Assembly: GCF_000421745.1 (NCBI RefSeq)
Contig: NZ_ATXP01000004.1
Span: 1-64,000 of the forward strand
Length of the DNA stretch: 64,000 nt
Direction of reading: 5' to 3'
From: Nesterenkonia alba DSM 19423
GTDB lineage: Bacteria > Actinomycetota > Actinomycetes > Actinomycetales > Micrococcaceae
Notes under the pieces: generated by a model
The model's input: the letters and a program-made list of their open reading frames with translations, nothing else
The model's database searches: none
Told to the model about the DNA's origin: nothing
Shown here: in pieces, positions 1 through 64,000 of the stretch
Layout: each line of letters opens with the position of its first letter
Position numbering within the stretch: position 1 is the stretch's first letter
Program-made: the position numbers and the translations under genes

Positions 1-336
1 GAAGGTTCCAGGCCACGAGCTTCTCCTCATCAATTGTGGAGTCCTGTCACCACCCAGAACGGGGCGCCTGGGCAGCCAGCTGCCCAGCCCTGCCAGCCCC
101 AGGCCCTGGGGTGGAGTCGGTGGGCGGTTCATGCTCGGCATCCACGTTAGAAAACAAGCCCTCAACACTGGGACTGTCGTGCCTCTATCAGCGATCCACG
201 ATCCGCCCGTGACCAGCTCCTGGGTGACAACACCCCCCGGATCATCACATGACTGGGGGCAAACGATCATGCCCAGAAGCCGGACCGGACAACACCACTT
301 ATCCTGCCGGAAAACTGGTGCCCCTAGAAGCTAACG
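1..336. other. Non-coding flank left of the IS256 element
   Basis: No convincing gene was found here on either strand. Two strong short hairpins are visible: a 9-bp stem with a 2-base loop at 68-87 and a 7-bp stem with a 1-base loop at 97-111. Neither is followed by a clear T-run, so terminator function is uncertain. The missing 5' half of ccdA is not present on this side of the IS, so this DNA was probably not next to ccdA originally. Confidence 0.5.
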
Positions 337-338
337 GG

Positions 339-358
339 TGTCAACTTCTCTGTGTAAG
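339..358 (+). repeat. Left terminal inverted repeat of the IS256 element
   Basis: The core TGTCAACTTCTCTGTGTAAG is identical to the reverse complement of 1750-1769. The outermost one or two bases (from 337) may also belong to the repeat. Confidence 0.9.
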
Positions 359-390
359 GCCTGGTGGTGGGCCTTTCGAGAGGAGCATGT

Positions 391-1731
391 GTGTCTGTGA
401 CGGACGAGAAGAAGGACGCGACGGCGGCGATGGCTGCCGATCTGGTGGCATCGGGCGCTTTGGACGGGTTGTTCGCCAAGATCGATGCCGGCGAGGTGCA
501 GCTGACCGGTGATGGTGGGATGCTGCCGGCGATGATCAAGGCCGCGCTCGAGCGCGGGCTGGCCGCCGAGCTGTCCGACCACCTCGGTTACGACAAGGGC
601 GACCCGGAAGCGAAGTACTTCCCGAACTCGCGCAACGGCACGACGCCGAAGACGGTCGCCACCGAGGTCGGTGACGTGGCCCTGGACGTGCCGCGCGACC
701 GCGACGGGACGTTCACCCCGATGCTCGTGCCCAAGGGCGCCCGCCGCCTGGGCGGGCTGGATGAGATGATCATCAGCCTCTACGCCGGGGGGATGACGGT
801 CCGCGACATCGAGCACCACCTCGCTTCGACGGTCGGCACCGAGTTGTCCCACGAGACGATCAGCAACGTCATCGACGAGATCCTCGATGAGGTCATGGCC
901 TGGCAGAACCGGCCGCTGGAGGCGTTCTACCCCGTCATCTACCTCGATGCGATCGTGGTCAAGGTCCGCGAGGGGGCGCACGTGCGCAACAAGGCCGCGC
1001 ACATCGCCGTCGGGGTCGACATGGACGGCGTCAAGCACGTGCTGGGCATCTGGATCGAGAACACCGAGGGCGCGAAGTTCTGGGCGAGCGTGTGCGCCGA
1101 GCTCGCCAACCGCGGGATCCGTGATGTGCTGATCGTGTGCTGCGACGGGCTCAAAGGGTTCCCCGAGGCGATCGAGGCGACCTGGCCCGACAGCCTCGTG
1201 CAGACCTGCGTGGTGCACCTGATCCGCTCGTCCATGCGGTTCGTGTCCTACTCCGACCGCAAGGCCGTCACCGCGGCGCTGCGCCCGATCTACACCGCAG
1301 CGAACGCCGAGGCTGCCGAGCAGGCGCTGGCGGCGTTCGAGGCCTCACCCCTCGGGGCGAAGTACCCGCACGCGGTGGCGACGTGGAAAGCGGCCTGGGA
1401 GCGGTTCACACCGTTCCTGGCGTTCCCGCCCGAGCTGCGCCGGGTCATCTACACCACAAACTCGATCGAATCGCTGAACTACCAGCTGCGCAAGGTGACC
1501 AAGAATCGCGGACACTTCCCGTCTGACGACGCGGTGCGCAAGCTGCTGTGGCTGGCGATCTGCAACATCGAGGACAAACGCGCCCGCGAACGGGCGAAGG
1601 AACGCGGCCTACCGGCCAACAAGCGCAGAGCCTCCGGCCGGCTCGTCCAGGGCCAGGTCACCACGAACTGGAAACAAGCCCTGGCCCAGCTCGCACTCGC
1701 CTACCCCGAGCGAATCAACCCCTACCTGTAA
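391..1731 (+). CDS. IS256-family transposase
   Basis: DDE (mutator-type) transposase that cuts and joins the ends of the surrounding IS. With the GTG start at 391 it is 446 residues. The chosen start follows a GAGGAG ribosome site by about five bases; an upstream ATG at 364 lacks one. The catalytic triad reads D186 (YLDAIVVKV), D252 (CCDGLKGF) and E360 (TTNSIESLNYQLRK), with the family hallmark around E360. The N-terminal part carries the helical DNA-binding region typical of the family. No frameshift or stop interrupts the gene, so the element may be active. The gene ends just before the right inverted repeat. Confidence 0.93.
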   Translation: MSVTDEKKDATAAMAADLVASGALDGLFAKIDAGEVQLTGDGGMLPAMIKAALERGLAAELSDHLGYDKGDPEAKYFPNSRNGTTPKTVATEVGDVALDVPRDRDGTFTPMLVPKGARRLGGLDEMIISLYAGGMTVRDIEHHLASTVGTELSHETISNVIDEILDEVMAWQNRPLEAFYPVIYLDAIVVKVREGAHVRNKAAHIAVGVDMDGVKHVLGIWIENTEGAKFWASVCAELANRGIRDVLIVCCDGLKGFPEAIEATWPDSLVQTCVVHLIRSSMRFVSYSDRKAVTAALRPIYTAANAEAAEQALAAFEASPLGAKYPHAVATWKAAWERFTPFLAFPPELRRVIYTTNSIESLNYQLRKVTKNRGHFPSDDAVRKLLWLAICNIEDKRARERAKERGLPANKRRASGRLVQGQVTTNWKQALAQLALAYPERINPYL

Positions 1732-1749
1732 CCCCACCTGACCAGCGCA

Positions 1750-1769
1750 CTTACACAGAGAAGTTGACA
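1750..1769 (-). repeat. Right terminal inverted repeat of the IS256 element
   Basis: Exact reverse complement of 339-358 over 20 bases. It lies 19 bases after the transposase stop and directly abuts the truncated ccdA reading frame. Confidence 0.9.
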
Positions 1770-1771
1770 GG

Positions 1772-2174
1772 CTCCCGTCGGGCGCAGCGCACGATCCGCC
1801 CGCGCTTCCGTGCACGCCTCGGACTCGCCGGAGCCCCCCTGCTCGGCCTCGCGCTCGGCATCGGCTGGACTCCATGCATCGGGCCGACCCTCGCCGCCAT
1901 CCTCTCCGTCTCCTGGAACCTCGGCGACCCGATCCGGGCCGGCGTTCTCGGCGTCTCCTACTCGCTGGGTCTCGGCATTCCCTTTGTTCTCCTCGCGCTC
2001 GGTCTGGGCTGGGCGGCCCGGTCGATGACGTTCCTGCGCCGTCACATTCGGGGTATCAACATCGCGGGCGGCGTTGTGCTGGTACTGCTCGGACTGCTCA
2101 TGGTGACCGGGCTCTGGACGCGGCTGATGTCGTCCTTGCAGGGGGTGATGGCGAATGTCCAACTCCCGCTCTGA
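1772..2174 (+). pseudogene. ccdA: CcdA cytochrome c biogenesis protein, 5'-truncated by the IS
   Basis: This is the C-terminal part of a CcdA/DsbD-type membrane protein, which carries reducing equivalents across the membrane to apocytochrome c and thioredoxin-like partners. The remaining ~130 codons contain the second conserved cysteine motif (GWTPCIGPTLAAIL) and about three membrane segments. The N-terminal half, with the first redox cysteine (usually SPCVLPL), is missing because the IS end abuts the frame. Without its cysteine partner the fragment should not carry electrons. The frame is open from the IS into the fragment, but I see no proper start. It overlaps the start of resB by 20 bases, the usual operon arrangement. 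Confidence 0.85.
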
Positions 2175-3876
2175 ATCGGACACCCTGCCGGCACGACCGA
2201 GCGACCACGTCGACTCGGTCGAGCGGGGTGCTCCCGAAAGTGGTCTCGGCTGGCGCGCCTGGCTGCGCTGGGCCTGGCGGCAGCTCACCAACATGCGCAC
2301 CGCGCTGATGCTGCTCCTACTCATGGCCGTCGCCGCGATTCCCGGATCGCTGTTCCCGCAACGACAGGCCGACCCGAACGGTGTCGTCCAGTATTACGAT
2401 GACAACCCCGAGCTCGCTCCCGTGATCGACAACTTCCAGCTGTTCGACGTCTACAACTCGGCCTGGTTCTCCGCTATATACCTGTTGCTGTTCGTCTCTC
2501 TCATCGGGTGCATCATCCCGAGGATCAAACACCACGCGAAAGCGTTGCGCTCTCCAGCGCCGAAGACGCCAGCGCGCCTGGAGCGGATGGCCGCCCATTC
2601 CTCCCACGAACTGCATCTGGTCGAGGGGCGTACCTCGGACGCGGATATCGAGCAGGCGATCACGATCGCGGCCACCGAGCTGCGTCACCGCGGATACCGC
2701 ACGGCCCGCTACGATAACGCAAAGACCTGGTCGGTGTCCGCTGAACGCGGACACTTGCGCGAGACGGGCAACCTCGTCTTCCACTCCGCCCTGGTCGGTG
2801 TACTCGTAACTGTCCTCCTCAGCAGCGGACTCAACTACACCGGCGACCGTGTCATCGTCGCCGGCACCACTTTCGTGAATGCTGAGAGCGCCTACTCTTC
2901 CTTCGCTCCGGGCCGCTTCTTCGACAGGGACTCGCTCACTCCCTACGCGATGACCCTCGACGGGTTCGATGTCGAGTACGTTGAACCCGGCAGGCCTGGT
3001 GCGGGGCAGGCGGGGAATTTCGCCGCGCATCTCACCTTTCGAGAGCCCGGCAGCGAGGAGACCCGGGCTGAGACGGTGCGCGTCAACGCTCCCATCACCG
3101 TGGACGGCGATCGGGTCTACCTGCTCGGAAACGGGTATGCACCGTTGATCACGATCCGCAACGCGCAAGGCGATATCGTCTACCAGGAGCCGCAGCCATT
3201 CCTCCCGCAGGACTCTGCCATGACGTCGCTCGGGGTGGTGAAAGTCCCCGACGGGCTGCCCGAGCAGGTCGGGCTCATCGGGTTCCTCTATCCGACTCAG
3301 AGCACGCTGGAAAGCGGGGCGTCCTATTCGGTGTACCCCGACCTCATCAACCCGCGCGTCACGTTCAACGTCTTCACCGGCGATCTCGGCATCGACGACG
3401 GCACCCCGCGCTCCGTCTACCAGCTCGACACCGAATCCATGACTCAGATTACCGGCGGGGACACGGGCGTCGACTCGATCGAGCTCACGCCCGGCGATAC
3501 CGCTGACCTCCCGGATGGGATGGGCACCATCACCTTCGAGGACCTCACCGCGACCGAGGGCGCCGATGAGCCGGTGAAACGATTCGTCTCGCTGCAGATC
3601 CAACGCGACACCGGCGCCACTTGGGTGCTCATCTTCTCGATCCTCGCAACAGCGGGGCTCATCACCGGGCTCCTCGTCCCGCGCCGACGGCTCTGGGTGA
3701 AAGCCTCCCTCATCACCCCCGCCATTGGCGACCGCAAGCTCCGGATCGAATACGCGGGCCTCGCCCGCGGCGAGGATCCCGGCCTCGAACGCGCCGTCAC
3801 ACAGTTCAGCGAGACCCACCTCTCGATGATCGCCGAGCAGTCGCCGTCACCGCTTTTCAAGAAGGGAACCCCATGA
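2155..3876 (+). CDS. resB: ResB-like cytochrome c biogenesis protein
   Basis: Component of the system II (ResB-ResC) haem delivery and ligation machinery for c-type cytochromes. The protein is 573 residues. Hydrophobic segments follow an N-terminal cytoplasmic stretch (residues ~48-65, ~100-120 and ~205-225), then a large extracytoplasmic domain, then a last membrane helix near residue 490. The motif PGSLFPQ in the first loop is typical of ResB. Its start lies inside the end of the truncated ccdA, and its stop overlaps the next start (ATGA). The partner gene ccsB carries an amber codon and ccdA is truncated, so this intact gene probably sits in a pathway that no longer works. Confidence 0.9.
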   Translation: MSNSRSESDTLPARPSDHVDSVERGAPESGLGWRAWLRWAWRQLTNMRTALMLLLLMAVAAIPGSLFPQRQADPNGVVQYYDDNPELAPVIDNFQLFDVYNSAWFSAIYLLLFVSLIGCIIPRIKHHAKALRSPAPKTPARLERMAAHSSHELHLVEGRTSDADIEQAITIAATELRHRGYRTARYDNAKTWSVSAERGHLRETGNLVFHSALVGVLVTVLLSSGLNYTGDRVIVAGTTFVNAESAYSSFAPGRFFDRDSLTPYAMTLDGFDVEYVEPGRPGAGQAGNFAAHLTFREPGSEETRAETVRVNAPITVDGDRVYLLGNGYAPLITIRNAQGDIVYQEPQPFLPQDSAMTSLGVVKVPDGLPEQVGLIGFLYPTQSTLESGASYSVYPDLINPRVTFNVFTGDLGIDDGTPRSVYQLDTESMTQITGGDTGVDSIELTPGDTADLPDGMGTITFEDLTATEGADEPVKRFVSLQIQRDTGATWVLIFSILATAGLITGLLVPRRRLWVKASLITPAIGDRKLRIEYAGLARGEDPGLERAVTQFSETHLSMIAEQSPSPLFKKGTP

Positions 3877-4586
3877 CCCAGCACATCGTCCAGAAACCCA
3901 AGAAGAAGATCAGCACCTCGATGAAGGCCGCGCTGATCACGATCCCCACGCTCCTGCTGGTCTTCCTGATCATCATCCTCGTCACGCTGCTGAACCGGCC
4001 CGAGCGCGCGGTGCCTGAAGGGGCACCGGACAGCGCGGGGAAGGCCACGGTGTCGTTGGTGCAGGAGAACTCGCATGTCCTCGACGATGCCGGGGAGGGG
4101 GCGCCGGTGCTCGTCGAGTTCCTCGACTTCGAATGCGAAGCGTGCGGGGCCGTCTACCCGGTGATCGAGGACATCCGGAAGCAGTACGACGGCGAGATGA
4201 CCTACGTCGCTCGCTACTTCAACACCAACCACGCGAACTCGATGAACGCGGCGCTGGCGGCCGAAGCCGCCGCCCAGCAGGGGAAGTTCGAGGCGATGTA
4301 CCGCAAACTCTTCGAGTCTCAGCCCGAGTGGGCGGAGCAGCAGGAGTCCCAGGCCGACAAGATCCGCGGCTACGCCGAAGAGCTCGGGCTCGACATGCAG
4401 GCCTACGACCAGGCCGTTGCCGACCCCGCGACTCAGCAGCGGGTCGAGGAAGATCACAACGCCGGCCTCTCGCTCGGCGTGCAGGGCACCCCCACCTTCT
4501 TCCTCAACGGCGAATTGCTCCAACCCCAGTCAGTCAACGACATCACCGACGCACTCGACGCGGCGATCGCGGAAAGCGAGGGATAG
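3873..4586 (+). CDS. Membrane-anchored DsbA-family thioredoxin-like protein
   Basis: Thiol-disulfide oxidoreductase anchored outside the cell membrane. It is 237 residues: a basic N-terminus, one membrane helix (~residues 17-40), then a DsbA-like thioredoxin fold. The active site is C88-E-A-C91 in DFECEACGAVYP, and the cis-proline loop appears as GTPTFFLNGE near residue 208. The start overlaps the resB stop (ATGA). Position between resB and ccsB suggests it keeps apocytochrome cysteines, or other exported thiols, in the right redox state. A role in isomerising disulfides damaged by heavy metals is possible but is inference. Confidence 0.88.
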   Translation: MTQHIVQKPKKKISTSMKAALITIPTLLLVFLIIILVTLLNRPERAVPEGAPDSAGKATVSLVQENSHVLDDAGEGAPVLVEFLDFECEACGAVYPVIEDIRKQYDGEMTYVARYFNTNHANSMNAALAAEAAAQQGKFEAMYRKLFESQPEWAEQQESQADKIRGYAEELGLDMQAYDQAVADPATQQRVEEDHNAGLSLGVQGTPTFFLNGELLQPQSVNDITDALDAAIAESEG

Positions 4587-4588
4587 CC

Positions 4589-5593
4589 GTGGATCTCGAA
4601 CTGCAGGCTGCACTCGACGAGTTCTCCGTGATCGCCGTCTGGTCCGCGATCACGCTGTATGTACTCGCGTTCATCGCCTTCGCCTACGACCTCTCGCAGC
4701 GCGCATCCCTCGCCCCCACCAAGCAGCGCGAGACGGTGCTCGTGGGTGCGGGGGCGAGCTCCGCGCCGCCCGCCCGCGAACCGGCTGAACCGAGCCTGCG
4801 AATGCCGGCGTCGTAGCGGTCTCGCCGATACTGGGCGCGCCTCGCCATCGCGTTCACCGGGCTCGGCTTCACTCTCCACCTCGCCGCAACGATCACGCGC
4901 GGCGTGGCGGCCGAGCGGGTGCCATGGGCGAACATGTACGAATTCGCGCTCATCGGAACCCTGCTGATCATCGCCGTCTACCTGGCGGCCCTGCGCTGGT
5001 TCGACCTGCGGTTTCTGGGGGTGTTCATCGCGGGCATGGTCGTGTTCTTCCTCGGCGGATCTGCGATGTCCTTCTACGTCGAGGTGACGCCTCTGATGGA
5101 TCCGCTCAAGAGCATCTGGCTTATCATCCACGTCTTCGTCGCATCGCTCGCGACCGCGCTGTTCGCCATCGCAGCAGGACTCTCCACCATGCAACTGCTG
5201 CAGGCACGGCGGGAACGACAACGGGCGCGGGGCGCGGGTCTCGCCGGTCTCGGCCGCGGCTACCTCCGCACGCTCCCGAACTCCGAGGCACTGGAGACCC
5301 TCGCCTACCGCTTCGCGATCCTCGGGTTCATCTTCTGGACGTTCACCCTCATCGCCGGGGCAATCTGGGCGAACGAGTCATGGGGACGCTACTGGGGCTT
5401 TGACGTCAAAGAGGTCTGGACGTTCGTCATCTGGGTGCTATACGCAGGCTACATCCACGCCCGCGCTACGCGCGGCTGGCGCGGCACGAAGTCCGCCTGG
5501 CTGTCGCTTATCGGGTTCGCCGCGGTGCTCTTCAACTTCACGATCGTCAACCTCCTATTCAAAGGTCTGCACGCCTACTCGGGCATCAGCTAA
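4589..5593 (+). pseudogene. ccsB: CcsB/ResC cytochrome c biogenesis protein with an in-frame amber stop
   Basis: Partner of ResB in cytochrome c haem ligation. From a GTG at 4589 the frame encodes an N-terminal membrane segment, then meets TAG at 4814-4816. The same frame then continues without shift through RSRRYWARL to the conserved WANMYEF, the tryptophan-rich haem-handling motif (WGRYWGFDVKEVW) and the C-terminal helices. The only lesion is one stop codon in a low-conservation linker after residue 75. A downstream ATG at 4904 could start a shortened protein lacking the first helices. Sequencing error is possible, but decay fits the truncated ccdA in the same cluster. Confidence 0.82.
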
Positions 5594-5708
5594 ACGGTGG
5601 CGAGACTCCCCATGTCGAACCAATCACGAAGCTGCGCGGTGCTATCCGCGACAAGTGCCTGGACCGGTGTAGTGTCGCAATCCGCAGGCCCGTGCTCGAA
5701 TCGACGAG

Positions 5709-5738
5709 TTGCCATCATGTCAGTATTGACTGTATAGT
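5709..5738 (+). promoter_or_regulatory. Predicted cmtR-cadA promoter/operator
   Basis: A -35-like TTGCCA (5709-5714) and a -10-like TATAGT (5733-5738) are separated by 18 bases. The -10 region lies in an imperfect palindrome, ACTGTATAGT (5729-5738), a likely site for the metal sensor. The ATG at 5746 follows so closely that the transcript would be nearly leaderless. This is a pattern match only. Confidence 0.5.
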
Positions 5739-5745
5739 TCAGTGC

Positions 5746-6105
5746 ATGCTGACCATTGCTGCACGCCTCGATGTCATGAACCGGCTGGGCCGGGCCATGG
5801 CAGACCCGACGCGTTCCCGGATCCTGATGTCCCTGCTTGATGCTCCGAGCTACCCCGCGGTGCTGTCCCGTGAATTGGAGCTGACCCGTTCGAATGTCTC
5901 GAACCATCTGACGTGTCTGCGCGACTGTGGGATTGTGGTTGCGGAGCCTGAGGGCAGGCAGACGCGATACGAGATCGCTGATCCGCATCTAGCGGCGGCG
6001 CTCGTGGCGCTGGTGGATGTGACGCTGGCTGTGGACGAGCACGCTCCGTGCGTGGACGCGGCGTGCACGGTGCCGGGCTGCTGCGCAGCGGGGGCGGACG
6101 CGTGA
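5746..6105 (+). CDS. cmtR: CmtR-type cadmium/lead-sensing ArsR/SmtB repressor
   Basis: Winged-helix metal sensor that represses its own operon and releases DNA on binding Cd(II) or Pb(II). With the ATG at 5746 it is 119 residues. The metal ligands known from Mycobacterium tuberculosis CmtR fall at exactly the same numbers: C57 and C61 (LTCLRDCG, in the recognition helix) and C102 (HAPC). That agreement supports this start over upstream options. The DNA-binding core reads LTRSNVSNHL. Extra cysteines near the C-terminus (CTVPGCC) could bind more metal. The stop overlaps the cadA start (GTGA), so repressor and pump are made together. Confidence 0.93.
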   Translation: MLTIAARLDVMNRLGRAMADPTRSRILMSLLDAPSYPAVLSRELELTRSNVSNHLTCLRDCGIVVAEPEGRQTRYEIADPHLAAALVALVDVTLAVDEHAPCVDAACTVPGCCAAGADA

Positions 6106-8018
6106 GCGCGGCGTGCGGCTGCGACGAGCCGACCATGACATCCGTCGGCGAGGCTGAGGAGGTAGCGCGTCCGTGGTGGAGGGACCGCGGGATCTTGATG
6201 CCGGTGTTCTCCGGTGTCGCGTTTCTCGCCGGCCTGATTACCGAGTGGGCGGGAGCGGACACCCCGGCTCTGGTGCTGTTCTGGATCGGTCTGCTGCTGG
6301 GGGCGTCGACGTTCACGCCCGGCGCGATCCGGAATCTTTTCACGAAGGGCAAGCTCGGGATCGGGCTGCTGATGACGATCAGCGCGCTCGGGGCGGTCAT
6401 CCTCGGCTACGTCGAGGAAGCGGCGGCGCTGGCGTTCCTGTACTCGATCGCTGAGGCGCTGGAGGACAAGGCGATGGACCGGGCCCGCGGGGGCCTGCGG
6501 GCGCTGCTGAAGCTTGTGCCGGAGACCGCGACGGTGCTGCGTGACGGGGAGTCGGTGGATGTCGCCGCGAAGGACCTCACGGTCGGGCAGGTGATGCTGG
6601 TGCGTCCCGGGGAGAGGATCGCGACCGACGGCGTCGTCCGGGCGGGCCAGTCGAGCCTGGACACCTCGGCGATCACCGGCGAGTCGATCCCGGTCGAGGT
6701 CGCACCCGGCGATGAGGTCTCCGCCGGCGCGATCAACGTTGCTGGCGCCTTGGAGGTCGAGACGACCGCGGCGGGCACCGACAACTCGCTGACCACGATC
6801 GTGGGGCTGGTCGAGCAGGCCCAGGCCGAGAAGGGCGACCGTGCCCGCATCGCCGACCGGATCGCCCGTCCCCTTGTTCCGGGCGTGCTGATCCTCGCAG
6901 CGCTGGTCGCGATCATCGGCTCGCTGTTGGGCGACCCGGAGATGTGGATCACCCGCGCGCTCGTCGTCCTGGTCGCCGCCTCACCGTGTGCGCTGGCGAT
7001 CTCGGTGCCGTTGACGGTCGTCTCCGCGATCGGCGCGGGCAGCAAGTTCGGCGTGATCATCAAGTCCGGCGCGGTCTTCGAGCGCTTCGGCACGATCCGG
7101 CACATTGCCGTCGACAAGACCGGCACCCTCACCCGCAATGAGCCCGCCGTCACCGCGGTCCTCACCGCTGACGGCGTGGGTGACGCACAGGCGCTGGCTT
7201 GGGCGGCAGCGCTGGAGCAGCACAGCACGCACCCCCTTGCCGCAGCGATTACCGCCGCCGCACCGGAGGCTCCCGCGGCTACAGATGTGACCGAACTGGC
7301 CGGGCACGGCATCGAAGGCACCGCAGGCGGGGCGCGGATCACAGTCGGCAGTCCTCGTTGGCTCGATGCCGGCGGACTTGCAGGCCGGGTCGAGGGCTTG
7401 GAGGAGCAGGGTATGACCGTCGTGATCGTCCACCGCGACGGGGCACCTGTTGCCGCGATCGGTGTCCGTGACGAGTTGCGTCCCGAAGTCCCCGAGGTCG
7501 TGCGCACCCTCGCCGCTCAGGGCATCGGCGTGACCATGCTCACCGGCGACAACGCCCGCACCGCGCGTGCCCTCGCCGCGCAGGCTGGGATCGACGACGT
7601 GCGCGCGGAGCTGCGCCCCGAGGACAAGGCGACCGCGATCGGCGAGCTGTCGAAAGCGGGATCGGTCGCGATGATCGGTGACGGCATCAACGACGCTCCG
7701 GCCCTGGCTGCCGCGGACATCGGCATCGCGATGGGGGCGACCGGCTCCGACGCGGCGATCGAGTCCGCCGACGTCGCCTTCACCGGCCACGATCTGCGCC
7801 TCATTCCGCGCGCGTTCGACCACGCCCGCCGCGGACGGCGCATCATGAACCAGAACATCGTCCTGTCGCTGCTGATCATCATCGCGCTGCTCCCCCTCTC
7901 CCTGTTCGGGGCCCTCGGGCTCGCCGTCGTGGTCCTGGTCCACGAGATCGCGGAGGTCATCGTGATCCTCAACGGGTTGCGCGCTGCCCGCACCCGCACT
8001 CCACGGTTGGCGAGCTGA
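6102..8018 (+). CDS. cadA: Cadmium/lead/zinc-exporting P1B-type ATPase
   Basis: ATP-driven efflux pump for soft divalent metals in the cell membrane. The protein is 638 residues from GTG at 6102, which overlaps the cmtR stop. Visible motifs are TGES (192-195, actuator), S294-P-C296 (the membrane CPx-type metal site, here SPC), the phosphorylated D338 in DKTGT, an HP locus (QHSTHPLAAAI) and GDGIND (526-531, hinge). It has no N-terminal heavy-metal-associated domain; a short CGC at residues 5-7 may act as a minimal metal-binding tail. The SPC variant is seen in related actinobacterial exporters. Exact metal preference cannot be read from sequence, though the CmtR neighbour points to Cd/Pb. Confidence 0.92.
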   Translation: MSAACGCDEPTMTSVGEAEEVARPWWRDRGILMPVFSGVAFLAGLITEWAGADTPALVLFWIGLLLGASTFTPGAIRNLFTKGKLGIGLLMTISALGAVILGYVEEAAALAFLYSIAEALEDKAMDRARGGLRALLKLVPETATVLRDGESVDVAAKDLTVGQVMLVRPGERIATDGVVRAGQSSLDTSAITGESIPVEVAPGDEVSAGAINVAGALEVETTAAGTDNSLTTIVGLVEQAQAEKGDRARIADRIARPLVPGVLILAALVAIIGSLLGDPEMWITRALVVLVAASPCALAISVPLTVVSAIGAGSKFGVIIKSGAVFERFGTIRHIAVDKTGTLTRNEPAVTAVLTADGVGDAQALAWAAALEQHSTHPLAAAITAAAPEAPAATDVTELAGHGIEGTAGGARITVGSPRWLDAGGLAGRVEGLEEQGMTVVIVHRDGAPVAAIGVRDELRPEVPEVVRTLAAQGIGVTMLTGDNARTARALAAQAGIDDVRAELRPEDKATAIGELSKAGSVAMIGDGINDAPALAAADIGIAMGATGSDAAIESADVAFTGHDLRLIPRAFDHARRGRRIMNQNIVLSLLIIIALLPLSLFGALGLAVVVLVHEIAEVIVILNGLRAARTRTPRLAS

Positions 8019-8623
8019 TGCTTGCGACCATCGGATCCGCGATCGGCCTGTTCGCGGCGACCAACATCGACGACATCGTCGTGCTCACCGTGCTGTTCCT
8101 CGCCTCCAGCCGCGGGAAGCCGCGACCGTGGCAGATCGTCGCGGGCCAGTACCTCGGGTTCATCACCCTGGTCATGATCAGCGTGATCGCCGCACTCGGC
8201 CTGACCATCGTCCCCGACGAATGGGTGGGCTTCCTCGGATTGATCCCGCTCGGCATCGGCATCTGGACCCTCGTGCGCGGCCTGCGCCGCAACGGCGACG
8301 ATGATGACGACGACAAGATCACCGCGGTCGGGCTATGGGGCGTGGCCGGGATCACGATCGCCAACGGGGCTGACAACATCGCCCTCTACACGCCGATCTT
8401 CCGCACCAGCACCCCCGCCGACGTGGCGATTATGATCGTCGTGTTCCTCGTTCTCGTCGCCGTCTGGTGCGTCGCCGGACGCCTGATCGGAACCCACAAG
8501 GTCGTCACCGAGACGCTGGAGCGGGTCGAGCACTGGCTCGTTCCGGTGGTGTTCATCGGGCTGGGCCTGTTCATCCTGATCGAGTCCGGGGTCGTCTCCC
8601 GCCTCGTCGAGGTCATCGCATGA
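8018..8623 (+). CDS. cadD: CadD-family cadmium resistance transporter
   Basis: Integral membrane protein of 201 residues in the CadD/LysE-like group, associated with cadmium resistance by export or sequestration. About five to six hydrophobic segments are present. The family features ATNIDDIVVL near residue 15 and NGADNIALY near residue 118 hold conserved acidic residues in the membrane. A run of five aspartates (residues ~93-97) in the central loop may bind metal. The start overlaps the cadA stop (TGATG) and its own stop overlaps lspA (ATGA), so all four genes are translationally coupled. Confidence 0.9.
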   Translation: MLATIGSAIGLFAATNIDDIVVLTVLFLASSRGKPRPWQIVAGQYLGFITLVMISVIAALGLTIVPDEWVGFLGLIPLGIGIWTLVRGLRRNGDDDDDDKITAVGLWGVAGITIANGADNIALYTPIFRTSTPADVAIMIVVFLVLVAVWCVAGRLIGTHKVVTETLERVEHWLVPVVFIGLGLFILIESGVVSRLVEVIA

Positions 8624-9174
8624 CGCCGCCCACGATCACCGGCCATGAGCCCGCGGCCCCATCATCTCCGCACCCGCGGCGATGGCGGCTCGTCGCCGGG
8701 GCCTTTCTGCTCGGCGGGCTCGTCATCGCCATCGACCAGGGCACCAAGGTGTGGGCCGAAGCCGCCCTCACCCGAGGAGAGCGCATTCCGCTGATCGGCG
8801 ACCTGCTCGGGTTGCAACTGGCATACAACCCCGGCGCGGCCTTCTCCTTCGGCGAAGGCTTCACCTGGGTGTTCGCGGTCGTGGCCGCCGCCGCAACAGT
8901 CGCGGCGATCGTGTTCGCGTTCCGCGTCCAGCGACCCGCGTGGGCGATCGTGATCGGTGCGCTCGGGGGTGCCGCCGCATCCCACGCCTTCGACCGGCTC
9001 TTCCGTGAGCCCGGGTTCGCCCGCGGTCACGTCGTGGACTTCCTCGCCTACGGCAACTGGTTCATCGGCAACATCGCCGACATCGTCATCGTCACGGCCG
9101 CGATCGCCGGAGCGTTCCTCATGCTCCGCGAACCCCCAGCCCGTCACCACGACGGTGCCACTCCCGAGGAGTGA
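8620..9174 (+). CDS. lspA: Lipoprotein signal peptidase (LspA) of the cadmium operon
   Basis: Aspartyl peptidase in the membrane that removes signal peptides from lipoproteins. It has 184 residues with four membrane helices. DQGTKVWAE, the NPGAAFSFG loop and two catalytic-aspartate regions (FDRLF and IADIVI) are visible. The usual GN before the first aspartate is replaced (AAASHAFDR), as is known from accessory copies linked to metal operons. The chromosome should carry a standard lspA elsewhere, so this is probably an extra copy. Its role in metal resistance is unclear. Confidence 0.88.
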   Translation: MTPPTITGHEPAAPSSPHPRRWRLVAGAFLLGGLVIAIDQGTKVWAEAALTRGERIPLIGDLLGLQLAYNPGAAFSFGEGFTWVFAVVAAAATVAAIVFAFRVQRPAWAIVIGALGGAAASHAFDRLFREPGFARGHVVDFLAYGNWFIGNIADIVIVTAAIAGAFLMLREPPARHHDGATPEE

Positions 9175-9414
9175 AACCCTGTCAGAGTTTCTCCGGTACG
9201 GGGTGCTGACCTCGAGTGGTGAGAGCCAGGAGCCTAGCGCCGCGCACACCGCGAAAAGTGCTAACGAAAGTGCTAATGAACCTGTAGGTCGGGGTATCGC
9301 GGTGGAGTTATCCACAGGTCAGATGCCGTAGATCGTTGATTTCATGCGGCAGAACGCTAGGTCGAGATTCGCGGCGCGAGGGGGTCGAGGTCAGTTCAAG
9401 TCCCCCTCCGCGCA
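9175..9414 (+). other. Gene-less island edge with integrase-tail-like and tRNA-like remnants
   Basis: No complete gene is visible. One frame (about 9188-9331) reads as a tail containing SANESANEPVGRG, with a 10-base direct repeat (AAAGTGCTAA twice, near 9256-9280). It resembles the ends of actinobacterial phage integrases. About 50 bases further, 9380-9414 carries GTTCAAGTC, as in a tRNA T-loop, flanked by a 7-bp pairing of G- and C-runs. The normal 5-bp T-stem does not form, so this is at best a tRNA 3'-end relic or attachment site. Confidence 0.35.
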
Positions 9415-9463
9415 CGAAAACCCTGGGCAGCTCTGGGTCAACCAGAGCCCCGGGGTGTTTTCG
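9415..9463. terminator. Large bidirectional intrinsic terminator
   Basis: The stem has CGAAAAC pairing with GTTTTCG at its base and GCTCTGG with CCAGAGC at its top, around a short loop. An A-rich left arm and T-rich right arm let it end transcription from both sides: lspA from the left and the lipoprotein gene from the right. Confidence 0.8.
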
Positions 9464-9494
9464 TCTCAGCACGGCGGCAGCCCAGATGGTGGTG

Positions 9495-10118
9495 CTAGTC
9501 ATAGCCCCCGGCCTCTTCGTGTTGGGCCACTTGCTCTTCGCAGGTTCCCTCATAGCCGGGCCAGTCCGCCCTGGACTGAGACATGTTCCAGAGAGCTTCG
9601 CGAAGGTCAGCTTCGGTTTCGAACTGTTCGACGCTGTAGGGAAGGCTTGTCTGTTCGCCCTCCCAGCAGGCAGTGAAGGACTCGAACTGATCCCACTCCA
9701 ACATTTCGATGTAATCGGGGTGGCACTCCGGTTCAGGCATGGCACCTTCGCCGTCCCAATCCTGCGGCCACCCGGCAGGTTCGTGGCCCTCATTTTCAGC
9801 CAGCGCCTCGGGATCATCGCACTCAACCCATATCTCGACTGGAACCGGGCCATGGATCATCTCGCCGTTATCGGTGATGACGTCAACCGTCTCCCCGGAG
9901 ACTTCCGGAGGCCGCTTGGTGGGGTCGTCTGATTCCTCGGTCTCCTCAGAGTTCCCTTCGCCCTCTTCCTCTGCGTCTTCTGTAGCCGCTGAGGTCGTCT
10001 CAGCCCCATCCGCGGCGGGGGCGTTCTCATCTTCGGGAGTTGCTTCCGCTGCGCAGGAGGCGACCAGTAGGGCCACTCCCAGCACGGAGAGAGCCGGTGT
10101 CAAGGCTGTGTTACGCAT
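9495..10118 (-). CDS. Acidic lipoprotein of unknown function
   Basis: Predicted surface lipoprotein of 207 residues; I do not recognise the family. The ATG at 10118 follows a good ribosome site (AAGGTGAG). It opens a signal peptide ending in LLVASC, where the cysteine would be lipidated. Residues ~30-70 are a low-complexity linker rich in Glu, Asp, Ala and Thr. The C-terminal part has scattered cysteines (WVECDD, PECHPDY, FTACWEGE, YEGTCEEQ), suggesting two disulfides in an exported domain with several tryptophans. It is probably monocistronic, since a strong hairpin separates it from the gene upstream. Confidence 0.75.
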   Translation of the reverse strand: MRNTALTPALSVLGVALLVASCAAEATPEDENAPAADGAETTSAATEDAEEEGEGNSEETEESDDPTKRPPEVSGETVDVITDNGEMIHGPVPVEIWVECDDPEALAENEGHEPAGWPQDWDGEGAMPEPECHPDYIEMLEWDQFESFTACWEGEQTSLPYSVEQFETEADLREALWNMSQSRADWPGYEGTCEEQVAQHEEAGGYD

Positions 10119-10166
10119 ATCTCTCACCTTACGTTGCCAGAACATCACGACTCGGGGATATGACAA

Positions 10167-10199
10167 GGCCCCTCGGCTTGAATCTAGAGCCGAGAGGCC
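10167..10199. terminator. Hairpin, probable terminator
   Basis: A 12-base arm ending in CCTCGGCT pairs with AGCCGAG and following bases, with one mismatch, around a 9-base loop. A T-rich stretch follows on the plus strand. It lies between the two minus-strand lipoprotein genes. Confidence 0.55.
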
Positions 10200-10253
10200 T
10201 GATGGCCCTGCTGTTTCTTTCTGCCGGCCCATCCTGCCGAGTGCATACACAAT

Positions 10254-10292
10254 GGCCCTGGGAGTTCTGCTGGCGGCAGGACTCCCAGGGCC
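10254..10292 (-). terminator. Terminator-like hairpin after the PepSY lipoprotein gene
   Basis: The perfect 12-bp stem GGCCCTGGGAGT / ACTCCCAGGGCC encloses a 15-base loop, 25 bases past the stop of the upstream minus-strand gene. The following minus-strand bases are only mildly T-rich. Confidence 0.65.
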
Positions 10293-10316
10293 GGATGCGT
10301 TACCTCACCGCGAGGG

Positions 10317-10991
10317 TCAGTTATCGACCTTCACAATGTCACCGGTGGCGACGTCGACGTAGACCTCCACGTCATTGCGCAGCTCGATCTCCCAGACGAC
10401 GACGCCGTTTTCGGTGTCGAGATCAGCTTCGTAGAACTCCGAGTCACCTTCAGATTCAGCGATCTGCACCGCCTCAGTGAATTCGATCTCCACCGACTCC
10501 GCCTTGGCGCGGTCGTCACCGTCCAGGGATTCTTCCTCGTAGTCCCAGATGTCGAAGCTCTCCGGGTCGAGCTCGAACTCGTACTCCACCTCAGCAGCGG
10601 GGTCGAAGATCTCCACTTCGAAGTAGGCGCCTTCATCCTCTAGTTGCCCGATGACGCCGTCGGGGTACTCTTCGGCGAGGAATTCGGCGACGTCGTAGAC
10701 TGCACCTTCACCGGAAGCCGCCCCGGTATCGGAGTCATCGGCGGTGTCCTCGGCCTCGTCCTCATCGGTAGCGGCACCGGGGTCCTCGTTCTCTTCGGTG
10801 TCCTGGCCTTCAGCCGGTTCATCCTCGGTGCCCTCATCGACGGTTTCGGCCTCTTCTGCGTTCTGGTTCTCTTCTTCAAACTGCGCGGCCTCTTCCGGGG
10901 CGCAGGCGGCCAGCGTCAGGCTTGTCACCGCGGCCACCGCAGTCACGGCGGGGATCAGGGGCTTACGAGTGGTCACTGTGCGGACAGTCAT
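10317..10991 (-). CDS. Acidic lipoprotein with PepSY-like domain
   Basis: Predicted lipoprotein of 224 residues. The ATG at 10991 has a strong ribosome site (AAGGAG, 6 bases away). It begins a signal peptide that ends in LTLAAC, the lipidation site. A long linker rich in Glu and Asp (residues ~35-85) follows. The C-terminal half repeats a PepSY-type pattern: an acidic helix, then VVWEIELRND and VYVDVATGDIVKVDN, typical of PepSY domains, which often act as peptidase inhibitors or metal-linked modules. The function in this cell is unknown. Hairpins at both sides suggest a single-gene transcript. Confidence 0.8.
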   Translation of the reverse strand: MTVRTVTTRKPLIPAVTAVAAVTSLTLAACAPEEAAQFEEENQNAEEAETVDEGTEDEPAEGQDTEENEDPGAATDEDEAEDTADDSDTGAASGEGAVYDVAEFLAEEYPDGVIGQLEDEGAYFEVEIFDPAAEVEYEFELDPESFDIWDYEEESLDGDDRAKAESVEIEFTEAVQIAESEGDSEFYEADLDTENGVVVWEIELRNDVEVYVDVATGDIVKVDN

Positions 10992-11156
10992 GGGAACTCC
11001 TTGGGATGTCTCGTTGTTCATGATGACACCAGTGAGTCGTGATCGGCTGTCAAAAAGTTGCAATCGGAGGCAGCCTGTCGTGTTCTTCCCGTCGAAGAGC
11101 GGGCGTTGCCGACAGTCTCATCAGTCCGTCTGCCCAGCGGCAGTACAGTGGGAACT

Positions 11157-12470
11157 ATGACTGAGACACCTGCCCAGCTGGCTGAGACTGAGGTCGTTGA
11201 CTTCTGCTGTGACCTCATCCGTTTTGACACCACAAACTGGGGAGAGGGCCGGTCCAAGGGGGAGCGGGAAGCCGCTGAATACGTGGCCGAGGCACTGCGC
11301 CGGGCCGGACTGGAACCGCAGATCTACGAATCTGCACCGGGGCGAGCTAACGTCGTGGCCCGGATGCGGGGTACGGACCCCGACGCCGGCGCATTGGTTG
11401 TCCACGGCCACCTCGACGTGGTGCCTGCTCAAGCAGAGGACTGGCAGGTCGATCCCTTCGCCGCGGAGATCCGTGACGGCCTGGTGTGGGGCCGCGGCGC
11501 GGTGGACATGAAGAACATGGACGCGATGATCCTCGCCGCAGCCCTGCGGATGAGCCGCGAAGGTCATCAGCCGACCCGTGACATCATCTTCGCCTTCTTC
11601 GCCGATGAGGAAGACAACGGAACCTACGGGGCCGGCTGGATGGTGCAGAACCATCCAGAACTCTTCGACGGTGCGACCGAGGCCATCAGTGAAGTGGGCG
11701 GGTTCTCCGCAGATATCGCTGGCACCCGTGCTTACCTCATCCAGACCGGAGAGAAAGGTCTGCACTGGACCAAGATGACCGCAACCGGTACCGCCGGGCA
11801 CGGTTCGGCCGTCCAGCAGGACAACCCGGTGGTCACCTTAGCTGAGGCGGTTGCAGCGATTGGCAACCACACCTGGCCCATTGAGTACACCAAGACCACC
11901 CGCGCCCTGTTCGAGCAGCTCAGCGAACTCACTGGGATTCCCTTCGACGAGCACAACCCACAGCAGCTGTTGGAGGCCACTGGGTCCACGGCGAAGTTCA
12001 TCGCTGCCACCTTGCAGAACACCTCCAACCCCACACTGTTGGAGGCTGGGTATAAGCACAACGTGGTCCCCGGGGAAGCCTCCGCGCTGGTGGACGCCCG
12101 CACTCTGCCGGAGCAGGATGAGAAGGTCGCGGCGGTGTTGCGTGAACTCGCCGGGGAAAAAGTGACCTTCGAACTGCTGAACGCGGGGCCCTCCATCGAG
12201 CTGCCATTCTCCGGGGCGCTGGTGGAGCAGATGGTTGCGGCCCTGCACGCTGAAGATCCCGAGGCGAAAGTCCTGCCTTATATGCTCGGCGGCGGAACGG
12301 ACAATAAGCATTTGGCTCAGCTTGGTATCGCCGGTTATGGGTTCGCCCCCTTGCAGTTGCCCCCGGAACTGGACTTCACCGGCATGTTCCACGGCGTGGA
12401 CGAACGGGTCCCGGTGGATTCACTGCGCTTTGGAGTGCGGACACTGTACCGGTTCCTCGCCGCCCAGTGA
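11157..12470 (+). CDS. M20-family zinc peptidase (dipeptidase/deacylase)
   Basis: Cytosolic metallohydrolase of 437 residues from the M20/M25/M40 group, which cleaves dipeptides or N-acyl amino acids. The metal-binding residues are visible: H83-G-H85-L-D87 (first metal His and catalytic Asp), GRGAVDMKN (bridging Asp near 118) and ADEEDNGTYG (Glu pair near 152). The zinc His lies in MFHGVDERVPV near the C-terminus. The dimerisation insert lies between about residues 200 and 310. The substrate cannot be deduced. A small DUF5703-like gene follows, an arrangement I know from other actinobacteria. Confidence 0.88.
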   Translation: MTETPAQLAETEVVDFCCDLIRFDTTNWGEGRSKGEREAAEYVAEALRRAGLEPQIYESAPGRANVVARMRGTDPDAGALVVHGHLDVVPAQAEDWQVDPFAAEIRDGLVWGRGAVDMKNMDAMILAAALRMSREGHQPTRDIIFAFFADEEDNGTYGAGWMVQNHPELFDGATEAISEVGGFSADIAGTRAYLIQTGEKGLHWTKMTATGTAGHGSAVQQDNPVVTLAEAVAAIGNHTWPIEYTKTTRALFEQLSELTGIPFDEHNPQQLLEATGSTAKFIAATLQNTSNPTLLEAGYKHNVVPGEASALVDARTLPEQDEKVAAVLRELAGEKVTFELLNAGPSIELPFSGALVEQMVAALHAEDPEAKVLPYMLGGGTDNKHLAQLGIAGYGFAPLQLPPELDFTGMFHGVDERVPVDSLRFGVRTLYRFLAAQ

Positions 12471-12527
12471 CTCGGTGAGCTATGGTGGTGCGCCAACGGA
12501 GCACACCCCGACGCTTCAGGAGGCAGA

Positions 12528-12773
12528 ATGGCCCACCAGCAGGGAGCCTCAGCATTGACCGCCCACTACACCGAGCACCAGGCCAATGGCACCGGATGGG
12601 AGTACCTAGTGGTGACCTGTCAGCCACGGGAGTCCCTGGCCGAAGTGCGGCGGAAGGTGATCGATGCCGCCGAGTACGGGCGGTGGGAACTGCGTCGCTC
12701 GGCGCTGTACACCGGCGGGGTGCGCAAGTACTGGTTGCGCCGGCGGATCATGCGTGTCGCCAAAACCCTGTAA
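12528..12773 (+). CDS. DUF5703-like small basic protein
   Basis: Conserved actinobacterial protein of 81 residues with no known function. The ATG follows a near-perfect AGGAGG. The core WEYLVVTCQPRESLAEVRR, followed by a Tyr/Arg/Trp-rich stretch and a basic end (KYWLRRRIMR), matches the family as I know it. The net positive charge would allow binding to nucleic acid or membrane, but nothing proves it. It lies 57 bases after the M20 peptidase and may share its transcript. Confidence 0.7.
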   Translation: MAHQQGASALTAHYTEHQANGTGWEYLVVTCQPRESLAEVRRKVIDAAEYGRWELRRSALYTGGVRKYWLRRRIMRVAKTL

Positions 12774-12828
12774 GTGTCTTTCTGCGCGGTGCTGACGCGG
12801 CGGGTGCGGCGTTGATACTGTTGTCTTC

Positions 12829-13104
12829 ATGAAGACTGATCCCCGCGTCGCACTGAGTGCGCTGACGAATGCTCTCGAAGAGCACCTCTCCGCCGCTGTG
12901 AACCGACGTGGAGACGACGATCCCGCCGTCGAGACCGCGTTCTACAGCATCGCTGACGCCTTTGAGGCCTACGAAGACGCGCTTTTTGCCGCCACCGGTG
13001 AAGTCACTCCGCTGGATCTCTACGATGAAGAGAACGACGTCGACGATGTCCTCGACGATGAGGACGAAGACGACGACCTCGATGAAGCACCCAGCGACGA
13101 CTGA
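12829..13104 (+). CDS. Small acidic conserved hypothetical protein
   Basis: Protein of 91 residues: an N-terminal helical part (~residues 1-60, ending in GEVTPLDLYDE) and a tail made almost only of Asp and Glu. Similar short proteins occur next to mshC in Micrococcaceae and are sometimes labelled primosomal, a label I cannot support from sequence. No clear ribosome site precedes the ATG, so the transcript may be leaderless or nearly so. It ends 15 bases before mshC and is likely co-expressed with it. Confidence 0.65.
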   Translation: MKTDPRVALSALTNALEEHLSAAVNRRGDDDPAVETAFYSIADAFEAYEDALFAATGEVTPLDLYDEENDVDDVLDDEDEDDDLDEAPSDD

Positions 13105-13119
13105 GGCGCCTGACACCCC

Positions 13120-14454
13120 GTGAAATCTTGGCCTCGCCCCGCTGTGCCCGCGATCCCCTCCCTGGGGGAGACCCTCGAACTGACAGACACCCCCACCGGA
13201 ACCACCACTGCGGTGAACTCCCGCGGAAATCTGGCCTCCCTCTACGTCTGTGGGATCACCCCCTATGACGCCACCCACCTGGGCCACGCCAACACCTATG
13301 TGCATTTCGACGTATTAGTGCGCTACTGGCTGGCCTGCGGGGTGGAGGTCAACTACGTGCAAAACGTCACCGACATCGACGACCCCCTGTTGGAGCGAGC
13401 CGAGGCCACCGGGCAAGACTGGCGAGAACTCGCCGCGTCTCAAACCGACCTGTTCCGCGCCGATATGCAGGCTCTGCGGGTCATTCCACCGACCACCTAC
13501 ATGGGAGCGGTGGAGATGATCCCCGGAGTGGTCGCCGATGTCGAGAAACTCCTCCGGCTGGGGGTCGCCTACCCTGTGCCAGCCGAAGACGCCGCCGGTG
13601 ACGACTACTACTTCGACATTGCCGCCGCAGAGGCGAACACTTCCTGGCGGCTAGGAAGCGTGGGTGGCTATGACCGTCCCACCATGGAGGAGCTCTTCCC
13701 CGACCGCGGGGGCGACCCGCAGCGCCGAGGAAAGCGTGACAGCCTGGATCCGCTTCTGTGGCGGGCTGCCCGCCCGGGTGAACCCCAGTGGGATGGCGGG
13801 AGCCTAGGTGCCGGTCGGCCGGGCTGGCACATCGAATGCTCGGTGATCGCCCGGCGGCACTTGCCGGCCCCCTTTACCCTGCAGGGCGGGGGCTCCGATT
13901 TACGGTTCCCGCACCATGAATTCTCCGCCGCCCACGCCACCGCTTGCGACGGGGTGCCATTGGCCGAACACTATATGCACACCGGTATGGTCGGGCTGCA
14001 CGGGGAGAAAATGTCGAAGTCCCGCGGCAACCTCGTCCTGGTCTCCGAGCTGCTCGCCGCTGGGACGGACCCCCAGGCGGTGCGGACTCTGCTGCTGAGC
14101 CACCACTGGCGCGAAGACTGGGACTACACGCCCGAGGACCTTGCCGCCGCTGAGGCTCGGCTACAGCGGTGGAAGACCGCCTTGGCCCGAGCCCCTGAGC
14201 ACCATGGTGGAGAGCACGACGCCGCAGCCTCGGCACCCAGCGAGAAACCTCACCACGTGGCCGGGCTGGGTGAGCCTGACGAGCTCCAGTACGCACTCCA
14301 TGCGGCTCTGGCGAATAATCTCAATGCACCGGCCGCGCTGGACACCCTGGATCTCTGGGCGGATGGGCACGTGGCGACCGGCACGGCGCGGGAGCGGGTG
14401 GTCGACGTCGTCGATGCCCTGCTCGGCTTGGATCTGAGCTCACCGGGTCACTAG
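13120..14454 (+). CDS. mshC: Cysteine:GlcN-inositol ligase, mycothiol synthesis
   Basis: ATP-dependent ligase that joins L-cysteine to glucosaminyl-inositol, the third enzymatic step to mycothiol, the main thiol of actinobacteria. The 444-residue protein is a cysteinyl-tRNA synthetase-like fold. The adenylation signatures are the HIGH-type THLGHANTY near residue 52 and KMSKSRGN near residue 297; VTDIDDPLL lies between. The zinc-ligand cysteine is in LYVCGITPYD. It lacks the tRNA-binding C-terminal domain of true CysRS, and its length fits MshC. The start is GTG. It is convergent with the PAC2 gene. The redox role may link it to thiol-based metal handling, but that is inference. Confidence 0.92.
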   Translation: MKSWPRPAVPAIPSLGETLELTDTPTGTTTAVNSRGNLASLYVCGITPYDATHLGHANTYVHFDVLVRYWLACGVEVNYVQNVTDIDDPLLERAEATGQDWRELAASQTDLFRADMQALRVIPPTTYMGAVEMIPGVVADVEKLLRLGVAYPVPAEDAAGDDYYFDIAAAEANTSWRLGSVGGYDRPTMEELFPDRGGDPQRRGKRDSLDPLLWRAARPGEPQWDGGSLGAGRPGWHIECSVIARRHLPAPFTLQGGGSDLRFPHHEFSAAHATACDGVPLAEHYMHTGMVGLHGEKMSKSRGNLVLVSELLAAGTDPQAVRTLLLSHHWREDWDYTPEDLAAAEARLQRWKTALARAPEHHGGEHDAAASAPSEKPHHVAGLGEPDELQYALHAALANNLNAPAALDTLDLWADGHVATGTARERVVDVVDALLGLDLSSPGH

Positions 14455-14559
14455 CAGGGGGGAACCGCACGCCGCAGCGGTCGGTTGCGTCCAAGCCCGC
14501 TGCGCCCAGCCTCAGAGCTCTCCGCGGAACTCACCCCTTGGTAAGAGGTCCGGATGAGG

Positions 14560-15513
14560 TTAATCCTGGGGCGGACGACGACGTCGCAGGTAACGTTCGA
14601 ACTCCTCCGCGATGGCTTCCCCGGAGGCCTCCGGCAGATTCGTGGTGTCGGTGGCTTCCTCTAGTCGCTTGACGTAGTCGGCGATTTCGGCGTCCTCTTC
14701 GGCCAGTTCATCGACCCCGCGTTCCCAGGCGGCCGCGTCGTCGGCGACCTCGGAAGTCTCCAGACTGATTCCCAGGATTTCTTCTAATTTACGCATCAGC
14801 GCCAATTGAGCCTTGGGGCTGGGGGCCTGCCCTACATAGTGCGGCACGGCCGCCCACAAGGACACTGAAGGAATCCCTGCCTGGTAGGCGGTATGGGCCA
14901 GGACCCCCACGATCCCCACCGGGCCCTCATAGGTGGGCTCCTCAACATCAAGCTCCTCACGGACGGATTCATCCTCTGAGGAGAACGAGGCCGGAATAGG
15001 GCGAGTATGCGGCACATCGGCCAGCAGCGCCCCCACCAGGACCACTGCGTCAGCGGAGTACTCGGCGGCCTTGGTCAGCAAATCCGCGGTGTAGGACTGC
15101 CACCGGAAACTGGGCTCCACCCCGTGGACGAAGAGCACATCGAATTCGGAGCGGGCAGGGGAGGCTTTCAAGATGGTGGTGGAAGGCCAGACGATCTCTC
15201 GGTGCCCCGCGTTGCGCACCACCTTGGGTCGGGAGAATTGGAAGTCGTAGTACTCCTCATCGGTGAGCTTCTCCACGACTTCGGCGTTCAGCGCCTGAGC
15301 GATGGCCCGTACCGCAGCGGAAGCCGCTCCACCGGCGTCATTCCAGCCCTCGAAGGCCATCACCATCACCGTGGGGCGACGGGGAGACCCGCCCTCGGCG
15401 GCGGAGAGCCGGCGCAGGTGGGCAGCAAACCGCCCAGCCCGGTCGATGCTCTCAGCCGGGCTGTCGGGGTGCTCAGAATCCGGTGTCACGTCATCGGAAC
15501 TCACGTTCTTCAC
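14560..15513 (-). CDS. PAC2-family protein
   Basis: Member of the PAC2 (proteasome assembly chaperone 2-like) family, 317 residues from a GTG; another GTG at 15504 is equally possible, since neither has a strong ribosome site. The family core appears as VMAFEGWNDAGGAAS near residue 50, VVLVGALLADVPHTRP near residue 145 and HTAYQAGIPSVSLWAAVPHYV near residue 205. A charged C-terminal tail ends in RYLRRRRP. Actinobacterial members have no proven function. The genome context is a Pup locus without proteasome genes, so a direct role in proteasome assembly is unlikely here. Confidence 0.85.
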   Translation of the reverse strand: MKNVSSDDVTPDSEHPDSPAESIDRAGRFAAHLRRLSAAEGGSPRRPTVMVMAFEGWNDAGGAASAAVRAIAQALNAEVVEKLTDEEYYDFQFSRPKVVRNAGHREIVWPSTTILKASPARSEFDVLFVHGVEPSFRWQSYTADLLTKAAEYSADAVVLVGALLADVPHTRPIPASFSSEDESVREELDVEEPTYEGPVGIVGVLAHTAYQAGIPSVSLWAAVPHYVGQAPSPKAQLALMRKLEEILGISLETSEVADDAAAWERGVDELAEEDAEIADYVKRLEEATDTTNLPEASGEAIAEEFERYLRRRRPPQD

Positions 15514-15555
15514 ACTAGCGCCAGCCCATCATCGGCGGAAGCGTACGATGGTCCC

Positions 15556-16251
15556 ATGTCAGAACTGCAGGCCGTTTTCTGGGATATGGACGGCACCTTG
15601 GTGGATACCGAACCGTACTGGATCGCCGCCGAATATGAACTCGTCGCCGAACACGGCGGGCAGTGGAGCCAGCAACAGGCTCACCAGTTGGTCGGCCAGG
15701 CGTTGACCTACAGCGCCGGGATTCTTCAGGAAGCCGGGGTGGACCTTCCTCGGGATGAGATCGTCCACCAGCTGATGGGCCGGGTCATCGACAAATGTGC
15801 TGAACGTATTCCGTGGCGTCCAGGTGCCAGAGAACTGCTCACCGAGCTCAATGACCACGGCATCCGGTGCGCGCTGGTGACGATGTCCTGGAGGCCGCTG
15901 ACCGAGGCAGTGCTCTCCGCACTGCCGGAGGGACACCTGGAGTTCGCCATTACCGGGGACGCCGTCTCCGCGGGGAAACCCGACCCGGAGGCCTACCACG
16001 TTGCTTTTGAACGTATGGCTGCTGACCACCCCGCGCGCACCGGGGAGCCGCTGCAGCGTCAGCGGTGCATCGCCATCGAGGACTCGGTACCCGGCACTGC
16101 TGCAGCAGCCGCTTCAGGGTTGGTGACCCTGGCAGTACCGCACTACTCGCCGCTACCGCAGAGCTCCGACTGGCACTTAGCCGAGACCCTCGCCGGTCTC
16201 GGTGTATCTGAGCTGACCGAGCTGTTGCCGAAGACCCCCGCGGCCGTATGA
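15556..16251 (+). CDS. HAD-superfamily hydrolase (phosphatase)
   Basis: Cytosolic phosphatase of the beta-phosphoglucomutase/phosphoglycolate phosphatase type, 231 residues. Motif I DMDGTLVDTE (nucleophile Asp near residue 10), motif II LVTMSW, motif III Lys in SAGKPDPEAY and motif IV IEDSVPG are all present. A helical cap lies between motifs I and II. The stop overlaps the trmI start (ATGA), so the two genes are coupled. HAD genes sit at this position upstream of trmI in several actinobacteria. The substrate is unknown. Confidence 0.88.
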   Translation: MSELQAVFWDMDGTLVDTEPYWIAAEYELVAEHGGQWSQQQAHQLVGQALTYSAGILQEAGVDLPRDEIVHQLMGRVIDKCAERIPWRPGARELLTELNDHGIRCALVTMSWRPLTEAVLSALPEGHLEFAITGDAVSAGKPDPEAYHVAFERMAADHPARTGEPLQRQRCIAIEDSVPGTAAAAASGLVTLAVPHYSPLPQSSDWHLAETLAGLGVSELTELLPKTPAAV

Positions 16252-17288
16252 GTTCACCTGCTCGCGCCATCGGCGCTCACCTGCGTACCGGTGTGCTCAA
16301 ACCCGGCGAACGGGTCCAGCTCACCGATCCCAAGGGCCGTAAGTCCACTATCACCTTGGCCGAAGGTGGCCAGTGGCACACACACCAGGGTGTACTGCGG
16401 CACGAAACGCTCATTGGGCAGCCCGAGGGCATTGTGGTGACCAATGACGCCGGCCAGCCCTACCAGGTGTTGCGTCCGTTGCTCAACGACTATGTGCTCT
16501 CGATGCCGCGGGGGGCCACAGTGGTCTACCCCAAGGACTCCGCCCAGATCATCCAGGTCGCTGATATTTTCCCCGGGGCTCGGGTCGTGGAAGCCGGCGT
16601 CGGCTCCGGAGCCCTGTCTATCTCCCTGTTGCGTGCGGTGGGGGACACCGGCACCCTGACCTCCTACGAACGGCGGGAAGAATTCGCTGAGATCGCCCGC
16701 GGCAATGTCGAAGGGTTCTTCGGCGAGGCCCACCCCGGGTGGAGCATCCGGCTCGGTGACCTGCAGCAGCAAGCCCCTGAGCATCAGCAGCCCGGCAGCG
16801 TGGACCGTGTGGTCCTGGACATGCTCGCCCCCTGGGAGTGCTTGGAGGCGGTGAAACACATGCTGGCCCCTGGGGGAGTATGGGTCAGCTATGTGGCGAC
16901 TGTCACCCAGCTGAGTCGGTTGGCTGAGCAGATCCGCGCCTCCGAAGGATTTACCGAACCGGAGGGCCACGAAACGATGCTCCGCACCTGGCACCTCGAC
17001 GGTCTGGCGGTCCGTCCCGATCACCGCATGGTCGCTCACACCGGGTTTCTGCTCTCCACCCGGCGTCTGGCTGACAACCAGACCCCGTTGCAGCTGAAGA
17101 AACGCGAGAAAGCCAGCGAACCGGCCCCGGAGGACAAAGCCGCCTGGCCCGCTTATGACGAGGATGTGAGCTGGACCGAAGACAGCCTGAAGGCTCGCGT
17201 GGTATCGAAGAAGAAAGCCCGGCGCGCCGCCGCCCAGGCGACGCAGAATGCCGAGAAGGCCAAGGAGGTGCCCCGCGATGACCGATGA
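16248..17288 (+). CDS. trmI: tRNA (adenine-58-N1)-methyltransferase
   Basis: SAM-dependent enzyme that methylates A58 in the T-loop of tRNAs, 346 residues. An N-terminal beta domain precedes a Rossmann methyltransferase fold. The SAM loop is VVEAGVGSGALSISLLRAVG, motif II is TSYERREEFAEIARGN and motif IV is VDRVVLDMLAPWE. It carries a charged C-terminal extension (from about residue 285) rich in Lys, Glu and Ala that many TrmI proteins lack. It overlaps the HAD gene upstream and arc downstream (11 bases), placing it first in the Pup operon as in mycobacteria. Confidence 0.92.
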   Translation: MSSPARAIGAHLRTGVLKPGERVQLTDPKGRKSTITLAEGGQWHTHQGVLRHETLIGQPEGIVVTNDAGQPYQVLRPLLNDYVLSMPRGATVVYPKDSAQIIQVADIFPGARVVEAGVGSGALSISLLRAVGDTGTLTSYERREEFAEIARGNVEGFFGEAHPGWSIRLGDLQQQAPEHQQPGSVDRVVLDMLAPWECLEAVKHMLAPGGVWVSYVATVTQLSRLAEQIRASEGFTEPEGHETMLRTWHLDGLAVRPDHRMVAHTGFLLSTRRLADNQTPLQLKKREKASEPAPEDKAAWPAYDEDVSWTEDSLKARVVSKKKARRAAAQATQNAEKAKEVPRDDR

Positions 17289-19029
17289 GACCAGCACCGC
17301 GACCGAAGAACAGCTGAAGCACTTGCGTTCCCAACTGAAACGTGCGCACCGTCAGCTCGAGGACCTGCGCTCCCGCTACCGGGAGACCGAGACCCAGCTG
17401 CGTGCCGCCGGACGCAACAATGAACGGCTCTCCGGGATGCTGGAGGCTACCCGTGGGCAGATCAGCGAGCTGAAACAGGCTCTGGAGTCCGACGGGCAAC
17501 CGCCCTTTACCTACGCCACAGTGGTCGCTTACCGTCCGGCCCGTGAACGCACCGAGGGCAAGGAGATCGAAGCGACCACGGCCGCCGGCTGCGATGTGCT
17601 GCACTCCGGACGGAAACTGCGGGTGACGATCTCCCCGCTGATCGATCCGGAGCAGCTCATCCCAGGTTCCGAGGTGCTACTCAACGAGAACCTCACTGTG
17701 GTTGCCGTTTTGGATCCTGAACGCACCGGGGAGATCGCCCGCGTGAAAGAGGTTCTGCCTGACGGGCGCCTGGTGATCATCGCTCGTGGGGAAGAGGAAC
17801 GCGTCGTCGAACTCTCCGAGGCTGCTCGGCGTGCCGCAGAAGAGCACGACGACGCCGGCTCGCCCGACCGACCGGGCAGAGACCGTCAGCACCCCGTCCA
17901 GTTGGGTGACGCCGTCGTCGTGGATCTACGCACCGGCACAGCCACCGAGGTGGTCCCGCTCTCTGAGGTTGAAGACGTGGTCCTGGAGGAATCACCCGAT
18001 GTCTCCTACGAGGACATCGGCGGCCTGGCTGAGCAGATCGATCAGATCCGCGACGCCGTCGAACTACCGTTCCTCCATGCCGACCTCTACCGGGAGCACG
18101 GGTTGGCCGCACCGAAGGGAATCCTGCTCTACGGCCCACCGGGCTGCGGGAAGACGATGATCGCCAAAGCGGTCGCCTCTTCCTTGGACCGGGAATCCAC
18201 GGGAGCGAGTTTTCTCAATATCAAAGGTCCCGAGCTACTCAATAAATACGTGGGGGAGACCGAACGTCACATCCGGGTCATTTTCGCTCGCGCCCGGGAG
18301 CGCGCTTCGGCCGGCCGACCGGTTGTGGTGTTTTTCGATGAGATGGAGGCGTTGTTCCGTACCCGTGGCTCCGGGGTGTCCTCTGATGTGGAAACCACCA
18401 TTGTGCCGCAGCTGTTGGCCGAGATCGACGGGGTGGAGTCCTTGGACAACGTCATCATCATCGGTGCCTCCAACCGGGAAGACATGATCGATCCAGCGAT
18501 CCTGCGCCCCGGACGGCTCGACGTGAAGATCCGGGTTCAGCGCCCCGGGCTGGCCGGAGCCAAAGAGATCCTGCGCATTCACCTGTCCTCCACTGTGCCG
18601 TTGCGAGCCGATCTGGTCGCCGAGCACGGCTCCGCCGAGGCCGCCCGGGAGGCACTGATCGACGCAGTGGTCACCCGCCTGTACAAGCAGTCACGGGCCC
18701 TGCTGCGGCTGATCCATGCCGACGGGTCCACCACGACCTTCGGTTCCGAGGAGTTCATCTCCGGGGCGGTGCTGAGTAATATTGTCGATCGGGCGAAGAA
18801 AGCCGCTATCAAAGAGTTCCTGGCCGCCGATGAAGATCCCCGGGCTAAGGGTCTCACCGAGGCTCAGCTCATCGCCGCCGCTGAAGCTGAACTCGCCGAT
18901 CAGGTCGAATTGGTCAACACCGCCGATCCCAGTGAATGGGCCCGAATCCAGGGGGTGCCGCCCACTCCGGTGCTGCGGGTGGAGAAGCTCATCGACGCCG
19001 CGGGGCTGCGGCAGGCGGTGGGTACATGA
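17278..19029 (+). CDS. arc: ARC/Mpa AAA+ unfoldase of the Pup system, no GQYL tail
   Basis: Hexameric ATPase that recognises pupylated proteins and unfolds them. It has 583 residues: an N-terminal coiled coil that binds Pup (~residues 10-75), an OB-fold region, then the AAA module with Walker A GPPGCGKT (286-293) and Walker B FFDE (D354-E355). The ATG follows AAGGAGG. In proteasome-bearing species the protein ends in GQYL, which docks into the 20S pore; here the end is GLRQAVGT, so that key is missing. With no prcBA genes nearby, the partner is probably not a proteasome. It might act alone or with another protease. Confidence 0.93.
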   Translation: MTDETSTATEEQLKHLRSQLKRAHRQLEDLRSRYRETETQLRAAGRNNERLSGMLEATRGQISELKQALESDGQPPFTYATVVAYRPARERTEGKEIEATTAAGCDVLHSGRKLRVTISPLIDPEQLIPGSEVLLNENLTVVAVLDPERTGEIARVKEVLPDGRLVIIARGEEERVVELSEAARRAAEEHDDAGSPDRPGRDRQHPVQLGDAVVVDLRTGTATEVVPLSEVEDVVLEESPDVSYEDIGGLAEQIDQIRDAVELPFLHADLYREHGLAAPKGILLYGPPGCGKTMIAKAVASSLDRESTGASFLNIKGPELLNKYVGETERHIRVIFARARERASAGRPVVVFFDEMEALFRTRGSGVSSDVETTIVPQLLAEIDGVESLDNVIIIGASNREDMIDPAILRPGRLDVKIRVQRPGLAGAKEILRIHLSSTVPLRADLVAEHGSAEAAREALIDAVVTRLYKQSRALLRLIHADGSTTTFGSEEFISGAVLSNIVDRAKKAAIKEFLAADEDPRAKGLTEAQLIAAAEAELADQVELVNTADPSEWARIQGVPPTPVLRVEKLIDAAGLRQAVGT

Positions 19030-20771
19030 GCGTGCGTCGGCTCATCGGCATGGAGACTGAGTACGGGATCCACGCACCCTCGAATCCACGGGCTTCCCAT
19101 GTGGCGTTGAGTATTGAACTGGTCAACGCCTACGCGGCGGCCGTGACCGAGGCCGGAGGAGCGGTGGCCGGAACCGAATGGGATTACCAGTCTGAATCTC
19201 CGCTCGTCGACGCCCGAGGCTGGGTGTTGCCCCGCTCGGCGGCTCACCCCACTCAGCTGACCGACACCGACGAGGCGGTCTCCTATGCGGCCGAACAGGA
19301 ACCCGGTGCCGGTCCGTTGCGTGATGTGCTCGGCAATATCAGCGGTGGGGATCCCAGCCCGGCAGACGCCGCCGAACGTTCAGTCTTCGACCACGCTCCA
19401 GGCTCCGCCCACTGGCGGGGAGACTACTTTCAGCTCAAACCCGGTCAGCCGCAGTTGCTGATGAACCTGGTGTTGGCCAATGGGGCCCGGTTCTATGTGG
19501 ATCACGCCCATCCTGAGTACTCTGCCCCAGAAACGATCGGGGCCAAACGGGCGGTGCTCTACGACATCGCCGGGGACCGGATCGCCCGTACTGCCGCCCA
19601 GCGTCTTTCCCGCGAAGACGGCGCTCCAGAAGTGCTGCTGTACAAGAACAACACGGACAACAAGTCCGTCTCCTACGGCGCCCACGAGAACTACCTGGTT
19701 CCGCGGTCAGTGCCCTTCGATGACCTCATCACTGGGCTCATCCCGTTCTTCGTGTCCCGACAAATCCTCTGCGGCTCCGGACGGGTCGGCATCGGCCAAC
19801 GCGCTCAGACCGCTGGCTACCAGATCAGCCAGCGGGCTGATTTCTTCGAAGAACAGGTCGGCCTGGAGACCACGGTCCGCCGGCCGATCATCAACACCCG
19901 GGACGAACCGCACGCCCATCACGACTCGTGGCGACGGCTACACGTCATCATCGGTGATGCCAATATGAGCGAGTACTCCGCCTGGATGCGTGTGGCGACC
20001 ACTGCCCTGGTCTTAGACCTCATCGAATCCGGACAAGCCCCGAACCTGCGGTTGGCCGATCCGGTGGCTGCCTTAAAGACCATCAGCCACGACCCCGACC
20101 TCACCGCCACCGTGCGTACCGACCGCGGGCCCATGACCGCACTGGAGATCCAGCAGGTCTACCTCGAAGCAGCCCGGCAGCGGGCGGCCCAGCTGACCGC
20201 ACCCTCTTTGCCGCATATCGCCCCGGACACTGAGACTGCTGAGACCCTTGAAGCCTGGGAGGAGTTGCTCAGCGACCTCAGTGAGGATCCCTCCCGCGCC
20301 GCAGACCGGGTGGACTGGGTCGCCAAGCTCCAGCTCATTGAGTCCTACCGCCGCCGCGACGGGCTCAGCTGGGATTCGCCCCGGCTGGGCATGATTGACC
20401 TGCAGTACCACGATCTGCGTGAGGATAAGGGTCTCTACTACAAGCTGGCCCGGGCCGGGCGGCTGCGCCGGCTCTTCACCGACGACCAGATCGCCTGGGC
20501 GGCCCAGCACCCCCCGGAGGAGACCCGGGCCTGGCTCCGCGGGACCCTGGTGGAACACCACAATGACATCGTCGCGGGGGCTTCCTGGGACCAGATCCTG
20601 CTCCGCGAGGACCCCGCCAGTCCACCAGTGCGCCTGCACCTCAGTGAGCCCACCGCCGGTTCCCGCGTGGAGGCCGAACCAGTGTTACATCGCGCAGGCA
20701 CCCCGCGGGAACTCATTTCGTCGCTGGCAGAGCTACTCGAAGGCTCCGACACGTCACAGCACCGGCACTAG
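19026..20771 (+). CDS. dop: Dop, depupylase/deamidase
   Basis: Glutamine-synthetase-fold enzyme that removes Pup from tagged proteins and, in species whose Pup ends in Gln, converts that residue to Glu. It has 581 residues, somewhat longer than mycobacterial Dop, with extra sequence in the second half. The ATP/Mg site begins with METEYGIH; the catalytic aspartate lies in FYVDHAHPEYS; NTRDEPHAHH and RLHVIIGDANM follow. It overlaps arc by four bases (ATGA). Since Pup here already ends in Glu, deamidation is not needed and removal of Pup should be the main job. Confidence 0.93.
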   Translation: MSVRRLIGMETEYGIHAPSNPRASHVALSIELVNAYAAAVTEAGGAVAGTEWDYQSESPLVDARGWVLPRSAAHPTQLTDTDEAVSYAAEQEPGAGPLRDVLGNISGGDPSPADAAERSVFDHAPGSAHWRGDYFQLKPGQPQLLMNLVLANGARFYVDHAHPEYSAPETIGAKRAVLYDIAGDRIARTAAQRLSREDGAPEVLLYKNNTDNKSVSYGAHENYLVPRSVPFDDLITGLIPFFVSRQILCGSGRVGIGQRAQTAGYQISQRADFFEEQVGLETTVRRPIINTRDEPHAHHDSWRRLHVIIGDANMSEYSAWMRVATTALVLDLIESGQAPNLRLADPVAALKTISHDPDLTATVRTDRGPMTALEIQQVYLEAARQRAAQLTAPSLPHIAPDTETAETLEAWEELLSDLSEDPSRAADRVDWVAKLQLIESYRRRDGLSWDSPRLGMIDLQYHDLREDKGLYYKLARAGRLRRLFTDDQIAWAAQHPPEETRAWLRGTLVEHHNDIVAGASWDQILLREDPASPPVRLHLSEPTAGSRVEAEPVLHRAGTPRELISSLAELLEGSDTSQHRH

Positions 20772-20866
20772 CGGTGTGGCCTCTGTGCGCCCGGTGAGGG
20801 GACGGCACAGCGGAGACCCTGCGGGAATACCGCAGCCGGCCGATGACCTCTACCATGGGCAGATAC

Positions 20867-20888
20867 CTCGACGGGTTCTCGACGGGTT
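20867..20888 (+). repeat. Tandem 11-bp repeat before pup
   Basis: CTCGACGGGTT occurs twice in direct succession, ending two bases before the AAGGAG ribosome site of pup. It may be a regulator site or chance; nothing else supports a function. Confidence 0.4.
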
Positions 20889-20902
20889 CAAGGAGACGCA
20901 GT

Positions 20903-21106
20903 ATGGCAGCACAGCCGCAGAAGCAGCCGCACCGGTCTGGCGGATCAGACGACGCCGACCAGGCAGACCAGTCCCAGCTGAAGGCCAACCCTCAAGCCAC
21001 CCAGCGTGCTGAGGAACTCGACTCACTGCTTGATGAGATCGACACCGTCTTGGAGACCAACGCCGAAGAGTTCGTCAAAGGTTTCGTCCAGAAGGGCGGA
21101 GAATAA
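20903..21106 (+). CDS. pup: Pup, prokaryotic ubiquitin-like protein ending in GGE
   Basis: Small disordered tag joined through its C-terminal Glu to lysines of target proteins. It has 67 residues. The ATG at 20903 follows AAGGAG. The N-terminal half is rich in Gln, Asp and Ser; the helix-forming, ARC-binding part is AEELDSLLDEIDTVLETNAE; the end reads FVKGFVQKGGE. The last residue is Glu, not Gln, so it can be ligated by PafA without prior deamidation by Dop. The gene lies between dop and pafA with only three bases to pafA and no prcB/prcA after it. Confidence 0.95.
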   Translation: MAAQPQKQPHRSGGSDDADQADQSQLKANPQATQRAEELDSLLDEIDTVLETNAEEFVKGFVQKGGE

Positions 21107-21109
21107 GGC

Positions 21110-22600
21110 GTGGACCGTCGCGTCTACGGCGTCGAAACGGAGTTCGGCATCACTCACCGGCCCACCGCGGGCCGGGGCCTACCACCCGATGAGCTGGCCC
21201 GCTATCTCTTCCGTCCGGTCGTGGACTTCGGCCGCAGTTCGAACATCTTCATCCCCAATGGTGCCCGGCTCTACCTCGACGTCGGCTCCCACCCGGAGTA
21301 CGCCACCGCCGAGTGCGCTGATCTCATCGACCTCATCGCCCAGGACCGGGCGGGCGAAGCCATCATGCATGACCTCGCCGTGGAGGCCGAGCGGCGCATT
21401 GCCGCCGATGGCTTCACCGGCCAGATCTGGGTGTTGAAGAACAACGTGGACTCCGCTGGGAACTCCTACGGCAGCCACGAGAACTACCTCATTCCGCGCA
21501 CCACCCACTTCCGGCGGCTCTCCGGGATCTTGCTGCCGTTCTTGGTCACCCGCCAGATCCTCGTCGGCGCCGGACGGGTTGTCCCCAGCGACGATCAACG
21601 TCCAGCCCACTACGCGTTCTCTCAGCGGGCGGATCACATGTGGGAGGGCATCTCCTCGGCGACCACTCGGTCGCGGCCGATCATCAATACCCGCGACGAG
21701 CCCCACGCCGATGCTGCAGCACACCGGCGACTCCACGTCATCGTCGGTGATTCCAATATGTCGACGACGACGTCGCTGCTGCGTTACGGCTCCACAGACC
21801 TGGTGCTGCGCATGATTGAAGCGGGTGTGCCGATCGGTGATTTTGAACTGGAAAACCCCATCGGGGCAATCCGGCACATTAGCCACGACATCACCGCACG
21901 GGCCGAGGTCCGCATCCGCGGCGGAGAGACGATGACCGCGGTGCAGATCCAGCGCGGCCTGTTTGAGCGGGCTCAGCGGTTCGTGCGTGAACACGGAGCC
22001 CACCACGATCACGTCGAAACCGTTTTGGAACTGTGGGAGCGGACACTGACCGCAGTGGAGACCGGGGAACACGCGCTCATTGACCGGGACATCGACTGGG
22101 CGATCAAAAAACGGCTCGTCGAGGATGTCGCCAACGCCCGTGGTCTGGGCTACGACCACCCGCGCCTCGAGCAACTCGATATGGCCTACCACGACGTCAA
22201 CCCCGAGCGGGGACTTTTTCACCTACTGGTCCGTCGGGGGCGGGCAACTGACATCCTCAGCGCTGAACACGTCCGGCAGGCGATGATGACTCCGCCGCGG
22301 ACCCGGGCGGCGGTGCGCGGCGAGTTCCTCTCCACAGCTCGGGCTTTCGGTGCTGAAGCCACCGTGGACTGGGTGCATCACAAACTGGTGGACCGTCCGC
22401 TGGAAGCAGTGATGGTCAAAGACCCCTTCGCCCCTGAAGACGCGCGAGTTGAGGCTCTGCTGGACAAACTCGGCGATCGCCGCACCCAGCTGCGGGAAGT
22501 CAGTGCGGAAGAACGCCGTCGCAGTGGTGTCTGCCCGGCGCTGACTGATCGGTACGTGCTGGTCTCCGGTGGCACCACCGAGGACCCACCGGTGATCTGA
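21110..22600 (+). CDS. pafA: PafA, Pup-protein ligase
   Basis: ATP-dependent ligase that forms the isopeptide bond between the Pup C-terminal glutamate and substrate lysines. It has 496 residues. Glutamine-synthetase-like motifs are RRVYGVETEFGI at the start (Mg/ATP glutamates), LYLDVGSHPEYAT with the catalytic Asp near residue 64, NNVDSAGNSYGSHENYL and NTRDEPHADA. The protein is clearly related to Dop two genes upstream but shorter. The start is GTG. Close spacing to pup indicates co-transcription of tag and ligase. Confidence 0.94.
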   Translation: MDRRVYGVETEFGITHRPTAGRGLPPDELARYLFRPVVDFGRSSNIFIPNGARLYLDVGSHPEYATAECADLIDLIAQDRAGEAIMHDLAVEAERRIAADGFTGQIWVLKNNVDSAGNSYGSHENYLIPRTTHFRRLSGILLPFLVTRQILVGAGRVVPSDDQRPAHYAFSQRADHMWEGISSATTRSRPIINTRDEPHADAAAHRRLHVIVGDSNMSTTTSLLRYGSTDLVLRMIEAGVPIGDFELENPIGAIRHISHDITARAEVRIRGGETMTAVQIQRGLFERAQRFVREHGAHHDHVETVLELWERTLTAVETGEHALIDRDIDWAIKKRLVEDVANARGLGYDHPRLEQLDMAYHDVNPERGLFHLLVRRGRATDILSAEHVRQAMMTPPRTRAAVRGEFLSTARAFGAEATVDWVHHKLVDRPLEAVMVKDPFAPEDARVEALLDKLGDRRTQLREVSAEERRRSGVCPALTDRYVLVSGGTTEDPPVI

Positions 22601-22679
22601 ATCCCGCGGCTATGGTCTGAGACACATCTGGTGCGCGGCGAGGTGCCGTGTTCAGCCGGACGCGGTACAGTTCCCTGCG

Positions 22680-23960
22680 ATGCCTACTGCACGTACCACC
22701 ACCAGAACCCTGGCGCTGAGCGCCGCCGCTGCCCTCATCCTCACCTCCTGTGGCGACGCCGCCGGGGAGGGGCAGGGTGACACCGATGCCCTCTCCGGGA
22801 TCGAGATCAACCATTCCGAGGATGGCGCCCCCGAAGTCCTCCTCCACGACGCGGTGGAAACTGACGAGTACTCCACCCGGGTGGTCAATGAAGGTGACGG
22901 TGATGAGATCGAGCCCGGCCAGGTGGTCGGGATCCAGCTCGCCGCCGTGGACCCTGAAGAGGGCGGTGTTCTCCAGCACACCTATGACATGCCCATCTCC
23001 GAGCTGATGTGGGTCGCTGACCCCGAGGCAGAGGAGGACGACGAGGACGAAGCTGCCCCGCCGAACCCACTGCTGGCCCTCCAGGAGACTTTCGGCATGG
23101 GTGGGGTGACCGTCGGCAGTGACCTGGCGTTCTACGTGCCCGCTGACCCGGAAGCCGGTGCTGCCACCGAAGAGCTCTACGCGGTGCACATCAACGAGCA
23201 CTACCCACAGCCCTACGCCACCGGTGAAGAAGAAGAGCAGTCCGGGGAGCTGCCCGAAATCGACAGCACCGAAGGTCAGGCTCCTGAACTCACCGGCCAC
23301 GATGGCGATGAGGACGCTCCGGAGGAACTGGTCTCCGAGGTGCTCATCTCCGGTGATGGGGACGAGATCGAAGCCGAGGACTACCTCTACGTCCAATACC
23401 GCGGATGGCGTTGGTCTGACGGAGAAATCTTCGACGAGTCCTGGAGTGAGGAGGAAGAGGGCCCCGTTGACTTCGCCCAGTTCTCCCTAGACCAGGTCAT
23501 CGAAGGCTGGACCGAGGGCATCCCGGGCCACCGTGTGGGTGACCGAGTCCTGCTGGTGATTCCCGCCGAACAGGCTTACGGGGAAGCCCCCGAAGAGGAC
23601 GAGGACGATGACAACGACGACGAACTGGCCGGTGAGCCGCATGAACTCGCCGGAGAGACGCTCATTTTCGTCGTCGATATCTTCCACCGGATCGACGGGG
23701 AGACCCTCGATGAGGTCCAGGCCCAGCAGGCTCCGCCGGAGCAGCAGCAGCCTGAACAGCCCGACTTCACCGATATGTCGGACGAGGAACTCGAGGACTT
23801 CGCCGATCAGATGGGCATGAGTGTCGAAGAGCTCGAAGAAATGCTCGGGCTCGACGCTCCCGACGAGGAGGATGCCGACGGCGAGGATGACGAGGCCGAG
23901 GACGAGGCTGACTCCGATAACGCCGACGATGAGGCCGACACCGGTGAGGAGGACGAGTGA
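22680..23960 (+). CDS. FKBP-type isomerase lipoprotein with acidic tail
   Basis: Predicted surface peptidyl-prolyl isomerase lipoprotein, 426 residues. The signal peptide ends in LILTSC, the lipid anchor. Two FKBP-like regions can be seen. The first (~residues 55-180) is degenerate. The second (~residues 220-340) has VQYRGWRWSDGEIFDESW, FSLDQVIEGWTEGIPGHRVGDRVLLVIPAEQAYGE-type order, split by an acidic insert. The tail from about residue 350 is Gln/Pro-rich and then almost all Asp and Glu. It probably helps proteins fold outside the membrane. Its stop overlaps the next FKBP gene. Confidence 0.85.
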   Translation: MPTARTTTRTLALSAAAALILTSCGDAAGEGQGDTDALSGIEINHSEDGAPEVLLHDAVETDEYSTRVVNEGDGDEIEPGQVVGIQLAAVDPEEGGVLQHTYDMPISELMWVADPEAEEDDEDEAAPPNPLLALQETFGMGGVTVGSDLAFYVPADPEAGAATEELYAVHINEHYPQPYATGEEEEQSGELPEIDSTEGQAPELTGHDGDEDAPEELVSEVLISGDGDEIEAEDYLYVQYRGWRWSDGEIFDESWSEEEEGPVDFAQFSLDQVIEGWTEGIPGHRVGDRVLLVIPAEQAYGEAPEEDEDDDNDDELAGEPHELAGETLIFVVDIFHRIDGETLDEVQAQQAPPEQQQPEQPDFTDMSDEELEDFADQMGMSVEELEEMLGLDAPDEEDADGEDDEAEDEADSDNADDEADTGEEDE

Positions 23961-24361
23961 TGTCATTCGGCCAGCGCAATTACGACCGCAGCCGCCCCGA
24001 GATCGACTTCCCCGGTGACACCCCGCCGGAGGAACTCGTCATCGAGGAACTCATCCCCGGCGGGGGGCCCGCTGTGGAACCCGGCGATCAGGTGTCCTGC
24101 CACTACGTGGGTGTTGCGTGGTCCACCGGTGAGGAGTTCGACGCCTCCTGGAACCGCGGCCAGCCATTGGACTTCACCGCCGGGGTCGGGCAGGTGATCC
24201 CCGGCTGGGATCAGGGCCTCATGGGCATGCAGGAGGGCGCGCGGCGTCGTCTGGAAATCCCGCCCCACCTCGCCTACGGAGAAGCCGGAGCCGGGGGAGC
24301 GATCGGCCCGAATGAAACGCTGCTGTTCGTCGTCGACCTTGTCAGCGTGCGCAAAGGCTGA
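23960..24361 (+). CDS. Cytosolic FKBP-type peptidyl-prolyl isomerase
   Basis: Single-domain FKBP of 133 residues, without a signal peptide, that speeds cis-trans change at prolines. Active-site residues follow the family order: HYVGVAWSTGEEFDASW, FTAGVGQVIPGWDQGLMGM, RRRLEIPPHLAYGE and the end LLFVVDLVSV. The ATG at 23960 overlaps the stop of the lipoprotein FKBP; a GTG one codon before is possible. FKBP genes sit between pafA and pafBC in many actinobacteria. A role in the Pup pathway is not shown. Confidence 0.92.
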   Translation: MSFGQRNYDRSRPEIDFPGDTPPEELVIEELIPGGGPAVEPGDQVSCHYVGVAWSTGEEFDASWNRGQPLDFTAGVGQVIPGWDQGLMGMQEGARRRLEIPPHLAYGEAGAGGAIGPNETLLFVVDLVSVRKG

Positions 24362-24388
24362 ACACCACCACACCAAGGGGGAGCCACT

Positions 24389-26299
24389 GTGGGGTCTGAA
24401 CCGGCCGAGGACGTCAAACAGGATGTCCGCGCCGATACTGGTGTGGCCCGGGCACTATCGGTGGCCAAGACGATTCTCGACGCCGGCCAGGCCGGACTGA
24501 CCAAGGAGCAGATCCGACAACGGGTCGAGTTTTACCGCGACGCCGCCCGCGAAGGCCAGGACTTCGAGAGCTGGGACCGGCAATTCGGCCATGACAAGGC
24601 CTACCTGCGGGCCTCTGGGGTCCCCTTGCCGGAACCGAGTCCGGAAGACAACCGGTACCGGATCGACCCAGAGGAATACGGGCTGGCCGATTTGCACTTG
24701 ACTGCCGCCGAGCGGCTTGCGCTGCACCGGGCCCAGCTGATCTTCGCCAACAGCAATATCCGCGGGCTCGACCACGCTCTCTGGGCACTGAACCCGGGAG
24801 CCGAACCTCCGCGCGATGACGAGTCCCCCGAGGCACTGCAGGCCTCCATCGGTTCTGACACGGAGATTGAACGGCTGATGCAGATTGCTCGCATCGGCAT
24901 GCGCCAGCCGGTGCGCTTTGACTACACCTCCCGGGGCAAATTGCACGCTGAGACACGGCGGGTCATCACCCTGGGCACCGGGGCCCGCGGGCACTGGTAT
25001 CTGATTGGCCATGATCTCGACGCCGGTGAGATACGTACTTTCCGGCTAGACCGCATCCGGGAGAAGGTCACCTCCCTGGCACTTCAGGACGAAGAGGACC
25101 GCCGGCAAGCTGAGCGCATCGCCACCGGGCAGGACTACGCTGATGTTGACATCGCAGCGGTGGTGGAAAAGCTCCCGCACACCGAATCCCGGCAGAGCGT
25201 GCTCGAAGGCGCGTTCACCGCTCATCAGGGTCCGGCTCCGACCCGCCCTAAGCTGCGGCCGGTAACTCCTGGGCGAATCACCGACGCCGCCGAGGCGAAA
25301 GTCGACCGGGTCATCAATATGGCCGCCTACCTGCTCTCCAGCGGTGGGGCCCGGCCCAGCGAACTGATGCGTCGCTACGGCATCAGTGACAAACAGCTAC
25401 AGCGGGATCTGCTCAGCCTGCAGCAGACTGGAACCTTCACCTCCCAGTTCGGGGAGTTCACCGACGTCGAACCCATGCCGCCGCTGACGGTCGAAGAGTT
25501 CCGCACCGAATATCTCGCTGAGGATCCCGTCATTACCCTCACCGACCCTGGAGGACGCTCCGCGGAGGCGATGTCCCGGCCGGTGTCATTGACCAAACCC
25601 GGCGCACTCGGACTGCTCATCGCGCTCAAGGCGCTGATTGATGTGTGCCCGCCCGGAGAAGATGAGATCGTCGCCGCGGCGGAATCGCTGCAGCGCAAAC
25701 TCACAGCGATCGTGCCGGAGAAGCTCAGCCAGGCCGCCGAGACGATGGCGCTGGCCCGCACCCCGGCTGATGCGCGGGTGCTGGCGGCAGCCCGTTCTGC
25801 CATCCACGACGGTACGTGCCTGCACATCGAGTACACCGACGCTGAAGGTCGCCACTCATCCCGGGTCATTGAACCGGTTCAGGTGGTCTACGACGGTCCC
25901 GACACCTATTTGCGGGCCTGGTGCCGTCAAGCGGAGGCGGAACGGTTCTTCCTGCTCTCACGTATCGATAGCATCGAGGCGTTGCCTCACCAGCGCCGTG
26001 GTCGCCAGGCCGAACACGTGGAACTGACCGATGCGGTGCGACCCACCCCGCCGCGGACTGAGGACGCCGTGGATGTTGTGCTGCGCTTCGCGCCGGCGGC
26101 AGCTGGCGTGGCCGAGCGTTTCCACCCCCAGCGGGCGGCATGGGAATCAGACGGCGCCCGAGTGATCGCCACCTATTTCCGCTCCGAGGAAGCCCTCATA
26201 CGCCGGGTCATCGAATCCGGTGGTGACATCGAGGTCCTCGCCCCTGAGACCCTGCGGACTGAAGTGCTCCGCCGAGTCTCAGCACAGCTTCTGGGCTAG
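24389..26299 (+). CDS. pafBC: Fused PafB-PafC WYL-domain transcription activator
   Basis: DNA-damage-responsive activator. In mycobacteria PafB and PafC are two adjacent proteins that act together to turn on recA-independent (LexA-independent) SOS genes. Here both are joined in one 636-residue chain. Each half has an N-terminal winged helix (~residues 20-95 and ~305-375), a WYL domain (~150-215 and ~475-540) and a WCX end (HRQ/RR and FAPAAAGVAERF). The start is GTG after AAGGGGGAG. Such a natural fusion is known from Arthrobacter and fits a Micrococcaceae-like host. It sits downstream of the Pup genes, as usual. Confidence 0.9.
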   Translation: MGSEPAEDVKQDVRADTGVARALSVAKTILDAGQAGLTKEQIRQRVEFYRDAAREGQDFESWDRQFGHDKAYLRASGVPLPEPSPEDNRYRIDPEEYGLADLHLTAAERLALHRAQLIFANSNIRGLDHALWALNPGAEPPRDDESPEALQASIGSDTEIERLMQIARIGMRQPVRFDYTSRGKLHAETRRVITLGTGARGHWYLIGHDLDAGEIRTFRLDRIREKVTSLALQDEEDRRQAERIATGQDYADVDIAAVVEKLPHTESRQSVLEGAFTAHQGPAPTRPKLRPVTPGRITDAAEAKVDRVINMAAYLLSSGGARPSELMRRYGISDKQLQRDLLSLQQTGTFTSQFGEFTDVEPMPPLTVEEFRTEYLAEDPVITLTDPGGRSAEAMSRPVSLTKPGALGLLIALKALIDVCPPGEDEIVAAAESLQRKLTAIVPEKLSQAAETMALARTPADARVLAAARSAIHDGTCLHIEYTDAEGRHSSRVIEPVQVVYDGPDTYLRAWCRQAEAERFFLLSRIDSIEALPHQRRGRQAEHVELTDAVRPTPPRTEDAVDVVLRFAPAAAGVAERFHPQRAAWESDGARVIATYFRSEEALIRRVIESGGDIEVLAPETLRTEVLRRVSAQLLG

Positions 26300-26329
26300 A
26301 CTGGTTCGGACCACGAAAGGAACAGTGCT

Positions 26330-26584
26330 ATGGGACTTCAAGGCTGGCAGTGGGCGATCATCGCCCTCATCATCCTCCTGCTCTTCGGTGCGCCCAAGCT
26401 GCCGAAGCTGGCACGGTCCGTCGGTGAGTCCATGCGGATCTTTAAATCCGAGGTCAAGACGATGCGCGACGACGGCGGCAACGAGGGTACCGACGCCTCC
26501 GACCCCACTGCCGTCGAAGGGCGGGTGGTCGACCCCACCGCACCGGAGGGCAGCCACGACCCGCGGCGTGACCACCAGACGTAA
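26330..26584 (+). CDS. tatA: Twin-arginine translocase subunit TatA
   Basis: Small subunit (84 residues) that forms the pore-like part of the Tat system for export of folded proteins. One N-terminal membrane helix (~residues 6-20), the hinge [16 protein letters not shown] and an amphipathic helix followed by an acidic tail are visible. The gene has a good ribosome site (AAAGGAA). It is followed two bases later by tatC, and both follow pafBC as in many actinobacteria. Confidence 0.92.
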
Positions 26585-26586
26585 GC

Positions 26587-27417
26587 ATGGTCACCGCGGC
26601 TGAGGAGAAGCCCAGGAAGAAGAAACGCCGCAAGCGCAAAGATCCCGAGGGGACGATGTCCCTGCGGGAACACCTGCGGGAACTGCGGCGCCGGTTCATC
26701 ATCGCCGCAGCAGCTGTTGTGCTCGGCTCCGTGGTGGGTTTTGTCCTCTACGACGAGATGTTCTCCCTGCTCGCCGATCCGGTTCTCGCCTACTCCGGAG
26801 GCGAGGACGGTCGGATGACCGAGATCGCCTTCAACGCAGTGGGTCAGCCACTGGACATGCTGATCCGGATGTCGCTTTTTGTCGGCGTCGTCGTCTCTTC
26901 CCCAGTGTGGCTCTACCAGATCTGGGCGTTCATCATGCCGGGCCTGAAGAAGACTGAGAAGCGCTATGCCATCGGGTTTATCGCCGCCTCCGTGCCCCTG
27001 TTCCTCAGCGGCATCTTGCTGGCCTACTTGGTGCTGCCGCAGGCGATCCGATTCTTCTTCGGACTGAATCCGGAAGGCACCTCCAACTTCATCGCCCCGG
27101 ATATTTACTTCACCTTCGTGCTGCACCTGTTCCTAGCCTGCGGGATCGCCATGGTTCTGCCGGTCATCCTGGTGGGGGTCAACATGATGGGTCTGGTCTC
27201 CGCCCAGCAGATCCTGCGCTCCTGGCGGTGGGTGGTCATGCTCATCGCCGTGATGTCCGCCATTGCTGCACCGGGCGGGGAGATCGTGACGATGTTCCTC
27301 ATCATGGCGCCACTGACCGTCTTCTTCGGGGTGGCGATCCTGCTGTGCTTCCTCAACGACCGGCGCCGGGCCAAACGAGAACAACGGGAACGCGAAGAAC
27401 TGCTCGGCAGCGCCTGA
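26587..27417 (+). CDS. tatC: Twin-arginine translocase subunit TatC
   Basis: Polytopic core subunit (276 residues) that binds twin-arginine signal peptides. After a strongly basic N-terminus, the conserved MSLREHLRELRRRF marks the true family start region. Six membrane helices follow, with the loop VSSPVWLYQIWAFIMPGLKKTEKR between helices two and three. The C-terminal tail is charged. It pairs with the adjacent tatA. The gene converges on pepN with only about 70 bases between the stops. Confidence 0.95.
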   Translation: MVTAAEEKPRKKKRRKRKDPEGTMSLREHLRELRRRFIIAAAAVVLGSVVGFVLYDEMFSLLADPVLAYSGGEDGRMTEIAFNAVGQPLDMLIRMSLFVGVVVSSPVWLYQIWAFIMPGLKKTEKRYAIGFIAASVPLFLSGILLAYLVLPQAIRFFFGLNPEGTSNFIAPDIYFTFVLHLFLACGIAMVLPVILVGVNMMGLVSAQQILRSWRWVVMLIAVMSAIAAPGGEIVTMFLIMAPLTVFFGVAILLCFLNDRRRAKREQREREELLGSA

Positions 27418-27486
27418 ACCCGTTGCTGAACGATTTTCGTGGTGACCCGGTGCTGGAGCAGATATTCCTCCCGCCCCCGCTGGGTC

Positions 27487-30165
27487 TCAGCGGCTGCGGG
27501 CGGTCTGCTGAGCCCGTAGCGCCCGGAGCAGGTGGTCCTGTTCTTCAAGGATGATCCGCCGCAGCGCCCGGGGGCCCGGGTTCTCATCCAGCCAGTGTGC
27601 CGTCATTTCCACCACCGGGTGGTCTGCCGGGTCCTGGCCGGGGGAGAGGTCCTGAACCGCGGGGAAGAGACCGCGCACCACACGGGTGGCCTGGCCCTGG
27701 GTCATCGCCTCCCACACCTGAGTCAAGGCGCTGAAATAGCGCGTTTCGTAGCCGGATGTCAGCCCCGTGGGGTCATCGGTATAACCGGCGATGAGCGCGG
27801 AGAGGTGATCGTTGGAAAGTTCGGCGCCGTCGTCGTCGGTTCCTGTCAACGCTTGCTGGAGGAGCTGTTCTTTCCGTCGGGCATCGGGAAGGGCAGCACT
27901 GGCCCGACGGTGGGCGATCTTCGCCCGGGTGGTGGTCTGCTGTTGCAACGCGGTGTCGAGCTGGTCGGCAGTGACCCGCCCGTGTGCGGCCAGGGCGGTC
28001 AGGAAGGCCCACCGTAGTTCCTCGTCGACATCGAGACCGGCAATCCCTAACTCCTCGGCCCGCCCATCGAGTAGATCTGCCAGCAGGTCCAGTTGGCTGC
28101 CGTGGCGCACTGACAACGAGGCCAGCGTACGTGCCACTGCCCGCTGGGTGTCCCCGCCGTCGGCCTCGGTGAGGAACTCCGCTAGCCGAGCGGCGAACCG
28201 GGTTTGAATCTCCCGGCGGTGCTCGGCGGGAGTGTAGCGTTCAGCGGCCAGATCCGCCTGACGCAGCAGCGTGGTCACCACAGAGGCCTCAGGCACCTGC
28301 AGACCTAAGTGCATCACCGCGTCGACGAAACGGCGGGCCGAAAGCTCGCCGTCGCGCACCATGGACCATAGTGCTGCCCATACTGTGGCTCGACCCAGGG
28401 GATCGGCCAGCGGGTAGCTCAAGGCCGCGGCTACGGAGTCGGCATCGAGACTGAGCTTGGCGTAGGTGAGGTCCTTCTCATTGGGCAGGATCAGTCGTGG
28501 CTCGGCCGAATCCGGCAACCACAGCCCGTCGATCTGGGTCAGACCGCCCTCGGCATCTGCGGGCAGTTCTGCTGGCACCGACGAGTGCAGCACTAGCTGG
28601 TCACCGTCGAGCACATAGAGCCCAACCTCGATGACGTGCGGGCGGGCGACCTCCTCCCCAGTGGTCGGGTCGATGCCGCTTTGCCGGATAGCCAGCCGGG
28701 TTCCGTCGGTCTCCACACTGAGCACAGGGATCCCGGAGGTTTGCAGCCAGGCGGCGGCCCAGGAGTGCATATCCCGTCCGGTGACCTCTTCCAAGACTCC
28801 GAGGAAGTCGGTCAGTGAGGCGTTACCGAAGGCGTGGCGGGCGAAGTACCGCCTGGAAGCCTCCCGGAAAGCATCCTTGCCTGCATAGGCTGCCAACTGT
28901 TTCAGCACACTGGCGCCCTTGGCGTAGGTGATGCCGTCGAAGTTCTGGTCGGCGGCTTCAAGGTCCGGGATATCGGCGACGATCGGGTGAGTGGTGGGCA
29001 ACTGGTCCTGGACATAGGCCCAGCCCTTGCGACTGTTGGCGAAACTCGTCCAGGCCGTGGTGAAATCGGTGGCCTCGTCCACGGCCAGAGTGCCCATGTA
29101 ATCGGCGAAAGATTCCTTCAGCCACAGGTCGTCCCACCAGCCCATGGTCACCAGGTCACCGAACCACATATGCGCCATCTCATGCAGGATGGTGTTGGCC
29201 CGGTTCTGATGCTGGGCTTCGGTGGCTGCAGTGTCGAAGATGTAGGACTCCGTGAACGTCACCAGTCCGGGGTTCTCCATGGCCCCGAGGTTGTACTCCG
29301 GGACGAAAACCTGGTCGTACTTACCGTTGGCCCCGCCGCTGCGACCCCACGGGTAGGGGTAAGCGAACTCGTGGTGGAAGAAGTCCAAGCCCTGTTTGGT
29401 GACAGTGAAAATCTCCTCGGCATCGAGGTGCTCGGCCAAAGCGGCCCGGCACAGCAGAGTGAGGTCGACGTCGAAAGCTTCCTCACCGGGCACCCCACCG
29501 GTCCAGGTATCGGTGACGGTGACGTAGGGTCCGGCCAGCAGCGCGGTGATGTAACTGGAGAGCACTTCGGTCTCGGCGAAACGCACTCGCACCAATCCGA
29601 CGCCGTCGAGACCTTCAGCCTGCCCGGGAACCTCCTCACGGGCAACTTCCCGACCGTTGGAGCGCAGTTGCCAGGTCTCCGGGCCGGTGATGGAGAAGCG
29701 GAACCGGGCTTTGAGATCGGGTTGATCGAAGACGGGAAAGACCCGGCGGCAGTCGGCCGGCTCGTACTGGGTGTAGAGGTAGACCGCTCCGTCCTGCGGG
29801 TCGGTGAACCGGTGCAGACCCTCCCCGGACCGGGAATATTTCGATGTGGAAGACACCTCAACCGTGTTTTGCCCCTCGACCAGACCCGGCAGTGCGATCC
29901 TCCCGGTGGTGACGTGCTCGGCCGGGTTGAGTTCCTCGCCGTTGATGATGAGCGTTTCGACTGAAACACCGATGTAATCCAGAAATGGCACACTTCCGGC
30001 ACCGGCCGCGGCGTCGAAGGATAACTCCACCCTGGTGTGTACCGGGTAGGTGGTGGCCCCTTCCGCTGCGGCCCGGGACAGGTCGACGTCTACGGCATAG
30101 GAGGAGACGGTGATCGCCGCAGCGCGCCGGGCAGCATCCTCACGGGTCAGATTTGTCTCAGTCAT
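27487..30165 (-). CDS. pepN: Aminopeptidase N (M1 family)
   Basis: Cytosolic zinc aminopeptidase that removes N-terminal residues from peptides, the last step of protein turnover. It has 892 residues, the usual size for the actinobacterial form. The substrate loop LGAMENPGLVTF lies before the zinc site H328-E-M-A-H332 (HEMAHMWFGD), and the third zinc ligand is the Glu in LWLKESFADYMG. A long helical C-terminal domain follows. It could use peptides left by whichever protease takes over the Pup pathway here, though that link is inference. It is divergent from the ATP-grasp operon. Confidence 0.93.
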   Translation of the reverse strand: MTETNLTREDAARRAAAITVSSYAVDVDLSRAAAEGATTYPVHTRVELSFDAAAGAGSVPFLDYIGVSVETLIINGEELNPAEHVTTGRIALPGLVEGQNTVEVSSTSKYSRSGEGLHRFTDPQDGAVYLYTQYEPADCRRVFPVFDQPDLKARFRFSITGPETWQLRSNGREVAREEVPGQAEGLDGVGLVRVRFAETEVLSSYITALLAGPYVTVTDTWTGGVPGEEAFDVDLTLLCRAALAEHLDAEEIFTVTKQGLDFFHHEFAYPYPWGRSGGANGKYDQVFVPEYNLGAMENPGLVTFTESYIFDTAATEAQHQNRANTILHEMAHMWFGDLVTMGWWDDLWLKESFADYMGTLAVDEATDFTTAWTSFANSRKGWAYVQDQLPTTHPIVADIPDLEAADQNFDGITYAKGASVLKQLAAYAGKDAFREASRRYFARHAFGNASLTDFLGVLEEVTGRDMHSWAAAWLQTSGIPVLSVETDGTRLAIRQSGIDPTTGEEVARPHVIEVGLYVLDGDQLVLHSSVPAELPADAEGGLTQIDGLWLPDSAEPRLILPNEKDLTYAKLSLDADSVAAALSYPLADPLGRATVWAALWSMVRDGELSARRFVDAVMHLGLQVPEASVVTTLLRQADLAAERYTPAEHRREIQTRFAARLAEFLTEADGGDTQRAVARTLASLSVRHGSQLDLLADLLDGRAEELGIAGLDVDEELRWAFLTALAAHGRVTADQLDTALQQQTTTRAKIAHRRASAALPDARRKEQLLQQALTGTDDDGAELSNDHLSALIAGYTDDPTGLTSGYETRYFSALTQVWEAMTQGQATRVVRGLFPAVQDLSPGQDPADHPVVEMTAHWLDENPGPRALRRIILEEQDHLLRALRAQQTARSR

Positions 30166-30201
30166 GGAGCTATCTCATCACAATGTGCAAAGGTAAGGAC
30201 T

Positions 30202-31824
30202 ATGGCTGACCTCTTCGCCGGGTATGCGCAGGCTATGGAGCAGTCCACTGCCTTCGACGAGATGTTCACCCGCCACGGCACCCTCCGGGAGGATTACAGG
30301 CGGGTCCACGACGTGCTGCAGTCACTGACCCTGGCCGATGTCACCGCCCGGGCGGAGACCATGTCACGGACCTTCCTCGACCGCGGGGTGACCTTCGACT
30401 TCGCCGGCGAGGAACGGGCGTGGCCGCTCGATGTTGTCCCACGGATCATCCCAGCCGGGGAGTGGGATCGCCTCTCGGCGGGAGTGGCGCAACGGGTCAA
30501 AGCCCTGGAGTGCTTTCTCAACGATGTCTATGACCGGATGGAGATCGTCCGCGACGGGGTGCTGCCCCGCTCACTCATCACCACCAGTGCCCACTTCCAC
30601 CGGGAGGTTTACGGCTTCGGCACCCCCGGTGGGGTTCGGGTGCACATCTCCGGGATCGATCTGGTCCGTGACGATACCGGTGAGTTCCGCGTGCTCGAAG
30701 ACAACGTCCGGGTCCCCTCTGGTGTCAGCTACGTGCTGGAGAACCGGCGCGCTATCGCCAAAGGGCTTCCCGAAGCCTTCGCTGGGGCCGGGATCCGCCC
30801 CGTGGAGGAATACCCCCGTCGGTTGTTGTCGGCCCTGCGTAAAACCGCGCCGGAAGGCGTGGATGACCCCACCGTGGTGGTCCTCACCCCCGGGGTGTAT
30901 AACTCCGCTTACTTTGAGCACACTCTGCTGGCGGGAATGATGGGGGTAGAGCTGGTCGAGGGCCGGGACCTGCTCTGCCGGGGCGATCGGGTCTACATGC
31001 GCACCACCGAAGGTCAGCAGCGGGTCGATGTCATCTACAAACGTCTCGACGACGATTTCCTCGACCCCCTGCAGTTCCGCGCTGACTCCATGCTGGGAGT
31101 TCCCGGGCTGGTCAACGCCGCCCGCGCCGGCCACGTCACCATCGCCAATGCAGTGGGCAATGGTGTGGCCGATGACAAACTCATCTACACCTACGTTCCA
31201 GAGATCATCCGGTACTACCTGGGCGAAGAACCCATCATCCCCAATGTGGACACCTACCGGTTGGAAGAGCCGGAGGCCCGCGAGGAGGTCATGGACCGGC
31301 TCGAGGAGCTGGTGGTCAAACCTGTGGACGGCTCCGGCGGCAAGGGTCTGGTTATTGGGCCGGCTGCGACACGTGAAGAGCTCGAAGCCCTGCGGCAGAA
31401 GATCCTCACTGACCCGCGCGGTTGGATCGCCCAACCGGTGTTACAACTCTCCACCGTTCCCACTCTGGCTGAGGACACCTTCGGACCGCGGCACGTGGAC
31501 CTGCGTCCCTTTGCGATCAATGACGGAGAAGACGTGTGGGTCCTGCCCGGCGGACTGACTCGCGTGGCCCTGACCGAAGGTTCCCTGGTGGTCAACTCAT
31601 CCCAGGGTGGCGGGTCCAAAGACACCTGGGTCATGGACCCCGAGGCTGACAGTGCCGAGGAATCCGCCAGCCGAGCGGTGCCGTGGCGGTGGGGACGCCG
31701 ACGTCGCACGGTTCCCAGAGTCTGGCCCAGCACCTACGAGACCTCTCGCCGCCTCACCGAGGAGTACGACGAACAGCAACAGCAGCGGAACCAGCAGGAA
31801 GACCAAGGGGGCCACCCGTGCTGA
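30202..31824 (+). CDS. Circularly permuted ATP-grasp protein
   Basis: Member of the circularly permuted ATP-grasp type 2 (DUF404/DUF407) group, 540 residues. The family is linked by gene neighbourhood to uncharacterised peptide or amide ligations. Recognisable segments are VLEDNVRVPSGVSYVLENR near residue 165, VDVIYKRLDDDFLDPL near residue 275, VANAVGNGV-type sequence near 317, and the nucleotide loop LVVKPVDGSGGKGLVIGP near residue 372. The ATG follows AAGGT. It overlaps the next gene by seven bases, so the three genes form an operon (with the alpha-E and transglutaminase-like proteins). Substrates are unknown. Confidence 0.88.
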   Translation: MADLFAGYAQAMEQSTAFDEMFTRHGTLREDYRRVHDVLQSLTLADVTARAETMSRTFLDRGVTFDFAGEERAWPLDVVPRIIPAGEWDRLSAGVAQRVKALECFLNDVYDRMEIVRDGVLPRSLITTSAHFHREVYGFGTPGGVRVHISGIDLVRDDTGEFRVLEDNVRVPSGVSYVLENRRAIAKGLPEAFAGAGIRPVEEYPRRLLSALRKTAPEGVDDPTVVVLTPGVYNSAYFEHTLLAGMMGVELVEGRDLLCRGDRVYMRTTEGQQRVDVIYKRLDDDFLDPLQFRADSMLGVPGLVNAARAGHVTIANAVGNGVADDKLIYTYVPEIIRYYLGEEPIIPNVDTYRLEEPEAREEVMDRLEELVVKPVDGSGGKGLVIGPAATREELEALRQKILTDPRGWIAQPVLQLSTVPTLAEDTFGPRHVDLRPFAINDGEDVWVLPGGLTRVALTEGSLVVNSSQGGGSKDTWVMDPEADSAEESASRAVPWRWGRRRRTVPRVWPSTYETSRRLTEEYDEQQQQRNQQEDQGGHPC

Positions 31825-32753
31825 GCCGTATCGCTGAGTCCCTGTTCTGGATTGGCCGCTATGTGGAACGCGCCGACGGCACCGCTCGTATCCTTGATGT
31901 CCACCTCGAACGGCTTAACCAGTTGCCGGTGCATGAACAGCGCACCGTCTCCGCTAACCTGCTGGCCGTGATGGGCGCCTCCACCGGAGAGGAGGACGAC
32001 GACGTCGCGGGGCTAAAAGATCTGCTGACTCGCCTGGCCTTCGACCTCAGTCAGCCCAACTCGATCGCCGGGGCGCTCTCTGCCGCCCGGGAGAACGCCC
32101 GCCGCGCCCGTGAAACGGTCTCCGCCCCGGTGTGGGAGTCACTGAACGCTACATGGAACGGGCTGACCGGTCACCGGCAGGACGTGGTAGGTACCTACCG
32201 GTTTTGCACCTGGGTGATTGAACGCACCGCCACGGTGCAGGGCCTGGCCGACTCTACGATGAGTCGGGATGATTCCTGGCAGTTCCTCTCCTTGGGGCGG
32301 TCCCTGGAGCGGGCGGATATGACCGCGCGGATGCTCGCCACGGGGGATGAGGACGCCTTCAAGCTTTCCTGGGCGAATATGCTGCGTTGCGCCGGTGCCT
32401 ATGAGTCTTTTCTGCGGAGTCGGCGTGCGGCGTTCGGGGATTCTTTCGCCGTGGAGTTTCTGTTGCTGGATCGGCTCTTCCCCCGGTCGGTGGTTTCCTC
32501 ACTTCGGCAGGTGGAGGCCGCCTTGATCGCCCTGGATCCCGAATACAGCCGCACCGGGAAGATGGATGCAGCTCGCCGGCTGGTGGGTCAGGCGCGTACA
32601 TTCTTAGAGTTCCACCACACCGATGATCTGATGGGGGAGTTGCCCGAGCATCTTGAGCGGGTCCAGGCGGCCTGTTCGGGCGCCTCGGACGCCATCACCG
32701 CGAAGTACTTCTATCGGGCGAGCGACCACGCCTGGACTGGGGAGAAGGTGTAA
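31818..32753 (+). CDS. Alpha-E domain protein (DUF403)
   Basis: All-helical protein of 311 residues. The GTG start overlaps the end of the ATP-grasp gene; the sequence opens with VLSRIAESLFWIGRYVERADGTAR-type family signature (key residues SLFWIGRYVERA). A second typical block is FLSLGRSLERADMTARML. The function is not known; the family almost always occurs beside the ATP-grasp protein and a transglutaminase, so it is likely a partner or carrier in the same reaction. No membrane segment or signal is visible. Confidence 0.88.
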   Translation: MLSRIAESLFWIGRYVERADGTARILDVHLERLNQLPVHEQRTVSANLLAVMGASTGEEDDDVAGLKDLLTRLAFDLSQPNSIAGALSAARENARRARETVSAPVWESLNATWNGLTGHRQDVVGTYRFCTWVIERTATVQGLADSTMSRDDSWQFLSLGRSLERADMTARMLATGDEDAFKLSWANMLRCAGAYESFLRSRRAAFGDSFAVEFLLLDRLFPRSVVSSLRQVEAALIALDPEYSRTGKMDAARRLVGQARTFLEFHHTDDLMGELPEHLERVQAACSGASDAITAKYFYRASDHAWTGEKV

Positions 32754-32755
32754 CC

Positions 32756-33607
32756 ATGGCCCGCCTGTACGTCGAACACGTCACCACCTACCGGTACGAC
32801 GAACCGGTGACCGTCTCCTACAACGAGGCCCGGATGACTCCGCAGACCGATGCCGCACAGGTGGTCCTCGACACTGAGCTGCGTATCCGCCCCCACGCCA
32901 CCACCGACTCTTTCTACCGGGATTATTGGGGCACCAAGGTGCACGTCTTTGACCTGCACACCCCTCACGATGAGCTGACCATCACTGCCAGCGCCACCGT
33001 TGAGGTACACCGCACGGAGAAGCAGCACGAGGCCGAAGATCTGCTCGACTGGCACGAGCTGAGCGAATCGGAGATCTTCGAGGACTTCAGCGACTACCTG
33101 CCGCAGTCCCGGCTCTCCGAACCCGGGGATGAGCTGAGCCAGGCGGCTGCGGAACTGGCTCGGGGGAAAACCCCGCACCAGACCGCGCACGCGGTGTTCT
33201 CCTGGCTGCGCCAACAGATGGAGTACCAGCCCGGCACAACCGGGGTGCACTACAACGCCGCGGCCTCGTTCGCCGAGCGGCGTGGGGTCTGCCAGGACCT
33301 CTCCCACGTGGCGATCGGGGCCCTGCGCAGCCTGGGTCTACCCGCCCGCTATGTCTCCGGCTATATTCACCCGAACCCCGAGGCTGGGATCGGTGCGGCG
33401 GTGGAGGGACAGTCCCACGCCTGGTTGGAGTGGTGGGACGGCCGGTGGCACACCTGGGATCCCACCAATCACCAGCCCGCCGGGGAGTACCACATCCTGG
33501 TGGGCCGCGGCCGGGATTACCACGACGTCACTCCCTTTAAGGGGATCCTCTCCGGGGGTGGGACCACAGAGCTCGACGTCGAGGTCACCATTACGCGGCA
33601 CGCTTAG
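32756..33607 (+). CDS. Transglutaminase-like cysteine protein
   Basis: Cytosolic transglutaminase-superfamily protein, 283 residues, third gene of the ATP-grasp operon (two bases after the stop of the previous gene). The N-terminal beta region (YVEHVTTYRYDEPV) is followed by the catalytic core: Cys in RRGVCQDLSHVAI (near residue 179), His in GQSHAWLEWW and Asp in WDPTNH. The family acts as protease, peptide hydrolase or transamidase. It may process what the ATP-grasp ligase makes. The stop overlaps the end of the convergent acyl-CoA oxidase gene by 17 bases. Confidence 0.88.
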   Translation: MARLYVEHVTTYRYDEPVTVSYNEARMTPQTDAAQVVLDTELRIRPHATTDSFYRDYWGTKVHVFDLHTPHDELTITASATVEVHRTEKQHEAEDLLDWHELSESEIFEDFSDYLPQSRLSEPGDELSQAAAELARGKTPHQTAHAVFSWLRQQMEYQPGTTGVHYNAAASFAERRGVCQDLSHVAIGALRSLGLPARYVSGYIHPNPEAGIGAAVEGQSHAWLEWWDGRWHTWDPTNHQPAGEYHILVGRGRDYHDVTPFKGILSGGGTTELDVEVTITRHA

Positions 33608-35615
33608 CCAATACGATCCTCTCCTCCACCGGCGCCTGGGCTGAAGCGCGCAACCGGCGGTAGTATTCCTCGGCTTCGTGCTGCCGTTGTGCCTCGGCCT
33701 CTGTGGTCAGCTCCATGCGGAGGTGTTCAGGCTGGTAGCCGAAGGCATCCACGACATCCTGCACATGGGGTCGCAGTCGAGCCAGGAGCCGGTTGATGTA
33801 GGGACCGAGGGTCCTTGCCCGCTGTGCGGAGATCCGCCCGTGGCACAGGTACCAGCTGAGGTTGGCTTCCACTCGAGTCAGAGCGTAGAGATCCCGCAGC
33901 CAGGTGAGGACCTCGGCGGTGCCGGCGTCGTCGACCTGACTCAGCGCCTCCGTGAAGGACTCCCACAGCAGCAGGTCTGCATGGGCTTTCGCCGCCTCGA
34001 TGAGCTCGCTCTGGTGGGCATTGAACACCGCCGCCCGCTCCGTGCTGGAGAGCTTGGTAGCATGCCGTAACTCTCCGGCGAGGTCTGCGACCATCTGGCG
34101 GACTCGGGAGCTGAGCAAACTTCGCTGCACAGTGGTCTGTTTGAACCAGTTGGCACTGCGGCGCTCATCCCCGGTGTCCTGCACCGACTGGAGAGTCCGG
34201 CGCAGGCCGAAGCGGTGCATTACTGCGGAACCGGCAGTGGAGGCGACATAGTTCGCCATAGCGGCCACATCGGCGTCGGCGAACTCTGCGGCATAGTCGG
34301 TCAACAGGCGTTTGGCCACCAGTTGTAACAGCACGTGGTTATCGCCTTCGAAGGTGACCCAAATGTCAAGGTCCGCACGCAGGCTGGTCAGCCGGTTTTC
34401 GGCCATGTATCCGGCTCCACCGCAGGCTTCGCGGGCAGCCTGCAGGGTCTCCACCGCGTGCCAGGTGGCGATGGGTTTCACCGCGGCAGCCAAGGTTTCT
34501 AGCTCCTGGCGGTTCTCCTCGGAGTCGTCCCGCCCGGAGAGAACGTCATCGAGTTTGGCGAGTAGTTTCTCGTGGGCGAAGCTGATCGCCAAGGTGGCGG
34601 CCAGCCGGGGGATGAGCCGGCGTTGGTGGAGCTGATAGTCCAACAGCACCTCTTCCTGAGTGCTGGAGGTCGCGTGGAATTGCCGGCGGGCGTTGCCGTA
34701 GGTCACCGCACCGATGAGGGCGAGTTTGGCAGCCGCCGACGCCGATCCACTCAGTGAGACCCGCCCCTGCACCAGAGTGCCCAACATGGTGAAGAATCGG
34801 CGGCCAGGGGAGGAGATCGCCGAGGAGTAGGTGCCGTCGGCGTCGACATCGGCATACCGGTTGAGCAGGTAATCGCGTGGGATCCGTACATGATCGAAGC
34901 GGAAGCGGCCGTTATCCACCCCGTTGAGACCGCCTTTGAGACCGTCATCGGTGATGGTGATCCCGGGTAGGGGCTCCCCGTCGTCGTCGCGGATGTGCAC
35001 ATAGAAACAATGCACCCCGTGGTTGACTCCTCTGGTGATGAGCTGGGCGAAGACCACAGCGTCTTTGGCGTCCTCCGCCGCGTTGCCCAGGAACCGTTTG
35101 GTCGCGGCGGTGAAGGGGGTATGGATGATGAACTCTTCGGTGTCGACGTCGTAGGTCGCGGTGGTGCCGAGGGAGGAGACATCTGAACCGTGGCCCATCT
35201 CGGTCATCGCGAAGGCCCCAGGGATGCTTAAGTCCATGATGCCCGGCAGCCAGCGTTCATGGTGGTGGGTCGAACCCAATTGCTGGACCGCAGCACCGAA
35301 GAGCCCGAACTGCACCCCGGCTTTGATCTGCAGGGAGGGGTCGGCAGTCACCAGTTCTTCGAAAGCGGCGATATTGGCCCCGGGGGCCTCACTACCGCCG
35401 AAGCGCCGGGGAAAGGCCCGGTGTACGGCGCCGGCGGTGACCAGACCCTGTAGTTGGTCACGGACCCGCTGGCGGTGCTCATGGAGGGTCAGTCCCGGCA
35501 CGGAGTGGAACTGTTCATCGGTGAGGGTTGCGCGGGTGGTCAGACGGGTCTGTGCCCAGCGCCCCAACAGAAGACGCTCGAGGCTCTGGGGATCGACGGT
35601 GGGTTCCTCCGCCAT
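33591..35615 (-). CDS. Acyl-CoA oxidase-like flavoprotein
   Basis: Flavin enzyme that introduces the first double bond of fatty acyl-CoA in beta-oxidation. At 674 residues it is longer than acyl-CoA dehydrogenases, and FAMTEMGHGSDVSSLGTTATYD matches acyl-CoA oxidases. The flavin-binding middle part, GRVSLSGSASAAAKLAL, and YMAENRLTSLRADLDIWVTFEGDN (catalytic region, Glu in TFEGDN) are visible, with an extra C-terminal helical ACOX domain. The ATG at 35615 follows AGGAGAG. The gene is divergent from a thiolase / FabG4 / MaoC set, the order of mycobacterial fadE5-fadA2-fabG4-htdX, with fadE5 replaced by an oxidase type. Confidence 0.86.
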   Translation of the reverse strand: MAEEPTVDPQSLERLLLGRWAQTRLTTRATLTDEQFHSVPGLTLHEHRQRVRDQLQGLVTAGAVHRAFPRRFGGSEAPGANIAAFEELVTADPSLQIKAGVQFGLFGAAVQQLGSTHHHERWLPGIMDLSIPGAFAMTEMGHGSDVSSLGTTATYDVDTEEFIIHTPFTAATKRFLGNAAEDAKDAVVFAQLITRGVNHGVHCFYVHIRDDDGEPLPGITITDDGLKGGLNGVDNGRFRFDHVRIPRDYLLNRYADVDADGTYSSAISSPGRRFFTMLGTLVQGRVSLSGSASAAAKLALIGAVTYGNARRQFHATSSTQEEVLLDYQLHQRRLIPRLAATLAISFAHEKLLAKLDDVLSGRDDSEENRQELETLAAAVKPIATWHAVETLQAAREACGGAGYMAENRLTSLRADLDIWVTFEGDNHVLLQLVAKRLLTDYAAEFADADVAAMANYVASTAGSAVMHRFGLRRTLQSVQDTGDERRSANWFKQTTVQRSLLSSRVRQMVADLAGELRHATKLSSTERAAVFNAHQSELIEAAKAHADLLLWESFTEALSQVDDAGTAEVLTWLRDLYALTRVEANLSWYLCHGRISAQRARTLGPYINRLLARLRPHVQDVVDAFGYQPEHLRMELTTEAEAQRQHEAEEYYRRLRASAQAPVEERIVLAKRAA

Positions 35616-35752
35616 GGTTCTCTCCTGACGTGTGATGACACACCGCATCTAGTGATGCAGCTCACACCTAGTGTAAACTACTCATCAGTAACGAATCTAG
35701 ACGCGCTGTCGCCGGCAGCCCACCCAAGACCCGCTGCAGGAAGAGTGATCCC
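35616..35752. promoter_or_regulatory. Divergent promoter region of the fatty-acid genes
   Basis: This 137-base gap holds the start signals of both the oxidase and the thiolase operon. It has several short inverted repeats: TGTGATGACACA near 35630, and ACACCTAGTGT near 35665. These would suit a TetR- or GntR-type regulator of fatty-acid use, but no known operator matched with confidence. Confidence 0.4.
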
Positions 35753-37018
35753 ATGAGTTCCAGCCCCAGCACACCCCGCGAAGCCCTCATCCTCGGCGGT
35801 AACCGCATCCCCTTCGCCCGAGCCCACGGCCCCTATGCCGCTGTCTCCGCCCAGGACATGCTGACCGCCACGTTGGAGGGACTCATCGCCCGTTTCGGTC
35901 TACAGGGTGAACGTCTCGGTGCCGTCGGCGGGGGAGCGGTCCTTAAACACCCCCGGAACTTCAACCTGGTCCGCGAATCTGTACTGGGCACCGCCTTGGA
36001 CCCCACCACCCCGGCCTATGACGTCCAGATGGCGTGTGCCACCGGTATGGAAGCCATCGGCTCAGTCGCCGATAAGATCCGACTGGGCCGCATCGATTCC
36101 GGGGTCGGCTGCGGAGCGGATTCCATCTCCGATGCGCCGATCGTCGTCACCGATGAACTGCAGGCAGTGCTGATGAAAGCCTCCCGCGCCAAGACAGCCG
36201 CCAGCCGATTGGCCGCCCTGTCCACACTGCGCCCGGGCCACCTGCTGCCCCAAGCCCCGGGAGTCGATGAGCCGCGCACCGGGATGTCCATGGGGGAACA
36301 CATGGCGGTGACTGCCCACCGTATGGGCATCAGCCGTGAAGACCAGGACGCCATCGCCCTCGCCAGTCACCGTCGTCTCGCCGCCGCCTACGACGCCGGC
36401 TTCTTCGATGACCTCATCACCGCCTTCCGATCAGTCACCCTAGACACCATCCTGCGGCCGGACACCACCGCGGAAAAGCTCGCCGGACTCGACCCGGTCT
36501 TCGGCAAGGACCTCGGCGAGGAGGCGACCCTGACTGCCGGAAACTCCACCGCCCTGACCGACGGGGCAGCCGCAGTGCTGTTGAGCTCGCAGGATTGGGC
36601 AGAAGAACACAACCTGCCGGTGCTGGCCAGCTTCCTCGACTACGAACAGGCCGCCGTGGACTTCGTCGACGGCGCAGAGGGGCTCCTCATGGCTCCGGTC
36701 CAGGCAGCCGAACGCTTACTACGCCGGCATGACATGCAACTGGAAGATTTCGAATACGTAGAGATCCACGAAGCTTTCGCCGCCACCGTGCTGGCCCACA
36801 CCACCGGCTGGGAAGAGCGCGGCCTGGGACGCGCCGATCCCGAACGCATCAACGTAGTGGGCTCATCCCTGGCCGCTGGGCACCCCTTTGCCGCGACCGG
36901 CCCGCGCATCGTCGCCACGACGGCGAAGCTCCTGCACGGTCAGCCCGGTGCCCGGGCCCTGATCTCAGTCTGCGCCGCCGGAGGCCAAGGCATCACCGCA
37001 ATCATCGAAGGACGGTAG
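35753..37018 (+). CDS. Acetyl-CoA C-acyltransferase (thiolase, FadA2-like)
   Basis: Thiolase of 421 residues that cleaves 3-oxoacyl-CoA with CoA, or runs in reverse. The acyl-carrying cysteine is C95 in QMACATGMEA. The catalytic His lies in EIHEAFAATV, and the acid/base Cys is in SVCAAGGQG near the C-terminus; VGSSLAAGHPFAATG completes the set. CAAGGQG replaces the common CxGGGxG, a variant seen in FadI/FadA2 types. It is followed after two bases by the reductase gene, then MaoC, giving a complete set of chain-handling activities. Confidence 0.9.
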   Translation: MSSSPSTPREALILGGNRIPFARAHGPYAAVSAQDMLTATLEGLIARFGLQGERLGAVGGGAVLKHPRNFNLVRESVLGTALDPTTPAYDVQMACATGMEAIGSVADKIRLGRIDSGVGCGADSISDAPIVVTDELQAVLMKASRAKTAASRLAALSTLRPGHLLPQAPGVDEPRTGMSMGEHMAVTAHRMGISREDQDAIALASHRRLAAAYDAGFFDDLITAFRSVTLDTILRPDTTAEKLAGLDPVFGKDLGEEATLTAGNSTALTDGAAAVLLSSQDWAEEHNLPVLASFLDYEQAAVDFVDGAEGLLMAPVQAAERLLRRHDMQLEDFEYVEIHEAFAATVLAHTTGWEERGLGRADPERINVVGSSLAAGHPFAATGPRIVATTAKLLHGQPGARALISVCAAGGQGITAIIEGR

Positions 37019-37020
37019 TC

Positions 37021-38373
37021 ATGGACACCTACACCCAGTTTGCCAACAGCATGGTGGGACAGCAGCTCACTAAAACCCTGGGTCTGCCCCAGCCGGCGGT
37101 GCTGCGCCGTTACGACCCAGACACACCTCTGCTTCCAGGACCGGTGGTCCTCCTGGGGGCCTCCTCCGCCTCAGAGGCCGTGGCCGAACACTTACTTCAG
37201 TGGGACCTTGACGTCCGCCGCCACGTAGCACCGAACGAGCGCATCGCCGGCATCGTGGTGGTCCTTGATACCGTCGCCACTCCAGGGGACCTGGGCAGCA
37301 CCGTCCTGGAGCTGGGGAGCCTACTGCGCCAGCTCACACCCTCGGCCCGAGTCGTGATCGTCTTCAGGGACCCGGGCGGCAGCGAAGACCCAGCCACCCG
37401 AGCCGCCCGACAAGGCATCGAAGGGTTCACCCGATCGCTGGCCAAAGAAATGCGCCACGGCGCCACGGCCAACGGGCTGGTACTCCACGAATCTCTCGAT
37501 GCCTCCGCGCCCAGTGTCGCCGGTGCCCTGCGCTTTGTCCTCTCCGGACGCTCCGCATTCGTCTCCGGACAAGTCCTCCGCGTCTCCACCGTCAATGGAG
37601 CACTCCCGGGAGACTGGAAGCGGCCCCTGGAGGGAAAAGTCGCCGTCGTCACCGGTGCTGCCCGCGGCATCGGAGCCGCCATCGCCACAGTATTGCACCG
37701 CGACGGGGCGCAGATCATCGGTGTTGACGTTCCCGCCGCCGGAGAATCCCTCGCCGAGGTCATCAACTCAGTCTCCGGCACCGCACTCCAGGTGGACATC
37801 ACCAGCCCCGAAGCCGGTCAGCGCATCCTCCAGCACGCGGAGGAACGTTACGGCCGCCTCGACGTCGTCGTCCACAACGCCGGCATCACCCGGGACAAGC
37901 TGCTGGCTAATATGGACCACCACCGGTGGGACTCCGTGCTCGCTGTCAACATCGAATCCCAGTTACGGATCAACCACGACCTCCTCGCCTCTGAGCTGTT
38001 CTCCCGACCGGAGAAGGGCTCGGGGCCGCGGATCGTATCCCTGGCATCGACCTCCGGTATCGCCGGGAACCGAGGCCAGACCAACTATGCGGCCTCCAAG
38101 GCAGGGGTCATCGGGATGGTGGCGGCAAGCGCTGCCCAACTGGAGTCCCGGCACGGCACGATCAACGCGGTGGCGCCCGGGTTCATCGAAACGGAGATGA
38201 CGGCGAAAATGCCTGCCTTGCCACGGGAGGTCGCCCGCCGGCTGAGTTCACTCAGTCAGGGTGGCCAGCCGGTTGATGTCGCCGAGACAGTTGCCTTCCT
38301 GGCATCCGACGCGGCCGGGGGAATCAACGGGGAGACCCTCCGGGTCTGCGGGCAGAACCTGGTGGGAGCCTGA
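37021..38373 (+). CDS. fabG: High-molecular-weight 3-oxoacyl reductase (FabG4-like)
   Basis: Short-chain dehydrogenase of 450 residues. The N-terminal ~200 residues are a degenerate Rossmann/flavodoxin-like domain, and the C-terminal half is an active SDR: nucleotide loop VVTGAARGIGAAIA, NAG motif VVHNAGITRD, and catalytic Tyr/Lys in QTNYAASKAG with Ser just before. Size and domain order match mycobacterial FabG4, an NADH-dependent enzyme acting on long-chain 3-oxoacyl-CoA. The operon place between thiolase and MaoC hydratase is the same as in mycobacteria. Confidence 0.9.
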   Translation: MDTYTQFANSMVGQQLTKTLGLPQPAVLRRYDPDTPLLPGPVVLLGASSASEAVAEHLLQWDLDVRRHVAPNERIAGIVVVLDTVATPGDLGSTVLELGSLLRQLTPSARVVIVFRDPGGSEDPATRAARQGIEGFTRSLAKEMRHGATANGLVLHESLDASAPSVAGALRFVLSGRSAFVSGQVLRVSTVNGALPGDWKRPLEGKVAVVTGAARGIGAAIATVLHRDGAQIIGVDVPAAGESLAEVINSVSGTALQVDITSPEAGQRILQHAEERYGRLDVVVHNAGITRDKLLANMDHHRWDSVLAVNIESQLRINHDLLASELFSRPEKGSGPRIVSLASTSGIAGNRGQTNYAASKAGVIGMVAASAAQLESRHGTINAVAPGFIETEMTAKMPALPREVARRLSSLSQGGQPVDVAETVAFLASDAAGGINGETLRVCGQNLVGA

Positions 38374-38374
38374 G

Positions 38375-39325
38375 ATGGTCACCAGGATCGAGCTTCCCCA
38401 GCTGGGACGCCTGTACCGTCACGCCGCCCTGGACGATGCCCGTCGACGGATCACCGGACGCAGCGCTGAAGGGGGGCTTCCCGAAGAACCCGTGCTGGTC
38501 CGGCATCCCGGGATTTCGGTGGACAAGGCAGACCAGTACCGGGCGCTGATCGGCTCAGAAGTCATCGATGGCGTCCACCGGCGGGCAGTGCCCTCAGTGC
38601 TGGTCCACATTGCGGTCTTCCCGGTTCACGTCGCGCTCATGACCCAGGACTCCTCCCCGCTGCCGCTGATGGGAATGGTCCACTTGGCCAATGACGTCAC
38701 GTGTCACCGGCCGGTGTTGCCGGCTGAACCCTTCCAGATTTTGGTGTGGGCGGAGAATATGCGCCCCCACCGCCGTGGCACTCAATTGGATGTGGTCGCT
38801 GAGGTGTACCCAGAAACCGCGGATGTGGAGGCCGCCGGAGCCCAGACGCTGTACCGAGGTGTCTCGACGTATTTAAGCCGGGGTGTCTATGCGGCCGGGC
38901 ACGTGGAGCCAGATGAGGCACGTGGTGCTGGCGGGACCTCAGAATCCCCACGAGGATCAGAGGCGCCAGTGGGGGAGAAGACCGGTCTGTGGAAGCTTGG
39001 CGCTGATGCCGGTCGGAAATACGCTGCTGTCTCCGGGGACTACAATCCCATCCACCTCTCTGCTGTGACAGCCCGTGCACTGGGGATGCCGCGACCGATC
39101 GTCCACGGGATGTACTCGGCCGGGCGGATGCTCGCCGGACGGGAACCGGAGCAGGCAGGCCACCGGTGGACCATCACCTTCGGGGCCCCTGTCCGGCTGC
39201 CCGGCACTGTGGCCTTTTCCGCGAAGCAGCTGGCCGAATCCCACTGGCGGTTCACCGGGTGGCATCCACGGAAGAAACTGCAGCACTTCAGGGGGGAATT
39301 GCACCTGCTGACTGAGCACCGGTGA
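38375..39325 (+). CDS. MaoC-type (R)-specific enoyl-CoA hydratase (HtdX-like)
   Basis: Double hot-dog protein of 316 residues that adds water to enoyl-CoA, or removes it from (R)-3-hydroxyacyl-CoA. The ATG at 38375 lies one base after the reductase stop (TGAGATG). The catalytic hydratase-2 motif is AAVSGDYNPIHLSAVTARALGM (Asp and His), followed by IVHGMYSAGRM. The N-terminal hot-dog half is degenerate. It completes a set able to shorten or extend acyl-CoA chains; the direction in this cell is unknown. Confidence 0.88.
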   Translation: MVTRIELPQLGRLYRHAALDDARRRITGRSAEGGLPEEPVLVRHPGISVDKADQYRALIGSEVIDGVHRRAVPSVLVHIAVFPVHVALMTQDSSPLPLMGMVHLANDVTCHRPVLPAEPFQILVWAENMRPHRRGTQLDVVAEVYPETADVEAAGAQTLYRGVSTYLSRGVYAAGHVEPDEARGAGGTSESPRGSEAPVGEKTGLWKLGADAGRKYAAVSGDYNPIHLSAVTARALGMPRPIVHGMYSAGRMLAGREPEQAGHRWTITFGAPVRLPGTVAFSAKQLAESHWRFTGWHPRKKLQHFRGELHLLTEHR

Positions 39326-39412
39326 GGCCCCGGTGGGAACAGTCGCGTTTGGAAGGCACTGTGTCCGCGGTCAGTCGCCAGAGGGGCGCCAGCAGCGATA
39401 GAGTTCCCTCTC

Positions 39413-40897
39413 GTGAGTTTGGGATCTTCCACAGCAGAGCAGAGCAACCACGAGTCCACCCCGCGCGGGTGGCTAGACCGCTACTTCCACGTCACCGAAC
39501 GCGGTTCCACCTATGGTCGGGAAATCCGGGGCGGGTTGGCGACGTTTTTGGCGATGAGCTACATCATCGTCCTCAATCCGCTCATCATCGGGGCGGCGGC
39601 TGACTCCACGGGTCAGTACCTCGGGGGAGGGACGGAACCAAACCTGCCCGCCGTGGCTGCGGCGACCTCGTTGATTTCCGGTGTGTTGACCATTGTGATG
39701 GGGGTGCTCGGCAAATTCCCCATGGCGGTGTCGTCGTCGTTGGGACTGAGTGCTTTCATCACCTACGGCATTGTGGTGCTGCCGGGGATGACATGGGCCG
39801 ATGCGATGGGGCTAGTGGTCATCGAAGGTGTCATTCTGCTCATCCTGGTGCTTACCGGTTTCCGCTCGGCGATCTTCAATGCTGTCCCCACACCGCTGAA
39901 GACCGCGATCAGCGTGGGCATTGGGCTGTTCATCGCGCTGATCGGCATGATGAACGCCGGGTTCATCCAGAACACCGGTGGTACCGGGCTGGAACTCGGT
40001 GTGGACGGATTCGTTTTTGGGTGGCCGCTGCTGATCTTCCTGGTGGCACTCTTTGCGCTGTTCGTGATGTGGTCAGCCCGGGTGCGCGGTGCCATCCTCT
40101 ACTCGATCGTCGGGGCCACCGTGCTGGCCATCACACTGGAGTCAGTGCTGCGGGTGGGGCCGGCCAGCGAAGACCAGCCCTATGGGTGGGACCTCACCGT
40201 GCCGACCCTGGATCAGGAATGGTTCACTCTGCCGGACTTCTCCCTGCTGGGGGAGTTCAACCTGCTCGGCTCATGGCAGAGCATCGGTATTGTGGCCGCG
40301 ACCCTGCTGGTCTTCACACTGCTTCTGGCGAACTTCTTCGACCTGCTCGGCACCATGGTGGGAGTCTCTAACGCCGGTGGCATCCGGGATAGCCGGGGCG
40401 AGATCCCGTACTCGAAGCGCATTATGGTCTCCGATGCCATCGGCACGATCGGCGGAGGGATGGGCTCGACCTCGGTGAACTCCGGTTTCATCGAGTCCAC
40501 CGTGGGTGTCGGTGACGGTGCCCGCACTGGGCTGGCCAACGTGGTCACCGGGACACTCTTTCTTGCCACGATCGTGCTGGCACCACTGGCTGCGGTGATT
40601 CCCACGGAGGCGGCTTCGGCCACTTTGGTGCTCGTTGGTTTCCTCATGATGCAGCAGATCGTGCGCATCGACTGGAAAGACGTCGAAATGGCCATTCCCG
40701 CGTTCATGACCGTGGTCATCATGCCGTTCAGTTACTCGATTACCAATGGCATCGGCGCCGGGTTCATCACCTACGTCGTCATCAAGGTGCTGCGTGGTAA
40801 GTGGCAGGAAGTCCACCCGCTGATGTATGTCACCGCGGTGATGTTCGTGTTGTACTTCGTCTCCGGACCGATCCAGGACGCCCTCGGCGTCAGCTGA
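39413..40897 (+). CDS. NCS2/AzgA-family purine permease
   Basis: Membrane carrier of 494 residues with 12-14 hydrophobic helices. It resembles the AzgA group that takes up adenine, guanine or hypoxanthine by proton symport. Family marks are GGLATFLAMSYIIVLNPLII near residue 40, SSSLGLSAFITYGIV near residue 108, FFDLLGTMVGVSNAGG near residue 312 and GTIGGGMGSTSVNSGFIES near residue 345. It starts with GTG. Substrate choice between purines cannot be fixed. It stands alone and ends 56 bases before the convergent tRNA-Val. Confidence 0.88.
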   Translation: MSLGSSTAEQSNHESTPRGWLDRYFHVTERGSTYGREIRGGLATFLAMSYIIVLNPLIIGAAADSTGQYLGGGTEPNLPAVAAATSLISGVLTIVMGVLGKFPMAVSSSLGLSAFITYGIVVLPGMTWADAMGLVVIEGVILLILVLTGFRSAIFNAVPTPLKTAISVGIGLFIALIGMMNAGFIQNTGGTGLELGVDGFVFGWPLLIFLVALFALFVMWSARVRGAILYSIVGATVLAITLESVLRVGPASEDQPYGWDLTVPTLDQEWFTLPDFSLLGEFNLLGSWQSIGIVAATLLVFTLLLANFFDLLGTMVGVSNAGGIRDSRGEIPYSKRIMVSDAIGTIGGGMGSTSVNSGFIESTVGVGDGARTGLANVVTGTLFLATIVLAPLAAVIPTEAASATLVLVGFLMMQQIVRIDWKDVEMAIPAFMTVVIMPFSYSITNGIGAGFITYVVIKVLRGKWQEVHPLMYVTAVMFVLYFVSGPIQDALGVS

Positions 40898-40952
40898 CCG
40901 GTCAGCCTGCCCCGGTATCGGTGGAAGCTTTAAAGCCTGGGTGTCATGTATG

Positions 40953-41025
40953 TGGGCCCTGCCGGGATCGAACCGACGACTCTCGCGGTGTAAACGCGAT
41001 GCTCTACCAGCTGAGCTAAAGGCCC
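40953..41025 (-). tRNA. tRNA-Val (anticodon TAC)
   Basis: 73-base cloverleaf on the minus strand. The acceptor stem GGGCCTT pairs with AGGGCCC (one G-T pair). The D-arm contains AGCTCAGCTGGTAGAGCA, the anticodon stem TCGCG/CGCGA holds the loop TTTACAC, and the T-arm contains GGTTCGATCC. The CCA end is not encoded. It reads GUA and probably GUG valine codons. Confidence 0.95.
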
Positions 41026-41079
41026 GTGCACCAATGGGGACCATCCCATCCGGCACGACTATCCACTATAGAACACAAA

Positions 41080-41119
41080 GGCGCCGGGGCCGATCCTGCC
41101 AGGGATCAGTACCGGCGCC
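41080..41119 (-). terminator. Intrinsic terminator after the 57-residue gene
   Basis: The 8-bp stem GGCGCCGG / CCGGCGCC is followed, on the minus strand, by a T-rich stretch (CTTTGTGTTC). It lies 21 bases past the stop of the small gene at 41141 and before the tRNA. Confidence 0.75.
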
Positions 41120-41140
41120 GTGCGGCGGAGAAGGCAGTGC

Positions 41141-41314
41141 TCAGAGGCTCAAGCCGGTGAAGTCCCGGGGGCCCCGCATCCGAGCAGCCGCCTGGCTGGC
41201 GCGGATGTCGCGCTCGCGGCGGTCGGCGGCGGCGTTGAGCATTGCGAGGATGCGGTGGTTGGCGTCACTCTTTGCGCTGCGGTTCTTGAAAATCTTCTGC
41301 TTCAGTACGGTCAT
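41141..41314 (-). CDS. Small basic protein of 57 residues, unknown function
   Basis: An open frame from ATG at 41314 to TGA at 41141, preceded by GAAGGA six to seven bases upstream and followed by a terminator, so it looks like a complete small transcription unit. The start is MTVLKQKIFKNRSAK and the rest is helical and rich in Arg and Ala (ADRRERDIRASQAAARMR). Net charge is strongly positive. A GlnR-like double site lies 75-112 bases upstream of the start, which hints at control by nitrogen supply. I do not recognise the family; it could be a small RNA- or protein-binding regulator. Confidence 0.6.
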   Translation of the reverse strand: MTVLKQKIFKNRSAKSDANHRILAMLNAAADRRERDIRASQAAARMRGPRDFTGLSL

Positions 41315-41564
41315 CGGTGCGTCCTTCAGTGTGGTAAGTGGTTTGTCCTTTCGCGAGCGTCCAAGCGGTCGCTGCGCAGGAAGAACCTCGACCGTACCCG
41401 AAACATTCCTGTAACACCGAGTTTACATGGCAACTGTGAGTGAATTCACAGGCTATATGTGACGACAAACACCACCGGGTGATTCATGACACACCAGTCG
41501 CGCTAATAACATATTCCGCCCCATGAAAACCAGCATCACGTGACGGGGGTCTCACGAGGGGATC
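41315..41564. other. Intergenic region between the small gene and ppgK
   Basis: No other coding frame is supported. The block is AT-richer than its surroundings and holds the GlnR-like site described separately, so it is probably the promoter area of the 57-residue gene. No clear terminator for ppgK was seen. Confidence 0.5.
41389..41426 (-). promoter_or_regulatory. GlnR-like tandem site upstream of the small gene
   Basis: Four half-sites stand at the GlnR spacing (5-n6-5-n6-5-n6-5): CGACC, GAAAC, GTAAC and TTTAC. The two middle ones match the consensus exactly and the outer ones are partial. The spacer and flank resemble the glnA1 site at 51834 (both share CCCGAAACATT). It was read on the plus strand; the nearest gene it could control is the minus-strand 57-residue gene. 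Confidence 0.55.
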
Positions 41565-42422
41565 TCACCGAAGTGCATCAGCTGCGCGAGCCTGCTCAGC
41601 CGCATACAGTGCGGCACCCACGATGCCCGCGTTATTGACCAGTTTGGCGGGCACGACGTCGGCGCGTAGCCCAGTCACATACGGCAGGAAATCGTCACTG
41701 CGTCGAGAGACGCCTCCACCGATGATGAATTGATGCACCGGCTGAATGCGCCAAATATAGGCTAGATACCGGCGGAGAACTTCTCCGTATTCGTCCCACG
41801 GCATATCGGCACGCTCGCGGGCCGCCGCAGAAACCTTTTTCTCCGCCGCCACGCCTTCGAACTCAGCGTGGCCCAGTTCAGAGTTGGGCACCAGCACACC
41901 GTCATGCACAATCGCGGTCCCTACCCCTGTACCGAGGGTGACCATCATCACCGTGCCGGGCTGACCGACTCCTGCCCCGTAACGGACTTCGGCTAAGCCG
42001 GCGGCGTCGGCGTCGTTCAATGTAGAGATCCGCCCCGGCAGGTGCTTGAGCAGGGCATGGGCATCGCACTCGATCCACGAAGGGTCGATATTCGCCGCTG
42101 AGAGCACCACATTGTCGATCACAATCGCCGGGAACGTCACCCCCACCGGTGGCACATCCTCCACAGGGGCCTCGTCCCGGCTGCGCAGCTCAGCCAAAAT
42201 CTGCTCCACGACACCGGCTACTGCCTGCGGTGTGGCCGGTTTCGGGGTGTCCACCCGGAATCGTTCGCCCACCAGTTCACCGGTGGTCAGGTCCACGATT
42301 CCGCCTTTCATCCCGGTACCACCGACATCGATGCCGATGGCCTTCTCCGGTAGGGCATCCACCGCGGCAGATCCAGGAGCGATCACACGGGTGGCGAGGG
42401 AACGTGCTTCAGGGTGCGTCAT
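41565..42422 (-). CDS. ppgK: Polyphosphate glucokinase
   Basis: ROK-family kinase of 285 residues that phosphorylates glucose with polyphosphate (often also ATP). The phosphate loop is [16 protein letters not shown] near residue 28. Sugar and catalytic segments are [17 protein letters not shown] (catalytic Asp) and [23 protein letters not shown] replaces the zinc-type motif of other ROK kinases, as known for PpgK. The start overlaps the map stop by four bases (ATGA), so the two genes are coupled. Confidence 0.92.
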
Positions 42423-43342
42423 GCGGAGGCTCCAGAGGATGAGGTGGCCTGGCTGGACTGGTCACTGGGCAGGGTGAGGATCTCGGCGCCGTCGTCGGTG
42501 ACGACCAGCGTGTGTTCGAACTGTGCGGTGCGTTTGCGGTCCTGGGTCACCGCGGTCCAGCCGTCCTCCCACAACTCGAAGTGCCGGGTGCCCAAAGTCA
42601 GCATCGGTTCGATGGTGAAGACCATGCCCGGTTCCATGGGTTGGGAGTACTCGGGGGCGGCGTCGTAGTGAGGAATGACCAAACCGGTGTGGAATGCCGG
42701 ACCAGTGCCGTGGCCGATGAATTCCCGCACCACCCCGTAGCCAAACCGTTTGGCGTAGGACTCGATGGCCCGCCCGATGACGTTGATTGGTCGGCCCGGC
42801 TTCACCGCGCGGATACCGCGCATCATCGCCTCGTGGGTACGTTCCACCAGCAACTGTGACTCCTCATCCACGGTGCCGACCAGAAAGGTCACATTGTGGT
42901 CCCCGTGGACTCCGTCGAGGTAGGCGGTGATGTCCAGGTTCACAATGTCACCCTCGGCCAGCACTGTGGAATCCGGGATGCCGTGGCAGATGACCTCATT
43001 GACAGAGGTGCAGATGGACTTGGGGAATCCGCGGTAGCCCAGGCACGAAGGGTAGGCCCCACGGTCGATGAGGTACTGGTGGGCAAAGGCGTCCAGCTCA
43101 TCTGTGGTGACCCCGGGGGCAATCAGCTCACCAGTGGCCACCATGCAGTCAGCGGCCAACTGCCCGGCACGGCGGATCCGCTCGATGGTCTCCGCATCGA
43201 AGGCGTCAGGCCCGGTGTATTTCGGTGGGGCATCCCGGCCCACATAGTCCGGTACGGCGATGTGGTCGGGGACTGTGCGCTGTGGACTCAGGGTGCCTTT
43301 GGTGAGCGTGCCGATGGGGGCGTTCTTCGCCGGAGTGACCAT
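42419..43342 (-). CDS. map: Methionine aminopeptidase, type I
   Basis: Removes the initiator methionine from new proteins. The protein is 307 residues with an N-terminal extension (~40 residues) of the actinobacterial MapB kind, containing [15 protein letters not shown], which helps ribosome docking. Metal ligands are Asp in [17 protein letters not shown] (two Asp), His in [12 protein letters not shown], and Glu in FTIEPML and [11 protein letters not shown]-terminal Ser/Ala-rich tail is not conserved. It is coupled to ppgK. Confidence 0.94.
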
Positions 43343-43380
43343 GTGTACAGCCTATCGAGTGTGGCGCGTACTCTGATCCC

Positions 43381-43605
43381 ATGAGCACCGAATACTGGTA
43401 CAACCTACGCACCGGGACAGTGGAGAAGGGGCCACAGTCGTCCTGGCAGCAGCTGCTGGGACCGTATAAGAGCTACGCCGAGGCCGCCGCGGCCCTGGAC
43501 CGCGTCCGGCAGAACAACGAGCGGTGGGATGACCAAGACAAGGACGACGACGCCGGGTTTCTCGGTTTCATGCCCCGCGATGATGACGAGGACACGTCGC
43601 CTTAA
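43381..43605 (+). CDS. Small conserved actinobacterial protein beside map
   Basis: Protein of 74 residues that opens with STEYWYNLRTGTVEKGPQS and contains a helix with YAEAAAALDRVRQNNERW. An acidic tail ends it. Proteins with this YWYN-TGxVExG start are common in actinobacteria next to map; they have SPOR-like length but no known activity. It is divergent from map and converges on panB with about 47 bases between stops. Confidence 0.75.
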   Translation: MSTEYWYNLRTGTVEKGPQSSWQQLLGPYKSYAEAAAALDRVRQNNERWDDQDKDDDAGFLGFMPRDDDEDTSP

Positions 43606-43652
43606 GCGGGCCCGCGTTCTTCACCGGTTTCAACCGCACCAGCAGCTCGGTT

Positions 43653-44510
43653 TCAGAAGCTGTGTTCCTCGCCGGGGAAACGTCCGGTCACCACATCTTC
43701 ACGGTAGGTCGCCACCGCCTGGGTCATCACTGAGCGCAGATCCGCGTACTGCTTGACGAACCGCGGCACCCGCCCGGAGTTCAGACCCAGCATGTCCTGC
43801 CAGACGAGAACCTGCCCGGTGGTGGCCGACCCCGCTCCGATGCCGATGGTCGGTACCCGCAGCGTGCGGTCCACCTCGGCGGCAACCTCGGCGGGAACCA
43901 TCTCCATCAACACACTGAAGGCCCCAGCGTCCTGGAGAGCGACGGCGTCGTCGATCACTTTCTGCCGCGCTTCACCCCGCCCCTGGACTCGGTAGCCGCC
44001 CAAAGCGTGCTCGGATTGCGGGGTGAAGCCCACATGCGCCATCACAGGGATACCCGCGGAGACCAGCGCCTCGACGTGCCCAGCTAGCGACGCATCGCCT
44101 TCGAGTTTGACGGCCGCGACGCCGGCTTCTTTGAGAAAGCGCACAGAGGTTTCCACTGCCTGCTGCGGGGAAGATTCGTAGGAACCGAAGGGTAAATCCA
44201 CCACGACCAGTGCGCGTTGGGCCCCGGCCACCACCGAGGTGGCGAAGACCAGCAGCTCATCGACAGTGATGGGCAGGGTCGTCTTACGACCCATCACTAC
44301 GCTGGAGGCCGAATCGCCCACCAGAAGGACCTCCACACCGGCCTCGTCAAAGACGGCAGCGGTCATCGCGTCATAGGAGGTCAGCATGGCAAAACGCTCC
44401 GAGGCGTCCTTGAACCGCTGGAGGTGATGGGTGCGGATGCGGCGTGGTCGGTGGGTCGCATCGTCCTGCCCCGCACCGGTGTATGGGGGTGTCTGCTCGG
44501 CAGATGACAT
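43653..44510 (-). CDS. panB: Ketopantoate hydroxymethyltransferase
   Basis: First committed enzyme of pantothenate (vitamin B5) and CoA synthesis: it adds a hydroxymethyl group from methylene-THF to 2-oxoisovalerate. It has 285 residues. Motifs are MLTSYDAMTAAVFDEAG, VGDSASSVVMG (metal Asp), VVVDLPFGSYE, VKLEGD (substrate Lys-Glu) and MEMVPAEVA; TIGIGAG and QVLVWQDMLGL close the barrel. The gene stands alone here; panC and panD are not next to it. It is divergent from glnA2. Confidence 0.95.
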   Translation of the reverse strand: MSSAEQTPPYTGAGQDDATHRPRRIRTHHLQRFKDASERFAMLTSYDAMTAAVFDEAGVEVLLVGDSASSVVMGRKTTLPITVDELLVFATSVVAGAQRALVVVDLPFGSYESSPQQAVETSVRFLKEAGVAAVKLEGDASLAGHVEALVSAGIPVMAHVGFTPQSEHALGGYRVQGRGEARQKVIDDAVALQDAGAFSVLMEMVPAEVAAEVDRTLRVPTIGIGAGSATTGQVLVWQDMLGLNSGRVPRFVKQYADLRSVMTQAVATYREDVVTGRFPGEEHSF

Positions 44511-44589
44511 GCTTCTTACAGTAGCGCCTCACCGGTAAGCGTTAGAGTGGTCACGGCGTCGACAAGCACTTCTCAGGAGGCCTTTGAGC

Positions 44590-45930
44590 ATGGACCGTCA
44601 GCAGGAATTCGTACTGCGCACCATCGAGGAGCGTGACGTCCGTTTCGTCCGCCTGTGGTTCACCGACGTCGTCGGGTCCCTGAAGTCGGTGGCGCTGGCC
44701 CCCGCGGAAGTCGAAGCCGCGTTCAGCGAAGGCCTGGGCTTCGACGGGTCCTCCATTGAGGGGCTGTCCCGGATCTTCGAATCCGACATGCTGCTCAAAC
44801 CCGACCCGTCCACCTTCCAGATTCTGCCCTGGCGTGGCGATGAGGAACCCACCTCCCGGATGTTCTGCGACATCCTCACCCCGGACCAGGAACCGGCAGC
44901 CGGGGACCCCCGCAATGTGCTGCGCCGTCAGCTCGACGCGGCCGCGGAGATGGGGTTCACCTGCTACACCCACCCGGAGGTGGAGTTCTACCTGCTGGAC
45001 TCTGAACAACCAGACGCCAATGGCCAGCCGGTGCCTGCCGACCGGGCCGGGTACTTCGACCACATCACCGGCAAAGTCGCCCAGGACCTGCGCCGCCACA
45101 CGGTCAATATGCTGGAGGCGGCCGGGATCTCCGTGGAGTTCAGCCACAACGAGGTCGGCCCGGGCCAGAACGAAATTGACCTGCGCTACGCTGACGCGTT
45201 GACCACCGCGGATAACATCATGACCTTCCGCACGGTGGTGAAGGAAGTGGCCCTGGCTCACGGCAAGTTCGCCACCTTCATGCCCAAGCCGTTCTCCGAG
45301 CACCCCGGTTCGGCCATGCACACGCATTTCAGCCTCTTCGAAGGCGATACCAACGCCTTCTACGCGCCAAACGCCGAGTACAACCTCTCCACTACGGCCC
45401 GGCAGTTCATCGCCGGAGTGTTGCACCATGCTGCGGAGATCACCGCGGTGACCAACCAGTTCGTGAATTCGTATAAGCGGCTCTGGGGCGGGGGAGAGGC
45501 ACCCAGTCACATCTCCTGGGGGCACAACAACCGCTCGGCCCTGACCCGAGTCCCGCTGCATAAGCCCACCAAGGGCGGTTCTGCCCGTGTGGAGTTCCGC
45601 GGCATCGACTCAGCAGCCAACCCGTACTTGGCCTACGCCGTGGTCATCGGAGCTGGGTTGAAGGGCATTCAGGAAGGCTACGAGCTCTCCGAGCCGATCA
45701 GTGAAGACGTCTGGAGCCTGACGACCGCCGAACGCAAAGCACTGGGGATCAAACCCCTGCCCGGCACCCTGCACGATGCGATCCGCCAGATGGAGGACTC
45801 CGAACTGGTCGCCAGTGTGCTCGGTGAGCAGGTCTTCGACAATTTCCTGCGGAACAAGCAGCAGGAATGGGATGGTTACCGCGTCAACGTCTCCCCCTAT
45901 GAGGTCCAGCAGTACCTGGGTGCTGTCTGA
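44590..45930 (+). CDS. glnA2: Glutamine synthetase paralogue GlnA2
   Basis: Makes glutamine, or ligates glutamate to a related amine, with ATP. The ATG at 44590 is preferred over TTG at 44584 because it stands nine bases after AGGAGG; the product is 446 residues, the size of mycobacterial GlnA2. Signatures are GFDGSSIEG, THPEVEFYLLD, FSHNEVGPGQNEID, FMPKPFSEHPGSAMHTH and GSARVEFRGIDSAANPYL. Unlike GlnA1, it has no NLYDLP-type adenylylation tyrosine near its C-terminus (the region reads ALGIKPLPGTL). It is followed after 12 bases by glnE. Confidence 0.9.
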   Translation: MDRQQEFVLRTIEERDVRFVRLWFTDVVGSLKSVALAPAEVEAAFSEGLGFDGSSIEGLSRIFESDMLLKPDPSTFQILPWRGDEEPTSRMFCDILTPDQEPAAGDPRNVLRRQLDAAAEMGFTCYTHPEVEFYLLDSEQPDANGQPVPADRAGYFDHITGKVAQDLRRHTVNMLEAAGISVEFSHNEVGPGQNEIDLRYADALTTADNIMTFRTVVKEVALAHGKFATFMPKPFSEHPGSAMHTHFSLFEGDTNAFYAPNAEYNLSTTARQFIAGVLHHAAEITAVTNQFVNSYKRLWGGGEAPSHISWGHNNRSALTRVPLHKPTKGGSARVEFRGIDSAANPYLAYAVVIGAGLKGIQEGYELSEPISEDVWSLTTAERKALGIKPLPGTLHDAIRQMEDSELVASVLGEQVFDNFLRNKQQEWDGYRVNVSPYEVQQYLGAV

Positions 45931-45942
45931 ACCGAGGGTGTT

Positions 45943-48900
45943 ATGGCAGAACCTGCGGCACGTGAGCTGATCGCCTCCGGGTTCCAGGAGATCGAACGCG
46001 CCCAGGCGTTCTTCCAGGACCCGCAGCTTGCCGGACTCGATGCTGGAGAGCTGGCTGGTCTGCTGAAGCATTCCCCGGATCCGGATCAGGCTCTGCTGTT
46101 GCTGATCCGGTTGTGCGAACGGGCCCCCTCAGCGCGGGAGATTGTCGCCCACGGTGGTGAATGCGCCGTCGGGTTACTCCGTCTGCTGGGAGCATCTCAG
46201 GCCCTGGGCGAGTTCCTCATCCGGCACCCCGAATGTATTGAGGTGGTCACCGAGGCCCGGAGGGAGGACGCCTCAGCCCAGGATCTACGTGAGGTGTTCT
46301 TTGCCGCGGTCGACGCCGATGCCGAGGCTGAGCGCCCCACCGCCGCTTTGAGTGAGGATTTCACCGCAGAAGATGCCGGTCTGCGTCTGCGGGTGGCCTA
46401 CCGTCGGGAGATTCTCGCTCTGGCTTTGCGAGACCTCACCGCGGAGGATCCGTTGGCTTACCAACCGCTGGCCTCCCGTCAGCTGGCTGACGCTGCAGCT
46501 GGGGTCATCGATGCAGCTCTGGCGGTGGCCCGTGCCGAGGTCCAAGCCCGCCGCCAGGAAGCCGAGCAGGTCGATCTTGCGGTGATCGGTATGGGCAAAT
46601 GCGGGGCGCGGGAGTTGAATTACGTCTCCGACGTCGATGTCATCTTCGTCCACGCCGCCCCCGATGGCCTCGACGCCGACGCAGCCCAGACCGCGGCGGT
46701 GGACTTAGCGGCCGGGATTTCCAAAGTGCTCGGCTCAGCACGGGGTGAACCCGGGCTCTGGGAGGTGGATGCGAACCTACGTCCTGAAGGTCGAGATGGG
46801 CCGTTGAGCCGCACCCTGGATTCACACCGTGAGTACTACGCCCGCTGGGCCCACGGATGGGAATACCAGGCGCTGCTGAAGGCCCGCCCCATCGCCGGGC
46901 ACGCTCAGCTCGGGGCGGACTACATGGCCGCAGTGGAGCCCCTGGTGTGGCAGTCCTCCACCCGGGAAGGGTTCGTGGCGGATGTGCAGGCCATGCGTCG
47001 CCGCGTCTATGACAACATCCCCGCCTCCCACGCTGACCGAGAGATCAAACTGGGCCGCGGTGGACTGCGGGACATCGAGTTCACCGTCCAACTGCTGCAG
47101 CTGGTGCACGGCCGGGTCGATGAATCCATCCGTGCCAAGGACACGCTCACCGCGATTGAGGCTCTGCAGGTCGGGGAGTACGTCTCCAGTGCCGATGCTG
47201 AGCAGATGTCCCGGGCCTACCGACAGCTCCGGCTCATCGAACACCGCATCCAGATGACCAATATGCGGCGCACCCACCTGATGCCGGAGAAGGAAGAGAC
47301 GTTGCGTAGCTTGGCCAACGCAGTGCGTCCGCCCGGGGAGAGCCGCCGGGCCACCGGTGAGGAACTGGTCAGCCTGTGGCGCAGCACGGCCCGGGATGTC
47401 GCCGGATTCCACGAGCGGATCTTCTACCGGCCTTTGTTGTCCACGACGGCGGTGCTCAGCGACGACGAAGTCAGGCTCTCGGCGGAAGCGGCCCAGGCCC
47501 GGCTCTCCGCTCTTGGCTACAGCGATGCGGCCGGAGCGGTCCGGCACATCGAAGCACTGACTTCTGGGGTCAGCCGTCGGGCCACCTTGCAGCGCCGGGT
47601 CCTGCCGGCGATGCTGGGGTGGTTGGCAGATGGGGTCGATCCCGATGGCGGTCTTGTCGCCTTCCGACGACTCTCCGATTCACTGGGCAAGAGCCCTTGG
47701 TACATGACGATGCTGCGGGACTCCTCGGTGGCGGCCGAGCGGCTGGCTACCATCCTCTCCGGGTCCCGGTTCATCGCCGATATGCTCGAGCACTCCCCGG
47801 AGGCTGCCAAATGGCTGGGTGACGACGCCGAACTCAAGCCCCGCAGTTTTGAGGCCCTGTGGACCGAAGTGCAAAACTCGCTAGCCCGGCATGAGGGTGA
47901 AGCCGAGACCGCAGTGCGGCTGGTCCGACTCATCCGCCTGCGGGAAGTGCTCCGCACCGCTGTGGCGGAGGCGGTGGGTGTCATCGAGGTCGACGCTGCC
48001 GGTCGGGCTCTCGCCGAGGCAGACCGAGTAGCGACCCTGGGGGCTTTGCGGGTCGCCGAGGAGGAGATCTTCGCCGGTGAGGGGCAGAAGACGAGGTTCC
48101 TCGTGGTGGCCATGGGACGGCAGGGTGGCCGGGAAATCGGCTACGGCTCGGACATGGATGCCATGTTCGTTCACCGTCCTGTGGCGGAGGACCCTTCGGG
48201 TCAGCAGCAAGCCGAGGCGGCCCAGCAGGCACAGAAGTTGGCGCAACGGCTGCGGCAGTTGCTGTCCGCCCCGGTGAAACCCGCTGTGCGAGGGGAGTAC
48301 CCGCTACAGCTTGACGTCGATCTACGTCCCGAGGGGAAATCCGGACCCCTTTCCCGCTCTTTGGAATCTTACGAGGAGTACTACCACCGGTGGATGGAAG
48401 TCTGGGAACGCCAGGCCCTGCTGCGCGCCCGGCCGGTGGCCGGCTGCCCCCAGTTAGCTGAGGATTTCCAGGCGCTGATCGACCCCATCCGTTATGGCCC
48501 AGCGCCTACGGCCTCCCAGGTGCGGGAGATCCGCCGCATCAAAGCCAGGGTGGAGTCCGAACGACTCCCGCGGGGAGCTGACCCCACCCGGCACGTCAAA
48601 CTGGGCCGTGGGGGCCTAAGCGACGTCGAGTGGATGGTGCAGCTGCTGCAATTGCAGCACGCCCACGAAGTCCCCAAACTGCGGACCACTTCGACACTGG
48701 GGGCACTCAACGCTTTGATTGATGAACAGATTCTGGGTCCGTACGACGCCGGCGTGCTCGCCGAAGCGTGGACCCTGTGTACTCGAGTGCGTTCGGGGAA
48801 CAAGATCTGGTCCGGGCGGCTCTCCGATGTGCTACCGACTGCACGGCGGGACTTGGAAGCGGTCTCCCGGTGGTGCGGTTTCGGCCCGGGACAGGCCAGT

Positions 48901-48975
48901 GAGTTCGAAGAACACTACCTGCGCACCACCCGCCGGGCCCGGCAGGTCTACGAGCGGCTCTTCTACGAGGACTGA
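45943..48975 (+). CDS. glnE: Glutamine synthetase adenylyltransferase / removase
   Basis: Large two-headed enzyme (1010 residues) that attaches AMP to, or removes it from, GlnA in response to nitrogen status. Each half has a nucleotidyltransferase fold: [20 protein letters not shown] near residue 216 (deadenylylating half in known enzymes) and [20 protein letters not shown] near residue 723. [16 protein letters not shown] and [14 protein letters not shown] follow each, and a HKLGRGGL-type stretch precedes each helical part. The target site is present in GlnA1, not GlnA2. It is convergent with the LLM oxidoreductase and overlaps it by 13 bases. Confidence 0.94.
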
Positions 48976-49961
48976 GGCGCCAGCAGCTGCAGAGTGCGGT
49001 GCTGGACGGCTTCCTCCGGGGCCATATTGACCAGAATCAGCTCATCGGCCGAGACACTGTTGGCGAAGTCCTCCAACCAGGTGGTCACCTCATCGGGTGA
49101 ACCGGCGGTGGTCTTCGCCAGCATGGCAAGCACCTGCTGACCGGCTGGATGATCCCGGAGCTGTTCGACGTCGTCGTCGGTGAGTTCCCGGTTCCGGCCC
49201 AGCATCCGTTTAATCCAGGTGTTCTCCGCCTGGCGCAACTGTTCCCGGGCGAACTCGGCGTCGTCGTGAACAATGACATTGGCCGCGGCGATGAAGTGCG
49301 GCTTGGCCTCCGGTCCGTTGAGGGAACCGGCGGCGTTGAAATTCTCCCGGTAGACCCGCGAAGCCTCGTGGAGCATCTGCGGGGCGAAGTGCGAGGCGAA
49401 GGAGTAGGGCAGCCCCAGTTCGGCAGCTAGCTGGGCGCCGAAGAGGGAGGAACCCAGAATGAACAGCGGAACCTCGGTTCGCCAACCGGGGTAGGCGTTG
49501 ACACCGGGGACCCGGCTGCGACCGGTGAGATATCCGTGCAGTTCCATCACATCTGAGGAGAACCGGTCGGCTTCGGTGCCATCGCGGCGCAGCGCGCGCA
49601 TCGTCACCGCGTCGGTTCCCGGGGCGCGGCCGAGACCTAAGTCGATGCGATCGGGGTAGAGGGTCTCCAAGGTGCCGAACTGTTCGGCGATCACCAGAGG
49701 GGAGTGGTTGGGCAACATGATCCCGCCGGCCCCCACCCGCAGGTTCTGCGTCTGGGAGGCGATGTGCTGGATGAGCAGGGAGGTCGCTGAACTGGCCACA
49801 TGCGGCATGTTGTGATGCTCGGCGAACCACAGGCGCCGGTAACCCAGGGTGTCAGCGGTCTGGGCCAGCCGCACGGAGCGAGCGATACCTTCGGCGATGC
49901 TTTCGCCATCACGGACGGTGGCGAGATCCAGCAGGGACAACGGGCGGGTCAATGAGGTCAT
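48963..49961 (-). CDS. LLM-class flavin-dependent oxidoreductase
   Basis: Luciferase-like monooxygenase, 332 residues from ATG at 49961. The family start is usually a few residues before [14 protein letters not shown]; longer starts (ATG 49994, GTG 50018) have no good ribosome site either. Core marks are [44 protein letters not shown] and [11 protein letters not shown], all typical of the group that uses FMNH2 or F420. The substrate is unknown. Confidence 0.88.
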
Positions 49962-50104
49962 ACTTGAGCCAACGCCGGTCAGGTGCTGTGTCATCCCGTC
50001 AGGAGTCTGAATCTCCACAGGCCTGGTCTCTGGGTTGTTTCAGGCTGGTGAGTCAGCAGGGTCGAGGATGCCTGACGGCGCCCACGGGCACTGCCTGTGG
50101 TGGG

Positions 50105-51364
50105 TCAGCGCTCGGTGGAGTGGTCGTCGTAGACGGCGATGCTGCCGTCGTAGTTGGCCACCCACACGGTGCCTGTGTGGGCGTCGTAGCTCACCCCGAT
50201 GGGGTGACCGCCCTGACTGGGGAGCCGCTCGATCTCCTCGAGGGTCTCGGCGTCGAACTTAGAGACGGTGTTCTCGTTGTAGTTGACCACGTAGAGCGCG
50301 GTGCCGTCGGCTGAGATGTCCATGGTGCGGGGTTCAGCGCCGGTGGCCACCCGGTCGACGACCTCGTCGGTACTGGGGTCGAAGCGGATGAGCTCATTGG
50401 CACCAGCCACCGTGATGTAGAGGTTTTCCCCGGTCTCATCGAGCACCAGGTGGCGGGGACGCTCCCCGGTGGTGAGGATGACTTCGGAATCTCCGCTGTC
50501 CAGGTCGACTTTGTACACCTCGTTGGCGTACATGGCGGTGACATACGCGGTGGTGTTATCCGGCATGACGGCGATACCGCGGGGTTGGGAATTCAGGGGG
50601 ATGCGCATCTGCTCTTCTCCGGAGGCGACATCGACCACGGACATATCGTGGTCGCACCAGTTGGACACCAGCAGTGTGTTCCCATCCGGGGTGAGTTCGA
50701 CATACTTGGGCACTCGGCCGACTTCAATGAACTGGTCCCAGTCGCCCTCGGCCGTGCTGTAGCGGTAGACCGCAGACGGTTCGATCGCCTCACCGTTGGA
50801 GCAGTCGTCATCGGCGAACGCGCCGTCGAGTCCGGTCAGTACATAGTTGGTGACGTAGGCGTACTCACCATCTTCGGTCCACACCACCTCCACCGGAGCC
50901 CCGGTGACCGCTTCCGGGTAGCCCTCCACGCCGTAGTCGGCCGGGTTGACGGTGTCGTCGAGTTCGTGGAGGAGTTCGCGCTCCTCAGTGTCGTAGACGG
51001 TGATGGTGTGCTGGTACATCATGTTGTTGGCGATGGCCAGGCCCCGGTCATTGGACACCACGGACTTCGGTGAGATCACCGGATCGGTGATGGTGGTCTC
51101 GTGGACCATCGTGGTGGTGTTCGACGCCGGCCATTCGGGCAGCTCTGCCTCCTCGGACTCGGTGTCCTCGCCCTCGTCTGAGTCGCCGGCTGCTGAGGTG
51201 TCAGAATCCTGCTCATCGGCGCTGCCGACGTCGTCGTTCTCCCCTTCCAATGTGGGACCGGGGATACTGCCTTCGTCCTGAGGATCATTGCCGCCACAGG
51301 CGGCGAGCCCCAACAGCAGTGCCAGTGCTGCGGCGGTCGAGGAAGCCAGTCGGGTGGTCGTCAT
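50105..51364 (-). CDS. Beta-propeller (YVTN-type) lipoprotein
   Basis: Predicted surface lipoprotein, 419 residues. The signal peptide ends in LLGLAAC (lipidation site), then comes an acidic linker (~residues 35-75). The rest is a seven-bladed propeller of repeats such as VPKYVELTPDGNTLLVSNW, QPRGIAVMPDNTTAYVTAM and EPRTMDISADGTALYVVNY, each about 42-45 residues. Such proteins often bind partners outside the cell, for example in the wall. The RDD gene upstream on the same strand ends 17 bases before it. Confidence 0.86.
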   Translation of the reverse strand: MTTTRLASSTAAALALLLGLAACGGNDPQDEGSIPGPTLEGENDDVGSADEQDSDTSAAGDSDEGEDTESEEAELPEWPASNTTTMVHETTITDPVISPKSVVSNDRGLAIANNMMYQHTITVYDTEERELLHELDDTVNPADYGVEGYPEAVTGAPVEVVWTEDGEYAYVTNYVLTGLDGAFADDDCSNGEAIEPSAVYRYSTAEGDWDQFIEVGRVPKYVELTPDGNTLLVSNWCDHDMSVVDVASGEEQMRIPLNSQPRGIAVMPDNTTAYVTAMYANEVYKVDLDSGDSEVILTTGERPRHLVLDETGENLYITVAGANELIRFDPSTDEVVDRVATGAEPRTMDISADGTALYVVNYNENTVSKFDAETLEEIERLPSQGGHPIGVSYDAHTGTVWVANYDGSIAVYDDHSTER

Positions 51365-51381
51365 TGTGTCCTCACCGGGTC

Positions 51382-51795
51382 TCACATTCGCACTTGGACG
51401 GTTCCAGCAATTCTGTCATGGGCACCGCGGCCATCCGGGGAAATCACCACAACCGGCAGGATCGCAGTCAGCAGCAGGGTGCGCAGGCCCGCCCAGTGCA
51501 CACCGGGGATGGTGGCGGGTCCGTCGGTCCGCAGGCGGACCACCTGGATGCGGACCAGACGCTTACCGATGGTCACTCCGAGCAGTCCCACTAACAGGAT
51601 GTGCATCGCCACGAAGATGCCCCAGGTGACCCAGACGTTGTAATCGAACCATGTGACAGAGATCAGCGAGGCGATGCCCCAGTCGATGAACAGGGCCAAC
51701 AGGCGGCGCCCCCAGGGAGCCAGGGAGCCGGGGCCGTCTGCGGGAAGCCCCAGCTCATCGCCGGGATAGGGTCCGGTGCGGTCATCAGGTGTCAC
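51382..51795 (-). CDS. RDD-family membrane protein
   Basis: Small membrane protein of 137 residues with three hydrophobic segments. The family features are the early Arg-Asp pattern (APWGRRLLALFIDWGIASL), the loop VTIGKRLVRIQVVRLRTDG and AHDRIAGTVQV at the end. The start is GTG. RDD proteins may transport small solutes or ions, but this is mostly unproven. An RDD gene next to glnA1 is common in actinobacteria. The GlnR sites at 51834 lie between it and glnA1 and could affect both. Confidence 0.87.
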   Translation of the reverse strand: MTPDDRTGPYPGDELGLPADGPGSLAPWGRRLLALFIDWGIASLISVTWFDYNVWVTWGIFVAMHILLVGLLGVTIGKRLVRIQVVRLRTDGPATIPGVHWAGLRTLLLTAILPVVVISPDGRGAHDRIAGTVQVRM

Positions 51796-51833
51796 AGCCA
51801 GCCAGTCTATTGAATCCGCCCTGCGGAGCGTCT

Positions 51834-51871
51834 GTAACGTGCCCGAAACATTTGTGTGACCCCGCAGAAAC
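51834..51871 (+). promoter_or_regulatory. Double GlnR box upstream of glnA1
   Basis: Four half-sites are spaced exactly by six bases: GTAAC-GTGCCC-GAAAC (51834-51849), then six bases, then GTGAC-CCCGCA-GAAAC (51856-51871). This matches the known GlnR consensus gTnAC-n6-GaAAC in tandem, 22 bp apart, as on glnA of other actinobacteria. It lies about 95 bases before the glnA1 start. Confidence 0.88.
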
Positions 51872-51966
51872 CTCGATCTCTGTAGGGTTGAGCTGAGAAC
51901 CCCGGACGGTCATGAGGCCGCTGCGGGGTGTCCGTATCACTCATGTCCGAAGGAGCTAAGGCCCCC

Positions 51967-53391
51967 ATGTTTTCAAGCCCCGAAGAAGTCCTGAAGTACA
52001 TCGAGGAAGAGGATGTGAAGTTCGTCGACATCCGCTTCACCGACCTTCCCGGTCTGCAGCACCACTTCAACGTTCCCGCCCACACGGTCGACCTCGACTT
52101 CTTTGAGAACGGTCAGCTCTTCGATGGTTCCTCCATCCGCGGGTTCCAGGGAATCCAGGAATCGGACATGCAGCTGATTCCCGACGTGGCCACCGCGTTC
52201 GTCGACGAGTACCGTGTGGAGAAGACCCTGGCGATGAACTTCAGCATCGTCAACCCCCGCACCGGTGAGCCCTATGGGCGTGACCCCCGTGGCGTGGCCA
52301 AGAAGGCCGAGGAATACCTGGCCTCCTCCGGTATTGCCGACACTGCATTCTTTGGTCCCGAGGCGGAGTTCTTCCTCTTTGACAGCGTGACCTGGAAATC
52401 CTCCCCGGAGGAGTCCTTCTACTCGCTGGACGCCCGGGAGGCGACCTGGACATCCTCCGAGGAGAGCCTGGACGGGCCCGGTGGTCACAAGCTGGCGACC
52501 AAAGGCGGCTACTACCCGGTCTCCCCGCAGGACAAGACCGCTGAGGTTCGCGACGCGATCGTTATGGCGTTGGAGCGTTCCGGTATTTCTGTGGAGCGGT
52601 CCCACCACGAGGTGGCGGGCCCCGGTCAGCAGGAGATCAACTACAAGTTCAACACCCTGGTCCACGCTGCCGATGACGTGCAGAAGTTCAAGTACGTGGT
52701 GAAGAACACTGCCGACCAGTACGGCAAGGCTGCCACTTTCATGCCCAAACCGATCTTCGAAGAGAATGGCTCCGGTATGCACTGCCACCAGTCGCTGTGG
52801 AACGGTGGGGAGCCACTGTTCTACGACGAGAAGGGCTACGGCAACCTCTCCGACACCGCTCGCTGGTACATCGGTGGTCTGCTCAAGCACGCCCACGCGG
52901 TGCTGGCCTTCACCAACCCCACCGTGAACTCCTACAAGCGCCTGGTCAAGGGCTACGAGGCCCCGGTCTCCCTGGTCTACTCGCAGGGCAACCGGTCGGC
53001 CGCGATCCGTATCCCGATCACCGGTTCCAACCCCAAGGCCAAGCGCATCGAGTTCCGCGCGCCGGACTCCTCCGGTAACCCGTACCTGGCGTTTGCCGCC
53101 ATGCTGATGGCTGGTCTGGACGGGATCCGCAACCGGATTGAGCCCCACGAGCCGGTGGACAAGGACCTCTACGAGCTGCCCGCCGAGGAGCTCAAGGACA
53201 TCCCCCAGGCCCCTGGTTCCCTGGAGGAAGCACTGGATGCCCTGGAGGCCGATCACGAGTTCCTGCTCGAAGGTGGCGTGTTCACCGAGGAGCTCATCGA
53301 GGCCTGGATCGAGTACAAGCGGGAAGAGGAGATCCTCCCGCTGCACCTGCGCCCGAATCCCTATGAGTTCGAGCTGTACTTCTCCGTGTGA
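51967..53391 (+). CDS. glnA1: Glutamine synthetase type I
   Basis: Main ammonia-assimilating enzyme, a dodecamer that makes glutamine from glutamate, ammonia and ATP. It has 474 residues from ATG at 51967 (MFSSPEEVL), the normal length. Signatures: [21 protein letters not shown] (metal Glu), [35 protein letters not shown], and [19 protein letters not shown]402 in [10 protein letters not shown] is the adenylylation site used by GlnE. A GlnR double box controls transcription. Its stop lies 51 bases from the integrase of a mobile element, which must have inserted just past this gene. Confidence 0.96.
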
Positions 53392-53397
53392 CCCCTG

Positions 53398-53412
53398 TGG
53401 CCTGATTCAGGC
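53398..53412. terminator. Short palindrome past glnA1, possible terminator or att
   Basis: GGCCTGA and TCAGGCC surround one base (7-bp arms). It follows the glnA1 stop by six bases. There is no T-run, so it may instead be part of the insertion site of the element. Confidence 0.4.
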
Positions 53413-53442
53413 CCGGAATAACGCGGGAATAGACTCAGTGAG

Positions 53443-54543
53443 CTAGGAAGCTCCCAACAGATTCCCAACATTTGAATCCTCTTTGGATGAGGCCTCGCGA
53501 GCGGCGAACAGTTTCTGGACTGCTGCTCTCGGGGCCTCATCCGCGTCTGGCCACAGGTGGGAATAGGTTCGCAGCGTGGTGTTGGGAGTCGAATGCCGCA
53601 TGCAGTGCTGAACAGTTACAACGTCGAGGCCTTCTGAGATCAGCATGCTGGCGTAGAAGTGTCTGAGGTCATGGAAGCGGAACTTCTCATAGAAGCCGAG
53701 TGCATCTGCGGACTTCTTGACCACGACTTGCATCCGGTTCGGCGTGATCGACTGACCGTAGGCTGAGCGCACCAGCGTGTTGGAGTGACCCTGGTCGACG
53801 TAGAGAGAAAGCTCCAGGGCCATTTCCTCAGCGATGGGCACCTGCCACTCTGAGGAGTCTGTTTTCAGCAGGACACCCCCATGCTGGAGTTTGGGCTTCA
53901 CTAGCCCGCGAGCGTAATCAATGTCTCGCCTTTCATCGATGGCAACTACTTCGCTGGCACGCAGGCCCGAAAATGCGCCGAGCAGAACAGCAGGTTTCAG
54001 GCCGTCGGGCACATGGTTATAGAGATCCCACACCTGCTTCACAGTGGGAATCTGCTGCTCACGCTTGCCCATACCGGGAGTGGTGCTCTTGGTACAGGGA
54101 GACCGGACCAGGATGCCTTCCTCGACTGCAGCGTCCATGATCTGCTTGAAGCGGCGGTACTTCGCGTAGATGGTTGTCTGCTCCAACCCCTCTGCCTTCA
54201 TGGAGGCTACCCAGGTCTTGACCTCCGAGACGGTGATGGAGCGCAAGCGCCTCTCACCGAAAACGTCGTTGAGACGTTTCAGGTCGGTCTCCACCTGGCG
54301 GTAGGTCGATTCCCGGTTGACCCGCTGCCCTTGCTTCCACTCCTCACTCCAATCCTGGAACGTCTTACGGAGCAACTTGAGGTCGACTTCGTATCCTTCG
54401 TTCAGCTCCGCTTCAACTTTGGCTTTGAACTCCTTGGCCTTGCGCTTCTCGTTCTTATTAAAGGTCTTGGAACGCTGCTTCTTATTCAGCGTGCGCCACA
54501 TGACCTCGTGCTTACCGTTGGGAAGGGTTCTGATCGATGCCAT
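53443..54543 (-). CDS. int: Tyrosine-type site-specific integrase
   Basis: Phage-type integrase of 366 residues. It has an N-terminal arm-type DNA-binding region (~1-60), a SAM-like core-binding domain (~65-165) and the catalytic domain with R195 (GLRASE), H291-D-L-R294, H317 and nucleophile Y327 (LRTYSHL). All catalytic residues are in place, so it should be active. The start touches the stop of the HTH gene upstream (TAATG), so regulator and integrase are coupled. The protein is one of two recombinases in the window; they are not closely similar. Confidence 0.93.
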   Translation of the reverse strand: MASIRTLPNGKHEVMWRTLNKKQRSKTFNKNEKRKAKEFKAKVEAELNEGYEVDLKLLRKTFQDWSEEWKQGQRVNRESTYRQVETDLKRLNDVFGERRLRSITVSEVKTWVASMKAEGLEQTTIYAKYRRFKQIMDAAVEEGILVRSPCTKSTTPGMGKREQQIPTVKQVWDLYNHVPDGLKPAVLLGAFSGLRASEVVAIDERRDIDYARGLVKPKLQHGGVLLKTDSSEWQVPIAEEMALELSLYVDQGHSNTLVRSAYGQSITPNRMQVVVKKSADALGFYEKFRFHDLRHFYASMLISEGLDVVTVQHCMRHSTPNTTLRTYSHLWPDADEAPRAAVQKLFAAREASSKEDSNVGNLLGAS

Positions 54544-55085
54544 TAGTGAACCTCCACATTCATTCCATCTTCAGCGAATCCTTGTTCTGCCCGCTCCCGT
54601 GCTCGCTCTGCGAGTTGCCTGACGGACAAGGCCAGATGTTCGCTGAGCCATTTGTCGAGCGCGCTAATCTCATCGGCCTCTGACTGCGTGAGGCCTCCCT
54701 CGCGCTCGCCAAGGTAATCCTGGACGTACGAGCGCACGGCCAGATAGTCCTGCTGTGCTGTGACCCTTTCGCGAAGTAGATCAGCGAGGCGCCCCTCGAT
54801 ACCTTCCAGCACCTGCTTCTGTTGGCGCAGGTTGATGAGCACCTGGTTCGCCTCTTCCGAGGCCCACAGTGATGCTGGGGCGATGCCGAAGTAGTCAGCG
54901 AGTGCTTTCAGCTCTGCGGCGCGAAGGGGTCGTTCGCCCTTCTCCACGTTCCACACAGTGCTCTGGACCCATTTGAAGCCGCAGCTGCGCATGTGGTCTG
55001 CGATCTCATCCTGTGAACGCCCTGCACGAAGCTGGCGGATGTTCTTACCAATGAGCCTGTCTGTATCTGCTGGATTCTCAGTCAT
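54543..55085 (-). CDS. Helix-turn-helix regulator of the element
   Basis: XRE-type DNA-binding protein of 180 residues, probably the repressor that keeps the element quiet. The HTH lies at about residues 15-75 (IRQLRAGRSQDEIADHM followed by QSTVWNVEKGERPLRAAELKALADYFG). The rest is helical, maybe for dimer formation. The ATG at 55085 is chosen because the HTH follows at normal distance; an ATG at 55103 is possible. It is divergent from the excisionase-like gene; the shared 110-base gap probably has its operator. Confidence 0.82.
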   Translation of the reverse strand: MTENPADTDRLIGKNIRQLRAGRSQDEIADHMRSCGFKWVQSTVWNVEKGERPLRAAELKALADYFGIAPASLWASEEANQVLINLRQQKQVLEGIEGRLADLLRERVTAQQDYLAVRSYVQDYLGEREGGLTQSEADEISALDKWLSEHLALSVRQLAERARERAEQGFAEDGMNVEVH

Positions 55086-55197
55086 AGTGACACCATACCG
55101 CACATTATCGGTTTACACAGTATTGCGTGACCGCGTAATGAGGTCTACAGTGGGACTGCAAGATCGAATACGAAAAACATGTGAAAGGAGATAGAGG

Positions 55198-55419
55198 GTG
55201 TTTACCGAACCTATCGAGAAAGCCCGGGGCAACGTCCCCAAGAGTGAGCTGCTGTACGTGCGTGACATCGCCGAACGACTTGGCCGCTCGGTCGCGCAGA
55301 TCAACTACATGATCTCGACTGGCCAGCTCCCCGGGACGGCCCTTGTGGCCGGACGCCGCTGCATCAAAGAGTCAACCTTGGAAGCGTGGATCGACGCGCA
55401 CTTCGAGGAGGCGGCCTGA
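55198..55419 (+). CDS. Excisionase-like MerR/AlpA-type small protein
   Basis: Protein of 73 residues with a winged-helix of the excisionase / helix-turn-helix_17 kind: LLYVRDIAERLGRSVAQINYMISTG then AGRRCIKESTLEAWI. It would help the integrase to excise the element, or act as a DNA-binding regulator. GTG start after AAAGGAG. It is the first gene of the plus-strand operon, two bases before the replication gene. Confidence 0.8.
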   Translation: MFTEPIEKARGNVPKSELLYVRDIAERLGRSVAQINYMISTGQLPGTALVAGRRCIKESTLEAWIDAHFEEAA

Positions 55420-55421
55420 CG

Positions 55422-57005
55422 ATGCGGCAGAAGATCACTAATGAAGAGAAGCAGCCCGGCCCCACGTCGCCAAACATGAGCCGGACCGCTTCCTATGAGA
55501 CGCCCAAGGAGGGTATCGATATGTCTGATTCTAGCGAACTTGCGCAAGCTTCGACGAAACCTGCGCCGAGGGTGTACTCGGCGTCAGTTGATGTCGATTG
55601 GCTTCGCGAAAAGGCGACCTCCTATAAGGGGCAAGTTCGTCTGGGGTTCGAGGTCGCGGCAGAGTTCCAGCTCCGCGTCATGCACATTTCAGGCCTCGGG
55701 TGGTTCCACTGGACGGGAAAGCACTGGGAGGAGGACCTCGGAAACAAGTGGGCAACTAACGCTGCCCTTGCCACCATGCACAAACTTCAGGAAAGGCATC
55801 CTGGGGATAAAGACCTCTCGAATGCGATTCAGAGCTGTCAGAGCTCCTCAGGAATTAAGGGGATTCTGGACGTTCTCTCTTCTCTGCCTGGAATCGCCGT
55901 GAAAGCTAAACAGGTTGACGCCGACCCATATCTCCTGAACTGCGCGAATGGGACGCTAGACCTCCACACACTGGAGCTCCGTCCGCACAACCCGGCTGAC
56001 CGATTGACGAAGATCACTAGAGCTGCCTATATGCCCGGTCTCCGTTCCGCGCTCTGGTTGGACTTTTTGGACCAAGTGTTGCCGGATAAACCGGTGCGAG
56101 ATTTTCTGCAGCGCGTTGTGGGTCTCGCGCTGATCGGTAAGGTGCTGGAGCACATTTTCCCCATACTGACCGGTACAGGGGCCAACGGGAAAGGAGTCTG
56201 GTACGGAGGCATCAATTTCGCACTCGGTGACTATGCGCATATTGCTGAGCCAAGCCTGTTTGATGCGGTTAGGAAAAATCCGAACTCTCCGAGCCCCGCT
56301 TTTGCGGACTTAAAAGCAATAAGAGTCTCGTTTTTATCGGAGACAGAGGAGGGTGCTGAACTGGCGCCGGCGGTGTTGAAGCGTCTCACTGGTGGGGACA
56401 CCCTGAAAGCTCGGAAGTTGTACCAGAACCTCATTGAGTTCGAGCCCTCCCATACACCCCTGATGATTACGAATCATTTGCCGAAGCTTCCGGCAGACGA
56501 TCCTGCCGTCTGGCGGCGTGTACGGGTCGTCCCGTTTGATGTGGTGGTTCCCGAGGACGCCCGCGACCCTCATCTGCCGGAGAAGCTGGAATTGGAAGCT
56601 GACGGCATTCTGACATGGGCAATAGAAGGGCTAGCAATGTATCTCGCTCATGGACTAGGTGAGCCCACCGCGGTCCATCAGGCGACCTCCACGTATGCAC
56701 AGTCCCAAGACGATGTGCAGCGGTTCGTTGAGGATTCCTGCACCACCAGCCCTTCCCATGATGGTGACACCACGAAGGTGCTCCACACCGCCTACCTGGA
56801 ATGGGCAGAAAGTGAAGGCATGCACAAAGCTCACCAGCTTGGTCAGAGGAAGTTTGGGGAGGCGTTAGACCGCCTCGGATTCGTTGCGAAGAGGACGAAT
56901 CGCGGAGCCGTCCGAACCGGCCTGGCTGTGGCTCAGGACCCAGTGGTGATTCCGCCTCCGGTCCTCGGGCCTCAGCCAGCTTCGGAGGAAGATCAGCCGT
57001 TCTGA
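55422..57005 (+). CDS. D5-type primase/SF3 helicase, replication protein
   Basis: Probable replication initiator of the element, 527 residues. It has the phage/plasmid D5-like primase C-terminal arrangement: a D5_N region (~residues 140-215), then an SF3 helicase with Walker A GTGANGKG (251-258), Walker B-like FLSETEEG near residue 305, and sensor TNHLPKLPADDPAVWRRVRVVPF near residue 345. No archaeal-type primase domain is visible before it. The ATG at 55422 has GAGGAGG in front; ATG 55521 has an even better AAGGAGG, so the shorter form (494 residues) may be the real one. It suggests the element can replicate after excision. Confidence 0.85.
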   Translation: MRQKITNEEKQPGPTSPNMSRTASYETPKEGIDMSDSSELAQASTKPAPRVYSASVDVDWLREKATSYKGQVRLGFEVAAEFQLRVMHISGLGWFHWTGKHWEEDLGNKWATNAALATMHKLQERHPGDKDLSNAIQSCQSSSGIKGILDVLSSLPGIAVKAKQVDADPYLLNCANGTLDLHTLELRPHNPADRLTKITRAAYMPGLRSALWLDFLDQVLPDKPVRDFLQRVVGLALIGKVLEHIFPILTGTGANGKGVWYGGINFALGDYAHIAEPSLFDAVRKNPNSPSPAFADLKAIRVSFLSETEEGAELAPAVLKRLTGGDTLKARKLYQNLIEFEPSHTPLMITNHLPKLPADDPAVWRRVRVVPFDVVVPEDARDPHLPEKLELEADGILTWAIEGLAMYLAHGLGEPTAVHQATSTYAQSQDDVQRFVEDSCTTSPSHDGDTTKVLHTAYLEWAESEGMHKAHQLGQRKFGEALDRLGFVAKRTNRGAVRTGLAVAQDPVVIPPPVLGPQPASEEDQPF

Positions 57006-57085
57006 TGCTTACACCGGTGGTCCTGCCATCGCTCAGGGTCACCGGTGAAACCTCCCCGTATTTCGAGAACCATTAGGAGGATTTG

Positions 57086-57400
57086 ATGAGCAGCATAGAA
57101 GCCGAGATCGCGGCGGTGAAGGCTAAGGCGGAGGCGCGAGTGCGTCGGCTGCGTGAGCGCGAGCGAAAGCGGCAGCGAGATCTAGACCTGCGGGTCGCTT
57201 CCCTGCTGCGTGAACACGATGCAGACACCTATGTGGCGCTGAGCCAGCGGGCTCGGGCTCAGCAGGAGGATGAGCAGGCCAAGCGATCAGCGAAGGCGCG
57301 TGATGCTGCCCGGGCTCGGGCAGGTTCACGATCAACCGGCGGCACCGGTGACAGCCATGTCGCTACCCCCAGCGAGCACGGTGGGGGTGAGTCGCGGTGA
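57086..57400 (+). CDS. Small coiled-coil protein
   Basis: Protein of 104 residues, almost fully helical and rich in Arg, Ala and Glu (residues 5-80), with a Gly/Ser tail. ATG at 57086 follows TAGGAGG; TTG at 57083 is less likely. The family is unknown. Similar short coiled-coil genes occur beside mob genes in other mobile elements, where they may help the relaxosome, but no proof is given here. Confidence 0.65.
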   Translation: MSSIEAEIAAVKAKAEARVRRLRERERKRQRDLDLRVASLLREHDADTYVALSQRARAQQEDEQAKRSAKARDAARARAGSRSTGGTGDSHVATPSEHGGGESR

Positions 57401-57480
57401 TGGGCGCGGGGCGCATCACCGCCGGGTACGGTCCCGGGCGCGGAAGCAGCCGGGCCGTGGCCGCCCCTGGGTTTGGGGGT

Positions 57481-57549
57481 CGAGGGGGAAGGGCGCAGCC
57501 CAGCCCCCTCGCAAGCGGCCCTTGGCAGACTGAGCGCAGCGAGCGTCTG
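57481..57549. other. Candidate oriT (nested inverted repeats before mobC)
   Basis: CGAGGGGG (57481-57488) pairs with CCCCCTCG (57504-57511) around an inner GGGC-GCA-GCCC hairpin. A second repeat CAGAC / GTCTG (57526-57530 and 57545-57549) follows. The gene-less 217 bases just upstream of mobC-relaxase are the usual place of a transfer origin. No nick site is proven. Confidence 0.45.
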
Positions 57550-57617
57550 ACAGGGTGCCTGCTTGCGGGAGCTGTCGCCTGGGTCATGCCGTGCTCACCT
57601 TCGCAGGAGGTGTGCTG

Positions 57618-58022
57618 ATGGGCAGGATGAATCAGGAGTCAGCTCCGGCGGCGAGGGACGCGCGACTCACTGTTCGGTTCAGCTCGGAAGAGATGAACCG
57701 GGTGAGGCGTGCGGCGCGAGCCCGTGGACTCCCGGTATCGGGATATGTGCGTGGTGCCGCCTGCGAAGTAGCCGACACCACGACCTCCCGGGAGTCCACC
57801 ACGGGGACGGGGCTGGTCAAACCGGCCCTGTCCCCGGAGCAGGTCGCTGTGATCGATGCCGCCCGCGTCGATCACAAGCGACTGAGTGTGAACCTGAATC
57901 AGTTCATGCGCCTGGCGCACCGAGGGCAGGTGGACCTGGGGAAGCTGGCTCCGGTGGTGGTTGAGCTGAATCTGCGTACCGAGTGGCTGGTGGATGTGCT
58001 CTCGGGGCGGCGATCGTTATGA
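57618..58022 (+). CDS. mobC: MobC-like relaxosome accessory protein
   Basis: Protein of 134 residues with a ribbon-helix-helix-like start (DARLTVRFSSEEMNRVRRAARARGLPVSGYVRGAA) and the MobC-type end with LSVNLNQFMRLAHRGQVDLGKL. Such proteins bind oriT and help the relaxase open DNA. The ATG follows CAGGAGGT. The stop overlaps the relaxase start (ATGA). Gene order mobC-relaxase is typical of small mobilizable elements. Confidence 0.85.
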   Translation: MGRMNQESAPAARDARLTVRFSSEEMNRVRRAARARGLPVSGYVRGAACEVADTTTSRESTTGTGLVKPALSPEQVAVIDAARVDHKRLSVNLNQFMRLAHRGQVDLGKLAPVVVELNLRTEWLVDVLSGRRSL

Positions 58023-59077
58023 CGGCGATTACGAACGTGAAGCCGGTCTACGAGCTGGGTGAGCGCAGCGATTACCTCACAGTCGGGGTCGGTGAGAAGA
58101 AGCACCAACACCGGGCAGCGGGAACAGACAGGGTGGCGTACTTCTATTGTGATGAGCCTGACGTGGAAGCATTCATTGCCCGGGGCAATAAGCTGGCGGC
58201 CCAGCACGGTCGTAGGGTAAAGGCGCATTCTTACGTAGTCTCGTTCTCTCCTGATGTGCTGGATGTGAACCGCCCGGAGGACGTGCAACGCGGCGGTGAC
58301 CTCGCCTTCCTACTGGCCAAGAAGATGCGCCCTCGATCCTCGGCGCTGGTGATCGGGCATGTGGACGGGTCCTGCGTCCACGCCCATGTTGTGACGCTGA
58401 ACCACGACGAGCAGACCGGCGCAGCACCTAAGGACTACCGGATGCACTGGCAAGTTCGGCAGGCCAATGATGAGTTGCTGCGGGAACAGGGCATGGAGGC
58501 CCTGCAACCTCAGCACACCAGTTCTCAGGCCGGATACTGGGCTCAACGACGCGGGGAGCTGGACGGGTTCGACCAGATGCTCGGTGATGCCGTGGCCGGT
58601 GCTCTTGCTGACCCTGATGCAGTGGACATGGTCTCCTTTCGTGCCGCTTGCGCTGACCGTGGCGTGCAAGTTGAGGAGAAGCGCCACCCGGTGAAGAAGG
58701 ACGGCTACCGGGGGCTCAGAGCAGGCGATCAGGCTGTCGGCCTGGTGTACAAGATGCGCGACACCACTGGTTCCGGTGACGGACGAAAGCCTCGACTGCG
58801 GCGTCGTGCTGCCGGGAAACTCTCCCCGGAGTTCACCACTGATGGTCTGACCGAGGCGTTCACCGCAAAGACGAAATCCACGCAGAATTCGCAGCCAACG
58901 ACCAAGCCCGACGCCGCCGAGCCTGACGTGCAGGTCGAGGAGGACTTCGACCTCATAGCTGCACGATTCCGTCGGTCGCTGGCCGCCCGGCAGCCGAAGT
59001 CTCCGGCTCGGCAACGACACCTGGACGCCAAGCTGGGACAGCCCACCCAGCAGCGTGATCGAACTTATGGCGATTGA
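58019..59077 (+). CDS. mobA: Relaxase / mobilization protein
   Basis: Nicks DNA at oriT and stays bound to the 5' end for transfer. It has 352 residues. The metal-binding motif of relaxases appears as H114-V-D116 ... H121-A-H123 (VIGHVDGSCVHAHVVTLNHD). The upstream SYVVSFSPD is a second conserved block. The catalytic Tyr is probably one of those in the first 40 residues (VYELG, DYLTV or AYFYC). The C-terminal third is Thr/Ala/Arg-rich and lacks a helicase or primase domain, so it is a short form. The exact MOB class (P-like) is not certain. Confidence 0.85.
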   Translation: MTAITNVKPVYELGERSDYLTVGVGEKKHQHRAAGTDRVAYFYCDEPDVEAFIARGNKLAAQHGRRVKAHSYVVSFSPDVLDVNRPEDVQRGGDLAFLLAKKMRPRSSALVIGHVDGSCVHAHVVTLNHDEQTGAAPKDYRMHWQVRQANDELLREQGMEALQPQHTSSQAGYWAQRRGELDGFDQMLGDAVAGALADPDAVDMVSFRAACADRGVQVEEKRHPVKKDGYRGLRAGDQAVGLVYKMRDTTGSGDGRKPRLRRRAAGKLSPEFTTDGLTEAFTAKTKSTQNSQPTTKPDAAEPDVQVEEDFDLIAARFRRSLAARQPKSPARQRHLDAKLGQPTQQRDRTYGD

Positions 59078-59103
59078 TATTTCCCAACAATGAAGGAGCC
59101 GTG

Positions 59104-59712
59104 ATGGACACCAACGAAGCAGCGCGTGAACTGGTCTATGAGTATGTACAGGCGGTACTAGATGAGGCTCGCCTGGTACATGACCCGGTGAGCATTGCCC
59201 GTACTTTGGCCAGGCTCAAAGTGCAAGCGATGGAGCCCACGAGTACTCAGGGTGCCGGGTACGTGGTGCTGGATAACTCGGGGGCTCCGCTGGATATTTT
59301 TATCCATGAGGGTGACCTTGATGAGCAATACACCATGAAGGCGATTCGGCAGTGCGTGAAAGACAACAACAGCCCGTTCTTCAGTGCACACACTGATCTG
59401 CTGGACCTAGTAGAGGTGCCCGACGGCGGAGCCGACGTGGAGTTCACTCGGGCTTCGGCGGAACCAGCCTCGGCCCGCTACCAGGGAGGAGGCGAACCTG
59501 AACCAGAGATGAGCTACCGCGAAAAGATGAAACAGCTGCCTTCCCACGAGGAGATTAAGGCTGATACGGACAGACTCGTGGAGACATTATTCGGACCAGA
59601 GCGGGGAAACGACGCGCCTTCCCGCACCAAGCGCATGCCGGAGTCAGTTCGCCGCAAGTTCATCGAAGAGGAAGAGGACCAGCAGCGAGCCGATGAGCCT
59701 GAGCTGGATTAA
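59104..59712 (+). CDS. Element protein of unknown function
   Basis: Protein of 202 residues after an AAGGAG site; ATG at 59104 follows GTG at 59101. It overlaps no other gene and begins 26 bases after the relaxase. N-terminal part (~1-110) looks folded (EYVQAVLDEARLVHDPVSIARTL, then a beta region), whereas the end is charged and helical (MKQLPSHEEIKADTDRLVETLFG). I do not recognise the family. Its place at the end of the mob operon suggests a role in transfer or stability. Confidence 0.65.
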   Translation: MDTNEAARELVYEYVQAVLDEARLVHDPVSIARTLARLKVQAMEPTSTQGAGYVVLDNSGAPLDIFIHEGDLDEQYTMKAIRQCVKDNNSPFFSAHTDLLDLVEVPDGGADVEFTRASAEPASARYQGGGEPEPEMSYREKMKQLPSHEEIKADTDRLVETLFGPERGNDAPSRTKRMPESVRRKFIEEEEDQQRADEPELD

Positions 59713-60292
59713 GAGGTAATCATCCGGCGGAAGCCCCAAATGACGGACACAGACCATCCTCCCAGACTTTCCCTCGGCAGGGCCGAGCATCGCATTCACA
59801 GGTGAGCTCGTGCGCAAGGGTGGCGGGCCGATTGCGGTTTAACAGCTTCGCCTTGCAGTGACGTGAGTGACGCTTTGACCCCAAAGTCTCAGACTGGGTG
59901 CCCGGGCGACCTGGCTAGCAGATTGTCACAGACTTTCCCGTCAGGGCTGCACTCCACTCGTAGTCGGGCTCAGGGGAAAGACACCTAAGTGCGCAGCCGT
60001 GCCGCTGTGACGGTAGTGACGAATCTGTCCCAACTTTTCACAAATCGAGCCACTGTGGTCACAGTGAGAAATTTGGGACCTAAGCGTCACATCTGTCACT
60101 ACACCACCGACGCTCACTTCCCCCTGAGCCCAGCCCTGGTGAACAGGCAAAGTCCCGGCCCAGAACGTCACTGGCGTCACCAGGAATTAGGGCAGCAGGC
60201 CCTCACACTCTGCCCCGCCCCACCCTGAGCCCCGAAGAGAAGAGTCCTGACCCGAGGGACTGGCCTACCTGCTAAGAGACAGAGCAAAAAAG
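59713..60292. other. Gene-less block of the element with repeated motifs
   Basis: 580 bases without a credible gene on either strand. The block holds the iteron-like repeats and a central palindrome described next, plus several further GTGAC/GTCAC words. The composition is less GC-rich than the host. It fits a replication origin or partition/regulatory site of the mobile element. Confidence 0.6.
59858..60180. repeat. Four iteron-like repeats around a palindrome
   Basis: The 15-base pattern GTGACNNNNGTGAC(G) with exactly 9 bases between word starts occurs four times: 59858-59872 and 60007-60021 forward; 60085-60099 and 60166-60180 reversed. Between the inner copies is a nested inverted repeat: GTCCCAA / TTGGGAC near 60026 and 60072, with CACTGTG-GT-CACAGTG (60051-60066) at its centre. 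This looks like an origin with iterons for the replication protein, or a partition site. Confidence 0.65.
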
Positions 60293-60336
60293 AAAACCCC
60301 GCAGGTAGCAGCAAAAAGCTGCACCCACGGGGTTTC
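60293..60336. terminator. Bidirectional intrinsic terminator at the element edge
   Basis: AACCCCG (60295-60301) pairs with CGGGGTT (60328-60334), with an inner GCAGC / GCTGC stem. Left of it lies an A-rich run, which reads as a T-run on the minus strand, so it is a strong terminator for the minus-strand lipoprotein gene. Confidence 0.85.
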
Positions 60337-60400
60337 TAGGTGTTGCGATCAGCCCAAGGGCTCGGAGCCGGTACTCAGCCCTCCACTCTCACCTCAGCGA

Positions 60401-61324
60401 TCAGCAGTCGGCACCAGCGTCGCCGACATCGTCACCAGCGCCGTCCTGCTCGTCGGGGTCCTCGATCCAGTTGCCCTGGGCATCGACCTGGTAGCCGTGG
60501 ATGTTGTAGTCCACGACCTCCAGCTCACCGGAGGCGTTGACGTTGAATTCTGCGTAGGCGAACTCGCCGATCTCGGCACCGTCGACGTCGTAGGTCTGGC
60601 ACTGGGCTTCACCGCCTCCGTCGCCGGCGGGCAGGTCCCGGCCGGTGTTCTCGCCGGCTTCGAACCACTCGATGGTGTTGAAGTACACCGTGCGAGTGGA
60701 GCTGTCGTCCCCCGGGGCTGCGGCGCAGTCGATGTCGTGGGTGACGTTGGAGACATCGCCGCCGTCGAAGAGGTTGCCGCTGTCACCGTTGAATACGCCA
60801 ACGTTGCCTTCACCATCGCGAACCATGTCGAAGTATTCAGGATTGTCGACGGCGATGCTGAACTTGGTCTCTTCGGAGAGCTCCTCGGCGGAGCCCGAGC
60901 TGGCGCTGCCGTCCTCCTGCATCTCGCCGGCGCCCTCGAGACGGTTCCAGCTGTTCAGCGACAGCTGCTCTTCGGCCCCCTGGTTGTACTCGTAGGCGAC
61001 GTCGATGGTGCAGTTGTCGCCGGCGGTCACAGTGGCCGAGCGCAGGATCTCGTTGGTCTCGGGGTCGTAGTCCTCGTCCATCTCCATGACCTCGTCAGGG
61101 ATCTCGATGGTGAGCTCCTCGACCGGGCCGGGGTCTTCATCGAAGGTGAAGGTCGGGGCACCGGCGGTCTCTTCGCCGCCCTCCTCTTCACCATTGACCT
61201 CGTCGTTGGTCTGGTCCTCGCCGTTGGAGGTGTCGGCGTCGTCGCCGTCACCGCAGGCGGTCAGCGCCAGCAGCAGAGCTGCGCTGAGTGCGGTGGTCTT
61301 GGTCAGTGCGCTTTTGTTGGTCAT
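60401..61324 (-). CDS. Acidic lipoprotein of unknown function
   Basis: Predicted surface lipoprotein, 307 residues from ATG at 61324 (GGAG in front; an ATG at 61336 is possible). The signal peptide ends in LLLALTAC, the lipid anchor. An acidic Gly/Glu linker follows (~residues 28-60). The globular part has cysteines (DNCTIDVAYEYNQG, DIDCAAAPG, QCQTYDV and C-terminal DAGADC), likely two disulfides. The family is unknown. Two palindromes lie in its promoter region, divergent from an XRE regulator. Confidence 0.78.
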   Translation of the reverse strand: MTNKSALTKTTALSAALLLALTACGDGDDADTSNGEDQTNDEVNGEEEGGEETAGAPTFTFDEDPGPVEELTIEIPDEVMEMDEDYDPETNEILRSATVTAGDNCTIDVAYEYNQGAEEQLSLNSWNRLEGAGEMQEDGSASSGSAEELSEETKFSIAVDNPEYFDMVRDGEGNVGVFNGDSGNLFDGGDVSNVTHDIDCAAAPGDDSSTRTVYFNTIEWFEAGENTGRDLPAGDGGGEAQCQTYDVDGAEIGEFAYAEFNVNASGELEVVDYNIHGYQVDAQGNWIEDPDEQDGAGDDVGDAGADC

Positions 61325-61362
61325 GTCCGTCTCCATTCCGTTACGTGTTTGCTGAGAGGCAG

Positions 61363-61402
61363 GGCACAGCTTCCTGTACTTTCTAGCACAGCATCCTGTG
61401 CT
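61363..61402. promoter_or_regulatory. Pair of palindromic operators between lipoprotein and XRE genes
   Basis: AGCACAG-CATC-CTGTGCT (61385-61402) is a perfect palindrome with a 4-base centre. GGCACAG-CTTC-CTGTACT (61363-61380) is a second, imperfect copy. The starts lie 22 bases apart, about two DNA turns, as for cooperative repressor binding. The likely binder is the XRE protein encoded just after. Confidence 0.75.
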
Positions 61403-61436
61403 GTTTTACGAGCGTTTCTCGGCTGGTCTTATATGT

Positions 61437-61688
61437 GTGCAGAATCCGCCCGAACCCGACCTTGACCAGTTGCGCCTTGCCATAGGCCAGGCCCGGGTGA
61501 ATGCAGAGCTCACTCTGGAGGAGCTCGCTGAGCGGTCTGGGGTCTCCCGCCAGACGATCCTCAACTTGGGATCGGGGAAGTATTACGGAGACATGCGCAC
61601 CTGGCTGAAGTTGTCGCGCGCCCTCGGCATCAGCCTGGACGAGCTCACAGCCCCGGTGTGGCGCGACAGTCACCGCGACGACTCATAG
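61437..61688 (+). CDS. XRE-family helix-turn-helix regulator
   Basis: Short DNA-binding protein of 83 residues. GTG at 61437 is used because the HTH begins soon after; a GTG at 61398 would overlap the palindromic operator. The domain reads LRLAIGQARVNAELTLEELAERSGVSRQTILNLGSGKYYGDMRTWLKLSRALGISLDEL, with LEELAERSGVSRQTILNL the helix-turn-helix. It probably controls itself and the divergent lipoprotein. It overlaps the end of the convergent next gene by 19 bases. Confidence 0.8.
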   Translation: MQNPPEPDLDQLRLAIGQARVNAELTLEELAERSGVSRQTILNLGSGKYYGDMRTWLKLSRALGISLDELTAPVWRDSHRDDS

Positions 61689-61918
61689 GTCGCCAGCATC
61701 GCAAGCGCCTGCCGGCCATTGACCAGTGCAGACTTGGCGGCAACCTCTGCCTCGTACCAGCACCGCCTCGCCTCCCTGAGCTTGGTGGGCACAGGGCCGA
61801 TCAGCGGGGCAGTGGCATGGAGCTGCTGCAGCTGAGCCTGCACCGTGGTGAGCTCGCTCTTCAGCCGGCACATCGTGGCCTCGGCATCCTGAACGGTCGG
61901 CCTGGTCAGCGTCTGCAT
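61670..61918 (-). CDS. Small helical protein of unknown function
   Basis: Protein of 82 residues, mostly helical with a heptad-like middle (MCRLKSELTTVQAQLQQLHA). ATG at 61918 overlaps the stop of the upstream gene (TGATG), so the two are coupled; GTG at 61921 is possible. No family is recognised. Its end overlaps the XRE gene on the other strand. Confidence 0.55.
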   Translation of the reverse strand: MQTLTRPTVQDAEATMCRLKSELTTVQAQLQQLHATAPLIGPVPTKLREARRCWYEAEVAAKSALVNGRQALAMLATYESSR

Positions 61919-62262
61919 CACAGCCCGAGCCCCTCGGTGAAGTAGGTCAGCGCCCGGTGAGCAGCCTCATCGGATGCGATGGGTCGCTCGACCTTCTCTC
62001 CGCCCCAGTAGGCCACCCAGCGGGGCTGGGTAATGTCGCCGTCCTCGTCGATGGTGGCCTCGATCTCCACATGCGGCCCGCCGGTGGTGAGCACCACGGA
62101 GACCTGCCGGCGCATCACGACCTCCAGCGGCTCCTCATGCAGGGAGTCGATGGGGTCGTAGTCGTTGTGGGAGACGCCGGCGTCGAGGGCTTCGAAGATC
62201 TCGGAGAAGGTCCTCTCGTTCGCGGTGATCTGGTCAGCCAGCTTGTCGTGCATTCCGGGCAT
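61918..62262 (-). CDS. Unknown protein coupled to the small helical protein
   Basis: Protein of 114 residues from ATG at 62262 after AAGGAG. It reads as an alpha-helical start (HDKLADQITANERTFSEIFEALDAG) followed by a beta part (VSVVLTTGGPHVEIEATIDEDGDI and PRWVAYWGGEKVERP). No family is recognised. The tight coupling with the next gene suggests two partners of one small system, maybe from a phage or plasmid. Confidence 0.6.
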   Translation of the reverse strand: MPGMHDKLADQITANERTFSEIFEALDAGVSHNDYDPIDSLHEEPLEVVMRRQVSVVLTTGGPHVEIEATIDEDGDITQPRWVAYWGGEKVERPIASDEAAHRALTYFTEGLGL

Positions 62263-62462
62263 AGGGCAGCTCCTTCATTGGAAACAACAGATTCACGTCA
62301 TTCCCGGTGCGCCGCCCTCGGCGCTCATGCCCTGCGGCTAGAAGAAGGGTTCAAGTGGAGTTACGCATACCCAGCGGTTCATCCTTCAGACACTTATGGC
62401 CCTAGAAACTTAAGAGAGTTGAGACTTTGGATTATCGGCTTGAGAGGGCACTTCTCGCGTCC

Positions 62463-63497
62463 TCAGCTCTCCTCGTGAAAATCAGCGAAGGGGACGTCGA
62501 GCTTGTCGGCAGCTTTGCGGCGAGCAGCGCGACCTCGACGGTCGTACCCAGCAGTCGTGGCGGGATTCTGGTGTCCCAAGATCTTCGACACCACGGACAG
62601 GTCGGCACCGGAGTCCAGCAGGTCACCGGTGAAGGTGCGCCGCAGGTCATGCGGGGTGACGTCTTCGCCGTAGCGGCGGGCAACGACCTGGGCCACGGTG
62701 TTGGTAGACATACGATTGCCGGTCAGGGCATATCGAGGCTTCATCTTGGACATCGGATTGAACAGCGGGCCGGCGTCGTCACCGCGGGCCTTCAGCCATG
62801 TACGCACGGCGCGGCGAACACCGGGAGCCAGTGGCACATCGCGGACGACGCCACCCTTTCCCGTGACCACCATGGACTCCAAGTCAGTGTCGAGGTGGTC
62901 GAGATCCACATCCACAGCTTCCTCCCGCCTGAGCCCGGCGCCCCCGAGTACGGCGATCAGGGCGGCGTCTCTGCGTGCGGTGATCGTACCGTCGGCAGCG
63001 AGGTCCTGGAAGACCTGCTCTGTGCGGGTGGCAGAGATATGTCCGCGAGATTGCTTCTCCTCGTCGCGGGGCAGCTTCTCGGGACGCACTGCGTTGAGCA
63101 TCGGGGTGGCCTCATTGTAGGTGAGCACCCCCGCATTGAGTGACTCCCGAATCACAGCACGCACAGCATCACGCATGGCGTTGCGAGTGGATGCTGAGTT
63201 CCAGGTGGAGGTGATTCCGCGATCCAGAGCTTCAAGGGCCTCGGTTGGCAGCGCAGACCAATCTGCGCTCCAGACATCCTTGGGATTGGTGATCCGGGAA
63301 TCGGTGGACATCACCACTCGGGCCAGACGTTCTAGACGGAGCTTAGCGGTGCTCGGGGTGCTATGAGCCACGGCCAGTGCCACAGTGCGGTGCACAGTGG
63401 CCGGCGTGAGCGCCCGGGCATCATCGAGAGCAGCTTCTACGGCATGTGCGGGCACACGCGGGGGTGTGGCCGGAGGGTCGTAGAGCTCGATGTCCAT
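62463..63497 (-). CDS. Second tyrosine recombinase
   Basis: Site-specific recombinase/integrase of 344 residues with a SAM-like core-binding domain (~residues 30-130) and the catalytic residues R190 (GGAGLRREE), H283-D-L-R286, H309 (LGHQNPATT) and Y318. All are intact. Compared with the element integrase it has no long N-terminal arm domain and is more like XerC/D-type recombinases. The ATG at 63497 follows an AT-rich leader without ribosome site, perhaps leaderless. An inverted repeat lies directly upstream. Confidence 0.92.
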   Translation of the reverse strand: MDIELYDPPATPPRVPAHAVEAALDDARALTPATVHRTVALAVAHSTPSTAKLRLERLARVVMSTDSRITNPKDVWSADWSALPTEALEALDRGITSTWNSASTRNAMRDAVRAVIRESLNAGVLTYNEATPMLNAVRPEKLPRDEEKQSRGHISATRTEQVFQDLAADGTITARRDAALIAVLGGAGLRREEAVDVDLDHLDTDLESMVVTGKGGVVRDVPLAPGVRRAVRTWLKARGDDAGPLFNPMSKMKPRYALTGNRMSTNTVAQVVARRYGEDVTPHDLRRTFTGDLLDSGADLSVVSKILGHQNPATTAGYDRRGRAARRKAADKLDVPFADFHEES

Positions 63498-63517
63498 ATT
63501 TATACTCTACGGCTAAC

Positions 63518-63548
63518 GTATAGCGATAATCTATCTTATCGCTTATAC
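63518..63548. promoter_or_regulatory. AT-rich inverted repeat upstream of the second recombinase
   Basis: GTATAGCGATAA pairs with TTATCGCTTATAC around six bases, with one bulged base. The AT content is high compared with the host. It may be a core recombination site or the operator of the recombinase gene. Confidence 0.5.
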
Positions 63549-63629
63549 ATCAAGATGGGGAGAGTCGCTTGCCTTAGAAGTGAACCTCCTACTGAGACTG
63601 GAAGGTCTATCCGGCAGTTACATCTGACA

Positions 63630-64000
63630 TCACCCGGATTCAGAGGTGGCTTTGGGGCTTATGTTTCCCTCTTCGGTGGGGATCAGGGGCGTGGCTTTAT
63701 CCCATCTCTCCTTGATCCACAAGGACATATGCTCGGCAGCTAAGGCAGGCATCGGAGTGAGCACCGTGAGAGATTTCCGCCGACTCACGGAGTTTAGCGA
63801 GGTCCCCAGCGTCCATACGCGCCCGTCCTCGGCAAGGATCATACGATCGTGTATGCCTGGTGACATTCGAACTTGAACCCGAGGGGTATCGGCTTGCTCC
63901 AGGTATTTTGAGATCGAAGCACGCTTCTTAGGAGAAGAGCCGCGCTCACTATTGGTGACGAGCATGCGCCGCACGCTTGTGTGCTTTTCTAGATCCTTTA
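63630..64000 (-). CDS. 3' part of a gene, possible PLD-like effector
   Basis: The frame is open from the window edge to TGA at 63630, giving the last ~123 residues of a longer protein. The readable end has SPGIHDRMILAEDGRVWTLGTSLN-type sequence (IHDRMI, VWTLGTSL), which resembles the C-terminal HDR/GxSL module of PLD-like proteins found in phage-defence and abortive-infection genes. The family call is low-confidence. An in-frame GTG at 63974 is not likely to be the true start, since the frame extends beyond it. It lies on the same strand as the second recombinase. Confidence 0.5.
   Translation of the reverse strand, partial: KDLEKHTSVRRMLVTNSERGSSPKKRASISKYLEQADTPRVQVRMSPGIHDRMILAEDGRVWTLGTSLNSVSRRKSLTVLTPMPALAAEHMSLWIKERWDKATPLIPTEEGNISPKATSESG

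Follow-up and report, generated by a model that had tools for sequence, protein, structure and literature searches.

What does a pupylation system do in a genome without a 20S proteasome? This question is raised by a locus of Nesterenkonia alba DSM 19423, which lies in a window of 64,000 nt (the whole stretch of DNA that was analyzed, positions 1 to 64,000 of the forward strand of contig NZ_ATXP01000004.1). A previous, sequence-only reading had claimed that prcB and prcA are absent, and that three features, i.e., the missing prcBA genes, a Pup protein ending in GGE, and an ARC without a docking tail, agree that pupylation has no 20S outlet here. The analyses described below favor, with a probability of roughly 0.7, a complete and selected pupylation cycle that is uncoupled from 20S proteolysis in N. 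alba.

Four pupylation genes in a single locus

At positions 17278-22600 of the window, the genes arc, dop, pup and pafA form a tight run on the + strand, and each of the four products exceeded its own curated NCBIfam cut-off. The arc (mpa) gene (17278..19029, +) encodes 583 aa (TIGR03689, 676.9 bits, cut-off 504.75). ARC is an AAA+ ring ATPase with a coiled coil, a double OB fold and an AAA motor (Pfam OB_N, OB_C and AAA); the solved chains nearest to it in a fold comparison were those of M. tuberculosis Mpa, and three of the four best named ARC matches came from Nesterenkonia (68-72%). The motifs GPPGCGKT (18133..18156, +), KYVGETE (18244-18264, +) and FFDEME (18331-18348, +), which we take to be the Walker A motif, the pore loop and the Walker B motif, respectively, are intact. 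The dop gene for the depupylase/deamidase (19026..20771, +; 581 aa; TIGR03688, 591.2 bits, cut-off 492.3) starts within an ATGA overlap with the arc stop codon; its product keeps the catalytic loop NGARFYVDHAHPEYS and also matches a solved Dop structure. The pup gene (20903..21106, +; 67 aa) is preceded by AAGGAG and was recognized by TIGR03687 (73.9 bits, cut-off 41.45) as well as by PF05639 (73.1 bits). The Pup ligase gene pafA (21110..22600, +; 496 aa; TIGR03686, 653.4 bits, cut-off 551.3) has a GTG start, and the motif NGARLYLDVGSHPE is present in its product. Judged by motif patterns, the catalytic and motor motifs of ARC, Dop and PafA are all intact in N. alba.

The locus is flanked on the 5' side of arc by mshC, a PAC2-family gene, a HAD hydrolase gene and a methyltransferase-like gene, and on the 3' side of pafA by two FKBP genes, a gene for a PafC/WYL regulator, and tatC. 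The PAC2-family gene (14560-15513, −) has a name that links it to proteasome assembly chaperones, and the genome around it gave no proteasome match. The PafC/WYL regulator (24389-26299) has 636 aa and, by its length, is perhaps a fused PafBC. In Dop, the spacing of the motifs DARG and NGAR reveals a long Dop-loop region of 86 residues (19221..19478, +). In the 132 family genomes measured, this region ranged from 35 residues, in 16 relatives, to 92 residues, in Nesterenkonia. The Dop loop has been linked to the speed of depupylation (PMC12288473).

No 20S proteasome was found in the genome or in the genus members scanned

The claimed absence of prcB and prcA held on both scales at which it was assessed. 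Locally, the pup stop codon and the GTG of pafA are separated by 3 nt, so that neither prcBA nor a relic would fit there. The genome-wide search for prcA and prcB that had been proposed was run as a profile search with PF00227, which covers the alpha and beta subunits of the 20S core, and gave no match in the N. alba genome, an assembly of 2.59 Mb in 36 contigs with a completeness of 98.52%. PF00227 did find matches in 10 of 14 control genomes, but none in C. glutamicum; the matches in E. coli and B. subtilis presumably represent HslV/ClpQ. The only control genome with a match to the Pup profile was that of C. glutamicum, in agreement with the earlier claim that corynebacteria are similar. With an assembly in 36 contigs, prcBA might have been missed or might lie elsewhere in the genome. 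This is hardly credible, given the 3 nt between pup and pafA, the absence of PF00227 matches also from all six other Nesterenkonia genomes scanned, and the position of the PafA N-terminal motif, which starts 12-44 nt past the pup stop codon in 29 of 30 genomes of the genus (G579 was not resolved).

The proteasome activator Bpa (PF10759) likewise had no match in the N. alba genome. The co-occurrence of Bpa and the 20S core has been called strict (PMC8223512, PMC4254994), but 11 of the 79 proteasome-bearing relatives lacked a Bpa match and a twelfth had one only below the cut-off. Bpa was thus rejected as a strict 20S marker in this family, and is a weak criterion for a degradative Pup-proteasome system.

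Pupylation outlives the proteasome

The configuration of N. alba is common in its family. Pup was detected in all but one of 149 family genomes (148), the exception being a genome that is 82% complete, and in 30/30 genomes of the genus, whereas PF00227 matched in 79 of the 149, spread over 19 of 32 genera. Altogether, 69 of the 149 genomes have Pup and no 20S match. These numbers show that pupylation outlives the proteasome and is kept where the 20S core is gone. The proteasome was probably lost by descent in the family, rather than by a recent accident in N. alba.

Elsewhere in the phylum, Pup without a proteasome is rarer. In a phylum-wide draw of 326 genomes, Pup was present in 144 and prcB in 139; nine genomes, N. 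alba among them, had Pup without prcB (one of these Pup matches was below the cut-off and two were on contigs of <7 kb), and the converse, prcB with no match to Pup, was seen in four, one of them a weak case. In a second family, that of a Mycobacterium-like genome (the name was guessed from sequence), 101 genomes were drawn, of which 100 had Pup and 89 had prcB, with 11 having Pup only. All counts refer to the genomes drawn, not to all that exist. A small-genome lineage of another family, far from N. alba (G171, G208 and G346 with loci L275, L276 and L277; about 1.7 Mb), also has Pup without prcB and an ARC without GQYL.

The pathway is under purifying selection in the genus

Across four pairs of genomes within the genus, dN/dS ranged over 0.20-0.23 (arc), 0.17-0.19 (dop), 0.10-0.18 (pafA) and 0.17-0.39 (pup), computed on frames running from stop to stop, so that some sequence preceding the start codons is mixed in, most for pup. 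In a motif census, strict patterns had given false misses and were replaced by looser ones, with which the motor and catalytic motifs were found intact in nearly all proteasome-less relatives. The remaining misses concerned parts of ARC located outside the stretch (G014, G068, G124), six PafA and eight Dop proteins; all six PafA misses and five of the eight Dop misses differed from the pattern by a single letter and retained the aspartate, and the other three Dop misses were those of G005, G061 and G083.

These data bear on two alternatives. The pathway could be a decaying remnant heading for loss, and the C-terminal module of ARC is indeed eroding (see below). The occurrence of Pup in nearly the entire family and in every genome of the genus, together with the purifying selection, makes this very improbable. 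Alternatively, Pup itself could be a reversible signal that is attached by PafA and removed by Dop, in which case ARC would just help Dop or be nearly vestigial. The dN/dS values of Dop and PafA, which were below that of ARC in all four pairs, are in line with this idea, as is the report that Mpa enhances depupylation in vitro, which has been suggested as a reason for keeping the ATPase (PMC3511204). However, ARC was present in all 68 of the 69 proteasome-less genomes whose stretch reached arc, and its Walker, pore-loop and arginine-finger motifs were kept wherever the stretch covered them. Such conservation would be surprising for a vestigial ATP-driven ring, and we regard a role of Pup purely as a signal as rather improbable, although it is the strongest of the competing explanations of the complete cycle.

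ARC has lost both contacts to the 20S core

LRVEKL (18973-18990, +; residues 565-570 in the AlphaFold2 model) forms the final beta-strand of the beta-grasp domain of ARC and is followed by a 12-residue end without a docking motif, IDAAGLRQAVGT (18991-19026, +), of which residues 574-583 have a pLDDT of <50. The C-terminus thus reads AAGLRQAVGT and has no GQYL, just as had been noticed from the sequence. GQYL is also absent from the ARCs of all six other genus members in which ARC was read and from three named Nesterenkonia loci, which makes a sequencing error unlikely. The end of ARC was readable in 147 of the 148 Pup-positive family genomes; of these, 67 of the 68 without a proteasome lacked GQYL, while 76 of the 79 with one had it. 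GQYL was likewise missing from 11/11 ARCs of Pup-positive, prcB-less genomes in the second family, which also lacked the acidic residue at position 504 discussed below, and from four more ARCs from two other families, of which that of G171 retains both hairpin acids.

A second contact with the 20S core is made by a beta-hairpin of ARC (PMC9599533, PMC8755798). Its residues 501-505 are conserved in species with a proteasome but, except for the glycine, not in those without, and when the C. glutamicum hairpin was swapped into Mpa, degradation was impaired and ATPase activity increased (PMC8755798). In an alignment of 146 family ARCs, the hairpin tip of N. alba is ADGST (18718..18732, +), compared to ANGDK at Mpa positions 501-505. 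The alanine at 501 and the glycine are retained, positions 502, 504 and 505 are altered, with D504 replaced by serine, and E506 just behind is replaced by threonine. An acidic residue at 504 was found in 77 of 79 proteasome-bearing versus 7 of 67 proteasome-less family ARCs, E506 in 78/79 versus 19/67 (one of the 67, G012, has a gap), and both together in 75/78 versus 5/66.

The decay was then mapped onto the whole protein, counting columns that are conserved in the GQYL-bearing set and fall to <50% in proteasome-less ARCs, with limits of the parts that were chosen by us. In the AAA small domain plus beta-grasp domain, 27 of 80 columns had decayed, as had all 6 of the tail. The AAA large domain had 7 such columns among 153, the OB part 6 among 38 and the coil 3 among 14. 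The decay is thus concentrated at the end of ARC that faces the 20S core. After correction for kinship on the family tree, which carries long-branch warnings, only 5-6 independent pairs remained, and the median p values of the sign test were 0.25 (tail) and 0.5 (hairpin). For both tail and hairpin, every independent pair that differs does so in the expected direction, with too few pairs for significance.

The residues behind the last beta-grasp strand vary between genera, but are alike within some. A genus-specific motif is therefore conceivable (G049, G073 and G125 share similar ends, as do G020, G048 and G092), and two ClpP-family genes are present in the N. alba genome. ARC might thus have changed its partner and feed pupylated proteins to another peptidase, e.g., ClpP. 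We consider such a switch unlikely, because the ends differ between genera, unlike what one shared new docking motif would produce, and because the hairpin face decays and has been deleted outright in close relatives. An apparent new conserved motif at the end of ARC, [IV]..[IV]R.L, was rejected: it is the old last beta-grasp strand, which also precedes GQYL in proteasome-bearing ARCs.

The deletions concern L004, L001 (ARC from 7001) and the ARC of G012 (L184), in which the entire beta-grasp docking domain is gone while AAA motor, OB fold and coiled coil are retained. Excision of the beta-grasp domain from ARC was not found in the literature searched, which did not cover most subscription journals. 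ARC rings that naturally lack the docking domain would be useful for testing the purpose of that domain. In the genus g14, short frames had given the impression of a broken ARC, which turned out to be an artefact of where the sequence stretches ended. The same genus (L175, L186, L191) has about 2-2.7 kb of additional sequence between dop and pup.

The Pup ending does not track proteasome loss

The Pup of N. alba ends in QKGGE and is thus already in the Glu form, so that, as the sequence-only reading had stated, deamidation by Dop is not needed. Taking this ending as a feature that matches proteasome loss, on the other hand, was contradicted by the counts. Among the 69 proteasome-less family genomes, 62 Pups end in GGQ and 7 in GGE, compared to 78 and 1 among the 79 proteasome-bearing genomes. 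A Fisher test on this plain table leans toward the claim (p 0.026). When independent pairs on the tree were compared, however, loss of the proteasome was almost never accompanied by a matching Q/E letter. In Nesterenkonia itself GGQ (20 of 30) outnumbers GGE (10 of 30), GGE is present in 8 of the 62 named loci that combine prcB and GQYL with a readable Pup, and all nine named loci in which at most 63 nt separate pup from pafA have GGQ. On these grounds, GGE was rejected as a sign of proteasome loss. The sister of N. alba, G012, has GGQ, and GGE is found in four further members of the genus that are placed on another branch, which implies that the letter changed more than once in the genus or reverted.

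The Gln or Glu ending is described as species-dependent, and PupE bypasses deamidation while Dop stays as depupylase; Dop is kept whichever the ending because it also removes Pup (PMC3511204). Taken together, two of the three features that were said to agree on a missing 20S outlet, the absence of prcBA and an ARC without docking sites, do so, and GGE does not. The decayed hairpin serves better as the third feature, and it is already in print for other species.

Intermediate genomes show both orders of loss

INTERMEDIATES (G008, G001, G093 and G110) show both orders, loss of the 20S core first and loss of docking first. G008 has no PF00227 match genome-wide, and its ARC still ends in GQYL. Its Bpa match (L269) lacks the first part of the profile and also ends in GQYL, and the 276-nt gap between pup and pafA (L210) contains a piece resembling the start of prcB (E 0.002) and a piece resembling the end of prcA (E 2e-6), which is what a recent deletion of prcBA would leave.

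The reverse situation is found in G001 (L157), G093 (L190) and G110 (L199), in which prcB and prcA are located between pup and pafA. In these three genomes, ARC has no GQYL, its hairpin does not have the complete pair of acids, and Bpa had no match. The catalytic region of their PrcB proteins is intact by eye. For G093 versus G110, dN/dS was 0.12 for prcB and 0.11 for prcA, rough values owing to a high dS, which fall inside the 0.05-0.23 spanned by other pairs with a proteasome, indicating that these genes are still selected. A regain of prcBA by transfer was considered; the PrcBA proteins of the three genomes form one branch inside that of the family and the genes sit between pup and pafA, which favors descent, albeit on stems that are very long, at 1.19 changes per column for the group of three and 1.49 for G093 with G110. 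Over the whole tree, the history of the 20S core requires 11 losses if only losses are allowed, or 6 changes if they are unordered and genes may return. Neither prcBA next to a non-docking ARC nor a prcBA deletion scar of the G008 type, with GQYL still on ARC and Bpa, was found in the literature searched, in which most subscription journals were not covered.

A more detailed scenario for a large clade of the family is offered tentatively, at less than even odds. Pupylation would have become independent of the proteasome before prcBA was lost: ARC would have lost both 20S contacts and Bpa would have disappeared while prcBA was still present, the three last carriers drawn would hold a fast-evolving 20S core without a docking partner among ARC and Bpa, and prcBA would have been dropped repeatedly. 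In the genus of N. alba itself, ARC would have moved on to another architecture, that of a Pup-dependent AAA unfoldase from which the entire beta-grasp docking domain is excised, acting on a client other than ferritin.

A proposed proteasome-independent cycle and its client

For the uncoupled cycle in N. alba, the following steps are proposed. By homology, PafA would join the Glu form of Pup to lysines of target proteins, and the N-terminal coiled coils of ARC would catch Pup. The ARC ring, with its intact motor, would then thread, unfold or dismantle the tagged protein or complex. By sequence, both contacts for handover to the 20S core are gone, i.e., the GQYL tail and the acidic residues of the hairpin tip. 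The unfolded protein would be released, and Dop would remove Pup for reuse. We infer release of unfolded clients rather than their breakdown by a protease such as ClpP.

For pupylation without a proteasome, the client on record is the ferritin of a single species, C. glutamicum (reviews PMC8223512, PMC12288473), and unfolding of pupylated ferritin by ARC has been proposed for this species (PMC8223512). No ferritin was found in the N. alba genome: the sole PF00210 match (78.5 bits) is Dps-like, its best NCBIfam match being Dps with 100 bits, below the cut-off of 114. The literature searched did not mention this lack of ferritin either. The client is therefore probably not ferritin, and Dps may have a role in proteasome-less pupylation. 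G012 has a ferritin (PF00210, 114 bits; best NCBIfam match non-heme ferritin, 91 bits, cut-off 178). With a line for ferritin-type proteins that we drew at PF00210 >94 bits and checked by a protein-family search on a single protein above and a single protein below it, such matches were obtained in 48 of 69 proteasome-less and 44 of 79 proteasome-bearing genomes. The other 21 proteasome-less genomes had no such match, so that ferritin is probably not what keeps the pathway in general. Species of the family without a ferritin match thus make it possible to tell the ferritin explanation apart from the factor that maintains the pathway throughout.

Comparison with known systems

The mycobacterial Mpa-20S system uses the same four enzymes, and the fold comparison aligned 452 residues of N. 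alba ARC with Mpa at 50% identity. Unlike the mycobacterial system, N. alba has no 20S core, no Bpa match and no GQYL, and its hairpin contact has decayed. The named Micrococcus and Kocuria loci (L003, a Micrococcus MAG, and L035, L037 and L038 of Kocuria), from two genera of the Micrococcaceae, resemble N. alba in gene order, in a distance of <=7 nt between pup and pafA, and in an ARC without GQYL; their Pups, however, end in GGQ and need deamidation by Dop, in contrast to that of N. alba. M. luteus, we assume, also belongs to the prcBA-less Actinobacteria. Loss of prcBA in a subgroup of Actinobacteria has been described, with M. luteus among the species named in a figure legend (PMC8223512).

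No publication on pupylation in Nesterenkonia was found in the literature search. In genomes without a proteasome, it was already reported in 2012 that pup directly precedes pafA, that the ATPase is kept and that its docking motif is missing, and the same review suggested looking for roles of pupylation beyond the proteasome in actinobacteria without proteasome genes (PMC3511204). The family studied here offers 69 proteasome-less genomes among 149, repeated losses, and intermediates in both orders. What merits further attention here are these intermediates, the ARC that lost a domain, and the lack of ferritin. A tag that is retained without a proteasome, and commonly so in this family, points to another job for Pup.

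The closest parallel is C. glutamicum. Like N. alba, it has Pup and no PF00227 match, as seen in our control search, pup directly before pafA, an ARC without the docking motif, and PupE (PMC3511204); its hairpin residues 501-505 are IDGSV (PMC8755798), compared to ADGST in N. alba. The two differ in that C. glutamicum has a ferritin client (PMC8223512, PMC12288473), whereas only Dps was found in N. alba, and in that they belong to different families, which implies separate losses of the proteasome. N. alba is a further case of the proteasome-less pupylation that has been known from corynebacteria since 2012.
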